A DNA stretch of 64,000 nt, from positions 14,074,001-14,138,000 of the forward strand of contig NC_003284.9 of the NCBI RefSeq assembly GCF_000002985.6. Direction: 5' to 3'. This DNA is from Caenorhabditis elegans (taxonomy: Eukaryota > Nematoda > Chromadorea > Rhabditida > Rhabditidae). Positions 1-64,000 of this stretch are shown here, piece by piece; positions within the stretch are counted from its first letter, which is position 1; every line of letters begins with the position of its first letter. Position numbers and translations under genes: made by a program. The notes beneath the pieces are model-generated. The model had not been told where the DNA came from. It ran no database searches and was given only the letters and a program-made list of their open reading frames with translations.

Positions 1-77
1 ATAATATTTTGTCATTTTGGCACTTTTTGAACACAATTTTGAACACACCCCACTGGCGCTACTCTACCTTTAAATGA
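1..77. mobile_element. Right end of a MITE with CCACTGGCGCTAC-type terminal repeat
   Basis: The stretch ending CCCCACTGGCGCTACTCTACCTTTAAA matches, in direct or inverted form, both termini of the element at 22391-23041. Only one end is inside the window, within an intron of the beta-mannosidase gene. The family is seen in the sequence; its class is inferred. Confidence 0.5.
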
Positions 78-236
78 ACTGCAAGGAAAACACCAAAGTT
101 AATAATGAAAAATTATTAGATAACTGTGATTTTTTCAAGATTCTTATATTAACTTATTCCGTTTAATAATTTTAGAATTATAATTCAAAATATTGAACTT
201 TTTTAAAATTTTCTTCAACTTTCGACACACTTTCAG

Positions 237-2196
237 GATCTTATGTTTGCCTGTGCATTATACCCAACAACCGAGGAGTTTATACAAAATGCAGAGGAAG
301 AAGTATCTTACAATGTGGATCGTATCAGCCAACACACCTCTGTTATCGTGTTCTCAGGGAATAATGAAAATGAAGCCGCGATTCGAGGACACTGGTGGAA
401 AGCGTCCAATTACACTGAAAGCCAGCAAGTGAAAGATTATGTGCTTTTGTATCAGAGACTGGCGAAGATTGCAAAGAAGGTGGCTCCAACGATACCATTT
501 ATTATGTCGAGTCCGTCGAACGGCGTGGAAACTGAAGAGTGAGTGATTTAGATGTTTTTGTTGTTGTGAAAAAGTTGTTTCGTGCGAGGAGAAAAACGCT
601 TTTGAAAAATTAATTTTGTTGAAAGCATAGTCACACATGATCATTTCAGGGAAGGGGGAGTTTCCAAAAACCCCTACGACGTAAGATATGGTGATATTCA
701 CTATTACAACGAATTTGTGAACTTATGGAGAGATGATACTTATTTGACACCTAGATGTGCATCTGAGTATGGTGTCCAAAGTTATCCAATGAAGTGAGTT
801 GAAAGTTTTATGATTTTTTTTACTATTTTGTCTCAGAGAAACAATGCTCAACTGGATTAACGAGTCGGACTGGGAGTACACAAGCAAAGCAATGTTCCAT
901 AGGCAGCACCACCCTGGAGGAATTGCGACTAATCTGCTAATGATTTTCCAGCATCTTCCGGTAAGTTCCATTTACGTCCTTTCCAGTTCAACGATGTGTT
1001 TTAGATTCCGGCGGAATGCGGATCGAAATCAGTTTCTGACGTTCCATCTTGTAAGTATATTTCATCAGCATCTTACATGAGCAGATTGGCATACTTCTCG
1101 CAAGTTCACCAGTCTATTGCACTAAAAACCCAAACCCTTCACTATCGAAGATTCCGGAATACAACAACAAATGAAGGACTTGGAAACACAATGTGTGCAA
1201 TGTACTGGCAGTTGAATGATGTTTGGGCTGCTCCGACGTGGTCCACAATTGATTTTGAACAAAACTGGAAAATGGCACATTATGAAGCTAGGAGGTTCTT
1301 TTCAAATGTAGCTGTGTATTCGGTAAGTTGAATTTATCACGAGAGTTTTTTAAGCAAATAAGTTTAAAAATGTTTCAGTTTGCTGATGAAACCGACTTCA
1401 ACTTGAAAGTATTCCTTCTCAACGATAATCCATATTTACTACACAATATTACTGTTAACGTACAAATGCTCAGCTGGGGCAATGGTCTTGATCCAATTCT
1501 CACAAATGAGTTCCATATTGATAGTGTACCTGCGGGAAGCTCGGAAGTATTAAAAACTGGGTAAGTTTATGCGAAATGAGGTTCTTGTAAACAATTTGAT
1601 TTTCAGAATCACATTCTCCAAAATCACAGAATTATCGGAATATTTATACGTGTCAACGCTATATGATTCATCTGGGGTGAAAATTCATGAAGATGTACTA
1701 GTTCCGGATTTCTTGTTTGAGGTGAGGGATGGCTCAGGATTTTTTTCAATTTTTGCAGTGAAAGGTGGAGTAGGTACGTAGGTACGTAGGTACTAGGGTG
1801 CTCTTAGTACTCTGGTAGCCTAATACCCTAGTACCTTAGTGAGTTGTTGCCACTTTCTGAGAAATCTTAAACTACAAAGTTTATAAAACTTTATAAAGTT
1901 TATAACGTCGCAGTTTATAAGATGTAAATTTTCAGGTTGATTTCAACACATTTGGTGATGTACAAATAAGTGATGTTCAACGAATTGACGAAAAAACTTA
2001 CGATCTCACCATTACCACGGATAGAGTCTCACCATTTACTTGGATAACTTGCAAAAAACCGTTCACCGGCTGGTTCAGTGACAATGGGTTCCACATGATT
2101 CAGAGGCTGCGGAAGATCAGACTTATCGCAAAGTTTGAAGTAGATCTTGAGAAATCCGACTTCACAGTTTGTAACCTTAAGAATTGTTACGTTTGA
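237..2196 (+). CDS. Beta-mannosidase, glycoside hydrolase family 2 (3' part; 5' exons outside window)
   Basis: Lysosomal exo-glycosidase that removes terminal beta-linked mannose from N-glycan fragments. Seven exons are visible: 237-538, 650-793, 837-960, 1005-1322, 1379-1560, 1607-1721 and 1936-2196, giving 481 in-frame residues up to TGA. The acid/base motif SGNNENE is at fragment residues 40-46 (Glu at about 44). The nucleophile motif CASEYGVQS is in the second visible exon. The block YWQLNDVWAAPTWSTID is highly typical of animal beta-mannosidases. An apparent GTAAGT...CAG at 1051-1068 is only 18 nt and is read through in frame. Roughly half of the usual length of about 900 residues is present, so the signal peptide and N-terminal sandwich domains lie upstream of the window. 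A poly(A) signal AATAAA lies near 2276-2282. Family assignment is firm. Confidence 0.93.
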
Positions 2197-2315
2197 GTTG
2201 TATAATTTTGCCTTTTGTCTATGTTCAAATTATGTCTTGTTACTTTGATTTTTGTTTAAAAACAATTACAACAAAAATAAATAAACAGTTTGTTGGAACC
2301 GTATCTTGAAACAAT

Positions 2316-4674
2316 TTAAGTGGATTGCGTTGAGTTAGGAGACTTCCCATTTGTCGCGATAACTGTCTGATTTTCATGTTTCGGTAGTTCGACGGCATTC
2401 AAAAATGACTTTTTCTTCTCCGGTTCTGTGCCATTATAAAGGGAACCTTCTTTTTCTTCGTTTTCTTCATCATTCGAATTGCTGATGTAAACCATTGGTT
2501 CTTCAGTGGTTGTTTCCTTAATTGCAGTTGATGTTTCAATTTCTGTAAATAGTGCACATTTTTGCAAACTAGTAAACCCAACCAAACAACACATACCAGT
2601 TGAACTAATCTCTGTCGCTGTACTAGAAACATGGATTGTGGTGCTTTCAACTGTTGTAGAGTCTGTAGAGAATTCAGAAGTTCTTCTGGTGGCAGGTGGA
2701 ATATACTGTGGGTCTAAAGGTCCGGCATTTTCTCTTGTGTATGCGGATTCATCTTCTCCTTGAATAAAATTTAAAACGTGAAAACTAGTAATATGGTAGT
2801 AGATACCTGTAGTCATCGATGAGTCTTCTGAATAATCCTCACTAGAGTTTAACGTTGTAGCTTTGTACTCCGCAGTCATGGTCACAGTAGATTCTATAGT
2901 TCCTGATTTTTAATAAAATCAAAAATTAAAAATCATTTCCTTTTGAATTGTGGTGTATGATGATGAAGTTTATGTAATTGTTTTTTGTTGAAAAGTGGAT
3001 CTTACAACAGTAAATGTCTGTTGAAGTTATGCTAATACTCTTTGAAATATGGCAAAAATGAAAGTATATTTTGAAATTTCTTTACAATTTCTAATTCCGG
3101 GATAGAGTTTCCATAATAAATGCTTCATCTCTAATAAAGCTACCAAAACTTTTTTCTAGAGCAACTCACGAATAGAATCTGGTGTTACAGCTGAAGTTCT
3201 TAATGTCGACGATGGCTCCGTGGATGGTGATGGATCTGAATAATGCTATTCCTAGCCGTGAGCTTAATGGGAAAATTTACCATTGGTGATGGCTCCGGAT
3301 GTAGAAATATACACGGGCGTCGAGGACTGAGGATCTTCTGAATGAACTCGAAAATGAAAATAAAAATATTGACTTCCAAGGCCTCTTCAATTGAGATATG
3401 TATTTTATTGGTTGGTCCTTGTAGATTTGAGTTTTGATACACAATGATTTAGATGCTTCAGAAAAATGAAGCGTGAAATAGTTTCAATAACTTACAATAC
3501 AAAGATAATATTCAAAAATGCATATATTTTACAATTGGAACTCCATTTTTTTCTGTTAAACGTATCACTCACCCGATGACCATTCTGTATCTATCTCCTC
3601 TTCACTGGATGACGAATTTCTGACCGTCACGTCAGGAACAAATGGCACTTTAATACCTAAAATATATTTTTTCGAAATAAATTACACCGGATCATTTACC
3701 TTTTTCGGTGATGTTCATGGATTCTCCAAAAACCTTTTGCAAAAGATCAACCATCTCTCTGAATTCTTTGTCATCTGGTCTATCGAAAAACGCAATGTTT
3801 TGAAGTTTTTTGTTCAGCTCCAGTGTATCAGAGGTTGACAGGGTTCCATTTTTATGCGAATCCAACAAATGCCTGCCGAACTCCAACAACTTCTGCCTAT
3901 TATTGTCTTCCAGCATTGGTTTGAAGAACTTTTCATAATATGCTCGAGAAGCAAGAATTTTGTGGAAGAGCTGTTGCTTGAGCACTTCCTGGGTAGGAAC
4001 CCGAATCATTTCCCTAACAATATCAGTCATTTCGGCTCTTTCTGGGTTATTCAAAAGTCGAATGTACTCCTTTCGTCCAAAGATAACATTCAAAATATCG
4101 TTCACCAGCTCATCCTCAATAACTGGCACTGACGCATATCTCAGTTGTCCAGTTTTGTCGAAGGAATGGTCTTTTACGTACTCCATCACCAAGTCAAGAT
4201 CTTCATCATCGGTAGAATGTCTGACAAAATGTTCCGGCGTAGAAGGCACATGAGAGACAACATTTTCTTTAGTGGAATACAAAAGACCGTTTAACGTTTT
4301 GGTGAAAGCTGCAAAACTCTAAAGTACATAGTAAAACTAACTTTTCCTAATCGTTTTCAAATTTCTATACTAAAATAAAAAATTGGAAGAACATTTTAAA
4401 ATTCAAAATAACGCGAATTTCAAACAACAGAAAGTGGGAAATTAGTCAATATTGTTCACAATAATACGTACCGTTTTCCATTTCAGAAGGACTCATCTCA
4501 TAGAATTTACTACCATCGTAAATTGGAACTTGTCTAATTGTAGCATCATAGTCGTAATATTCAGCCTGAGGTATTTATAGGAGTTTTATTACAAAAAGTC
4601 GATATTCTTACGTGGCATAAACAGAATAAAAGAAGAAGATGGAAAACTACCATCGTGACCGTTGGAATGATCAT
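2316..4674 (-). CDS. Secreted Ser/Thr-rich protein with helical N-terminal region, family unknown
   Basis: Nine exons join in one frame (minus strand): 4674-4612, 4565-4472, 4308-3700, 3656-3573, 3337-3281, 3235-3170, 2902-2807, 2758-2597 and 2542-2316, encoding 485 residues. Residues 1-21 form a signal peptide (MIIPTVTMVVFHLLLLFCLCH, cleavage near CHA-EYYDYD). Residues about 55-255, mostly one 609-nt exon, look predominantly helical and charged. The rest is a low-complexity region rich in Ser, Thr, Glu and Pro with several N-glycosylation sequons (for example NSSS, NGT, NQT), like a mucin-type stalk. There is no transmembrane segment, so it is probably secreted. I do not recognise the family. 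It converges tail-to-tail with the beta-mannosidase gene, 119 bp apart. Exon structure is well supported; function is unknown. Confidence 0.78.
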
Positions 4675-5109
4675 TGTGATGTGCTCAATATGCTTTTATA
4701 GTTCAACAAAATTATGCATAATCGAATTTAGACAGGCACACGGTGTTCGATGTTTTATTATTTTTCGTTGAGCGGGGGAAGGGAAATAACGATAGAAATC
4801 TTCTAGTTCAAATTCAACTAGTACGAATTCATTTTCAAACGATATTGGTTGAAAATGCTCAATTTATGCTATTTTTGTAGGCAATGGGAATAACAAGGGA
4901 GTTATTTTTTGCTAGAGTCTTGGCGGGTTCCTGTAGCAGAGTTCTTTCTCTCTTTTCTGGATAAATAGGTGTGACCTAAAACGATTTATTTCGGGGTCTA
5001 CAATTCTCTAAGTCTGAACGAAGTTTTTGTTCGAATAGATAAATTCAGGCTCAATGATTATTTAAAAGATAATTCTAAGTTTTTGCACTTTTTTAATGAT
5101 TTGTTTCCA
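4675..5109. other. Intergenic, no gene seen
   Basis: AT-rich spacer upstream of the secreted-protein gene (its likely promoter) and downstream of the small membrane-protein gene. I see no conserved motif in it. Confidence 0.5.
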
Positions 5110-5123
5110 GGGGGGGGGGGGGG
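5110..5123 (+). repeat. Poly-G tract (14 G)
   Basis: A run of 14 G directly abuts the tRNA-like head of the SINE. Long G runs are targets for DOG-1/FANCJ-dependent instability in C. elegans (established); an effect here is inference. Confidence 0.9.
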
Positions 5124-5361
5124 CAGATAGCTCAGTCGGTAGTGATGGCCGCTAGCAATCTGGAGGTCACGAGTTCAAATCCGGTCTCACCCCCTAGGTT
5201 CACCCAGCCTCTATTGGGAAGTGGAGCAATCCACGACTGGATTATTGGTCACAGTTCCCGGCTAGGAAGTGGCTTATATTATAGTCCAGTGGGAGCATGA
5301 CCAGGCAGTGTACCTGACTCTCAGATCCGCAGTGCACTTGAAGAACGGATCGTCCTTCAAT
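5124..5361 (+). mobile_element. tRNA-derived SINE, full-length-like copy
   Basis: The 5' end is tRNA-like: A-box TAGCTCAGTCGG near 5130 and B-box-like GAGTTCAAATCC near 5173, followed by CACCCCC that can pair with the 5' G run. An unrelated tail of about 165 bp follows (CCACGACTGG..., ending GAACGGATCGTCCTT). The same composite sequence occurs in inverted orientation at about 26229-26432, which defines a dispersed unit with a pol III head. No cloverleaf good enough for a functional tRNA was found. A SINE call is inferred from structure and the second copy. Confidence 0.72.
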
Positions 5362-5547
5362 CCTTTAAACTCACATTGCTCACCAAACACAAATCTCACA
5401 TTAATAACAGTTTTATTCATGATAAAATTATGAATTTCATATTAAAAAATTTGTCAGTATCTCAATAAGTGTAATGAAAAATTATTAAAAATCATGCTAG
5501 AAGCCACAAAACCAAAGCCAAAAAGAAAAGTAAATCGTTTTGTGACA

Positions 5548-5809
5548 CTAGTGAAGCACAAAAAACACAGATCCCATCAAGAACGCAAAAATCACCAGAA
5601 GTGCCAGAACAAATAGAGCGGTCTGAAAATGTTTTACGTCTCTAATATTGTGAGGTGACAAATTTTAAAACACTTACAGATTTAATGTATTTCCACCAGA
5701 TTCGTTTGCTCTTCGAATTCTTCTTCTTTTTCGATTTTTGAAAAATTTGAACAGGAGCTTCCGCGGGCTCGATGACGATAATCGAGGATGAGGTTGTTTT
5801 CAGAGGCAT
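5548..5809 (-). CDS. Small C-terminally anchored membrane protein (68 aa)
   Basis: Two exons, 5809-5678 and 5622-5548, join in phase 0 across a 55-nt intron (GTAAGT...TTTTCAG). The product has a basic middle segment rich in Lys and Ser (residues about 25-43, ending RIWWKYIKS), followed at once by a single hydrophobic helix (residues about 45-68, ALFVLALLVIFAFLMGSVFF) that runs to the C-terminus. This topology fits a tail-anchored or type II small membrane protein with the basic side in the cytosol. The splice junction falls exactly between the basic stretch and the helix. No family recognised. Support comes from canonical splice signals and a coherent protein architecture; no single long open frame covers it. 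Confidence 0.65.
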
Positions 5810-6667
5810 TGCCGACAGAAATGTCGCAAAATAATGAGGAATGTGAAATCACAAGTTTAAAAAATTTTATGAGCTATTTTTTCAAATCTTAATTCCCCGA
5901 AATCGTCATGGATAATTTATTGTTACTAGGATTTTATTATTGACAAACGCTGATTTATCACAAAATTTGCAGCATCGTAAATTCCTAGAAAAATACTTTT
6001 TTCCGAGCTGATAAAAAGTTTGAAAAAATTTCTAAAACAAGAAAATGCCGTAAATTGGTAGTTGGGAAGAAAATTTTAAAAATTTGAGTTTACATCTTTT
6101 GAAAACATGAATAGAATTGGTCTTTGACATGATATGCGTTTACATAACATTATTGGTACAATGAGAAATTAAAATTGGAATTAGGGGAAAACTGAGATTT
6201 TTTCAATTTTCAAAAAATCATATCAAATTTAGAAAATTTTTTTGAACTTTTTGATCATGATATTCTGTCATTGTGACCCCATAGGCATGTTTTAAAGCAA
6301 TTTCCCCACAAAGTGTTGTCCTTCTTTAATAAGTCTATAAGGTTTTTTGAGTGAATACTACTAGGCTGGTTTCTATAAATAAGTATATATACGTTTATTA
6401 ATTTTTTAAAGTCCTTGAAAACATGAATAAATAGTGAAGACTAGCCCCGGGGACCCTACTCTCTTTCTGAGAAAGACTACCTGAAAATGTATAATTTATA
6501 AGAACTCTGAGTTGCAAAAATGCTGTCAATTAACAAATTACTTAACAATATTGATCTAGCAAGCCGGTCTGCGAAGCTCTAAATTAAACACAAATTTAGA
6601 AAAAAACTCGGGAAAACAAAAAATAAATAAGAATTAAAACTATCAAGTCATAAATATTGGAAATATA
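5810..6667. other. Intergenic, no gene seen
   Basis: AT-rich sequence with short poly-A/T runs; I see no coding frame with splice support and no repeat I could match elsewhere in the window. Confidence 0.5.
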
Positions 6668-9597
6668 TCAATTTCCTTCGTCACTGTTCAAAATTAATCG
6701 GAACTCATCGTCCTCGCATTTCACAAGATGACTCATTTTCTGGTTGATGAACACGACCAGATCAACATTATAGGAAACGCGATTTGGAGCTTCATATATT
6801 GAATCTTTCTGAATTTAAATTTTTCATCATTTATCCGTATTAGAGCTGAGCTCACCGTAACTCTGACATTTTTGCGTTTGCAAAGCTCGAGATAATCAAT
6901 AATTTGGCGTGCTATCTCGTAGCTTTCCGTTTTCTTATCGATTAGAAGCCTGAAATCATCCAAATATTTATTTATAGTTCTTTTCAAAACTTTCAAAACC
7001 AACCTCAAAATTGTAGTATTTCTATAGTCGTAATTTGATTTTTCCAGTGATTCAGACTGATGGTTGGTGTTTCCATATGACTCGGTTCTGAAAAGTTAAA
7101 TAAATTTATGTATGCAACTTTTTATTTGAGACAATTGTATTTAGGAATAGTATCTCCTGAATGGCTACGCTTTTCAGGTACCCACTGAGTACTGTCTTGG
7201 TTATTGCAAAATTTTGTTTTTCACGCCTATTCTTAATTTCAGATGCTTGATTCTTTATCTAGGAGAAAAATGTTTTGGCTGAACCTACCTTCCATTCGTC
7301 AAAAATTGATCATACGAGTTGTACGGCTGCTCAGCTTGACGTCCGCTATGCTGCGATTGGTGTGAAAAGTTTCTGAAAAAATGTAATTTGAAAAAATACA
7401 TTTGTTGCAGTTTTTAAACGACGTTGGCCAAATTTTCATTAAGCTTTATAGGAGGCATCGCGAGTCAGGCAGATCTTAGCCTACTTTGAGAGAGAGCCAG
7501 ATTCAACGTCCACACCAGATCTAATAGGTTTTTCATCGAAGTATAAGCCCTATTTCGAATTTACCTGGAGTTTTCAGGGTATGGATTGTATGAGTTTGCC
7601 CGTTCATGATGTCCATTATATTGATGGTGGTTATATCTGAAAAATCCGTATTTCGTCTGATAAATAATATTAAAATTACCCATCAAATGTTGAGATGTTG
7701 ATATAACTGGCATTTCTAGACTCCTGCTGGCGTGGATTATACTCCGAACTGAAAAATGATTTAATTTATTTATTGTATAAAAATCGTATGTTTTTCAGCC
7801 TGATGCCCCTTCTCTATGATTTTTTTACGTTTAAAGCTTGTGTTTTCAAAGTTTTTCATAAATAATGAATGCATTACAATATAAGTCCAAGTTATTACAA
7901 ATATGGAATTTCAGTAGAAATTACACCTTTTTTTTAACATTTCGCCCATTAAAATTTACCTTGAGTTTTCGAGGACCTGATTGTATGGGTTGTACTGTTG
8001 ATGATGATTATTGTAAGGATGGTAGTTTCGTCTGTGAAATAAATATGTATTTTGCTATGGAGCAATAGCATAGTACTTACCCATAACTGCCCGCCTTTTG
8101 CTGGTATTGGTTGTATTCCACACTTGAAAAACAAATTTAAAAACATAAGTTTAAAAAAAAATTGTGTGGGGTGCCTAATTGATCTTATAAGATCAATTGC
8201 GTAAGAAAATTTTACCTGGAAATAGTTGAATTCTGATCGTGAGACTGCTGGTGGTGCTGATGGTGCTGCGGTTGATTGTAGTTTGGTCTAAATTACATCT
8301 TATATTATGAAAATACTTGATCATTCAATATTTATACCTATATGGATGCTCTTGTACATTGTTTTTTTTCGTATAACAGTTTAAACACTCACCTGCTTAC
8401 ATGCGAATTAATCCCTTCATGATAGACATTTTGACTTGATGCTCTTTGAATGTCTCGTCTGCAAAAAAATGTTAAATTATTGTAAAAACTGATTTTAACT
8501 TACGGATCACAATAGGGTAAATGATCGGAGGACGTATTTTTCAACCTAAAAAATATATTTTTAACAATTTAACAACTAAAAAAGATGTTTTATACCATTC
8601 CTGCTGTCCATATGATTTGTTATTGTAAACGTCTTGATTTCTATCAGTGTAGTTGATGCCATTCGATGAGTTTTCATATTTATCTTGATGTGAATTGATT
8701 GAGCTTTGCCGATAGTCATTGTTCTAAAGTAAAGTCCAAATTTTAAAAAAAATTGTGCATAAATACTCACATAAGACTTCTGCATTTCAGGTTCCAATTG
8801 TTGACGCTCAGCTTCTTCCTTTATTTTTTCTCGATGGTTTAGATTATGTCTCTGAAATTATGAAATTAGAAAAAAAGACTTTATCTTCTCTTTTTTCTTT
8901 TTTTCTTTTTTTTCAAGAGTCAATTTATACAGTTTTCATCACATTAATTCGTAAATTTTTGCTAAGTGAGAAGATTATTTTATAAGCTCATTTCTGGGCT
9001 AGAAAATATAATTTGTCATATACATATATACTCACCAGCCTATCTGCATCAATAGTTTTTTGATCAAGAGATGCCAAAAATTCAGCAGACAAACGCTCTT
9101 CTTCAGACAATCGCTTTCGTTTTTCCTCTTCGGTTTCTCCTTTTTGAACATTTTCAACTGAATCAGTTTCATAATTATTCTTCATTTCATCTGGCTTTTC
9201 ATCTATGTTAAATCCTTCATTGGTTTCTGCGCTTGTTGGCTTTTCTTGTCCTTGTTCTAACGGTTTACCACTTCCACCAAAGTATTTCAATTGAATCAAA
9301 TAAGATTCATCTTCATCCTCTTCTTCGCTACATTTTCCGTTGCTTTCTGAATCGTGAAATTCATCAATTGATATTTCATCTTCACAATTGCTGGATGGCA
9401 GTTTTCCCGATGCATTTTTAAGATCATGCATTGACTCTTCCTTTTTGAAGCTTCTTATTAGATTCAAGTATGCGGTTTCTTCGTCGTCACTTTCAGGATC
9501 TTCTTCATGGTTTTTGGCGTTCTGAAAATAAAAAAGTTAAGCAAGTTGCGCATATTGCTGAAATATTAAGGAAAAAGGCGTTCTGGCTAGAATTATG

Positions 9598-9661
<64 letters not shown>

Positions 9662-10315
9662 GATCACTGTTCCGAGTTGATTTTTGATTCTCTCCAAAAA
9701 ATTGTTCGATGGAAATGTTCTTCTCTACCGACATTTGCTTTTCTATTTTTTCCTCAATTTCACTATTTCCAATGCGGTTTCTTTCGATATAGTTTTTTCG
9801 ATTTATTCCATTACATGCTGTTGCATTTTCGCCAGTGTTTTTGAGGTTTTCCGTGTTAGATTCATCCTTATCCTCTTCGTGCCGGCATTCTTCGTCGACT
9901 CCTGCCTGCAAAACCATGGTGGTATTTTTCTGAATTTTGATGCTCCGCATTAAATTTTGCATTTTCATAAACCCTATATTTTATATTGAAGCGGTGTACC
10001 GCACTAATTTTCAAAAAAACAGCGGTGGATCTCTTTTTTTCGAAAGGTTTCATTAGTCTTAAACTATAATAATTTACAAGTTCTGAACAACTTTCAACGA
10101 AAAATTATTTGAAGTTGTGAAAATTTATATCATCCAAAAAATTGTAGAAGTTAAATTAGGAAGCATTAACCAACACTTTTTCGTAATGTTTGTTCTTGAA
10201 GAATTTGTAACCAACTCACTTTATCCCTGCCCATTTCCCCGTGTCCGTGTTCTTCAGTTAATCGATTAGTGTCGTCAGCTGCGAACACAAGAAATTGGTC
10301 TTCGTGGTCGGACAT
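6668..10315 (-). CDS. Acidic protein with Gln/His/Asn/Tyr-rich low-complexity exon repeats, family unknown
   Basis: Sixteen exons, minus strand: 10315-10220, 9905-9660, 9521-9036, 8851-8771, 8723-8596, 8545-8504, 8458-8393, 8287-8216, 8122-8081, 8031-7960, 7748-7680, 7636-7565, 7372-7289, 7087-7004, 6949-6856 and 6808-6668, giving 624 residues. Residues 1-300 are very acidic (Asp/Glu/Asn). They are followed by a basic-acidic helix (EEEKRKRLSEEERLSAEFLA) and then a series of small exons of 42-84 nt, nearly all phase 2, rich in N, Q, H and Y. Exon pairs 9/10 and 11/12 look duplicated (SVEYNQYQQ.../SSEYNPRQQ...; NYHPYNNHHQQ/NHHQYNGHHER). The last about 75 residues look like a folded domain (LLIDKKTESYEIARQIIDYL). 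A trans-splice acceptor lies 3 nt before the ATG. Such composition suggests an intrinsically disordered, possibly granule-associated protein (inference). Confidence 0.78.
9598..9658. repeat. (TA)n microsatellite forming an intron 5' end
   Basis: About 30 uninterrupted TA units. On the minus strand the array begins exactly at the donor of intron 2 of the acidic/QH-rich gene (CAG|GTATATAT), so the first bases of the splice donor are part of the microsatellite. Confidence 0.95.
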
Positions 10316-10332
10316 ACCCTGCAAAAAAATGC
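10316..10332 (-). promoter_or_regulatory. Trans-splice acceptor (SL site) before the acidic/QH-rich gene
   Basis: On the minus strand, ATTTTTTTGCAG is followed by GGT and then the ATG at 10315. A consensus acceptor a few bases before a start codon is the usual sign of spliced-leader addition in this group. Confidence 0.6.
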
Positions 10333-11408
10333 GTATAATTTTTTGTGAAAAATTTAAAATTAAAAAAATTGTAAAGTTGCGTTCACTTATTGAATTTTTA
10401 ACTGGAAGCTATGGAGGAACAAGGGAGGTAGAAAAACGAACAGATACAAAATGGCATGATGGGTGGTAAAGTGAGACTGGACGTAATAGACGGAGAGAAA
10501 GAGCGCGTTATGTGCGATTTTATGGCAAAGGAAAGAGAGGAAAGATGACTCGTTCAAAAGCAGAAACTCGTAAGACCCTCCCGTCGTGAGAGCAGTAACC
10601 CAATCCAAGCATTTTTTGGGACCTGATTAGCCGCGGCCTTTTTTCGCTCTAAGCCCATAATGAGAAATTCCGTTTTCCTGAAAACATTTTTAGCGGGAAA
10701 CTCTGAATATGTAAAAGCTTATGGAAAATTGGGAACTGTTTAAAAATATTCAAGAAACTTCGAGGCAATTTGATTAGTTACAGAAAAACAAAAAAATCTA
10801 CATAATACATAAAAGTTTGCATAAATTTGGTTGAATAAAATTTTTTACGTTTGTCGAAAAATCTGCAAAAATTGTTTGTCAACATTTTTTTAGAAGACAA
10901 AAATAGTGCAAACAAGACTAACTATTTTTAAAGATTTGAGTTATGCGATCCAGAAATCTCGATAAACTCAATAAATGACTGACAAACTGTGAAGAAAATA
11001 TTGATTCTAGCACCATTTGAGGGTAACATATTAATTTGAAATTTTTTGTATGTTTTGAAAATTCATAGACATAAATAGGTGGCCTTTTTGGTAGCCCCGC
11101 TCTACATGCACATTTATTTTGTCACAACTTAAACGTAATCAGTGGTTCATAAATCTTGTCAACTTTGTTCCAGACGAACTGCATAAACAAAATTGTTCTG
11201 ATTGTTTTTTTTTAAATAACTTTATTCAAACTCTTTCATTTCCTCACCCATCAATATTGGATGGCATTTCGTTTATTTGATTCACTGCGAGAAGTAATTG
11301 AATATGAGTCTTCTGATAAACAATATCAGCTTCTGTTTATTTTGCATTGCGTTAATTTCGAGTCCTCACCGTTTCTCACTGATCATCAAAATTATTAGCT
11401 GAATAAGA
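10333..11408. other. Divergent intergenic region
   Basis: About 1.1 kb between two divergent genes. A purine-rich segment around 10430-10570 (GGGAGG, GAGAGAAAGAG) may be promoter sequence for the minus-strand gene. No further gene or repeat was found. Confidence 0.45.
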
Positions 11409-14400
11409 ATGTGTGAGTTCGAAATTATTGTAACCAGTAACAATCTGAATGCCTCTTTTGATAACATTTAGCTGATTACAGTTTATAGCCAACATAATTG
11501 TATTCAGGGATTTTTTGTGTCTTTCTAATTCCAATCATCACACATGCAATTGATAGTTCAAATGATGACATGGACTATGAAATCAAGAAAGGCAATTGTA
11601 CCTGTGAAGAAGAAGTTTATGAGGCAACTATCGAACATGGAATCATCAAATCACCTCACTACCCGAATTCACAAAGTTGCGATGGAAGATGTGTCTACAT
11701 TGTTAGTAAATTAGAGAATGTGATTGGAGTTAATAAATGTTAACTAGCTATAGATACTTCCACATCCCAACAAAACCGTTTCTCTTTACACATCGTCGTT
11801 TGAAATCTCCAGTCGGGCAAGTCTCATCGTTTACAGTCTGCTCGAGGAAAATGGTGAAAGAATTCGTATTCCGCATGCAAAGTAAGTTGTATCTTGTTTT
11901 AAATTAGAATAATAATTCAATAAAAATTAATTAAGCTCATTATTTTTTAAACTGCCTGTGAAAGGAGACCTATGTTCAGTTTCCTGCAATATATAATTGA
12001 AAAATACATGCTTGTGGGATCATCGTGAGATCAATTAGTCATATTGAGAATGCAAAAAAAAGAAACAATGAAAAAATTATGTTCCGTACAACAAAATTCT
12101 GTGCAAAACAGAACACGGCCAAGATATGAGAGTAGAGTTTTAAAGGAATTCGGTCTGCGTATAAGGGAATATCTTTTATACATTCGTTATAGATTTTAAT
12201 GTAGAAAGTTAAACCGAAAAAAGCGAAGATCCCATGTCAAACTGTCCCATTTTTATGTAATCTACAAAAAATGCGGTAATTTTTTGCATAGAAAAATGTG
12301 GCGTCAGCACGCTCTTAACCATACAAAATCTTGTGAGAAGTCTGCGTCTAAGTTTCCGGATTTTTGGTAGATCACACGGAATTGGGACATTTTGACGCCA
12401 TGTCAGATTTCACAAATAGGAGATACTATTTAATGGCAAAAACTGGATATCATACTATTAGAAAAAAGGTGTTTTTGATGCATAATGTTTCGATTTGAGT
12501 GTTAATAAAATTATGACACAGAAAATCAAATTTATTAACGCTAATTGATTTTTCTCAGAATTCGCCGACCGGAAAACTATTTCTACTCTTTTAGTGAAAT
12601 GTCGTTCCCGAGCTTTGTTTCGGCAAAAAATGCTGGGTTTGAAGTGCATTTTATAAGTCACAGAATGACTCATTTTACCAGCTTCAAAATTTCGTTTGAT
12701 CGAAACTACGGTACCTTTAAACTTGATGTCTGTGATACTTAATTTTATGACGTTTCAGAATATGACGAAGTTTGCGGTTATCCTATTGTAGACATAGGAA
12801 TGGATGAGACCCTGGTGCAACTTGACCATGCGTTTCGAGCAGCTTCAGGTTCAGTGATAAAAGTGTTGTTGGCTTTTGTAGATTTAATTATATATGTATA
12901 TGTTGAACTTAAATTTGAATTAATTTATTTTTAGGTTGTGTCTTCATGCTGCGTCCAAAATACCCAGATCTTGACGAAGAAGATGAAATGGTTATAAACA
13001 TAGGCTACAGCATAGAAACTATTGCTTCCATAAGAACACGCGATGAGAATGGAAAACTTACATTTGGACAGCTGTGAGAAAAAAAAATTTAAAAAAGAAA
13101 ATTTGAAAATCACTTCATATTCTTCAGAACTAGTGGGCCCCGTTCGGTAGTGACAAGTGCTCATTTTGTTCAAATTATTTCCCACAAAACAGAGAGGACA
13201 AATGGACTGTACAAAATGGAGAAGATCACAGCAAAAATAATCAAAAGAGGTTATTTCTAATCAGAAATGTATAATGAAAATTTGAAAAAATATATACATT
13301 TGACAAAACATGCATCAACGAAACTTAAACAGCAGTTTTCAAAAAGTTTAAAAATAAATTCCAGGATGTGACTGTGGCGCGGGCGAATTTCTCATTGGTA
13401 ATAACAATCAAACATCTGTTTCAATACATTCACCCGGCTGGCCAGACTTGTATTGCCCACAACGAAACTGCAAGTACTCCATTAAACCCTTCAATTCTGG
13501 GGTTGATAATGACAAAATGGCAATTTTTGAAGTTCACGTTAAAGCGATTATTGGTACTGGTGATAGTTTCACCATTGCTCATTCGGATGAACTTATCAGG
13601 CAGGATTCGATTTTTTTTTCTTAATTTTTGACACTTTTTTTGTTAAGATCTGTAGCGTACAAAGAGGTTGCTGAGCATTATGATACAACGTTTGTTGTTA
13701 AACAACAAACTCTCTTAATATCCTATCAGTCCGAGGATAAATACTATCGGCGATTTTTTGAAGTAAATGTGACTCAGAAAATGATAGATCCCGGTATGCA
13801 AAACATCATTTTCGTTGGCGATTATACATAAAGCTGAATTTTTCAGATTGTTCCTGTAACTTTTTCAATGATAAGACTTTTAGCAGTGAGGGAAAAATGT
13901 TGAACCTCTCTTTCCCAGCACATTGTGCCTATATTTATTGTCACTTCCAATTCAAGGATTCCGTAAGTATTTGTTTCTGATTAAGTTTTTAATATCAAAT
14001 GTCAAAAAAATTAAAGGAAAGATTTATTTTCAATCTCACGAGTCCCGTTTGAGTATCTTTATTCACACAAAATTTTTGATATATTTTTTTAATGCCTGGA
14101 CTAAAAAAAAAAGTAAAAAAAACTTTCACGTGTCAATTAAAATTTAAATATTGAGTGTGAAACGTAGAAAAATTGTAATAAAACGAAAGCCATAATTGCA
14201 GAGACAAAGTCAGATTCATGTAGTTTTCTTTTACCATACAGATGTGCAGTAAAAGTACTCATAAGTTTTGTTTCTCTTAAAATGGTAGGTTAGGAAGGCT
14301 AGGTAGGATAGGCAGGCTATGAAGGCTAGGTAGTCTAGGTAGGCTAAGTAGGCTAGGTAGGCTAAATAGGCTAGGTAGGCTAGGCAGGCTATGCAGGTTA

Positions 14401-15696
14401 GGCAGGCTAGGTAGGCTAGGTAGGCTAGGTAGGCTGGGTAGGCTAGGTAGGCTTGGTAGGCTAGGTAGGCTAGGTAGGTTAGGTAGGCTCGAAAATCATA
14501 AATACCGCGGTAAAAATAGGTATTTCTTTCAATTCAGCGTTCTTATTCTCCTGGATCTGTTCTCGATTTTCAACTAAAGGGAGCTGTGGAAGGGGACAAA
14601 GTGATTATTAAAGATGCACGTCATGAGGAAACGTAGATGATTCAGGCAAACATGCAAACGTTCAAATAAGGATTTTGCAGATACCAGAGCACTCAACTCA
14701 ATCGTATGAATCGTTATGATGTATTCAAGGAATCTGAATTTACATTCTATAGGAAACATTTACCGTCGGAGGGAAATGTAGAGGTATTTGTCAACTGGAC
14801 ATTGACTAAATCTGGTTAGTTTTCAAAGTAAACTTTTTGTTTCAACTTTTCAAAAACAAGTGTTTTAACATTCAATTTATTGACAGGAGGATCTTGTTTA
14901 TCGCTAATGAAACTTTCGGTTGATGTTGACAAACCGTTGATTATTATAAGTCCAAGATATCCAAGTGAATATGCAAACAACGAGAAGTGTAAATTTTTAA
15001 TTCTTGCGCCTGATCAGTGAGCTACTGGATTGCGGTAAAGCTTAACAAAAATATATTTTCTAGTTGTCGTTTAACTTTGAGTATTGATGAGATCAGCTTG
15101 GAGAATTTTCATGATTTCGTTTTCATATACGATGGGAATAGCACCGATGGAAAATTGATTAAGAGGCAAGCTTCTAGTGTTTTTGAACAGTTGGAAAATA
15201 ATCTTGAATCTTAGATTTTTCTACCATTTGATAGGGTCATTAAATATAACGTATTTCTAAATTAAAAAAAACAATCTTTGTTTTAGATATACCTCTCATA
15301 TAACCCACGAGGTCCTGAATATCTCATCGTCTTCTGTTCTCATAATGTTTCAAACCGATCAGAGTATTAGTGACCGAGGATTTCATATCACAGCAACTGC
15401 CCATTATCTACGAGACTTATATGATGGAGATAATTCACTCACATATGCACTCATTGCTCTTGCCCTCGTTTTCATTATTGCAATTTTGCTGGTGATATAT
15501 GTCTACGAAAAGTACCTTGCGAAAGATGCTCCTCGCATTGCAATTGCACACGGGGCAGGTGGTGGAGATAATTTTGAGTAAGGTTTTTTTGGAAATTTAA
15601 AATTATATTACTGTACTGTGAAAATAGTATGTACTTTGTGATTTCAGAGCGGCAAGGGACGAAAGAAATTTGGGAAGAGATCATACTGCACTCTAA
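11409..15696 (+). CDS. Multi-CUB-domain single-pass membrane protein
   Basis: Sixteen exons: 11409-11412, 11508-11701, 11754-11881, 12559-12710, 12759-12848, 12935-13073, 13128-13249, 13365-13599, 13648-13793, 13847-13962, 14538-14632, 14681-14814, 14887-15016, 15064-15165, 15287-15577 and 15648-15696, encoding 708 residues. The 4-nt first exon (ATG plus T) gives the signal peptide MWIFCVFLIPIITHA. About five CUB-like units follow (for example GIIKSPHYPNSQSCDGRCVY, SIHSPGWPDLYCPQRNCKY, IIISPRYPSEYANNEKCKF). After these come a membrane helix (ALIALALVFIIAILLVIYVY) and a cytoplasmic tail of about 40 residues. CUB units mediate extracellular protein contacts. Each unit carries a phase-2 intron at an equivalent place, and two of these (after 13599 and 15165) use GC donors. 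The first exon is the least certain part. Poly(A) signal near 15740. Confidence 0.82.
12233..12402. mobile_element. Inverted-repeat MITE in a CUB-gene intron
   Basis: Left arm (12233-12276, CATGTCAAACTGTCCCATTT...) and right arm (12356-12402, ...GGGACATTTTGACGCCATG) are imperfect reverse complements of about 45 bp, with a central segment of about 80 bp. It lies in intron 3 of the CUB gene. Non-autonomous DNA element inferred from structure. Confidence 0.6.
14285..14489 (+). repeat. 9-bp minisatellite, unit AGGCTAGGT
   Basis: About 21 imperfect tandem copies of AGGCTAGGT with point variants (AGGCTAAGT, AGGCTATGC, AGGTTAGGC), inside intron 10 of the CUB gene. Confidence 0.93.
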
Positions 15697-16388
15697 TTTT
15701 GAAAACATTTTTGGTAAATTGCAAATAACTTGTACTACAAATAAAAGTTATTTCATTTTTCAAATAACGTTTTATGTGAAGAAAACATAGGCTTTGAAAC
15801 TCTTGCTTAAAAATTCAGACATTAGTTTTAACCACTCTTTCTTCTATCTTACTCGCGCACCTACAGTCAAACAACAGGTGTTGTACATTTTTTTAAAATG
15901 AAATTTCAATAAAGTAAAAAGTAATGGAATAAATGAAAGGTGCGTAAATTTACACTGTGAAAACACCTGACACCGGTGTCACGTCATAAAAGCGGTAAGA
16001 ATGCATGTGGCAGACACTTGCTCTTAAAAAAGTACCGACCGATTATGGAACATACAGAGTAATATAGGAAAAAGAAAACATGATTAATAAATATGCAACA
16101 ATATTACGGTAAATTTAATTTTACGTGCAATAGATTATAATTGAAAGTATGGGGATGTACCACATAAGTACCTTTTTCAAACAATTTTTTGTCCAAAATT
16201 TATTCTTGCAAAAATCTCTTCCACGTTCATTTTTGGGTTTTTGATTGCCAATGACCAAGCGGACAGCTGCGTCTGTTCGGTGTAGGTAGCCATGTCAGAG
16301 AAACACTTTGCAGTCCCTGGTCATTTTTCATCCCGCCGTGAGTGTTTTCTTCACTTCTGTTCTCTTCTTCCAGCTTTAGCAAAATACT
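15697..16388. other. Intergenic between CUB and DSL genes
   Basis: Contains the CUB-gene poly(A) site and the presumed promoter of the DSL gene. No gene or repeat recognised. Confidence 0.45.
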
Positions 16389-19300
16389 ATGAGTCTTCTC
16401 CTATTGTTTCTTTTCAATGTTTTCATTAATGTGCGTACGCATGGAAACACGGAAATTCGAATACAATCGGGAATCTCAGTTTATGTCAGAGTGCACTTTT
16501 GCACTTACTCCACGCGGTGTTCTTCACCTTTATGGAAGAACATAATACCTTTTGAAGTAATACCAGAGTTTCCTTTTGTATTTGAAGAGTATTTCACTAG
16601 GCCCACTCTGCCAAACGTCATATTTACCATTAGCATATATGATATTAATGATGAGGGTAAGCTCTGCTACATATTTCAAGGTATACATAGTATTGTCAGT
16701 TAAGAAACGGTTCAAAACTGCTAATTTAATGCTAGAATGTGAAGCAACTTTTGAAAGTTTCTTATTTACATACAGTCAAAAATGGCAATTTTGAAAAATA
16801 GGCTCAGTACCTAAACTTCGACTTTGAAAAATGTTCAAATGTTGGATGTTTAAGTATGGTATTTCATTCTGTTATTTTACAGAGCCGCTGGGATTGGAAC
16901 AAATTGTCGTACCCCTGACACGGCATTTTTCAAATTTTACAGTACATACAAAAAACGATTCATTTCTACATTTTGCTGTGAGAAATGTCTGTGATGAGTA
17001 GGCTCAAACATGTTAGCTATTCAAATTTTCTAATTTACAGAAATTGGAGAACACATTCGTGTTCTATATTTTGCAAAGACAGATCGGATTCCAAATTTAA
17101 ATGTGACGATGATGATGGATACAAGTGTGCGCCTGGGTATAGTGGGCCGAATTGCGATAAAGGTTCGAATACAAAACCCCGAATGAAAACTGTATAATAC
17201 TTTTTCAGTAGATTGTCCGTTCAACTGTCATAATCATGGGAGCTGTGAAGTTCCTGGAAAATGTATGTGTTCTCAAGGTTTTTTCGGAACGTACTGTGAA
17301 TATTGCAAGCCTTCAACTACTTGTAAACATGGTGCAGTGTTAGTAAATGAACTTGGGTGCCATCCTTACACTTGTCGCTGTTTTGAAGGATACGCTGGAG
17401 ATAATGGCGACAAAGGTAAGTAATATTGGTTTTCAAAAAAAAGATAAAACCTGAGAATTTACAGTAATTTGCAACAGAACAAAAATAGAACGGCGAGAGA
17501 AATTAAATTTGTCCAGACAAAAAACAAAATAAGTTTTGTTTTTCAAACATGTAACATTTGTCTTTCAGATGACGTTTGCTATTATGCAAAACCATGCCGA
17601 CATGGAAATTGCGTATCCAATGTTACAGTTTCTGGAGGATTTGAGTGTATATGCCCCAAAGCTTTTGGTGGCCGACGATGTGAAAAAAGAATAGCACGAT
17701 GGGATTGCAGTGATGAAGGTTATTGTCAAAACAGTGAGGGTTTATTTTATTTTAATAGCATCTGTTTAATCGTTCAGTATATTCACCTAATGATTTTATG
17801 CTTAAACTAAATGTTCATTTTCAGAAGGAGTATGCTCATTCGTTGATGGTATTAGCAGATGTAGATGTGCAGTTGGTTTTACAGGAAAGCATTGTGAAAG
17901 GAAAACTGCAAAAACGTGTTTGAAAAAGAAATGTCGGGAGGGATTTATATGTATAATAGACAACAAAAAAACAGGAACAATGCCTTGCTTCAATTACTCC
18001 AAAACCTCGTCTCCGTCGGGATCTCATGCCCGAAGAACTTTCTCAACTTCGTGAGTCCAGGAAGTTCTGTTATGAAGAAAACATGAAGGCCGGCAAGTCA
18101 GTTTACATTATGAAAGATATCGGGTACACGAAAAACCCCAAACCTAGGGATTTTTATGCAGCTCAACCTACTGCTCTCTAAATTCTCATCCATTTTCTCG
18201 CTCTACCACCCAAACCAATAGTCCAATCTTGAATTGTTCTTATTCTTCTTCATCTTCCCCTCTCTCTACCTCATTACCGGTATGTTCGACTGACAAGATT
18301 GTTTTACATACTTTAAAATTCTCTCTGGCAAATGTTAGAGGTGTGTCTGTTTTGCCTAAAATAATCATGCTTAAAGAATTCTTCTCCTCTTCTGACATAG
18401 ACATCCTTCTACTTACGGAAACATTTTTAAACAGCTCAGTTCCAACTAGCCTCTTCTCTACCGCAAACATATCCTTCATTAGATTAGATCGTAACACTGA
18501 GCTTCATTCTAAAGTGTCTGGAGGCGGGATTGTCATAATGCACAAGTCCTCCATTAACGTATCTCTTCGAGATATTAATCTCGAAAAGCACTATCCCAAA
18601 CATCGCTGCGAAATCCTTGCAGTCGATATTTTATCTTCAGATCCCTCTCATCCCCCATTAACTATAGTCCTTATTTATAGACCTCCTTGTTGTTCGGCCG
18701 CTGAAAACATTGCACTTTGCACACATCTTGAAGCCTATATCCCCCTCTCCAATATTATTCTCACTGGGGATCTCAATTTTGCTTTAATCGAATGGTCAAA
18801 TAACACTACATCAACGCATCCCTTTTCCCTTTTTCTAAGCTCTAACAACCTTTCACAAAAAGTTAGGTTTCCCACGCGTATCTCTAGAACTTCCAGTAAC
18901 ATCCTTGACCTAGTTACTTGCTCTCCCGACGTATCCGTTCTTGACCTCTCCCCACGTCCTGCCGTTTTAAACTCTGACCATCTTTCGGTAGAGTTCAAAA
19001 TCCCACTTCATCCATCCTATCATAAACCAATAATAGGAGTTTCTTCCCAACCCGCCACCCCCACTAAAATTTTTGACTACAAAAAATGCAATTTTCCTCT
19101 ACTCAACTCTGACCTTTCTCGCGTTAATTGGGATTGGGAATTCAGCGCTTTCAAAACGGTTTCCGAAAAATATGAGCATCTTCTTACTATCCTAGAAAAT
19201 CTCTTGACATTACACTGCCCCACAAAATCTCCCAATTTAGGCACTTCTTCAGCACCAGCTTCCAATTTACTTCGCAAATTAAAACGACTGAGAAAAAAGA

Positions 19301-21490
19301 CCAACAAGCTCCTTCTCTCTAGAAATTCCCCTTTTGAAACTATAAAAAATGCCCAAGTCAAATATCGAAAACTCTACCGCCAATACAGAAAATCAGTAAG
19401 GTGTTTTGAAAATGATATAATTAACAACTCAAACTTTTCCAAAGTAAGGCGTCTCATCAATAGCCGCCTCAAAATACAAGAAAAAGTTCCAGCTATTCTC
19501 GTTGACAATAAACCGATTGTCAATGATTCCGATATAAGCGAAGTATTTGCCAAAATCTTTGCCTCTCAATTCTCGCCTGAGGGCAACCTGTCTCCCAACA
19601 TTATAGACCGATCTCTTTGACTGACCCATTTGCTCGGATTATGGAACGCATCATTTGTTCTCGTATCCGCTCTGAATACTCTCATCTGCTCTCTCCCCAT
19701 CAGCATGGGTTCCTCAACTTCAGAAGTTGCCCTTCCTCTCTAGTGCTCCATCTCACTTTATCACTCGATCCTCAAAAATGAAAAATCTCTCGACATTCTC
19801 TTTTTTGACTTTGCGAAAGCATTTGATAAAGTATCTCACCCAATCCTCCTAAAAAAAACTTGCCCTGTTTGGACTAGACAAACTTACATGCTCTTGGTTC
19901 AAGGAATTCCTGCACCTCAGAACGTTTTCAGTTAAAATCAATAAATTTGTCTCAAGTAATGCTTACCCCATTTCCTCAGGCGTCCCCCAGGGCTCCGTGT
20001 CTGGCCCCCTTCTCTTTATACTATTTATAAATGACTTGTTGATCGACCTCGAACCTGATATCCACGTCTCATGCTTTGCGGACGATATAAAAATTTTCCA
20101 TCATAATCCCTCTACGCTCCAAAATTCGATTGACACTATAGTCAAATGGTCAAAGAAAAACAAACTTCCTCTTGCCCCTGCCAAATCTTCTGTCCTCTCT
20201 CTTGGATCCCGTAACTCCAACCACACGTATAGAGTGGATAATGTCCCCATTCTTCCATCCTCCACAGTCCGCGATTTAGGTCTTATCACAGATTTTAAAT
20301 TAAACTTTGAACCTCATTTTATAAAAATTAGCTGCCTAGCCATGCTAAGGGCTAAGCAAATTCTCAAAGCGTTCTACTCTAACTCCCACAAGTTTTATAG
20401 CCACTTATTTAAAACATACGTTGCCCCCATCATAAACTATTGCTCTGAGATCTACTCCCCTTCCCCCAACTCCTCACTCTCTGCCATACTTGAAAAACCG
20501 CTTAGGACCTTCACCAAACGCGTCCTGCAAAGGTGCAACGTTAAATTCACCTCTTACGAAAACAGACTGTGCATCATGGAACTATTCTCCACCAGACACA
20601 TTAGAATTAAAGCTCAAATGAAACTATTATATAGACTTCTTACTGGTTCTACTCATTTCTCTAAATTAACTCAGTTTGTCAAGTTCTCTAATTCCAATAG
20701 GAGACCCATGATGCTGGTTAGGAAAGACACATGCACCTCTCATTTCTTTGCCAAATCCATTCCTATTTGGAACAATCTTGTCAAAAATATACCGGTATTT
20801 CTCTCCCCCTATCAGTTTTCAAACTTTCTCGATCTCAATATTCCCCGGTATTAACTTTTATCCGCTGGTTCTCTTTGACTTCTAATTGATCTCTTCTACC
20901 ACATTACCCTCTCTCTCCTTTCCCGTCCCAAACTCGAGACGTACTTTTTCTGAGTTAGTCTCGTTTTACCGTTTTATTTAACACTCAAAATTCAATTGTA
21001 CAATTGTAAATTGCATTAGTTATGTTAAATAAATCAATCAATCAACAAACGCCCTTTGTGTGTTAACAGTATCACCCCTGGTCCGTTTGTTACAATAACG
21101 TCGCAGACGCAGTATAAAATTTATTACGGGTAAGTTAATGGTTTTATTTTGAATTTTAATAGTTTTGAGATATTGAAAATATTAACTTTTCCGATAGTTT
21201 TCATGATAATCAGATCATAACACCGTCGTCGATAGTACAAAATGATTGTCTCAAATTTTAAGAATATATCACTGGAAAGTCAAAAACTCAAAAATAAATC
21301 TGCTTCAGTCTACGTCGCAAGCTGTGAATGAAACTTCTACAAAAATTTACTATGTACAGACACCACCTGAAGGTAACATGTATACTAGTAAGCAAAATTA
21401 ACAACACGATAATTTTCAGAAGTTTATCCGTTTGAAGTAGACGGTGAAACAGAAATCGATGATGGAAACGAAACCGAGCCTGAGGAATGA
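16389..21490 (+). CDS. DSL/EGF Notch-ligand-like protein, one coding exon split by a LINE
   Basis: Exons: 16389-16656, 16883-16997, 17041-17162, 17209-17415, 17569-17739, 17825-about 17984, [LINE], about 21055-21129, 21198-21234, 21309-21372 and 21420-21490. Without the LINE these would encode about 429 residues in one frame. The product starts with a signal peptide (MSLLLLFLFNVFINVRTHG). A MNNL-like region follows (to about residue 125), then a DSL domain (NWRTHSCSIFCKDR ... GYKCAPGYSGPNCDK) and about four EGF-like units with regular Cys spacing. It ends in a Ser/Thr-rich acidic tail. No membrane helix is visible, so a secreted DSL ligand is likely. DSL proteins bind LIN-12/GLP-1 (Notch) receptors. 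The reading frame enters the LINE at ...DNKKTGTMP and reaches a stop soon after. The gene may therefore be a pseudogene, or may splice around the insertion. All downstream exons keep frame and splice sites. Confidence 0.75.
18229..19620 (+). pseudogene. LINE ORF2 N-terminal part: AP endonuclease domain
   Basis: 463 open residues. Endonuclease motifs appear in order: NVRG near the start, LLLTETFL (catalytic Glu), VLIYRPP, ILTGDLNF (Asp/Asn pair) and VLNSDHLSVEF (SDH). All key residues are present. The frame ends at TGA 19618-19620, just where fingers of the reverse transcriptase should begin, and the sequence resumes in the middle of the RT. This implies an internal deletion plus frameshift. 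Confidence 0.85.
19621..20854 (+). pseudogene. LINE ORF2 C-terminal part: reverse transcriptase, frameshifted
   Basis: RT motifs are readable across frames: ARIMERII and LSPHQHGF, then DFAKAFDKV (first catalytic Asp), SGVPQGSVSGPLLFILFINDL, and CFADDIKIF (the FADD active site). At least one frameshift lies between about 19700 and 19997; 19997-20854 is open for 285 residues including the thumb-like C-terminal region. The domain between the endonuclease and RT motif 1 is largely missing. Not capable of autonomous transposition. Confidence 0.82.
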
Positions 21491-22390
21491 ATGGTAAACA
21501 TTAATTATTGAACTTTTTTGTTATGTGTAACTGTTATTTCTAATAAAACCCTGCAAATTTTGAATTGAAACTATAATTAAAAAGTTTACAAACAAGTGCG
21601 GCAGATGTTTGTTTCTAGAAAAAATTCATACAAATATCACAAAAAACTACTTATTTAATTGGTATACGCTTCAAAAATCCATGGCAATATATGATACTTT
21701 TCAAAACCTTTTGTGTCCGTCCTGAAAAAATTGAACATTTTATGTCAACACTTTATTAAAGAAAAAATGCAATAGACACATTATGACAATTTTTGAAGAA
21801 CAGACAAAAGCGTGATGACTCTTCTACAGGGTCAGGATAGTTTTCTACTACATAATGAGGGGGTGCAGAACAATTAACTATTACTTGGTGATCACTACTA
21901 GTTAAACGGAATGATTTGGATCGAAATCCCAGTTTATAAAAAAATATCACTTTTTGATTGTGAGTTTAAACACGAAAAAGAATGAATTGCATGGGAGAAG
22001 TAGATAAATGAAAATATGAATGACGTCACGAGGCTTGAATTGAAACGTTACAAATTAGCTATCGAAGTGATTAAAAATATTTTTAGCAATTCGAGATCGG
22101 TTTTTAAACTAAGCAATTATTGCACATAGTTCAATCCCGTTAGAAAAAGGAATGTTGAAAAAAACGGCTCTAGTTTTGCAAATCGGAAAGATGTGTGGCC
22201 AAGTCGATTTCCTTGTAGTTGCGCGGCTGTTTGCACGCGTCGATCTCCTTATTACGTTTTCTCTTATGGCTTTTTTTGACATGATGAGATCTGGAAATAT
22301 ATATTTGTTTTATTCGAATTGTTTTTTTAAATGTTTTCTTAATTTCTTTTCATTTGGGGTAATAGTCAAAATGTAGTTTTTGTTGGCCAT
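21491..22390. other. Intergenic, no gene seen
   Basis: AT-rich, with the DSL gene 3' end near 21545 (AATAAA). I see a possible alternative terminal exon for the minus-strand gene at about 21715-21725 but cannot support it. Confidence 0.4.
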
Positions 22391-23041
22391 AAAGGTAGTG
22401 TAGCGCCAGTGGGGATTTTGTCTAAATCAGGGGTGTGCGGCAAATTTGCCGATTTGCCGAAAATTGCCGACTTGCCGAGCTCGGCAATTTTCAAAAAAGT
22501 AGATTTGCCGAATTTGCCGAGCTCGGCAAATTTCGAAATTTGCCGCACACGTCAAAAATTTGACAGTACAATTTTGATTAAAACTATTGATTTTTTAGCC
22601 AAAAATTTAGTAAAATGACACGAAATTGAGCTATTTTGATGCTTAAACAGACATACTACGCGGAACTTATTCAGAAACCAGATGTGTGTTAAGAATTCAG
22701 TAGTTTTGGTGCTCCAAAAAACATAAAAAATATCAAATTTTTCCGAGTTTGTTAAGCACGGCGAATTTGCCGAATTTGCCGAATTTGCCGAGCTCGGCAA
22801 ATTTTGAAAAACCAGCAATTGCCGATTTGCCGAGCTCGGCAATTTTTTCCATTTGCCGCACACCCCTGGTCTAAATACACTTATAATGATACAAAATGAC
22901 CAAATATCATAATAAAACATTAAAGTATAAAAAATGTAGGAAACATTTTTTGGTAGACTTCTAAAATCATGAGTTGTTGCGAAAACTGAGTAACTGTCAC
23001 TTTTTGTTATCACGATATCCACTGGCACTACTGCACCTTTA
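22391..23041. mobile_element. Outer MITE with AAAGGTAGTGTAGCGCCAGTGG terminal inverted repeats
   Basis: Left end AAAGGTAGTGTAGCGCCAGTGG (22391-22412) and right end CCACTGGCACTACTGCACCTTT (23019-23040) are imperfect inverted repeats. The same terminus occurs at 1-77. It contains a second, younger element at 22428-22868. Confidence 0.7.
22428..22868. mobile_element. Non-autonomous hAT-like MITE of TTTGCCGA repeats with 8-bp target duplication
   Basis: The ends are perfect inverted repeats: CAGGGGTGTGCGGCAAAT at the left and ATTTGCCGCACACCCCTG at the right. They are flanked on both sides by GTCTAAAT (22420-22427 and 22869-22876), an 8-bp target-site duplication. The interior is built of short GAATTTGCCGAGCTCGGCAA inverted motifs. 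8-bp duplications and CAGGGG termini are hallmarks of the hAT superfamily (established); the class assignment is inference. Confidence 0.8.
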
Positions 23042-23063
23042 AAACTATTTCAGCGTTAAATAC

Positions 23064-24655
23064 TTACTCAATAATACTGATATTGCAAGCTTTCATCTTC
23101 TCCTCCAGAATCTGTCTCTCCTCATCCGTCATTTGCTCTTCGACCCTATCCATTCTCCAGTTGTTTCCAATTTTGTTCTTTTGATTGTAGTAATTCTCCA
23201 CCAGAAGCTTTGGCTCGACAATGTTATGAAACTGCAAAAAAGCTAGTATTGTGCGTTCTTACAACAATAAAAAACCAACCAGCTCTGCAAGATAAAATTC
23301 CTTAAACTCGGCGGAATGTGTTTTCTTTTGTTTGAAAGCGTCTCTGGTCTCGGCAATTTTCGCAACAAAAATGTCTTGAACAAACTGCGGGATCATGTCA
23401 GGGACGACGAAATCTTTGCTCATTTCAATCGTTTCGGCGACGTTATAATCGTTGAATGAGCAGATTCCAAATGCCTTGAAAAATGACTGTTTACAAATCA
23501 GCAGTGCTAATGTACTTGCGGGTTCAGATTGATATCTACCGTTGTTTTTTTGAAAAGCATACTCTTTCTTAAAAGTTTTTACTGTTATAAAAAACATACG
23601 CTCTTATATACTTTGTACATTTCTGCAAATTACCATTCAGAAATTTTAACGTGCTAAAAAGCAAACGGTGCCTCTCAGGAGGATCAGGCGACTAGATTAT
23701 GTGTATTGAGCAGTGGCAGTTTTTGTTTATTACGTGCGCAACTAGATGTTTCATTCTGATCAAAAAATTACTCACAACTTCTGTCGGAAGACCAGTCTCT
23801 CGCAAAACTCGGTTCATATCATTGTGAGTGAACTTGCTGTCTTCTCCGGTTGGCTGTAGAATATACTCATCGTCGTCGAATTCATCACATTTTTCTTCGA
23901 TAAAATCGGGAATTTCAGCAAGGTTCCTAAAAAATAAGTATTGGATAAGTGGACAAGAAAACCTTGGAAAGCTGTTGAAATTTTTCGGTATTCCTCTTCG
24001 CTTCCAAATCGTGGTCTCAAAGTGATCCCATAAAAAATAAAAAACTAATTAAATTTCCTTGAGGAAATTTCGATTATTTAAAAATTTTAATATATGTATT
24101 AGTGGCCGTTATCTAAGTCATTTGATAGAATTTTCTAGAAGAGAAGAAAAAAATATAAGCATTCATGAATCATTCATTATACTTTGCTGCCTCACGTGGT
24201 TAATAGTTTTATGTGAAACATTATTCCATATGTAAATTTTAAAAAAAGAATCTGGAGGGACGAATATGAAGACAAGATTAACCTTAAAGCCGTTGGGATT
24301 ACTAGTATATTTGCGACGTTTAATAAGATTTTGCAATATTTTTCATATATTTTCAACAAGCCCATCGTAATAAAATTAAACAATTATAATTTAAAGTCAA
24401 TAGATATTTTCTATATTTAAAATTTTAAAACGAATTAGGACCGTTATCAGTGACTACAAAAAAACCAAAGCACACTCACTCTGCTTTATATTTTTGGTGG
24501 TTCAACTCAACGTCAGTTTGCTCAATTTTGACTGATTCCAATTTTGGGGCAAACTGTTTGTAGTCAATCAGAGCCATCATCTCATTCAGCTCCGATTTGA
24601 ACAGTTCCTCTGACGAGAAAGATTCCTCTTTAATCTCGTACTTTACGGATTTCAT
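23064..24655 (-). CDS. Acidic/helical protein of unknown family
   Basis: Four exons, minus strand: 24655-24480, 23926-23776, 23474-23280 and 23231-23064, encoding 229 residues. The start ATG follows a trans-splice-like acceptor (TTTTTCAG, 7 nt upstream). The N-terminal third is acidic with KxE motifs (VKYEIKEE, VKIEQTD) that resemble sumoylation sites (inference). The middle (PDFIEEKCDEFDDDEYIL) and C-terminal parts look helical (VQDIFVAKIAETRDAF, VEEQMTDEERQILEEKMK). Exon 3 uses an AAG acceptor (TTTTTCAAG). The final codons GAG TAA overlap a strong donor (GA|GTAAGT), so a further 3' exon is possible. I do not recognise the family. Confidence 0.7.
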
Positions 24656-25816
24656 TTGTTTGCTGAAAAATGAGTACATAATGTTAAAATTTTAAAAATT
24701 CAAAATTAAATTATAAAAATTAAAAACGAGATAGCACACAGCAATAGCTGAGCCACTAAATGTGACGCTGTTGTGTGCGTGAAAGAATAAATGGAGGGGA
24801 GAGCAGAGTGAGAGACTCTCACGTGTGAACGAAGACGGAGAGACGCAGACCAACAGTGCAATACGATTGAACCAGTCAACGCAGCTATTGCGCGACGGGT
24901 CGTCGATACGTGGTACACCCAACAGAGGAGAAGGGTGTTTGGGGGTCGATGGTAGAAATGGTCTTACATCGAGGAAACTTCCTTGGAGTGTGTCTGCTCT
25001 GGGTATAATAGTTAGACTGACCATAGAGAATTCATTGCGAAATTTGATAATCACGTGTTAACGAGCCTCGGATTCTTGTTAGAGCAACTACTGATGATGG
25101 AAATTTCTGAGATACATAAAACAAAGACTTACTGCATAAAACTGTCTTTATTGAAACGTCTTAATAAGATTCTCACTGTTTTAAAAGTCTCTTAAAAACT
25201 TGAGAATGAAAAAAGAAAGAAAGGATTCTTATGAAATCGAATATTGTATAATTCATGATAACAATTGTGAAAAAGCAGAAACAAAAGCGAGTTTGTTAAC
25301 AAAACGGAGTTCAATTATTGGACTCGTTCATATTTTACTTTAAACAAAATTGATAGGAAATGAACAAAAGTTGTTGGTGATATACAGGAGGATTTTGCTT
25401 AACAGGAATGTTCACTTCCCGCTGGGCAGTAATACCAAATTTACATGCTGCTTCCAAAGTTAATTACATATGACAGAACAGTTGTTGTCGTTTTTTAAAA
25501 CTAAATCAGCTGCATAAAGTTTCATTCATTCACAGTAGTTTTAACCGAGGGAATAAGGCAATTTCAAAAATAGTTCAAGAACACAGTTTTCAATTATAAA
25601 TGCACTGCCAGCAATATACTGAAACAAATTTTCTACGATGCTTTTTCAGATTATGATGACTCATCATTTTTGTGACAATGGAAATCACTGGATTTTTGCC
25701 AATTCAATCAATTCACACAGTTATGTTTTTTCAATTCTTAGTTTAATTTTTTCAGTTTATGAATAATTAATAAATTCAGTTTAATGACTTAATTTTTAGG
25801 TTCGAAACATTTCAAA
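24656..25816. other. Divergent intergenic region
   Basis: 24725-25060 is less AT-rich and contains GAGAGA-type tracts (GGGGAGAGCAGAGTGAGAGACTC), plausibly promoter for the minus-strand gene. 25060-25800 is AT-rich. Open frames here on both strands lack splice support. Confidence 0.45.
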
Positions 25817-27549
25817 ATGGGGATTCTTCAATCAAGATTAGTTGGACCATTTCTAAGAGACAAGATGTTAGTTATTGAAAGTGTTCACACAGTGGATCGC
25901 TGATATATTTAGTCAAAAATAAATTTCAAATTAGTGATAAAATATGAGAAATATCAGATACTCATTGCAAAAAAAGAGTTTGAAGATATTGTAAATACGT
26001 TTTGTTTTGATGAAAACATGTTTTTTAACTCTCAATTTTATATGACTATTATAACAGTTTTTGTCATCATTATCAAAAAGTTTCCAGCAGTTTTTATTTG
26101 AAAATATGTATGTGTATCTCTAATTTTTTTTGTACTTTCAGGGAAAATTTGTCAAGCGAGTCGATTTTGTCAATCGAGGGTGATGGTAAGTGTGTTAAAA
26201 GGAGTCATTTTAAAACATTAAAAATAAAGGACGATCCGTTCTTCAAGTGATATGCACTGCGGATCTGGGATTCAGGTACACTAGTGATCCCACTGGGCTA
26301 TAATTTTAGCCACGTCCTAGCCGGGGACTGTGGCCGATAATCCAGTCGTGGATTGCTCCACTTCCAAATAGAGGCTGGGTGAACCTAGGGGGTGAGACCG
26401 GATTTGAACTCGTGACCTCCAGATTGCTATCCGCCGGACAGAGCAAAACGCAACTATTTTGCAACTCGACTTATTGGGATTAAACTTACTTGAGTATGCT
26501 GAATTGTACGGCGGAAAACTGGAAGTTCCGGAAGCTTTTCACTTGGCAAGACAAATGATCGATTTGCTTCACACAATACATGATAGGGGGATCGTTCACT
26601 GTGATATAAAACCAGCAAATTTTGCATTTGGTCTCAATGAAAAAAAGAATCAGCTTAATGTATGTTACTTCTACCTTAAATGTTTTGTGAACTCATGATT
26701 ATTTGAACAATTTGACACATATAGTCAATATAACTATACCTTTAGCTCATCGACTTTGGATTAGCAGAATCGTTTCTTGATGATAGAGGAAATCACCGAG
26801 AGGTACATAATCGCCATTATCGAAAAGGAACTTATGTTTACATGAGTGCCAATCAGCACCATGAACAATGTTTTGGTAAGAGTTTTTTGTTTGCTTTTGT
26901 ATCAGCACTTCTGATTGAGAATTCAGCTTTTTCAAAAAAAATTCTATTAACAATACCAAGACGAAAGGTTAAACCAAATATTTTTTGTTCGAACTATCTA
27001 ATTACAGGAAATACCCGAAGAGATGACATGGAGTCCTTGGTTTATTCTTTGAGGAAAATACTTGACCTCACTATGTGCTGGAAAGAAGGACGGAGTGTGA
27101 ACAATGATGATACTCATAGAAACTATTTCAACTTGAAACAAGGCAATCAAAAAAGTTGTTCACTTTGTGGAATACAGCCGATTAACGATATGCTTCAATC
27201 GTGCCGCATGCTCGAATTCAAAGATGAACCCAATTATGAAGCAGTGAAGCAGCTGTTTGTCTTGGATAAAGCTATGTCAAAAGCGTTGAAAAATAAGTTA
27301 GTTTAATATGTTTTTAAAGATAAAAAAATCAGATTTCATCAAAAAATTTAAAATTGCATGTAAATAAAATTTTCACTGCCATTTTCAGAAAGCATGTTCC
27401 ACCAAAAGCTACATTCGACATTTCTTTGGACGAGGATCAACAGGTTTCAATTTGATTTAATTTCGAAAAACAATGATAATTTTATATTTTAGAAGTTGAT
27501 CGACAAATTCAATATCTACTTCAACGAAGAAGACTATGATGCAATGTGA
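25817..27549 (+). CDS. CK1-like protein kinase domain lacking the N-lobe
   Basis: Exons 25817-25866, 26142-26185, 26442-26659, 26746-26875, 27008-27296, 27389-27443 and 27493-27549 join in frame (280 residues). The C-lobe is clear and CK1-like: LQLDLLGLNLLEY, GIVHCDIKPANF (catalytic loop), LIDFGLAE (DFG), YRKGTYVYMSANQH (a CK1 GTxRYxS equivalent) and RRDDMESLVYSL. Nothing corresponding to the glycine loop, VAIK lysine or C-helix is found: exon 2 encodes only ENLSSESILSIEGD before the C-lobe exon. The intron before that exon contains an inverted SINE, and the acceptor used (CCGGACAG) lies about 9 bp from the SINE edge. A trans-splice-like acceptor ATTTTTAG precedes the ATG by 17 nt. Without an ATP-binding lobe the product should be inactive (inference). 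Confidence 0.75.
26229..26432 (-). mobile_element. tRNA-derived SINE, second copy, truncated in its tRNA head
   Basis: Reverse complement of the element at 5124-5361, with a few small differences (for example an extra ATAT-type insertion near the 3' end). The match runs from CGTCCTT through the B-box-like GAGTTCAAATCC to the TAGCAATCTGGAG segment, then stops before the A box. It sits in the last intron before the kinase C-lobe exon. Confidence 0.75.
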
Positions 27550-28358
27550 AACTTCTTTAACCACCTCCTTTGCAGTTTAACAATTGTCAGTTAATCTAGA
27601 ATAAATTTTTTAAACATGTTTTATAAATGTTACTAATGAAAACAATTATGGGTTTTTAAAGTACATACTTTGTGTAGTCTTGGGTGTCAAAATATTAATC
27701 TCCCTACAACTTTCTAAATTTTGCCATAAAAGTTTTTTATGGAGCACATCTGTTGCATTATCTGTTGCTAAATTTACTTATCTTGCACTTTGAGGATTTT
27801 TTTAAAATTAATGAGTAATAATGGCAATCACAACTTAAACCAAATGTCAATTGTACTCGAAACGTGTGAACGTGAGTTTTCTTTTTTTGTAGACTTTTCT
27901 ATTTGTGAAAGGAGGGCGCCCAATTTAATTAGTACCACATTTAGGATGCAAAAATTGTAAATTTAAAGAAGGTTTGTAGAAAAATACGTAAGATTTTTGA
28001 ATCTTGTCACTCAAATTACACATACAAGTTTATCATCCTCACCACATAGCCCTATTTAAGTTCTGCTAAATTTATTGGGTTGATTCTTCGACAATTGCCC
28101 AACATTGTCGATCACCAACAAACAATGCAAATACGCTCCAACTCACACCGATAGGGAGAGGGGTGTGAATGCGCGCGAAACAGCAAGTGAACGGTCTCTC
28201 CGTTTACCACACTCTCTTACCTCGTTTTGTCATCTAACGCGCTCTCTCGCCACTCGCCTTGCGCGTCAGCCGGCCAGTTATTCTTTCCTTCTTTTCACAT
28301 CGTTTTTTTTCATATTTCAAGCTATTTTTTGTCAATTTTCAACTTATTCAGTTTAGAA
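27550..28358. other. Intergenic/promoter region of the AT-hook gene
   Basis: 28130-28290 is unusually G+C-rich for the window (GCGCGCGAAAC, CTAACGCGCTCTCTCGCC) and lies just upstream of the start at 28359; it probably contains the core promoter. The rest is AT-rich with no gene found. Confidence 0.5.
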
Positions 28359-31300
28359 ATGCCTCGCCGAAACTCAACAAAAAGTGCTGCACAACCGTCC
28401 GAAGAAACGCCAGCCGGAGAAGAGGTAAAACTGTTTAGGCTTTGAAAATTTCCGCAATTTTTAGTCTGTAGACACCGATAATGACGCCATTGAAAAATTC
28501 TCTCTCAATTTAAAGTTGCGAAGCATTATGAGAGAATTGTGAAAACAAAAAAAAACAGATGAAGCTAAAAATGCAACACAAAATAAAATTCAGAAACCTC
28601 TGCCGATGTGTCCTGAGGAATCTGCAAAGGACACCACTGTACAATCGTCCAGACCACGGCGAAATATTCGCAAAAACACTCTATACGACAACGAGAACTA
28701 TGAGCTTGTGAATTCAGCGCCTGCTGCACCTCCCGAACGGACTCCATCAGTTTCAAGAACTCCAAATAGGACCAGTGCTGTTTCAGAGGTATCTACTGGA
28801 ACCGATAAAAACTCAACTGCTATGATGCCTGATATGCTGAAAGGAGCGAAAAGAAGAAAGATTCCTCCTCATGTTGCTGAAATGATGGAGACACCAGTTG
28901 CACATAGGGCGAACTCAAATCAAGTGAGAAACACAGAAAACCTTTGTTCTTAAATAATCCTTTTTTCTTAATTACAGACTCCAAAATTCGATGATCAGTT
29001 GATGACTGATGGAGCCAACCTGGAAGTTGCAATGGAATTTGAGGTTCCTCACAATGACGAAGGACCTCCAGTGCTCGGGCCATCTACTGTTTTTGAAACT
29101 GAACCTGAAAGTTACAGGGAAAGCGACGAAGACTATAGTGTTAATGACTTTGCTCACCCTCCAGATCTTGAAAGGCACCCGTACGTAAATCCATTATGTA
29201 ATGACAAAACTTTAATTTTTTTTACAGATTGAGCAAGCGAAGAGGACGTCCACGTCGACCACAAGAGCAGCTGGAGACCAATGTTAAATTGAAACTGACC
29301 CGTCCAGCTTCAAAAGCTCAGCGAGCCCCACCAACTGAGCCAGTTGCTGCTAGAACCGCCACTGCTAATCAAAGGCATATTAAGCTATTTGAGGAAGAGT
29401 TGGATACAACCCCCGGCGGAGAGTCCTATGCAACCGTGGTGAATGGGTGCCTGACTGAGCTGCTGAGAAAGGAGCGGATTATTGATCTCCTCACAAACCC
29501 GGACGAAATTGAGTTGATGTAAGTGAAAAATGACAACTGTTGCAATGCGATATCAATAATCTAAGCACATTATAAATTTTCAGAAAGCAAGCAGGATGGT
29601 TTCTTCCAAGACCACCACGTCTTCCTCCACTTGTCACCGACAAAGTATGCTTCGCATTCTACGTGGATGGTAGTCAGCAGAAAAATGCTAAAGATCTCTC
29701 CAACGATGACCTCCGTCCGTGGAGTGTGACAAATGATCATCAGAACACGACTGGCGGCCCAAACACAATCAAGCCAAATGTTCGAAGACACCCGGTGGCT
29801 CGACTCAATGGCGAGCTGAAGACAGTCAAGCATGAGACACGTCTCGCTGAGTATCACTTAACGGAGTACAGCGCTAGATTACCTCGGGAGCAGAGACTGA
29901 GAAAAAAGGTAGCTAAACTGAAGATATTTGAACACAACATTGATTTTCTTTCCAGATTTTCTACCTGACCCGTGACAATCAAATCTTTGGAAATGTGCTT
30001 ATTCTGTATGATTATGTGAATCCAGGAAATGCCCCAATCCCAGTATGCCTTCCTCATGGCAATGATCATCTGCGAAGAGCAGTCACAGATGATCAAGATG
30101 GATTTGACAATGATTTGCCGGTTTGTAATTATATAATTGGTTACCTCATTTATAATTTTATGCTTTCAGTTTGAGCCGCAACGCATAGAAGGAACCCGTG
30201 GAGCTGGAGTCTACCTCAGGTTGCGTCCGAACAAATTGGGATGGGCTCAGAACAAGAAAAACTTGCTGGATTATTTATTCAATAAAGTTGACATTCTGGA
30301 TGAACTTGGCGCTCTAAACAATCGCCTCCCAGATCTTCCGCCACTGATTGAGACGGTCGGAGTCTTTGCATATTTTGTTCCGGCCTGTCATGTTGTCAAC
30401 CAAATTCACCACGCTGCTGATGGCTTATCTCCATGGACCACTAATCGTGAGTTGCTGTTTGCGAAGCACCAATATGCGGTCGTTTAACCGTTTTAATTTT
30501 GATAAATTTCAGCAGGCGCTGGCGAAGGAACACCGACAGTGCGTGTGCGGTCAACAAAGAAGAACTTGATATTGGACGAAGCTCACAATCACTTTATGGT
30601 ATCAAGAGACCAGAAAACTCCATCCGACTATATTCTCGTAGAGACAATGTCGACACTTGCCAGATGCAAAAGAGTGAGAAAGAGGGTAAGTTAACCAACA
30701 GTCCGCAAGTACCACGACGCACATTTGCGTACTTAAGTTTGCGTACTTAAATTTGCGTACTTAAATTTTGCGTCGTAAATCTACACCACACGCTGTGCAA
30801 TATTTAACAAAATGAAAGGGCATACACCACCTGGGGTTGTTGCTGCTAAATTATCAGACCGTTGACGGAACTGAAATTATAGTGCAGTAGTCATAAATAA
30901 TGTCATAAAAAATATTGTACATTGCAATTCTTCAATCATTTCAGGTTTTCTATATCCAACAAGCCGGCGCTGTTATTCATGGAAATGTCTGCTACACGTA
31001 TGAGTTTGTTTACGACGGTCCGTTGCCAACCTTCTACCCACCATTGGACGCGAAGAGTTACAGTAGATGGTCAGGAGGATCACCACTGAAAAAGCCGGTC
31101 AATTCAATGGACATGCACTCTCACATGATGGTAGAGCAGGATTCATATGATATGATTCCTGTTGACGATGACGGAATCGTTGATGTCGTTGACGTTCACA
31201 AGGAAATGCTCGTTCAGCAGGAGGATGATCAGATGGAGAACCTTCTAACGTATCCCGATACGCTGAACAACGGATTTGATCCAGAATTCAATGATGATCC

Positions 31301-33679
31301 GATTGATAAAGCCGAGAATCCGAATGCATACTATGATGAGCCCCGTGTTTTGTCAACGGGTCACGTATACTTGACTGTTCGTCATAAAAAGTTGGTTACC
31401 GTCATGGATCATGTTCTCGAATGGATTGCAAATTCGAACATTGTGTAAGTTCTTGAAAATGTAATCAGTTTGATTTTCAACTATTTTCAAATATTTCAGT
31501 GAGGAGCGTGGTGTCCTGAACGACACGAAACCGTCTCACCCACCATTGGTCACCAACTCTAGGGCCTACGCCTTTTTTGTAGCCGGTACTGCCATATTCC
31601 CCCATGACATTAATCGCGACGACTTCTCACCATGGTCTCGCAACGGAACGCCTGATCAGCCGACCTGCTATCGTACAAAAGTTCGAAAGCTTGGAGTGAT
31701 TTGCGATCCTCAAAATTCAACGTTTTTGGTATGGAATATTTACTGGCACTATTGTTTTAAACGTAAACTGTTTTTAAGCTGAAAGAAAATACCAACTACA
31801 AAACTTGTCCATTCCATCTCGTCTACTTGTATTCGATTAATCCAAAGGAGCCTAGACTGCGAAAAAAGGTGTTTTAAACAATGTTATTTGATTTTTATAA
31901 ACTAATAATTTGGTTTTCAGATCTACTACCTGATGGAAACCCAATCAAAAATGGTTGTCAGTCATGCATTGATTATGTACGACTACAACCATGAAGGCAA
32001 CATCCCACGTCTCAACGCTGGCCAATACAAGCCACTCACTAAGAGGAGTTACGCTAGAACCGTATGTTTCTAACATCATAAGATTTTGACTTAATAACAA
32101 TACAATAATTACAGAATCATATGCAGCATGATTTGATGAATGATGTCTCGGAAGGCGAAGAGAGCAGAGATTGCCCATTCATATTGCCTGCAGAGACTGC
32201 TGCTGATGGGACGTTTTACCTACAGCTCGATGACTTGGAATTCTGGAATGACCGGAACCGACAGATTCAGTACTTGGTCAATCAATCTGATTTGGTGTAA
32301 GTTGATTGAAAGAAAAATAGAAAAGCTAAGCTTAAAAAAAGTAATTTCAGTGAACAACTCGGATGCCTCAACACAAAAGTTCCCGATCTTCCACCATCGA
32401 TAACTGGAAAAGGAACATTTGTCTTTTTTGTGAACGGAGAAGAAGTCAACTTTAGATCATTGACCACAGATAAACTGACTCCGTGGTCAGAAAACACTTG
32501 CTCTAATCCTCGTAAGTCTTATGAATTTTTTACAAAAATTTTCATAGACGTGTTGAGTAACTTCCCGCAAGCTCCATTAGTTTCAGATGGAATAACCAAA
32601 AGGCCGAAATCATCAAAAACTCCGCTCGGATTCAATCGTCACAATCAACTGCGAGTCTGCAAGGGGAATGCTCTGGCCGTGGATCCGATTGAATTCCAGT
32701 TGCACATTTACACTGCAACATTGCCCCGCTGCACACGGCTTCGCAAAAAAGTTGTCTATGTGCAACGAGACGGAAACCAGTATGGACACGGTTTGATCAT
32801 GTACAGCTACACTGAGCCCGGAGCTGTGCCACAGCCAATTCAGAAGACTATTCAACCTTCGACTGATGAATGGTTCAGCAGCCTTCCATCAAACATCAGA
32901 GAGGATGTGTTCCATTTGCTGAAAACTGCCCCAGTAAATGAAACAGCGAAGATAATTCATCAGGAACATGGAATTCATATTAGTCCAAATATGTTGTTCA
33001 GTCTCAAACGGCGAGAACTTTCTGGTTCTCATGCTGACAACGACACTTTTGTCACTGAATGGACCGGAGCTGATGGTGCAGGACCATCGACATCGGCTAA
33101 AACTGAGACTGTGGAAGAGGTGGTGATTGAAGAGCAAATTCCAAAAACAATCATGGGTCACGAAATGATGATTGGAGGAGACATGATTGTCGAGCACATT
33201 GAAGAAGTTGGAGACGTCTATGGGCAATCAATGATGAGAAGAAATCCATTTTTGGAGAAAAGCGTGGTTAGTGTTTGTATAATTGATTCGTTTTTTAAAT
33301 TCTCAATTTTCAGACTACTGCTGGATTTGTTCGTGGATCTCAGCGATATGATGCTCTTTGGCGAATTGCGCAAAAACAGTTTGGTTCGGAGTGCATTGAT
33401 GACACTTTTGACAGCTTGTTCCGACTATTATACGAAAAGAACGAGCAGCGCTTGCTCCAAATGATCAATGAGACATTCCACGTGGACATTTTCTCTGGCG
33501 ACCAAGAGATTGTGGAGGAAGGTGTCGAATACATGCAAGAAGAACTTGTTGTGCATCCTGGTAATCATCTTGTCGGACACGAGGAACTGGGAAGACACGA
33601 GGAACACATTGAACATCCTGAAGTACAAGGCCATTTGGAACATGAAGTTATTGAAGCCCCAGAAGATCCTATGGTTTAA
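28359..33679 (+). CDS. Large AT-hook protein with four copies of an unrecognised module
   Basis: Sixteen exons: 28359-28424, 28594-28923, 28978-29180, 29228-29518, 29584-29908, 29956-30120, 30170-30446, 30513-30685, 30945-31444, 31500-31728, 31779-31868, 31921-32061, 32115-32296, 32351-32511, 32587-33266 and 33314-33679, encoding 1392 residues. The N-terminal region is basic and disordered, with an AT-hook ([11 protein letters not shown]) near residue 203. Four repeats follow. Each has a hydrophobic strand ending in FY/FFV, a DLSxDDLxPWS-like motif, and then LRKK followed by a strand such as IFYLTRDNQ and xLIMYDYxxPG. Copies begin near 29650, 30360, 31555 and 32410. In copies 1-3 an intron or exon border falls right after LRKK/RKR. 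The C-terminal 250 residues are acidic and His-rich. A nuclear, DNA-associated role is inferred from the AT-hook. I do not know the module family. Confidence 0.82.
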
Positions 33680-34544
33680 AATTATGATTAACTGGAACAG
33701 ACATTGTTCGAAAAATCATATAACTGTAAATTAAATTGATCTTATAATATTGTTTTACCCTTTAAAATCCGTGTTATGTCATATCTATCTATTATTCCGT
33801 TTTACACCAAATGTTTTTTGCCACTATAGAATGACAAGGTGATCTTTTTTCTGTTCTCAGCAAATTGAAAATCAAACATAATACACTGACACAGATGAAG
33901 TTATAATAATGCATAGTAGTTTAAAAAAAGGTATTCGGCTGAATATCTGAATAACAACATTTTAATGTAAGGTGCAAAGCATGGATGTGCGGCAAATTTG
34001 CCAAACACGGTAAATTTCAAAAAAGTAGATTTGCCAAATTTTCCAAGCTCCGTAATTTTTTATGTTTGCCCCAGCTGCAAAGGAGCATACAACCCCCATG
34101 AAAACCAGTTATTGGTCTGTATTTTCACCCGAAACAGAAACATCTGAAAGGTAAAATTTGGTTAAGCAAATCCCTAATGTTTCAAGTCCGTTACTACAAA
34201 CAACTCTGTGACCTAGATTCCAGGTTCTGTAAAAAATTTCAAACACGTCACTTTATGTGCAGGGTACTCACCGGTCTTCAATGATAGCCATTTATTTCAA
34301 AGAAATTGAAAAAAAGTCAAAAATTAAATCAAATGTATTTCACGCATTCACGTGAAATGTCAGTTTTGAAATAAATCATTTCTTAATTTTAAACTTACAC
34401 TTTCCGCGGTTTTCTTCAAACTCTCCCTTTTCGATTTGTTTGAATTTCTCGGTTTTTCTATAGTAAATGTAATTTTTTTGAAATGTTTATTTTAGCTGAA
34501 AACCTAAGGGAAATTAGTTTACAATTACTGTATCACGTTTTCAG
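33680..34544. other. Intergenic with degenerate hAT-like MITE fragment
   Basis: 33981-34073 contains a decayed copy of the TTTGCCGA element (ATGTGCGGCAAATTTGCC ... GTAGATTTGCC). The rest shows no gene; a short inverted repeat TTCACGCATTCACGTGAA sits near 34340. Confidence 0.55.
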
Positions 34545-35714
34545 ATGGTTGATTTGGTAGGAAAAGTTGTCAAAGAGTACTATGTAAGTTACTTAATTGG
34601 TGAAGGATCGTATGGAAGTATTGTTGCTGTAAACGATATGGAAGAACTGAACAAAGAAAAAGTAATTAAGCTTGTTAAATTTGTTCACGGGAGTCAACGA
34701 GAAAAATCATTCAAGACGGAGCTATCAGTTTTTCGCAAACTGGACTCTCTTGGTAATTCAAAAAGAAATGGATTTCCCCAATTTTGTGAGAATTTTCAAG
34801 TTGACGGATATTATGCAATTGGTGAGTTTCACCTTGTCCGATAACACTTAATATTTGTTTCAGTCTTAAGCGACGAAGGAGACAATCTTAATGACATTAG
34901 AAAAAGAAACAAAAATTTAGTTTTCAATCGTAAAAATGTCGCGACAGTTGGATGTGCAGTCTCCCGTTCCTTGAGTACTCTTCACTCCATTGGCTTTTTC
35001 CACGCTGATTTGCACGAACAAAATCTGATGGTTCCGGTTCCAATTGATAAGGTTATAATATAATTTTTTCAAACATTTTTATGTAGTATCCGTGCCGAAA
35101 AATCAATATTCCAATCAATTTTTGTTTCAATCAACAGTTTAATCAAAACGTGAGGTTAGAAGGCTTCGAAAATCATTTTTTTTCCATTTTTTTTTCAATT
35201 ATCAACTTTCTATATTTTTCAGATTAATCCAATAAAGCTTATTGATTTCGGATTGAGCAAAAGATTCAAAACTCGAAAAAGGCGTAACTGCATCGATAAA
35301 ACGTACAAGGTACTACTTGCTGATGAACGACGTTGTTCATTCAACATCGCTTGTGGCGGTGATTATCGAAAAAGCGACGACTTTGAGAGCTTATTTTATA
35401 TTTTGCTTATCGATCTAGGATTAAGCTGCTACCGGGAAAACAAAGCACAGAGATTTCTGACTAAGCTTAAATTGGTTAGTTAAATTGCAAAATCTTCTAT
35501 TGTTTTTTAAAATTACATTTCTCAGCACTTTGCCACTGAAACATTTCTCCAAAACTTGCCATGGATGACTATTGTATTCAAATCGATGCGTGCACAGAAT
35601 GATGACGACTTTAACGCTGAAATCATGATAAAAGCGTTGAAAGAATCAGTTGAATTGTTAGAGGAGGAAACGTTGGACTACACAATTGATGATGGACTGA
35701 TTAAGATTAACTGA
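34545..35714 (+). CDS. Divergent CK1-like kinase or pseudokinase
   Basis: Exons 34545-34821, 34864-35051, 35223-35474 and 35526-35714 encode 301 residues. The glycine loop is intact (LIGEGSYGSIVAV, residues about 17-29), a Lys-bearing strand VIKLVKFV follows, and the metal-binding motif LIDFGLSK is present. The catalytic loop reads FFHADLHEQN: Asp and Asn are kept, but the HRD Arg is Ala and the loop Lys (HRDxK) is His. The CK1 signature region around RRDDLES is reduced to RKSDDFESLFYIL. Length is close to a bare kinase domain. Activity is uncertain because of the lost loop Lys. The gene may come from the expanded nematode CK1 family, as does the N-lobe-less neighbour 7 kb upstream. AATAAA near 35760. 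Confidence 0.82.
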
Positions 35715-37262
35715 ACGCCGTGTATTGATCTTTTTTGTGTATTGAATAACCTACTTGTGAATAAACAAATGTGCTGAAGTATTCTTGTGTTTCAATTTTA
35801 TCAGCAAAACATAAGTTTGAAAGATAATTGAACTGCTTCTCATTAAACGCCGTTTCCCCTTTATCATAGTTTTTTCAATTAATTTTAATACATATTCGAA
35901 AATTGTTTTGCAGTTTTTCCAATTTGTGTTTACGAGCATAATCTTTCGAACCAATACTTGATTTTTCAGCTGTCTAATTTTTTATCGAGTTTTATTGGCA
36001 TAGTGGTTAGTATTTTTCAGTTGGTAGCGTTTTCAAATATCAAACTTTTTTGGTTTCTGTATTTATTCCACGAGTTCAGTATTTCTGATGCGTTGCGATT
36101 CAGGAGTTTTGAATGTGGAAACTGAAGCTAACATCTGTAGCAACGAAAAAATTCAAGACGCATTGGTTAAATAGAAAACCCGGCTCAACATTAGCAAATA
36201 AGACTGAAGTTTAATAATTTTGTCGGGTGTTACCCGTTTTCTTCTTATTTTTCATCAAAGGCAAGCTCTTTTGTCATTCTGACACGCCTAGACACTCTGA
36301 TTTCCCGCTTAACAAGTTTCGCGCCTTGCGCTCTTGTTGGCGCATTTTCAGTGCCTTGGGCACTTGGCGATGATGCGAATCCATTAATTTGTCATCACTT
36401 CGCTCGGAGAACGAGTTGAGAAGGGGTCGTGCCGTGAGGCTCGACATTATTTGTTGTTTTTGTTTAGGTGTTGAGGTTTTTGGAGACTTTAGTGTCTCAT
36501 TTTGTATTTCCACTGTGTTTTAGTGTCTTTTGGAGTCATTCTCCACACTTTTGTCCCAATAAAAGACGTGAGTGAGATATAAAGCCTCTGTTTTGTTCTT
36601 TTTCTTCTAGTTTTCAGGTTTATTTTTGTCTTATTACCAGTTATTGATTTAGTCAATATCTGACTATATTTTTCAAAGTTTTAGTTTTTTGATTTGTTAC
36701 CACAGAAAGGTTTTGAAATAAGTTGTACATACCTTTTACAATAATGCATAAAAATCCAAAAACTGACAAGAGTTTAATGGTGTGACTTAAAAGTGACCTT
36801 TTTCCACATCTTCATATTTCATAATTTTTTGATGAACTCATCCACGGTTAAATTATTTGGTTCACATACTAATATTTTGTTTACAATACTTTTCTAGTCG
36901 GTTAAACATTTCACAACAATTATACATATAAATAAGAATAAACAAATTCATATAATGTTTTCAGTAAATTGTGATGAATGTTATCAATAAATCAAGATTT
37001 ACAAATATATCCTTATACACAGGTAATTCGCCGTTGGTGGAATGTGGGGAAAATAGGTACACGCAAACATGTCCCATGGGCTCATATATGTATCTCCAAC
37101 GATAAAAATTTCAGTTGAAAATCAATGTTGTTCGGCTGTGTTAGGTCTCGCACCGCGCTTCGCTGTTGGTGTAATGTGCGATAAGTGTGGGTGGCCACCT
37201 ACATTCAACCAATGGCAAAAAACCAGTGTAACCGAAAAGTACCAATTAAAAAACACACGACT
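35715..37262. other. Intergenic with one dispersed repeat
   Basis: Apart from the repeat at 36258-36520 I see no coding structure. 37060-37200 contains a short G+C-richer stretch (GTTAGGTCTCGCACCGCG) with no supported gene. Confidence 0.4.
36258..36520 (-). repeat. Dispersed repeat, diverged copy of 63597-63795
   Basis: On the minus strand the segment encoding RKARNLLSGKSE and the following GGCGTGTCAGAATGACAAAAGAGCTTG closely match 63710-63785 on the plus strand (RKARNLLSRKSE; GGCGTGTCAAAATGACAAAAGAGCTTG). The matching extends upstream to a shared AGCCTCACGGC/AGCCTTACGGC start. It is probably a fragment of a mobile element or its gag-like leader; family unknown. Confidence 0.6.
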
Positions 37263-38722
37263 TTATTTACCGAACATTTCGTACTTTTTCTTAACATCTC
37301 GATCATTCCGATTATTAGAATATGCGCCAGCGTCCACAAAAGTGTCAGAGAGCAGTCTTTTAAATTTATAGTCTGGATCCATGAACTGAAACATCATTGA
37401 AACGTATTGCAAATCCATATTGGTTTTATTGATGATATGACATAATGATAAAAGCTCCATGTATCTATTGGGAGCTGAGAAAGCACGATTCTGTCTGCAG
37501 AGGAGCAGCAAATGAGAGCTAAAGATTTTTTGATGTTTCGATAGTTCATTCTTGGCGTGTGAAGATAATTCAGTGGAAATAGCTGAAATATGAAAATAGG
37601 TTATTATCAACTAAGCTATCACGTTCTTACTATTTTATGAAATATAATTTTTTAGAATTGAACATACTATGTATCACATTTCACTTACATGGATCACAGA
37701 AGAACATCATTGAAAGGAGTAGATATTCATCGGTACTGACTTCAAGTTCAATGAGCTTGCCAATTAATGAGCACCGAATCCTATCCAAAATTTTTGAATC
37801 TGTCGGAAACAATTTAATTGCTTCATCTGGATAAATGTCTGCACCATCTGGAGCTCTCAATATATCAACACCGTGGCATTTAGTGTTCATTGCTGCGCCA
37901 AGCAACACTGCACGCATTGTATTGCTGTTGAAAATTATGTTCTGAAATTATGTAAAAAAATTATGTAAAGTAAAAAATAATTAAGTGGAAAGTGACAACC
38001 TACCTTGTCGACGAGGCTCAGATTGTTTATGAAATCAAAACAAAGGAAAAAGTTGATACGAGAGTACGAATCAAGAAAGCCCCATTCATGAGGAGATAGT
38101 TTTACATCAGGAGACTGAAATGAAGTTTTTATTGAAAATGTAATGTGAAAATTTTGAAATAAGATAATAATCTCTCATAGGTTATAATAATCAGACACCT
38201 CACAAATTAAAAAAAAAAACCTAACCATTTCCTTTTGAAAACGAGAGCTATTTTAATATTTTTTTCAAATTGAAATGCTGGTAAAAATTAATTTAGAAAT
38301 TTTGCACTCCATTATTACGTAAGTACTTTGTTTATAGAACATTAATAATTTCATTTCAAACTCACAGTTTTCCTCATTGTGACAACTCGAGGATTTGCAA
38401 TGATTTCCTCCAAACTAGGATCATCAACCGAATAATATTGCATGAATTGTGTTTGCCTATGATCATCTCTTAACTTAAGGGCTGCAAGAAATGTTTGCAG
38501 CGCAGTGATCGAAGAATCCAAATTTTTGGGCTCTTTTTTTGGAGGCAACATCATGCCCAGATTGACGCATTTCTTGAATCTACAAGCTTGGCATTTTGGA
38601 GGCTTCTGACGTCCGGTGATAATTTCGTTTTCATAGCAAGTTTTGTTTTGTTTGCATTTGTAAAATAAATTCTCAACAATGACTCGACGGAAGAACATCT
38701 TGCAGGCACAACACGAGAAAAC
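37263..38722 (-). CDS. Nuclear hormone receptor (C4 zinc finger plus ligand-binding domain), 5' exon(s) not located
   Basis: Exons, minus strand: 38722-38366, 38114-38004, 37941-37689 and 37582-37263; 346 residues ending at TAA. The first exon found begins VFSCCACKMFFRRVIVENL, which is the P-box and recognition helix of a nuclear receptor. It continues with the second zinc finger (CKQNKTCYEN ... CQACRFKKCVNLGM). The other exons encode a helical ligand-binding domain (SPHEWGFLDSYSRINFFLCFDFI, DEYLLLSMMFFCDPS). The first Cys pair of finger 1 and the start codon must lie on an upstream exon, as is usual for this split, but I could not identify it between 38723 and 41690. It is a ligand-regulated or orphan transcription factor of the large nematode supplementary NHR class (inference). 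Confidence 0.88.
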
Positions 38723-39169
38723 CTAAAATTAGATAATTTATTTTTTATGCTTCGTCACTTGTTTGGATATATATGTATGAAATGTCTGTCTGAAAAACTT
38801 TTAATGTAATCATTCATTATATCTGCTTGAAATATTTACTTCAACTTATGACGTTTTTTTTCATATGCTGTGCATTTAGCGCGGAAGTATTTCTGACAAA
38901 GTAAAAAATAAAATTTTACAAAAAAGTGGCAATTTTTTTTACAAAACATAAATAATAATGCAATTGAAAATTCAAACAACTTGTTTAATGTGTTGGTAAA
39001 CTTAAAGTAAGTATAGAAAATTCCGGTGACTCAATTTGAACTTATTGAACATATGGTGTAAAGTTTATTTTATGACTATGCGCCTGTTATTCAATAAAAC
39101 AATTATAGGCTAAATAAAATGTGTTCTTTGGAGACAGAATATAAGATGGTAGCAATTAGATGAGGCACA

Positions 39170-39250
39170 TATCATTCACTATATATAAATCGCAGTGTCG
39201 TTCTGTCCCTATGTAGTATGACTATGAACTATGTAGTAATCAGAACAACG
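39170..39250 (+). repeat. Dispersed repeat fragment (CACTATATATAAATCGCAGTGTC...)
   Basis: The block TCATTCACTATATATAAATCGCAGTGTCGTTCTGTCCCTATGTAGT is nearly identical to 45282-45330 (TCATTTACTATATATAAAGCGCGTGTCCTTCTGTCCCTATGTAGT). It marks an element family whose other copy leads straight into the 37-bp satellite. Confidence 0.65.
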
Positions 39251-40140
39251 AAGTTTTGGAAAAACTTTTGCTAAGTGTGCAGCAGACATCGATCGAGGTC
39301 CGCGGTAGACACCGCTTGAAAATGGAAAAAAAAACTCACTCCATAATGTCGACCACTTGCTTTCTTGGGACAAATCATGCATGTTCCTTGATTTTTTACA
39401 TACTTGTGTTCACTGTTAGACGTGGCTTGAAAATCGCAAGCAGACATTATTGTCGGTATGAAGTGACAAAGCGAAAATCGTTATTATGAATGCATGCGCA
39501 ATAACAAGAGATATGATATCAACGCACAGAGCACAAAATGAGTAAGTGAATAATGCAGTTCTATGATAGAAGGAGAGGGAAGCACGTCGGTTGAGTAGTG
39601 CACAATGTGCAATTTTGGTTTCCTTGGTTTTTGTTTTAAATCAGCACATAGCAAAAACAAATCACAAAAAATGAACTAGATCTATGAACCAAGATATCAA
39701 AAAACGTGAAATCTTGTATATTTTTCGAATAATGCACAGAGATCAGAATGTTTTGTTGAGCAGTTAAGCTTTCACTTTACAAATCTTTATAATTTTTTGA
39801 TCTCTGTTTAGCGTGCAGTGAAGGGTGTACTTTGAGTATGAAGGATGTACTAGGAGTATTTTTCGTCTGCTATTTTCTGATATACATTTTGTTCCACATA
39901 CATCAACTATTAGTTGATTATAGAGATTAAGTTCAGCTGCTGTATATGTATGTATATAATGAGGTAAGCTTCGTTTGAAAATGAGGTATGTATACTAAAG
40001 CTAACAGTATCTAACTAAAATGTTGTTTATAAAAATTGTTAAATGTAGATCAAAAAAGTCAACACTGAAAGTTTTTTCCAAAAAAAAAAAGACTTTTGAC
40101 GTTGTCAATTTTTGCTCTCATTATAGTAAATATTGTAAAC

Positions 40141-40465
40141 CAGGGGTTCGCGGCAGTTCGAAGTATCCGGCAATTCTCAAACCTAATTATATATCGGAAA
40201 CTGAAAAAATTTATAATTAGTGTTTATTTTGTTAGTCATTTTCTAAAAGATAACATTAAATTCTTCAAAGATAAAATCATTTTGAGCTAAAAAAGATAAA
40301 AAATTGTTCAGTAGCATTCATTTTTATGCTCCTAAATCTATAAAAATGCACCAAACTTATACTTCCGGCAATTTTGATTTCCGGCAATCAACAATTCCGA
40401 CAATGCCGGTTTTCGAAATTTCCGGCAATCGTCAATTTCGGCAAATGCCGGTTTGCAAAGTTTTC
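40141..40465. mobile_element. Decayed hAT-like MITE of the CAGGGG/GCCG family
   Basis: Begins CAGGGGTTCGCGGCAG, similar to the intact terminus CAGGGGTGTGCGGCAA at 22428, and later has repeated TTCCGGCAATTTTG/TTTCGGCAAATGCCGG motifs. The right end is not clear. Confidence 0.5.
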
Positions 40466-41690
40466 GGCCCCATTCAAGCTTTTTGTTGTCCAAACGTCTG
40501 CAATTGCATAATTCTTTTGATCTTTCACGACTTAAAAAAATTTATATTATTATTTAAAATTAAGGTTAGTTGTGTGAGTTTTAATATTTATTTTAATAAA
40601 GCGTACCTATAATACACATGGACCGAAATAGAAATTTGCTTTGACATTAAAATGTTAAGATGAAATTGTCTAAAATATCTTTAACATAGCTAATATCAAT
40701 TAAATTTTCTTACTTTTCATCTAATGCAAGCTTATGCAGCTTGAATCATTATTGTGATAGCAAATCCAAGAATTATCGAGTACGCAGAACAAAGGTTGCA
40801 CTTCACAAATAAGATGTGCTTTTTGCGCGAATCCTACAATTTCAGATTTCAGAGCATAATTATACACTTTTCCCATAAATCCAAGCCTGCAATTTGAAGG
40901 TCGAGCTATGCCGAAAAGCTACAATTCAAATACGACTGGTTTATTTGGAAGTGTAACTCTATTGATTTTGTTTTCAGAAATGCTTTTTTTTGAGTTTTTC
41001 TTGTGCTATATAGGAGCGTTTTGACTAGCCTGGCATGAAGCAGGTGGCAGGAGGATACGAGGTGTTTTGGAACCACATGAAGTCGCACGTGTACCGGTTC
41101 TCTGCCTCGAAAAGTTGCTTTTAAAAAAATTCAATAAGCAAACAAATGCAAAGCACTTGAAGCTCACGGACGTTAGTCAAAACAAAGATGTTTTTTTTAC
41201 ATTGTAGGGCTGAAACAGGATCACTGCCAATTTATTTAAACTGATAATGAACAAAAATAATTCTAAACTAACGTATTTCCCTACAACATTTGCACTTGTC
41301 CTGTTGTCTAAAAGTCAAAACCAACGGATAAATGCCAATCAAGTACGCATCTATCAGTTCAAAGCCTCCTTGAAATACAAATGGCATAATTTGTTTCATT
41401 TTCTTCATAGAGCTAAATATACTTTAAAAAACATTATGGCTCTAACAAAAACTGAAAAAGGAAACATGAAAAAAAACCTCCCAGCAACATTTAAAGATAA
41501 TAACCGGCCGCGTAGAAAACCCTGAGATACTATAATATTAAAGATACGTACACGTACGTAATTCAAAACTGATAAACCATTCTTTCTTTTAACGTTCCAC
41601 TTTATCGTATGTGTTCTCGTATCTACTTGCCGTCTCGTCCCCCAGCCCCTCTTTTTTTGTTATAGGCAAACGACCTCCTCCCACTTTCGT

Positions 41691-41763
41691 GGCCGTGTGG
41701 CCTAATGGATAAGGCGTCGGTCTCCTAAACCGAAGACTGCAGGTTCGAGTCCTGCCTCGGTCG
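41691..41763 (+). tRNA. tRNA-Arg (anticodon CCT)
   Basis: 73 nt. The acceptor stem GGCCGTG/CTCGGTC has one T-T mismatch. D arm GCCT/AGGC with loop AATGGATA; anticodon arm TCGGT-CTCCTAA-ACCGA, anticodon CCT; T arm GCAGG-TTCGAGT-CCTGC; discriminator G. A and B box promoters are intact and TTTT follows within 8 nt. Confidence 0.95.
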
Positions 41764-42110
41764 AAAATTTTGCTTTTCGTGACTTGATTAATTCACTTTT
41801 ACTTTCAAAACTTTCAAATAAAGTTTCAAATTTGTGTCTGAGACATTCTAATGTGCTATTTATTTTCTGCATGCCCCTCAAATTTTTGCAAAAGTTGTGC
41901 TTATACAGATTGATTTTACCTGGCAACATCCACTTGAGCATATACTTTTTGTTTGACCAAGTCCAGAATCTGCAACCAATTCCCACAATCCATATTTCAT
42001 TTTTTTTTCTTGCGTCGTTAAAAACGACATTCGTTGCTCGGTAACAACTTTAGCTTTCTGTGACATGCATTCAGTTGTTGTATATTTCGATTCGACAGAG
42101 TTCTCCAAAA
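41764..42110. other. Intergenic, no gene seen
   Basis: Spacer between the tRNA and the small Cys-rich gene; start-proximal AT-rich promoter sequence only. Confidence 0.4.
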
Positions 42111-42751
42111 ATGGTGAACCCGTCGAGCTATGAACCAATCGTCGGAGAAGTTTATACTGCCCAACCGGACATTAATGATTCAGCGTAAGTGAAAAATGTA
42201 TGTATTGCAGAAGAAAAATTTGGTCAAAAAAATTTATACTTAATTCCGTGATACACTACCTGAAAACAAGTTTTTAGAATTGTGACGAATTAATCAAATT
42301 AATCATAAAACTTGCATTGTCTTGAGCATTTTTCAACAGTTTTACGGCGGTTCAAAGTATTTAAAAATAAGGACCACAATAGCAATATTTATCTCGTCAC
42401 ACTTATCTAAAATTCGAGAAGGCTCATTACAAAATTCTGTTGGTTGTTTCGGGCAATTTTAACAATTTATCAAACAACCAGCTGAATAACTGCACAGACT
42501 CAAATTTCAATCATTTATCAATAAGTCATTACTGTTGGTCTTCTCTTAAATTTAGTTTTGCAGACTCTATGTCCATAACTTTCACTATAAATTTCAGGTT
42601 CCAAGCGTTTGGACAACGCGAGCGTCAAAGATCGGAGATTCCATACTTTTGGTGTATTCCATGCTGTCTTATCATTGACTTCTGTGCATGTTTTGTCGAA
42701 GTGTGCGGTGCAGTATGCGCATGCGAAGAAATCGATGACGTTGATGATTAA
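42111..42751 (+). CDS. Small cysteine-rich protein (75 aa)
   Basis: Exons 42111-42184 and 42598-42751 (phase 2 junction, GTAAGT...ATTTCAG). The N-terminal 35 residues are polar (MVNPSSYEPIVGEVYTAQ). Next comes FWCIPCCLIIDFCACFVEVCGAVCAC, eight Cys within a hydrophobic stretch, followed by the acidic end EEIDDVDD. The Cys-rich hydrophobic C-terminus resembles small membrane-associated, possibly palmitoylated, proteins (inference). No signal peptide. No family recognised. The large intron and strong splice sites support the model. Confidence 0.68.
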
Positions 42752-43585
42752 TTCAGTTTTTAAGCAATAATACTACTATTTGAGCGTCTATCCATTCGAA
42801 GATATTAAATATATTAAATTTTTTCTCTCTACATTTTCGACATACTTTTGAATTTAAAAAATCGCCACACATTCGTGCAAAAATTTACATTTTTTCAAAG
42901 ATTTGTGAACGCCAAGTGGTTTTTGAGAGCTAACTTACCTAATAGATGCACAAAAAACAGCATCAATTTAGTTTGGTTAACCTCGTAACTTTCCGCCACA
43001 CCGGTGAAAGAATACACTGCCGACAAAACAACTACCACAACTCCTGAGCCAACAACGAGAGTAGTAACCACAGTTCCAACGTTTCTTCATTATTTCAACA
43101 ACAAAAGAAAACTGTTCTCCTGTTTATATTCAGACAAAAAAAAAGAAAAGAAAGTAGATGTAAAAGTCGAAATAAATAACAATGAAAAATAATAAAATAA
43201 AGTAACAACGGTAATACACTGAAAATTGTCTAAAATCAAACGATTCGAAATTCGGCACAGGAATTTAATGATTAGTTGGAAGATCGGGAAGTCCACAAAT
43301 AACCGAAAACATAGAAAAGGAAACATTTTTTTTGGGATAACACTGTGAGATGAGATACATAATGAGCAAATACAAATGAATCAATGATGATGGAGAGAAG
43401 AGGTTTTCGTAATTTTAGTTTTAAATGATAAATGGTTCAATTATAATGTTTAAAAAAAACACCTTATACTCGAAATGAGCATTCAGAGTTTGAGATGAAC
43501 AGAGATATTATGACAGAGAGTAAAAGAGAACATAGAATGGGGGGAATAGAATTGAAAAAAAGAAATTAGCTCAGAAATTTAACTA
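42752..43585. other. Intergenic; possible Thr-rich exon remnant
   Basis: A Thr-rich frame at 42989-43070 (TPVKEYTADKTTTTTPEPT) ends near a possible donor with an acceptor ATATTCAG at about 43131. No start or upstream exon could be linked, so no gene is called. Confidence 0.35.
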
Positions 43586-46500
43586 TTAATACTCTTGCGA
43601 CAAGCCGTTGAATTCATTTACAACTGCATTCATTTGCAATCTCAAAAGCTTCCATAAGTAATAATCCATATAAACTTTTTTGGCGACGTTTTTGCTTGTT
43701 ACTTCCAAAATGTCATCTCCGGTCATTCTTGAATGGAGAATTTCAGATTTGTGTTCCTCGGTAAATAGAAAGTTGTTTGTCCAATTGATCACATCTTTCA
43801 CCTGAAAATAAATATTAAGATTTTTTTAAACCCAGTAAAACCCAAACAAATTAAAATGATCAACTAACATTCCATTGTTTCCAATCGCATGTGGCGCCAT
43901 CCGGCAGGTAAACTGTTGATGAGGCTGGCTTAAAATAATAATTTTTTTTACAAAAAAAAACCTAAAATGGAAAAGGTACTGAGCGAAAACTCACATATCT
44001 ATATATACGAGGCGGACGTGGAGTCAGCTTGTCGGAACTTGAATGTGCAGGAGTATCCCCATCAGAAGGAAAACACTGCAAATTGGGAAAATTGCACAGT
44101 TTATATATCGGGCCGATAAAGCTACCTCTCCAGAATCCTGATCATAAAGTTCCATGTTCGCTCGATGAAGGCGCAAGGGCTTCAGCTGGTCCAAACGACG
44201 ACGGCACGGGGGAACAACGAGTTCTCGAGTTCTGTCCAATGAACGATCGTGACTAGTTGCAGAGTCCGCGGCGGTTGACTAAAAACTTATATTTTCAAAA
44301 TTAAAAAAACCCAGCTCAACTTACTAAATTAAGTGTACCATTCTTTTTTGCTGCGCCCTCTAGAATAAGCAAATCGCATAATCTTTTTCTGCGGTAAGTA
44401 TGTAGCTCATGGAGTCGGCCTTTTAATGGAACATCACAACTATTGGGAGTGACTGATGTTTCTGGGGTTCGAGAATCCGCATAATTGAGGTTTCTCTGTG
44501 ATTCAGTTGAGCTTTGTTCTTCTGTTGGAGTATTATGTCGAGATTCAGCGGATGAAGAGGCTAAAATAAGTTATTCGTAATTTATATTTGATAATTTTTA
44601 GTATATTAGTACCTGAAGAGGAATACTCCGGTGATTCGAACATTTGTTCCTTTGATACACTTTGGGGTTGTTTGCAGGTTTTCTGAAACTTTTTTGTTGC
44701 ATTTGGTAATAATTTGCTTTAAAAATGTTAGATAAAGATTTTTTGAAATGCCAAATTACAAACAAAATGATATAATAGATCTGCGTGGCGTGTACGCAAA
44801 AAACCCAAATATAAGGCCCCCGCCTTTTTTTCGGAAAATCATGGGGAAAAGGCAAAAATCGGGACCCTAACCAATATCAGCCGCCGACATCTCACTGATT
44901 CCGCACACCGCTATGGTTAACTCTTTGTGGGCGTGGCGAGCTGTCACCGCAAGCTGCGAGTTAAACATAGCGGCGCACGGAACTCGTCAGATGTCGGCGG
45001 TAGATATTGGTTGGGGTCCCGATTTTTGCCTTTTCCCCATAATTTTCCGAAAAAAGCGGGGCCTTATTTTCTGGTTTTCTGCGTACACGCTACGCAGTTT
45101 TATTACTTTGAGTGTAATTGCTTCGATCACGTTTTCACTGACAATTTCTAATATAAGTCAGTGATGATTTTTTGGAATATTTTAATGTTTACTTGCCTGC
45201 TGAGTTTGCTGCAAAAGTTGCTTAGCTTCAAATCTTTTTTTAGCATTATCGAGAATTCCATTAATCTGAAAATAAGAATCATTTACTATATATAAAGCGC
45301 GTGTCCTTCTGTCCCTATGTAGTTTGATCTTTGATCTTTGGTCTTTGAACTCTGTAGTTTGTAGTCTCAATCACCTAAGAGGGGTCCTATAGGCCCCGCC
45401 CCTTTTGTGACGTCATCACAAATTGGCGGGAAATTCAAATTTTCTGAGAAATCATTTTGGCGGGAATTCAAATTTTAATTTTTTGAAAATATTTTGGCGC
45501 GCATTCAAATTTTAATTTTTTGAAAATATTTTGGCCAGCATTCAAATTTTAATTTTTTGAAAATATTTTGGCGGGAATTCAAAATTTTAATTTTTTAAAA
45601 ATATTTTGACGGGAATTCAAATTTTAATTTTTTTGAAAATATTTTGGCGGGAATTCAAATTTTAATTTTTTGAAAATATTTTGGCGGGAATTCAAAATTT
45701 AATTTTTCGAAAACATTTTGGCGGGAATTTAAAATTTTAATTTTTTAAAAATATTTTGGCGGGAATTCAAAATTTAATTTTTCGAAAACATTTTGGCGGG
45801 AATTCAAAATTTTAATTTTTTAAAAATATTTTGACGGGAATTCAAATTTTAATTTTTTTGAAAATATTTTGGCGGGAATTCAAATTTTAATTTTTTGAAA
45901 ATATTTTGGCGGGAATTCAAAATTTAATTTTTCGAAAACATTTTGGCGGGAATTTAAAATTTTAATTTTTTAAAAATATTTTGGCGGGAATTCAAATTTT
46001 AATTTTTTGAAAATATTTTGGCGGGAATTCAAAATTTAATTTTTCGAAAACATTTTGGCGGGAATTTAAAATTTTAATTTTTTAAAAATATTTTGACGGG
46101 AATTCAAATTTTAATTTTTTGAAAATATTTTGGCGGGAATTCAAAATTTAATTTTTCGAAAATATTTTTGCGGGAATTCAAAATTTTAATTTTTTAAAAA
46201 TATTTTGGCGGGAATTAAAATTTTAATTTTTTAAAAATATTTTGGCGGGAATTAAAATTTTAATTTTTTAAAAATATTTTGGCGGGAATTCAAAATTTAA
46301 TTTTTCGAAAATATTTTGGCGGGAATTCAAAATTTAATTTTTCGAAAATATTTTGACGGGAATTCAAATTTTAATTTTTTTGAAAATATTTTGGCGGGAA
46401 TTCAAATTTTAATTTTTTGAAAATATTTTGGCGGGAATTCAAAATTTAATTTTTCGAAAACATTTTGGCGGGAATTTAAAATTTTAATTTTTTAAAAATA

Positions 46501-49500
46501 TTTTGGCGGGAATTCAAATTTTAATTTTTTGAAAATATTTTGGCGGGAATTCAAAATTTAATTTTTCGAAAACATTTTGGCGGGAATTTAAAATTTTAAT
46601 TTTTTAAAAATATTTTGACGGGAATTCAAATTTTAATTTTTTGAAAATATTTTGGCGGGAATTCAAAATTTAATTTTTCGAAAATATTTTTGCGGGAATT
46701 CAAAATTTTAATTTTTTAAAAATATTTTGGCGGGAATTAAAATTTTAATTTTTTAAAAATATTTTGGCGGGAATTTAAATTTTAATTTTTTAAAAATATT
46801 TTGGCGGGAATTCAAAATTTAATTTTTTGAAAATATTTTGGCGGGAATTCAAAATTTAATTTTTCGAAAATATTTTTGCGGGAATTCAAAATTTTAATTT
46901 TTTAAAAATATTTTGGCGGGAATTTAAATTTTAATTTTTTAAAAATATTTTGGCGGGAATTCAAAATTTAATTTTTTGAAAATATTTTGGCGGGAATTCA
47001 AATTTTAATTTTTTGAAAATATTTTGGCGGGAATTCAAATTTTAATTTTTTGAAAATATTTTGGCGGGAATTCAAAATTTAATTTTTCGAAAATATTTTG
47101 GCTGGAATTTAAAATTTCTGAGAAAAAGAACCTTCGTGTCGAGACCCATCGTGGTGAGAACCATCGTGGTGAGAACTTTCGTGGTGAGACCTTTCGTGGA
47201 GAGACCCATCGTGGTGAGACCTTTCGTGGTGAGACCTTTCGTGGTGAGACCTTTCGTGGAGAGACCCATCGTGGTGAGACCTTTCGTGGTGAGACCTTTC
47301 GTGGTGAGTCCCATCATGGTGAGACCTTTCGTGGAGAGACCCATCGTGGTGAGACCCATCGTGGTGAGACCTTTCGTGGTGAGACCTATCGTGGTTAGAC
47401 CTTGCGTGGTGAGCCCCTTCGTGGTGAGACCCATCGTGGTGAGACCTTTCGTGGTGAGACCTTTCGTGGAGAGACCCATCGTGGTGAGACCTTTCGTGGT
47501 GAGACCTTTCGTGGTGAGACCCATCGTGGTGAGACCCATCGTGGTGAGACCTTTCGTGGTGAGACCTATCGTGGTTAGACCTTTCGTGGTGAGACCCATC
47601 GTGGTGAGACCTTTCGTGGTGAGACTTTTCGTGGTGAGACACATCGTGGTTAGACCCATCATGGTGAGACCTTTCGTGGAGAGGCCCATCGTGGTGAGAC
47701 CAATCGTGGTGAGACCTTTCGTGGTGAGACACATCGTGGTGAGACCTTTCGTGGTGAGACACATCGTGGTTAGACCCATCGTGGTGAGACCCATCGTGGT
47801 GAGACTTATCGTGGTGAGACTTATCGTGGTGAGACGCATCGTGGTGAGACCCATCGTGGTGAGACCTTTCGTGGTGAGACCTTTCGTGGAGAGACCCATC
47901 GTGGTGAGACCTTTCGTGGTGAGACACATCGTGGAGAGACCCATCGTGGTGAGACCTTTCGTGGTTAGACCCATCGTGGTGAGACCTTTCGTGGTGAGAC
48001 CTTTCGTGGTGAGACACATCGTGGTGAGACCTTTCGTGGTGAGACCTTTCGTGGTTAGACCCATCGTGGTGAGACCAATCGTGAAGAGACCCATCGTGGT
48101 GAGACCAATCGTGGTGAGACCTTTCGTGGTGAGACCTTTCGTGGAGAGACCCATCGTGGTGAGACCCATCGTGGTGAGACTTATCGTGGTGAGACTTATC
48201 GTGGTGAGACGCATCTTGGTGAGACCCATCGTGGTGAGACCTTTCGTGGTGAGATCCATCGTGGTGAGACTCATCGTGGTGAAACATATTGGCGGGAATT
48301 AAAATTTTAATTTTTTGGAAACATTTTGAGGGGGGGGGGGGGAATTAAAATTTTAATGTTTTGAAAATATTTTGGCGGGAATCCTAAGATATTTTTGTAG
48401 GATTAATTGAATTGATAATATGTGTCAAACATGTCAAATTTTGCCAGTCGTTAGCACGCGCCTTGGCACGTGCTAGCGGCTGGTAAAATATATTTGCTGT
48501 CTAGATAACAAGTAATCCTTACCACTTTTTGAGGGACACTGCCTTGAGTCGTCATAATGACAAATATGGGGTTATAATCAAATGAATCATAGGTTTCATA
48601 GAAATTTCCCATATCCAACTCATTAATCTTGGCCTCCATAAAAACTTTAGCATGCTTTGTTCGCGTTTCGCGTTCCTTTTTCAGCAAAGCAGCAAACGTC
48701 TTTGCGTGACTTTTGGGATTTATGCTATCTTTGAGCATTATTTGAAGTTCAATATCCAATGTTTCCCTTGTTTGCCGAATCATCGCTTTAATCAAACTTT
48801 GCTGTTGCCATGGAAGTGAAGAAAAAAATTTTAGGAACTGAAAAGCAGGTTTTTCCAAGTTGTAATTTTAACAAAATATAAACTTACAATAGAGTTTAAT
48901 GCGCTCCAATCCTGTTTGAATTTCTTTTCAAGATGGTTTTTCTCTTCAATTTTGAAGTTGTAATCCGTGACCCACGCTTTTATTTGAAAAGAAAACATTA
49001 ATATTATGTTATTAAAAATTTCAAATAAATTTTTGATGACTCTAAAACACTCACCAAGAAGTGGTTTTCCGTGCCTGTTTTATCTAGAATCATGTTCACT
49101 TTTCCGTCAACTGATAAATCGTCATTGTACAATGCATTCATAAATACTGTCTTAACGGTACTAGTTTGTTGCATGTAGAATTTTTCAGATTCTAACATTC
49201 CCTTCTGCAGATGTGCTTCTTGTTCACTTCTTTCAGCAAACCACGTTTCAATCTGGAAAGACGGAATTAATATACAAATTGTTCGTTTTCTATCCACTAT
49301 CTTACCATACTCGGAACAACATTGCACTGTTCTGCAAGGCATTTCACATGTTGATCTTCAAGCTTAAATGCTTTGAATCTCATTTTTCTCTGAAATGTCT
49401 GCTCCAAAAATTTGAGACATTCATATCCGGGAAGCCCAGTTATGTCTATTGGTTTTGGTGGAACTTCTCCGATGATACACTGAAAAAAATTAAGGTAATT

Positions 49501-51874
49501 TTTGTTTAAAACCAAATTCAAAAGTTTAGCTACAACGATGTGCTCGAGAGGTGGGCTCCCAAGTCGGCGTTGCAAACGCCGTTCTCATGCCGTGATCCGA
49601 AATATTTATAGCAATGCGCGGAACCCAAAAAATGTCGGACGCGGATCTAAGTTTTCATCAATTAGTGTCATACCCTAGCGCACTATTTGGTGCAAAGTTA
49701 GCTGTGCGTCCGATACTTTTTAGGTTCCGCGCATCACTATAAAGATTTTGGATGGCGGCCTGAGAGCAGCGTTTGCTCACATGGGAGCCCTACTCAAGAG
49801 AATGCCAAAAATAAGGGGTACAATACTAAAGCCAGAAATTACGGCAGTTTCCTCACAATCTCTTCCTCGTCAACGTCCATCGACTCCTCGTCCGAAATTG
49901 GTATTCGTGGCTCATTGACAGCGTTCGTCGAGTTTTTCTGAGAACGGAGAGTCTGAAACCAAGAATTTGAATTTGTTGTAGGATACTTGCATAGTATACC
50001 TGTCCCAAAAAAATGTTTATGGGTTACGTGAAATTTTCAAAACCCGGAGCTTTACTAATTAGAAAATAATCTCTACAAATTTTCTGCGATCTACGCAAAT
50101 TGCATAGAATTTTTGCGAACATGTAACTCACGAGTGAACTCCAAGAGATGTTTTGCTGAACAGCATTTCTGTCGGCAACTTCTCCGTCTGATTCTTCTGC
50201 AGTTGTAGTTCTGTGCGCATTTCTGTCTGTGTGGCTCTCCTTTTGCACATTTCCACGTTTCTGAAAGTTACTTGTATTTAGTTTGAGTGGCAGGTGTATG
50301 AATGTCAGACGTGTGGGCTTGTGAATATACAGTATACAATTTTCAGTATTGAACTCAAACAAAAAAATCGCAAGAACTAGTTAAATTTCAAATGAAATAT
50401 TTGACTTTTTTTCTAATATACATATGCACAATTGAACTTATTCACTCACTTTGGGATTATTCAAATTCTTCGTATGACTACGAAAATTGTCAGTTAAGAT
50501 TGGCAGTGTGCGAATTCGATCCGATCTTCTCAAGCTCATTGTGGGTTCCATCTCAGCAGTTTGGTCCTAAAATTGATTATGAAAAATCATCCGTTTTTAA
50601 AGAGTCATGAAGGTGAGTTAATATACTCAATTGCGCATTTATACTTATCTCAACAATTTTAAACAAAAATAAGTTCTACTAATAGCTGTTTGCAATGTCT
50701 CCACATTATCAATTGATATTTAAATGTATTATTTGAAAAACAAAAAGTCAATTAAAGGATAAAAGGCAAACCAAAAATTAATTGCCTTCTCGCATGCACT
50801 TCCAAAAAAGAGAAAGAGAGATGAACGGTTCATAATCAGTTTAAGCTCTCGGTGCAGATGGTTACAGTTGCAGCTGTTGACAATCTTTTTAAAATAATTT
50901 TTGAAAAAAGATCGTCTTATAATTTCTAATATTGATAGAAAGGTGATTCTTATAAAATTATTCGAACCATTTTCAGGAGCTTGTGAAAAATGTTCGAGCC
51001 GGGCTTGGAACTGCTTGCAGCGGTTAACCAATTTTTCTGATTTTCTACAATTATGTTTGGTTTTGATAATATTAATATTATCTAACTTTTTAAACTATGA
51101 AAAAATACGTTTACAAAATGTCTCGTGACAACTTTCAAACAAACTGAAGACCTACCAAACAAGAGGTTCCAGACCAAAAATTTCAATCAAATTATTTACC
51201 TCTGCTATTTGGGCTTCAACAAAATCCCCGCCAAATGAGGATTCGAGAAATGATCCGAGTTTTTGAGAGTTTACGTGTGGTTCTGTTCGAATTCGATCCG
51301 ATCTTCGCAAGTTTTGAACAGATTTATTTTTGGTGGGATCATCCTGAAAAAGAAAGCAAGGTTAAAAGAGCATACGTGTACTATATTTTGTGATTTCCGT
51401 AGATTTTTTCTAGTTTAAAATTTAATTTTAAAAGTGTAATAAAGAACAAAACCCACGGTGCTTCTGTTTAACAATAATTATTTTTAAAATTTCAAAGAGC
51501 TATTATTAGTTATTGATTTTTGATCACCTTTCTTGTTCCGGCGGCACTCGACTTTTTTCTAGTTGAACTGGGACAATATGTTAACTGAAATTAAAAATTT
51601 CAAGATTTTGTAAAAAGGAAAAAGACATTACGGTTGGCGCACTGCAATGACGAGCTGATCTTCTGAAGTTTCCAGTTGATTTTGTTACAGTGGTACGAGC
51701 CTGCAATTAGGGAAAAGATAACTTAAATCAGTTAACTATTCATATTAGTGTGATCTATTTAATCTGTGTGAAGCTCAAGGAGTTTTCTTTTTTTTTGCTT
51801 TTCTGTTCTATTCAATTTTTAACTGAACAACTTACAGTTGACGTTTTCGGCTTTTTCTTGTTGCTGCTACCCAT
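43586..51874 (-). CDS. Nuclear-type protein with two homeodomain-like regions and a C-terminal SAM-like domain
   Basis: Eighteen exons, minus strand: 51874-51836, 51700-51632, 51584-51528, 51343-51200, 50566-50450, 50260-50132, 49952-49857, 49479-49306, 49252-49055, 48983-48888, 48837-48523, 45265-45197, 44682-44613, 44560-44325, 44278-44126, 44075-43995, 43928-43869 and 43801-43586; 772 residues. The N-terminal exons repeat a basic motif (NFRRSARH, NLRRSDRIRTEPH, SLRRSDRIRTLPI). A homeodomain-like unit follows (FLEQTFQRK ... CLAEQCNVVPSM|IETWFAERSEQ), with the intron at the classical helix-3 position, and a more diverged second unit (SVDGKVNMILDKTG ... |IKAWVTDYNFK). Asn51 is replaced in both. 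The last two exons look like a SAM domain (WNVKDVINWTNNFLF ... MTGDDILEVTSKNVAKK). The 3.3-kb intron 45266-48522 holds two satellites. The acceptor before exon 10 reads CAA, not CAG. DNA binding and partner interaction are inferred. Confidence 0.72.
44781..45097. mobile_element. Foldback palindromic element in an intron
   Basis: The two halves are imperfect reverse complements: the left begins CTGCGTGGCGTGTACGCA and the right ends TGCGTACACGCTACGCAG; GGCAAAAATCGGGACC pairs with GGTCCCGATTTTTGCC. The arms are about 130 bp around a G+C-rich centre. Confidence 0.82.
45282..45422 (+). repeat. Dispersed repeat leading into the 37-bp satellite
   Basis: Shares its first 45 bp with 39170-39215, followed by CTTTGATCTTTGGTCTTTGAAC and CCTATAGGCCCCGCCCC, and then runs directly into the GGCGGGAA satellite. 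It may be the flank of the mobile element that carries the satellite (inference). Confidence 0.5.
45423..47118 (+). repeat. 37-bp satellite with GGCGGGAA core in a gene intron
   Basis: About 45 tandem units of consensus ATTTTGGCGGGAATTCAAAT followed by TTTAATTTTTTGAAAAT, with 36-38 bp spacing measured at several places. Variants (CGAAAACATT, TTGACGGG, TTTTTGCGGG) recur at about 522 bp spacing (for example TTTTTGCGGG at 46165 and 46687), a 14-unit higher-order duplication. The array resumes for about two units at 48288-48382. Confidence 0.97.
47132..48285 (+). repeat. 15-bp satellite, unit GTGGTGAGACCYWTC, nested in the 37-bp array
   Basis: About 77 units of 15 bp alternating between GTGGTGAGACCCATC and GTGGTGAGACCTTTC with few other variants. 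A block beginning GAGACTTATCGTGGTGAGAC recurs 375 bp apart (47801 and 48176), that is 25 units. Because 15 is divisible by 3 the array is open in several frames on both strands; these frames are not genes. Confidence 0.97.
48330..48342 (+). repeat. Poly-G tract (13 G) inside the satellite flank
   Basis: GAGGGGGGGGGGGGAATT replaces GGCGGGAATT in one 37-bp unit just past the 15-bp array. Confidence 0.9.
49551..49790. mobile_element. Second foldback element in an intron of the same gene
   Basis: The left arm (GGGCTCCCAAGTCGGCGTT..., GCAATGCGCGGAACC, GTCGGACGC) and right arm (GCGTCCGATAC, GGTTCCGCGCATCAC, ...CATGGGAGCCC) are inverted, with about 100-bp arms. Confidence 0.78.
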
Positions 51875-52265
51875 TTCACCTGCAATACAAATGTTTCAAA
51901 ATAAAGAAGAAAAAACGGAAAATAAAAAAATGTATAATTAGAAATTCATTGCAACACGTTATTTCAGAATGAAAAATATAATAAACAGTAAGAATCGATA
52001 AATGCATAGAAGGGAAAAGAAAAACACGACAGGATAGCAAAGGATAGAGAGTGTGTACGACGAACACAAAATAGAGAACAGAGGTGGCTGAGAGAAACAT
52101 TGTGGCAGAGAAAGAAGAAAGGGCAAGGAAAGGTATATGCTATCAGCGACAAAAATTTCCGGTGGGAGAGGGGAAAGTGCAGCTTCTGAAGTTAGCCGAT
52201 GCAAAGTAAGATTTTGGTGATGAACGTGTATTTCGGAATATCAAAATTAAACTCGTGGCCATATT

Positions 52266-52481
52266 TTAGGCTTAGGAATAGGCATAGGCATAGGCATAGG
52301 CATAGGCATAGGCATAGGCATAGGCATAGGCATAGGCATAGGCATAGGCATAGGCATAGGCATAGGCATAGGCATAGGCATAGGCATAGGCATAGGCATA
52401 GACAGAGGCATAGGCATAGGCATAGGCATAGGCATAGTCTTAGACGTAGCCTTAGGATTAGGCTTACTCTTAGGCTTAGGC
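52266..52481 (+). repeat. Interstitial telomere-like repeat, mostly TAGGCA variant
   Basis: Starts with TTAGGCTTAGG, expands as about 26 copies of GGCATA (a one-base variant of the TTAGGC telomere unit), and ends with CTTAGGATTAGGCTTACTCTTAGGCTTAGGC. The edges carry true TTAGGC units and the centre is a homogenised variant. Confidence 0.92.
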
Positions 52482-52544
52482 TGGTGATCTGCAATGAATT
52501 TTCTTTCCTAGAATTCTGCAAAAGAAATTTTCCTATAGATATGC

Positions 52545-52795
52545 TAGAACTTTATTCCCTAGAGATCTAAAATAACTTTTTTTTCTTTTTTTCTTGAGAT
52601 CGGTATTATTTTTTTCCTAAAGATCCGCAAGATTTTTTGTTCCTAGAGATTGGTAAGAATTTTTTTCCTAGAGGTCTGTACAGTTTGTTTCCTTGGAGAT
52701 CTACAAGAATTTTTTTTCCTAGAGATCTTCAAAAATTGTATTCCTAAATATCGGTATGACTTTTTGTTTCCTAGAGATCGGTAAAAATTATTTGT
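52545..52795 (+). repeat. Diverged tandem repeat, unit TTTTTCCTAGAGATCxGxAAGA
   Basis: About eight loose copies of CCTAGAGATC(T/G)G(C/T)AA(G/A)A with T-rich spacers of 25-35 bp. Ages are uneven; no coding potential. Confidence 0.7.
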
Positions 52796-53868
52796 CATTA
52801 TAATTTTTTCTAATGATCAAAAAGGTGAAAACCGCCGATTTTAGAGCTCAATTTCAGGTTGAATGTAACCGACTAATTTATTTTTTGCAAATTTAGTAGT
52901 TTTTCAAAACTTTACAAAAAATCAAATATCTGACTTCAAATTAATTTTTTCATAAATATTTGTAGCCATTCTGTTGCAAGATGAGAGCTCTTTCATGGTT
53001 TGATAACAAAATAATTTTAAAACTGCCAAGGTATTTATTTTCAAAAAGTTGTTTTTTTGGGGTTAAAGTAGTTGCCGCGCTATATTTTGCCGGGATTTCC
53101 TTATTAGTTTTGCTTTCTAAAATATAATTTCGGTTCCATTCCAATTGGTCGTGAAGTAATATATCCGTACTCACAGATTCTCAAAAAAAACTCGAAACAT
53201 TTCAATCTTTCACTCAAAACGTTTAATATGCAATAATGAAATAGAAAATAAGAAATATCTTTTTTTTTAATTTGCAATGCATAAAAATACTTGTTATCTA
53301 TTTTGTCTTAATTTTTTATTTGAAACACTTTTTTAAATTTTATTTTTGATTATTTTCAATTCCTGTTTGCTAGGCGGCAAAAAATGCGAAATTCTCTTCC
53401 AACTGCTGACATGAAATTTCGCGCGGCAAGGTTGTCTGTTTTATCGGCCGCCGCTGCTATTCTCTCTCTGCCCTCTCCTCCTCGCATAGTCTATCGTGTG
53501 AGGCCGCACAACCTCCTCCTCGGCCACCGCGCAACGCCTCTGCCACCATCGATTGTTTGCGGCCCCACAATTTTTCCTTTTTACCTCATTCGAATTTTGA
53601 GCCCGTTTCTCAAAAGATTACATTGTTTCATAACTTTCTTAGGATGTCGGCGTGCTATTATTAGATAAGTGACCCATTTCCAAGCAAAAATTACGTGTTT
53701 TGCTGAGTATTCATCCTTTTTGTTTCAATTGATTTGTGCAGTAAATTCAAAATTTGAAAATATTTTTGAGAGTTTCTTTTAAATTGGTCACTTTTTTTTT
53801 TATTTTTGTATTACTCAAATCTCAACAATCTTCAGATTTCTTTCCATGTTTTTTGAAAATATTAATCT

Positions 53869-53880
53869 TATATTTCAGAC
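53869..53880 (+). promoter_or_regulatory. Trans-splice acceptor before the triple-Myb gene
   Basis: TATTTCAG followed by AC and the ATG at 53881: a consensus acceptor 2 nt before the start codon, as expected for spliced-leader addition. Confidence 0.6.
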
Positions 53881-56800
53881 ATGGGTGATGTACGATCTTC
53901 AAAACGAGAACGGAAATCGCTGATTATGGAGGACTATGTTACTACTGATAGCTGTAAGTGTAAAACTATTAATGTTTTTTTTTATTAAAATCAACTAGGA
54001 TATTCAAATGCTTAGAATATATGAAATGCAAATAATTAATGTTTCAGTCAACTACGACGATGAAGATTATGAGCCACCGTCGAAAAGGACACAGAAACGA
54101 TCCAGCCTTACAAAACGAAATTCAAAAAGCAAAACTCCGGAGGTTGGCAAAGCTCCACGAAAGCAGACGGAGCACTTCACGCCTGAAGAAAGTCAAGCCG
54201 TTTTTCGTTTCATTTTAAGCTGTGTTAGAAGCAAAGCGCCTGGAACGGAAGGCCGTGTTGCAAAGAGAAAATTTGAGACTAGCAACAATGAAGTCTGGGA
54301 AAAGTGTCGGGAAGTAGTTGGAGATCATCGAGATGTTATTGCTTATCGCAATCAGTGAGTTTTTGACTGCAAATATGGTTAACAACAAAAAATCCAACAT
54401 TTTCAGCTACAACTTCTTCTCAAAAAAATTGCACGAATTCCGATTCTTGACACTGGAGGAGAAAGTTGATCTTTATTATGCAATGGATATCAGAGTTGAC
54501 AAGTCATATCATCAAAAACTTATCGAAGAGTTTGGTGTTGAGTTTGATCATCAAGGTGTCATAATTGGTAGCACTCTACTGACCCACTGGGACATTGTTC
54601 ATCCGGATAGTGATCCAGAGGAAACTGAATTGTCTATGGCTCCACATCGCAGAAATTGGAAAGCTTTCACAGAGTTTGAAGACGGAATCATGTGGCAATT
54701 TGTGGCGGATGATATCAACGCGGGAATCGTTCGTGAGAGTTACACTAGAAATGTTTGGGAAGAGTTCAGGAGAAGATATGCATCGACGAGTAATATCAAG
54801 CGTTCTCCAGAGACATATCGTGGGAGGTATAAATTTTTATTTGAAAAGTAAAACGGTATTTTACAATTTACAATATCTAGCGGCTAGCATCCAGTATTTT
54901 TAGTGTCCAAAGTTCATAGCGATCCGTATATTTTCTTGTTGTGGTTTGATATTAGATTAGCCCAAACAAAAAATACTATCGAATTTGTGCACTCGTCAAC
55001 TAGAAAGCATTTAAATCAGAGAAAACTCGTAGTAAATAACAAATAAAGCAGCCGAAAATTTCGGATCCCGCAATTACCGAAGTTGCCGAATCCAAAGCAT
55101 TTCGGCAACCGGCATTTGCCAAGGTCGCCGAACGCTGAGAACTTCGGCAACTTTTCGGCAACCAGCAACCAGGTTTAAAAATATTGTTTCGTTGAAAAAA
55201 TATTTTTGAGCGCTTTGGTAAAAAGTATGGTCTTTTTTTCGTTTACAGTAAAATTTTAGCATTTTTCAGGCTCTCTGAGTGTTTTTTTGTGAATAATGTT
55301 TTGCTAGTACCGTTTTAACATGATATGTAGATGTACTCAAAAATAAGTAGTCAATAGTAGTCAATAATAAGTAAATAAGCTTTTTTCTAATTTTTTTCAA
55401 CAGTTTACTTCAGATTTCTCCGCATTCTTGTTCCCAACTTACACATAATGCCGTTTGACGTGATGACGAAAGCAGTGTTCTATCAGCATCTTGGACAGCC
55501 TGTTCCATTGGAATATCGACACATGTGAGATTTAGTTTCTGACTTTTCACAAACAAAAAAACCCGCAATAATTTTTTTCAGCATTCGAAGCGCAATAGAT
55601 GCAAAAGTTGATCACACTGGAATGATCACTCTGATTCGTGACCGCCCGGAGCGCATATTTCTTCAGACGGATGTCTATCAAGATATCATTGGTATCACTT
55701 CAACTAAAAAAGGATCCACGCTGAAAAGTATGTCCAAAGAGTTGGACTTAGTTCCGTATACACCAGAAGAGAACAATACGATTTGGGACTATATTCTTAC
55801 AAAGGCACGTGGACCAGGAAAAACTCAACGAATTAAGGAAAAAATGACCGGATGGATCTTCTGGCAAGAGTTTTTGGATGTGGTTCATACCAAACGAACG
55901 TGGAAGAGTTTGAGCCAACAGTGCGTTTTATGAATACTATTTTCATTCGTTGACCATTTTTTATTTCAGTTTTGTTGAGAATTTGATGGAGAATATTATG
56001 GGGACCAAGTACGATCTCAAAGCAAAAATGGAGCTTTATTACGCGCTGCGGTGTCCAATAGATGAAGATGTTCTCAAAAAGTGAGTTTTGTGTGTTAGAT
56101 ATTGTGTTTTTTTTTTGAATATCAGAAATCGGAAAAATGTTTCCTAACTTGGCCTTGTAGAAAAATTATTAATTTCTAGTCAGTAAACTATTAAAAATCA
56201 TAAAGAAAATTAAAATTGTGAAACATATTTTTGAACTTTCCAATCTGTCGAAGCAACGATTTTAAGCTTGCGATGTTGTTGTTTTTTTCAGTGTTTAAAC
56301 TCAAAATTGCAAGACCTTTGAAAATTATTTTGAAATTTCGCATCAATACTCACAGAATAATTAGTTAGGCATCATGGTATACTTCCTATGTTTCAGATTT
56401 CAAGAAATTGCCACTGTAGTGATTACCAACAATCGTGTTATGGCTCATGCGGTCGGCAAAAACTTTTTTATCGGAAGAAAAGAGCGTCAAGGAGATTTTG
56501 ACGATTTCGACGATAATGCGTATGTTTTGTTGTTCTATCAGATTTTTCGTAAAATATTTTCTGTATTTTCAGATCACAAACAGAAATCAAACTTACCAAT
56601 CATAATATTCGGACATTTATGGATAATGTAGCAGGCTCCATTGGCTCGAGTACTAAAGCTGAAAATGCTGTTGCGGAAACCTCCAAAAATAGCATAAAGT
56701 ACCCATATGTGCCGCAACAGTCTCGCCCACGTGGATATTATAAAATGAAAAAGTTACCAGCAAGGAGTAATGGATCGTAAGTAAATTCTTGGTGATATAT

Positions 56801-59314
56801 GTATTACACAACATCATGAAGCCACCAATTAATTCATTTTGAACCGTTTTAAACATTTAATATTCTCTTCTTTGTAACTAGTGCCACAAAAACTTTATTT
56901 AATTTCACCGTTTTTATTTACTTATTTTCAGAGCAACAGGAAGTTCTAATGATGAATTGAGCGCAATATATACGCACGAACGCAACTTGGATGCTCTTAG
57001 GGATGAAGATGATTCAGATGAACACTTGGAACATTTGATGCCGACTCCAAATCCAACCTCCACAAAACCTGCGCAGATATTGGGCGCCGTTGCGAGACCA
57101 TCCGAGAATCCCGGTACATCCGCACAAAGCCCCCAAAGTGTGAATGTGGCAAAGGTTCAAAGTCGCAATATGAAAAAACCTCAAAGCGTGCCTACTGCAA
57201 CTGATATCGGGCTCAAGGAGCCAAAGCCCGAACCTGCTGAGACGCTGGAGAAGGAGATCAAGCCGGAGAATGTTGCCGAGAACATGAGAAGTCCTGTTAA
57301 ACGAACTGTCATCAATGGGCCATCCGGACGTGTCACAATTTTACCAAAGGCAAACATTCGGTACGTTGCAATGTTGTTCAAAAGATAACAGTTTTTAAAA
57401 CATACGAGTTGTCAAAAATGAACATTAAAATTGTGTATATTTTCAGATCTGTTCCAAGATCCAACTTGACTTCCGAAACTCAATCAATGCGCGGAGCTAA
57501 CCTGTATTCTCCAATGCGGCAAGAAATCGTACAACCGAAGCTGACTCCAGTGCCAACAAAGCAAGCTCACTTGTCAAATGCAACAAAACTTGCTCAAAAA
57601 CAACCGACTGCGTCTAGTGGACCAGCTTACAGTGCTACTGTTATGTCAACTGCAAAAGATGCAGAAATTAAGGTTCCGAAAGAAGAGCCAATTGAACCTG
57701 AGGAGAAAAAGGAAAAGCCGAGCATGAATTCTCAGAACATCATCAATTCTGGTAAACCCATCGCTGAACAAATTGAGAAGGTTCAAGTGCCTACTGAGAG
57801 AAAGCCGCAAAAGTTCATTGACAAGCAAGCCGTTAAGGAGCCAACAGAGCCGTGAGTCTTATTTACAATTTCATTACACTGAAACTTAATTTATAAATTC
57901 AGACTGTCAACATCTCGTACATCTAAGCCTGTGCCATATTTTTCAAATGCCACGATGGCAGCGATCTACCAATCATTTAGCCCACTTCCATGCGCAACTC
58001 CACCTGTTCAGTTATGCTATCGTATAACTGCCAACGAAGTTACCCGTCGCAAGCAGACCGAGGAGGCCGAGTTTGAATTGGCGCTCACAACTGCGAAAAC
58101 ACTTACACTCGAACTCCAAGCCAGGTTAGTTGAAAATTGAAAATACATACGTATAAGTATTTTGGGACATTTATAAAAAGAAAACATGCCATCAGTTGGT
58201 TAACTGTTAGCTCACCCTGTAAATCGTCGTTCCCGAAGGGCGAATTAGCGTGACTGGAAAAAGTGGGTTCTTATCGCAACGCAATTTAAAATGATTTTTT
58301 CAAAGTTAAAAAAAATGTGTGGAGTTTATTATATTTTTGGTCTTCGGATATAACCTTTTCAAGCTTCATCAGAACAATGAATATACAATGACATTCCGAA
58401 TAAAACCTGTGTCATTAGGCCCCTACAAAACATTTAGCGAGAACACTTTGAACAGGAAAAAAGTCGCTCCAAAAATTTTTCAGTGCATCTTTTCACAACT
58501 TTCAAACTTTCGAGTTTTACCAGTTCTGTCATGTCCGTGCGCAGAAAGCGAAAATTTATTGAGGTAGTTCTTGGAGCAAGATTTATATTTTTAGAGTATG
58601 GTACTCACCAGATCTATCGTGAAGTTTTCAAAAAAGCGTCGTTGTATTAAATACCAAGATCATAATTTTTCTTTATAAACCTACCAGTTCAAACTATTGA
58701 TATACAAATTTCACACCGTTACCAGAAAAAAAAACTTCAAAATTGTATTCTGTTGTTTAAAAAATTAAAAATATCAGTTCAAAAAATATTTTGTATTTTA
58801 CATTCCTTAATTCCAAATATTTCAGAAATGAGGGAGCATCGACTTCATCTCCATCGGGATTACAAAACAGTGGCCGATCCGAGGTTGCCAGAAATATGGA
58901 CACCGCATTTACGGAAATTGAAGCAAGCATTCGACTGTTCAATTCCCGTCTGAAGGATGTGTCGCATAATCTTAATGACGGACAGCGTGGAGCTTACGCA
59001 GACCGAGCAAATGTGAGTTCAAGCGTATTATTTAGATTTAGTGATGGTTTGCTAATATTCTTGTTAGCGACATATTTCAAACTATAAGCTGAATATTTTT
59101 TAAGTGGAATTTTTACAAATTTTTGGTACTTATGGTTTTCGTTCCACCCAAAATGTTTTAATTTTCTAAACTTCCCAGCCCCATAAGTATCTAAATTTTT
59201 ATATGTTGTTTTTTTCAAAGTTTTCAATTCGTTTGTTTTCAGGCTCTATCGCGGATGTTCCGATGCACAACCAAAGACGCATTGGCAAAACCAATCTTCG
59301 GGAACAAACAATAA
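53881..59314 (+). CDS. Triple Myb/SANT-like (RAP1-type) DNA-binding protein
   Basis: Thirteen exons: 53881-53953, 54048-54354, 54407-54826, 55414-55524, 55582-55920, 55970-56080, 56397-56519, 56573-56776, 56932-57360, 57447-57851, 57903-58124, 58826-59012 and 59243-59314; 1000 residues. A basic N-terminus (SKRTQKRSSLTKRNSK) is followed by three helix-turn-helix units. They start HFTPEESQAVFRFIL (about residue 62), WKAFTEFEDGIMWQFV (about 205) and VPYTPEENNTIWDYIL (about 345). Units 2 and 3 end in NVWEEFRRRY...PETYRGRY and IFWQEFL...TWKSLSQHFVENL. The F/YTPEE start and W-x-x-L-x-x-x-Y/F end match the RAP1/TERF2IP Myb pattern. The C-terminal half is disordered, with many KxExP motifs (IKPE, VPKEEP) suggesting sumoylation, and ends in a coiled region. 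Nuclear DNA binding is inferred; a link to worm telomere proteins is only a hypothesis. Confidence 0.8.
55050..55172. mobile_element. Decayed GCCGAA-type MITE in an intron
   Basis: GAAGTTGCCGAATCC, CATTTCGGCAACCGGCATTTGCC and ACTTCGGCAACTTTTCGGCAACC resemble the hAT-like element at 22428. It lies in intron 3 of the triple-Myb gene. Ends not defined. Confidence 0.45.
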
Positions 59315-59895
59315 TTTGACTATTATGTTTCCCATATTACCCTTCACATCATTCCAAAACATCTCGTTTGATATTACCGTTTTATATTTCTTTTTGACAA
59401 GTACAGGTGTGCATTGAAATCATATCGAGATGATTGATTCAGCATGCACATAGTTTTATAATTTGTGAAAATAAACATTGAAAGCATACTTGATAATGGT
59501 AGTCGAAATAAAATCATTGTACTACAAGGTGGTTCATAATTTTGAGGACTATTCTCGCGCCAATAACGTTTGAAAAATTATGGTAAAATTTGGAAAAGAA
59601 GCCCATCTTAGAAATCGTTATAAAGTACAATTTATTTATGGTCTAATTTGTTTTGAAGGAGTTTAAATTGAAAATTTCAGATTTTGGGCATGTGTTCAAC
59701 TGTGTAGCAAATTACCTGGGTTAGCAAAAAACAATTACCTAACTTATTTTCTTGACACATAGTGTAAGTTTTAAATAGTGAATTGTTGTGAAAATACATT
59801 TTTATTCGTTGACTAATTAAAAATTTTATTTGAAAAATATTATATGAATTTAAAATTATTAAGAAAACGCATATTAAATTGTCATCGATAAAAAG
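59315..59895. other. Intergenic between convergent genes
   Basis: 3' region of both neighbours; AATAAA-like signals near 59472 and 59508 (GAAATAAAATC). Nothing else seen. Confidence 0.45.
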
Positions 59896-60289
59896 TTAGT
59901 TTGAATTTTTGCGATTCAAATCGACCAGCTTCTTCTTGTAGAATGTGTTCATCCTTTTCTGCTTGGAAAGTTTAGTAGACATCATTCTGTACTTGACATC
60001 CGACTGAACGCTTTGAAATTGATGAGTTTGAGATTTCATTCTGTACAATCGCTTTTGACGACAAAGCGGTTTGAGAATCATTTCCGAATGTGTTTTGCAG
60101 GCTGATGGAGATTCATTGGAAGGGTGAGAAATGGGATGACTCCAGACAGTGTTTGGATTTTGTTTAAAACCATGAGAAACACTTGTCTGAAAATGATTTT
60201 TGAATCAAGAGTTATAAGCACATCAGCCGGATAAAACTTACATTCTTGAAAGATCTCAGTTTTTGAAGGAAATAGCTGAACAGTGGCAT
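59896..60289 (-). CDS. Small basic protein (112 aa), family unknown
   Basis: Exons, minus strand: 60289-60242 and 60186-59896, joined in phase 0 over a 55-nt intron. The sequence is rich in Lys, Ser and Gln, with basic clusters (CRQKRLYRMKSQ, KLSKQKRMNTFYKKKLVDLNRK) and a hydrophobic start (MPLFSYFLQKLRSF). The basic C-terminus could be helical and nucleic-acid binding (inference). A longer overlapping open frame at 60078-60524 in another phase lacks splice coherence and is probably a shadow. Confidence 0.55.
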
Positions 60290-61044
60290 TGTTGAATCGG
60301 AAGAATAATTGGAAAAGAGGAGTAGCGAACGGAACAGGTAGACTGAATGATTGTTTTAATGAACAGCATGATTCTAAAACAAGTAGGCGGGACTGGAGCA
60401 TGATGACAAAACAAGAATGATGATTATAGATATTTTGCTTACAAATAGTATTTTGAACCGTATTGTTTCTGAAGGTGGCGATGGATTGTAAAGATGTGCA
60501 GTAAATGTAAATGAGCAACGACAAGTGATGACTAAAACTGTTTGATTAGGTTATCGAAAGGGTAAAAGTAAGTGGTTTGAAAAAACTTTATCTTATGAAC
60601 GAGTTTAGTTACAAGTATGAAACCGAAGAAAACATAAAAACTATTTTACTAAATTGTCTTGTAAAATGTCCACCAAGTTATAGAACGATGCATCTGTTGA
60701 GAACTTGTACAGGATGATATTAGAACAATGTTTTGTTGTTCTTACTGATTAAAAATTGTACCTAACTGTAAGCAAGAATGTATCTCTATCTCGATGGAAA
60801 TTAATTAACAATGTGGATGTGGCAATGCAACTTTGGATGTAGATATGAGCATTCGTAACTTTGTACGGAAACTTTCGGAAAAAAATAAATGTCTCATGCT
60901 AGATTGTTGAATAGAAAATCATTGCGAATCCTGTTTTACTGTAAACCTGTGAAGCTGAAAAACGACACAAATTGCATAGCGGAGGAAAACACTTCTAATG
61001 ATATACTTTTTGTACTAGAACACCTCTGGGGACACAAACTTTCG
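60290..61044. other. Intergenic, no gene seen
   Basis: AT-rich spacer before the tRNA-His array. The 30 bp just before the first tRNA (CACCTCTGGGGACACAAACTTTCG) recur inverted after the last tRNA. Confidence 0.5.
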
Positions 61045-61116
61045 GCCTGCGTAGTATAGTGGTTAGTACTCCACGTTGTGGCCGTGGCGACGCTGGTTCG
61101 ATTCCAGCCGCAGGCA
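61045..61116 (+). tRNA. tRNA-His (GTG), copy 1
   Basis: 72 nt: acceptor GCCTGCG/CGCAGGC perfect, D loop AGTATAGTGGTTAGTAC, anticodon arm CCACG-TTGTGGC-CGTGG (anticodon GTG), T arm GCTGG-TTCGATT-CCAGC, discriminator A. A G lies at -1. Confidence 0.96.
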
Positions 61117-61307
61117 ACTCCTTTTGATATTCATTTGGCAAATAATTAACTTTTTCAACACCTTTAATCATAAAAATTTGTGATGTTTTCATTAAATAGG
61201 TAAATCAAAAATGTTTTGCAATGCTTAAAACTTACAGGTTTTTAAAAAAATTTTTTGCTCAGAAAGATGAAAAAATTAATTATTTTCCAAAAAATATCAA
61301 AAGGAGT

Positions 61308-61379
61308 TGCCTGCGGCTGGAATCGAACCAGCGTCGCCACGGCCACAACGTGGAGTACTAACCACTATACTACGCAGGC
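61308..61379 (-). tRNA. tRNA-His (GTG), copy 2
   Basis: Identical in sequence to copy 1 on the opposite strand. First gene of the upstream 816-bp duplicated unit. Confidence 0.96.
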
Positions 61380-61711
61380 CAAGATAGCTTGCAAAACTAG
61401 GTTTTTATGAGCAAACTTCTTTTCCAACGATGTGTAAGCCGCAGCATCCTGCGATAATCACTTAAATTACGCTTATGAAGCTAGTGGTTGCTCTGTCAAA
61501 AACCCGCTACACAATAATCTCGATTCCATAAAACTAATTAAAATTTCAGCGTAATTATTTATCAAATTTAAATATAATATTACGCAGTTTTTATCCTTTT
61601 TTTAGTGTAACTTAAACTGAACTATTAAAATAAAAATATATAAAACACGTTTTCAAAAGGAGTTGCCTTGATTTACCCATTTAATAAAAGCATCACAATT
61701 TTTTCCAAACA

Positions 61712-61745
61712 TATATCAAAAGGAGTTGCCTGCGGCTAGAATCAA
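61712..61745 (-). pseudogene. tRNA-His 3' relic (unit 1)
   Basis: TATCAAAAGGAGTTGCCTGCGGCTAGAATCAAAAAC matches the 3' end plus flank of a minus-strand tRNA-His for about 28 nt, then loses similarity. A shorter relic of the same flank is at about 61652. Both recur in unit 2 at 62528 and 62468. Confidence 0.8.
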
Positions 61746-61873
61746 AAACTTCAAAATTTGCATTTTTCACACTTTACAACAAAATTTGTATGAAGATGTA
61801 TATTAATTTCTTAGAAAATTTTATCATGATGAACAAGCTATTTCATAAAAACCAAGTTTAGCAAGTTCTTTCG

Positions 61874-61945
61874 GCCTGCGTAGTATAGTGGTTAGTACTC
61901 CACGTTGTGGCCGTGGCGACGCTGGTTCGATTCCAGCCGCAGGCA
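61874..61945 (+). tRNA. tRNA-His (GTG), copy 3
   Basis: Identical to copy 1; followed by the same AACTCCTTTTGATA flank, whose T run can end pol III transcription. Confidence 0.96.
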
Positions 61946-62123
61946 ACTCCTTTTGATAAATTTTGAAAACATTTTTTTAATACTTTTTTAAAAGTTTTAT
62001 GGTTCAATGTAAAGTACATTTGAAAAATAGTAAAAACTGCGTAATATTTAAATTTTATAAATAATACCACTAAAAAAGTTGTTTGAAGAGTTAACTAGTT
62101 AACCAAAAAATATCAAAAGGAGT

Positions 62124-62195
62124 TGCCTGCGGCTGGAATCGAACCAGCGTCGCCACGGCCACAACGTGGAGTACTAACCACTATACTACGCAGGC
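62124..62195 (-). tRNA. tRNA-His (GTG), copy 4
   Basis: Identical to copy 2; start of the second 816-bp unit. Confidence 0.96.
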
Positions 62196-62689
62196 CAAGA
62201 TAGCTTGCAAAACTAGGTTTTTATGAGCAAACTTCTTTTCCAACGATGTGTAAGCCGCAGCATCCTGCGATAATCACTTAAATTACGCTTATGAAGCTAG
62301 TGGTTGCTCTGTCAAAAACCCGCTACACAATAATCTCGATTCCATAAAACTAATTAAAATTTCAGCGTAATTATTTATCAAATTTAAATATAATATTACG
62401 CAGTTTTTATCCTTTTTTTAGTGTAACTTAAACTGAACTATTAAAATAAAAATATATAAAACACGTTTTCAAAAGGAGTTGCCTTGATTTACCCATTTAA
62501 TAAAAGCATCACAATTTTTTCCAAACATATATCAAAAGGAGTTGCCTGCGGCTAGAATCAAAAACTTCAAAATTTGCATTTTTCACACTTTACAACAAAA
62601 TTTGTATGAAGATGTATATTAATTTCTTAGAAAATTTTATCATGATGAACAAGCTATTTCATAAAAACCAAGTTTAGCAAGTTCTTTCG

Positions 62690-62761
62690 GCCTGCGTAGT
62701 ATAGTGGTTAGTACTCCACGTTGTGGCCGTGGCGACGCTGGTTCGATTCCAGCCGCAGGCA
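62690..62761 (+). tRNA. tRNA-His (GTG), copy 5
   Basis: Identical to copy 3, in the second unit. Confidence 0.96.
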
Positions 62762-62938
62762 ACTCCTTTTGATAAATTTTGAAAACATTTTTTTAATACT
62801 TTTTTAAAAGTTTTATGGTTCAATGTAAAGTACATTTGAAAAATAGTAAAAACTGCGTAATATTTAAATTTTATAAATAATACCACTAAAAAAGTTGTTT
62901 GAAGAGTTAACTAGTTAACCAAAAATATCAAAAGGAGT

Positions 62939-63010
62939 TGCCTGCGGCTGGAATCGAACCAGCGTCGCCACGGCCACAACGTGGAGTACTAACCACTATA
63001 CTACGCAGGC
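62939..63010 (-). tRNA. tRNA-His (GTG), copy 6
   Basis: Identical tRNA; its 5' flank (CGAAAGTTTGGGTCCCCAGAGGT) is the inverse of the flank of copy 1, so the outer copies are mirror images. Confidence 0.96.
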
Positions 63011-64000
63011 CGAAAGTTTGGGTCCCCAGAGGTATTCATGTGTGGAGTGATACTCATGGAGAAAAAGATAATATACGTTTGATTCGTACAGACAATAAGG
63101 AATAATTATGTCTCGCAAGAGCGATCGCTGCAGTAGCCTAAAGTCGTGCACTATTTGCAAGCACGAGAAGCTTTTTCCAGTCTTATATTTTTCTAAAATT
63201 AAGGTATGTAGCACTTTGAGTGAAAAGAAAACTGTAATTTTGAAAAACAAAAACCGAGGCCCGAACCTGCAAACGGTAGTCCGATTCTAATATTCAAGGA
63301 GCAAGAAAAATAATAGTAATAAGACAAATACAAGTAAGGAATTGATAAATCAAGACCTTATTAATGATGCAATTGTAACCTGAGACTGAGACTTTGTAAC
63401 TTGTAACCGAGAAAATTGAACAGAAGACTTTGATATCTTACTAATAGATTTATTAGAAAGAAAGTCTTTTTAAACCAGGAAAACAAAATATCTCGAAATA
63501 CTCGAGACCAAGACACTGAAAACAAGGAGAAAAACAATAAATCTTCTTCTTAACCTTAAACCTTAAACAATTAAACCTTTTGTAACCTAGAAATAATGGA
63601 AAAAACGGCGAGCCTTACGGCGTCGACCGACTTGCACCCGTTCTTGCGGGAGAAGTGCTGAGAAATCTTGGATTCGCGTCGCCGAGTGCGCAAGGCACCG
63701 AAAGTGAGTCAACAAAATCGCAAGGCACGAAACTTGTTGAGCAGGAAATCAGAGGTTTTGGCGTGTCAAAATGACAAAAGAGCTTGCGTTGAGGGAAAAA
63801 TAAAAGAGAAAAAGGGTAAAACCCTACATACATATTATTTGGTTTGTTAATCTCCGAAAAACGTAAATAGAAAATGAAGTAAATTAGATAAAAATTATTT
63901 TTTTTGAAATGAACGATGTTTTTGAATGATTTCCAAAAAATATTAGTAGGTTCAGAATAAAATAATAAATACTTATCTAAGACAAAATGAGAATGAAAAA
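63011..64000. other. Intergenic end of window with dispersed repeat
   Basis: A possible first exon at 63108-63202 (MSRKSDRCSSLKSCTICKH..., donor GTATGT) cannot be connected to any later exon. The remainder holds the repeat at 63597-63795 and AT-rich sequence. Confidence 0.35.
63597..63795 (+). repeat. Dispersed repeat, paired with 36258-36520
   Basis: Contains ATGGAAAAAACGGCGAGCCTTACGG and a downstream frame with RKARNLLSRKSE that matches the minus-strand copy at 36258-36520. A stop (TGA at 63659) separates the two coding-like parts. Probable fragment of a mobile element. Confidence 0.6.

Follow-up and report, generated by a model that had tools for sequence, protein, structure and literature searches.

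A 5'-truncated LINE in coding exon 6 of a DSL/EGF gene, probably dsl-4, of Caenorhabditis elegans

What becomes of a Notch-ligand-like gene when a retroelement lies inside its coding sequence in the reference strain? The question is raised by a locus in a stretch of 64,000 nucleotides of C. elegans DNA (NC_003284.9, positions 14,074,001 to 14,138,000), hereafter the window. An earlier note had placed a LINE inside a coding exon of a DSL gene, and this holds true: endonuclease and reverse transcriptase domains are found in the insert, and DSL and EGF domains in the conceptual product (Table 1). The favored reading, to which a probability of roughly two-thirds is given, is that the LINE interrupts exon 6 of a secreted-type DSL/EGF gene and that reading through into it yields a truncated product of 368 aa.

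Table 1. Features of the locus (positions in the window).
Feature	Positions	Strand	Remarks
Exon 1	16389..16656	+	start codon; frame open to donor GTAAGC, exon 2 entered in phase 1
Exon 2	16883..16997	+	TTTACAG acceptor; phase 1 in, 2 out
Exon 3, DSL domain	17041..17162	+	PF01414; phase fits
Exon 4, EGF repeats	17209..17415	+	PF00008, PF07974; phase fits
Exon 5, EGF repeat	17569..17733	+	phase fits; EGF matches to Notch and Delta chains
Exon 6, segment 5' of the insertion	17825..17967	+	TTTTCAG acceptor, phase 1
CAACAAA, 5' copy of direct repeat	17961..17967	+	sequence
LINE, 5'-truncated, TCAA-repeat 3' end	17968..21045	+	boundaries uncertain by a few bases (shared letters)
LINE ORF1, C-terminal piece (frame of 17960)	17966..18181	+	five relatives, 53-67% protein identity, from residue 3 or 5
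First in-frame stop on reading into LINE	18052..18054	+	conceptual translation, 368 aa
LINE ORF2, endonuclease part	18148..19620	+	PF14529 1.2e-12, PF03372 7.2e-8; frame ends at 19620
Internal deletion point	19591..19599	+	309 bp of chromosome V copy (L067) absent; 8 bp shared at breakpoint
LINE reverse transcriptase part, another frame	19853..20854	+	PF00078 3.2e-19, profile positions 96-194 of 205
CAACAAA, 3' copy of direct repeat	21043..21049	+	sequence
Exon 6, 3' part	21050..21129	+	donor GGGTAAGTT at 21130, phase 2 out; in frame when flanks joined
Exon 7, if the TTTTAAG acceptor is used	21263..21372	+	frame; alternative start 21309 (GCTTCAG) out of frame with the 21130 donor
Exon 8, stop TGA	21420..21490	+	TTTTCAG acceptor; frame
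AATAAA, candidate poly(A) signal	21542..21547	+	word found 10 times in this stretch vs 8.8 expected, no commoner than chance

The interrupted gene

The gene shares with the other DSL genes of C. elegans, ten in number according to PMC6071610, a hydrophobic start, a DSL domain and EGF repeats. Its N terminus, encoded by exon 1, is signal-like, with a hydropathy peak of 1.35 over 19 residues. In the conceptual protein the Pfam DSL domain PF01414 scores 27.6 bits (cut-off 24.2) and is followed by EGF repeats that all exceed their cut-offs (PF00008, 28.0 bits; PF07974, 25.1; PF23106, 29.8). The five introns upstream of the insertion have compatible phases, open frames and usable splice sites, and the 5' part of exon 6 encodes an EGF repeat, after which another cysteine-rich stretch begins. 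We infer that this is probably dsl-4. A DSL-4 protein record, NP_001359594.1, exists (cited in PMC11162419), and the gene model behind it may differ from the exons given here.

The gene also differs from the DSL genes of C. elegans in general. Its PF01414 score in a scan of the genome (27.1, against the cut-off of 24.2) is the lowest of 12 DSL matches, and the domain lacks at its start the aromatic-(x)-G-x-x-C stretch, reading NWRTHSC instead. This stretch, a common pattern in this genome and not a formal requirement of the DSL family, is present in 10 of the 12 matches; the other exception, L083, has a match that begins later in the DSL profile. Judged from sequence, the missing stretch would be a sign of divergence that lowers confidence in ligand function, not in the domain call.

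The LINE copy, its junctions and its age

The insert is a non-LTR element of about 3.08 kb, which we take, from its 3' repeat and layout, to belong to the CR1/L2-like clade; its family is presumably that of the LINE2/CR1-type elements of C. elegans. With these it has in common an endonuclease and a reverse transcriptase, 5' truncation and a 3' end made of TCAA repeats. LINE2/CR1-type elements are present as many truncated copies genome-wide. The inserted LINE extends further 5' than the other copies at least 97% identical that were found, the longest of which starts at the equivalent of 18746. LINE2C is named among C. elegans elements in PMC5850821. The 309-bp segment missing at the internal deletion point is found complete in L067 and in part in L068, L069 and L070, so that the deletion is common to none of these four.

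The junctions had been placed at 17984 and 21055 in the earlier note; they have been moved to near 17967/17968 and 21045/21046. The EGF frame had been thought to reach 17984, and this was rejected, since LINE ORF1 relatives align across 17966-17984; "KKTGTMP" is LINE ORF1 sequence in another frame. The 5' start of the LINE was placed at approximately 17966-17968 by ORF1 relatives from the genome aligned to the frame starting at 17960 (L038 and L043 were left out of this comparison). Four of the 16 non-self ORF1 matches align from residue 3, one from residue 5, and 11 from residues 9-18. At the DNA level, the relative that was found matches only from 18005 on, and the assignment of 17966-18005 to the LINE is suggested by protein similarity only. 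At the other side, comparison with other copies places the 3' end at 21045 or a few bases away: the copies begin at many different points, and most of them share an end at the equivalent of 21041-21049 (L067, L016, L021, L023 and L070 are among the exceptions).

The insert is flanked by a direct repeat, CAACAAA, which is a probable target-site duplication of 7 bp. A repeat of this length is short and expected by chance in 1-2% of cases: a shared word of at least 7 letters turned up in 246 of 20000 draws when the 3' junction was compared with random 20-mers from the window, and in 461 of 20000 when random pairs were compared; the flanking repeats of other LINE copies, read by eye, are variable or unclear. 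When the insert and one copy of the repeat are removed, exon 6 reads through in frame, and the joined flanks (...CIIDNK|RPLCVNSITPGP...) are open up to a strong donor; 21050-21129 is thus in frame with 17825-17967, as had been claimed. The target-site-like repeat, the restoration of the frame on joining the flanks and the existence of near-identical copies elsewhere together support insertion of the LINE into a coding exon. The element, 5'-truncated within ORF1, would have entered exon 6 presumably by target-primed reverse transcription, duplicating some 7 bp of target, and the empty site would read ...ATAGACAACAAACGCCC...

The inserted LINE diverges by 1.3-1.6% from seven close copies and carries 9 private substitutions in 1394 sites, corresponding to an age of some 3.5 million generations (1.6-6.7 million) at 1.8e-9 substitutions per site per generation, a rate derived from PMC8727991. 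Over that time about 1.7 substitutions and 0.54 indels are expected in the 261 bp of downstream coding sequence, and the chance that this segment has acquired neither an indel nor a nonsense change is about 0.54, if 5% of substitutions are assumed to be nonsense and 0.32 indels occur per substitution (PMC8727991). Because so few disabling changes are expected, intact downstream exons say little on age, and their decay was rejected as a clock. The youth of the insertion had been argued from these undecayed exons; the argument fails for want of time for decay, and also because their phases depend on a non-consensus acceptor.

The lost tail, the predicted product and competing readings

Downstream of the LINE, the phases are less than "perfect", as they had been called. 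After the donor at 21130, only one of 11 AG acceptors tested leaves the frame open to the final stop, namely the non-consensus TTTTAAG, with an exon start at 21263. The GCTTCAG acceptor before 21309 requires phase 0; it is out of frame with the donor, which is in phase 2, and meets a stop, and splicing exon 6 past exon 7 also runs into a stop. Nor does the same EGF repeat resume beyond the LINE: the joined piece has no Pfam EGF match above cut-off, and sub-threshold EGF matches end before the junction. A follistatin-like module across the junction, proposed from cysteine spacing, was rejected: it found support neither in Pfam nor in PDB sequence matches, which, among the 60 of 87 listed, all end at or before query residue 85, and the junction follows residue 89. 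For the tail itself Pfam gave no match above cut-off, and a search of the genome for paralogues of the tail that might fix its native structure found none.

Translation would enter the LINE outside the ORF1 frame and stop after 28 LINE-derived codons. The most likely product, of 368 aa, would keep the hydrophobic start, the DSL domain and the EGF repeats, and would lack the remaining 86 residues of a presumed original of 426 aa; these have no evident transmembrane segment, and neither version of the C terminus, truncated or original, contains a transmembrane-like stretch, a further difference from the DSL genes of C. elegans in general. The mRNA would end in a 3' untranslated region of great length, and nonsense-mediated decay may remove part of it. 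In an aldicarb test, at least 10 dsl-4(ok1020) animals were scored as wild type (PMC6071610), which fits an allele already weakened and, equally, ordinary redundancy. Because the insertion lies downstream of the hydrophobic start, the DSL domain and all the EGF repeats, a truncated secreted-type protein is just as possible as the "recent null allele" that had been proposed.

Removal of the LINE, or most of it, as an intron, with production of a nearly full-length protein, is an unlikely alternative to this truncated product. In one version, exon 6 would extend by 83 LINE bases to a GTGAGT donor at 18051 and be spliced to a TTAACAG acceptor before 21070, which would restore the ITPGP frame and add about 28 LINE-coded residues (447 aa). 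This splice is open on paper, and the donor overlaps the read-through stop, so that its use would remove that stop. It is one of 46 combinations, among 16 donors and 22 acceptors, that would remove the LINE in frame, but with that many, chance would be expected to supply one that is open. By a crude consensus score it reaches 10 of 17 (the best of the 46, 11); its donor scores 5 of 10, where the gene's own range over 5-8, and its acceptor 5 of 7, where the gene's own score 6-7. The TTTTAAG acceptor would still be needed downstream. It is rather unlikely that the 83 bases of LINE ORF1, in a frame other than that of ORF1, now encode part of a still-working Notch-ligand-like gene, either as 28 codons, up to 18054, that form a new C terminus or as an insert from the 18051-to-21070 splice that keeps the old tail.

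The gene might instead be an effective pseudogene in this strain, its transcripts absent or destroyed and its downstream exons already drifted, as the phase break between exons 6 and 7 could indicate. This reading, which is distinctly unlikely, draws on the mismatch between the 21130 donor and the GCTTCAG acceptor, on the weakest DSL match of the genome with its missing aromatic stretch, and on the deletion allele dsl-4(ok1020), which was scored as wild type in one assay (PMC6071610). Yet the exons before the insertion have open frames and usable splice sites, use of the TTTTAAG acceptor does away with the phase break, and the DSL motif may have diverged before the LINE arrived, a divergence that does not by itself imply lost function. 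That the downstream exons belong to another transcript, the DSL gene having always ended near the insertion and the LINE having inserted into a 3' UTR or intergenic DNA, is very improbable. The tail's lack of a Pfam match and of a second copy in the genome would be compatible with it, but a single open frame runs through both flanks across the junction to a good donor, and an exon follows that has a TTTTCAG acceptor and closes with a stop.

Comparison with other insertions in C. elegans genes

The locus, with a truncated product as the favored outcome, is an instance, approximately dated and open to test, in which a signalling gene of a redundant family tolerates a transposon in its coding sequence. 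Should the gene be dsl-4, the reference form of one of the worm's ten DSL ligands would be without its native C terminus, and the allele of the laboratory 'wild type' would already be interrupted, so that comparisons of deletions with it may understate the gene's role. In a literature search no paper turned up that brings together a LINE retrotransposon, a coding exon, wild strains and a pseudogene in C. elegans, nor one that names the clone gene.

Among transposon insertions in protein-coding genes of wild C. elegans, 240 of 2246 were reported to lie in coding sequence, and redundant homologues were invoked for those in genes with lethal RNAi phenotypes (PMC5850821). The insertions described there are absent from the reference, whereas the LINE of the DSL gene is present in it. 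Another parallel is provided by Cer1 in plg-1 of strain N2, where likewise a retroelement disrupts a gene in the reference strain; that insertion is polymorphic among wild strains (PMC3315495; PMC5850821). Unlike the truncated LINE in the DSL gene, which is a clear example of a well-known type of damage, Cer1 belongs to the LTR elements, and its phenotype is known.

Identity and structure of the DSL gene

The contig carrying the interrupted DSL/EGF Notch-ligand-like gene is presumably chromosome X, and the gene is probably dsl-4 (clone name F16B12.2). Entry phases of exons 2 to 6 are 1, 2, 1, 1 and 1, the coding content up to the insertion amounts to 340 aa, and the product has DSL (PF01414) and EGF matches, both above cut-off. 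A profile scan of the genome for the DSL domain yielded 12 matches. Three lie on the same contig as the window, whose own match is the weakest of the 12 (27.1 bits). The domain (17041-17162) has NWRTHSC in place of the aromatic-(x)-G-x-x-C stretch found in 10 of the 12 matches; the second match devoid of this stretch begins later in the profile. Its absence may reflect weak constraint independent of the LINE.

Coordinates of the exons preceding the insertion and of the repeat flanking it
Feature	Position	Strand	Basis
DSL gene exon 1	16389-16656	+	in-frame joining
DSL gene exon 2	16883-16997	+	in-frame joining
DSL gene exon 3	17041-17162	+	in-frame joining
DSL gene exon 4	17209-17415	+	in-frame joining
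DSL gene exon 5	17569-17733	+	in-frame joining
DSL gene exon 6, up to the insertion	17825-17967	+	in-frame joining
CAACAAA, flanking direct repeat	17961-17967 and 21043-21049	+	sequence

Another gene on the + strand (12700-15710, extent judged by eye) ends about 0.7 kb upstream of the DSL gene; it has a hydrophobic stretch close to its end and sub-threshold CUB matches (17.9 bits in both ORFs tested; cut-off 21.4). An apparent intron of this gene contains some 200 bp of AGGTAGGCT-like 9-bp tandem units (14287-14498). On the other side, a repeat with many TTGCCGA/TCGGCAA words (22423-22873) resembles a foldback or MITE-like element. Its inverted arms measure 70 nt (74%) and 38 nt (76%; TAAATCAGGGGTGTGCGGCAA.../...TTGCCGCACACCCCTGGTCTA).

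Boundaries and age of the LINE

The earlier note had placed the 5' break at about 17984, which proved too far downstream: the frame from 17960 encodes the C-terminal end of the LINE ORF1, and relatives align across that point. Of 17 genome matches to this frame, including the window itself, the others start at query residue 3 (four), 5 (one) or 9-18 (eleven), and in all four ORF1 relatives followed (L039-L042) the ORF runs on upstream beyond the point at which the window changes to exon sequence of the DSL gene. The element thus starts at about 17966-17968, a boundary set by protein evidence, the DNA-level match to the relative found beginning only at 18005 (76%). At the 3' end, most near copies finish at the equivalent of 21041-21049, most commonly 21045; L067 (on chromosome V), L016, L021, L023 and L070 end earlier. 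Words of at least 7 bases were common to the 3' junction and random window 20-mers in 246/20000 cases, and were shared by random pairs in 461/20000. Removal of 3082 bp (the insert and one repeat) joins the flanks as ...TGT ATA ATA GAC AAC AAA CGC CCT TTG TGT..., open up to the 21130 donor. With junctions bounded by relatives and joined flanks open in frame, the proposal of a LINE within a coding exon of the DSL gene is borne out: the transposon interruption in the reference genome is real and its boundaries are well set. At another locus (L017, G000:C4:7253142-7256476), two same-strand copies of the LINE 3' end lie near each other, each followed by the same stretch of about 40 bp, which would point either to a local tandem duplication or to a target duplication of unusual length.

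The endonuclease and reverse transcriptase domains of the window copy lie in different frames. Relative to L067, it lacks 309 bp at 19598/19599, at a breakpoint with 8 bases in common. L067 contains the entire segment; beside the breakpoint, L068 has 100 bp of it, L069 has 105 bp and L070 has 202 bp. As each retains it wholly or partly, none of the four carries the deletion. Eight LINE sequences were compared over 19599-21045, setting aside a ninth copy, L069, which is about 5% diverged. Private substitutions in the seven others range from 0.38 to 0.93%; the window copy has 9 of them in 1394 sites, along with 3 private indels. At 1.8e-9 per site per generation, derived from a reported 4.22e-8 described as about 23x wild type (PMC8727991), this gives a rough age of 3.5 million generations (Poisson range 1.6-6.7 million), rough in both directions since the private count may include changes of the source element and may miss sites where other copies vary.

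Product and downstream exons

Read-through into the element meets a stop at 18052-18054, giving a conceptual product of 368 aa (340 of its own and 28 LINE-derived) that retains all recognised domains; the loss from a presumed 426-aa original is 86 residues. No transmembrane-like stretch was found in the present or joined tail (peak 19-residue hydropathy 0.14 and 0.52; N terminus, 1.35), and the insertion therefore appears to have shortened a protein of secreted type. As premature-stop transcripts are degraded by NMD in C. elegans (PMC2768976), a lower mRNA level of the interrupted gene is plausible. Splicing over the LINE, for example from 18051 to 21070, is possible on paper, but that pair is among 46 open combinations of 16 donors and 22 acceptors, so that any single open one is weak evidence.

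Downstream exons had been described as intact with perfect phases, which was not confirmed. Exon 6 ends at 21129 in phase 2, and only one of 11 AG acceptors tested (exon starts 21135 to 21360), TTTTAAG with its exon start at 21263, leaves a frame open to the stop at 21490 and yields the 426-aa product; the GCTTCAG acceptor before 21309 and skipping of exon 7 both run into stops. The C. elegans acceptor motif UUUUCAG/R is reported to be strongly conserved (PMC4889670); TTTTAAG has one mismatch to UUUUCAG and GCTTCAG two. Either this part is intact with an unusual acceptor or it is already indel-shifted. The lack of decay, earlier regarded as informative, says little about gene function, because unconstrained sequence would have escaped any indel or nonsense change since insertion with a chance of about 0.54. 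By eye, the end of exon 6 (21097-21129, ITSQTQYKIYYG) and exon 7 (21309-21356, STSQAVNETSTKIYYVQ) are alike, possibly through an old exon duplication.

Relation to known insertions

A literature search, with most subscription text, supplements and the worm gene database outside its reach, found no report of a LINE in this DSL gene; the insertion may well be annotated already. For dsl-4, the ok1020 allele is described as wild type in aldicarb response (PMC6071610), and the protein record is given as NP_001359594.1 (PMC11162419). In N2, plg-1 is disrupted by Cer1, an insertion that is polymorphic among wild strains (PMC3315495). A survey of 152 wild strains counted 2246 insertions in protein-coding genes, 240 of them within coding sequence, and retrotransposons made up 17 of the 241 reference sites missing in some strain (PMC5850821). 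The interruption is ordinary in kind, and of modest interest to users of the reference strain as wild type.
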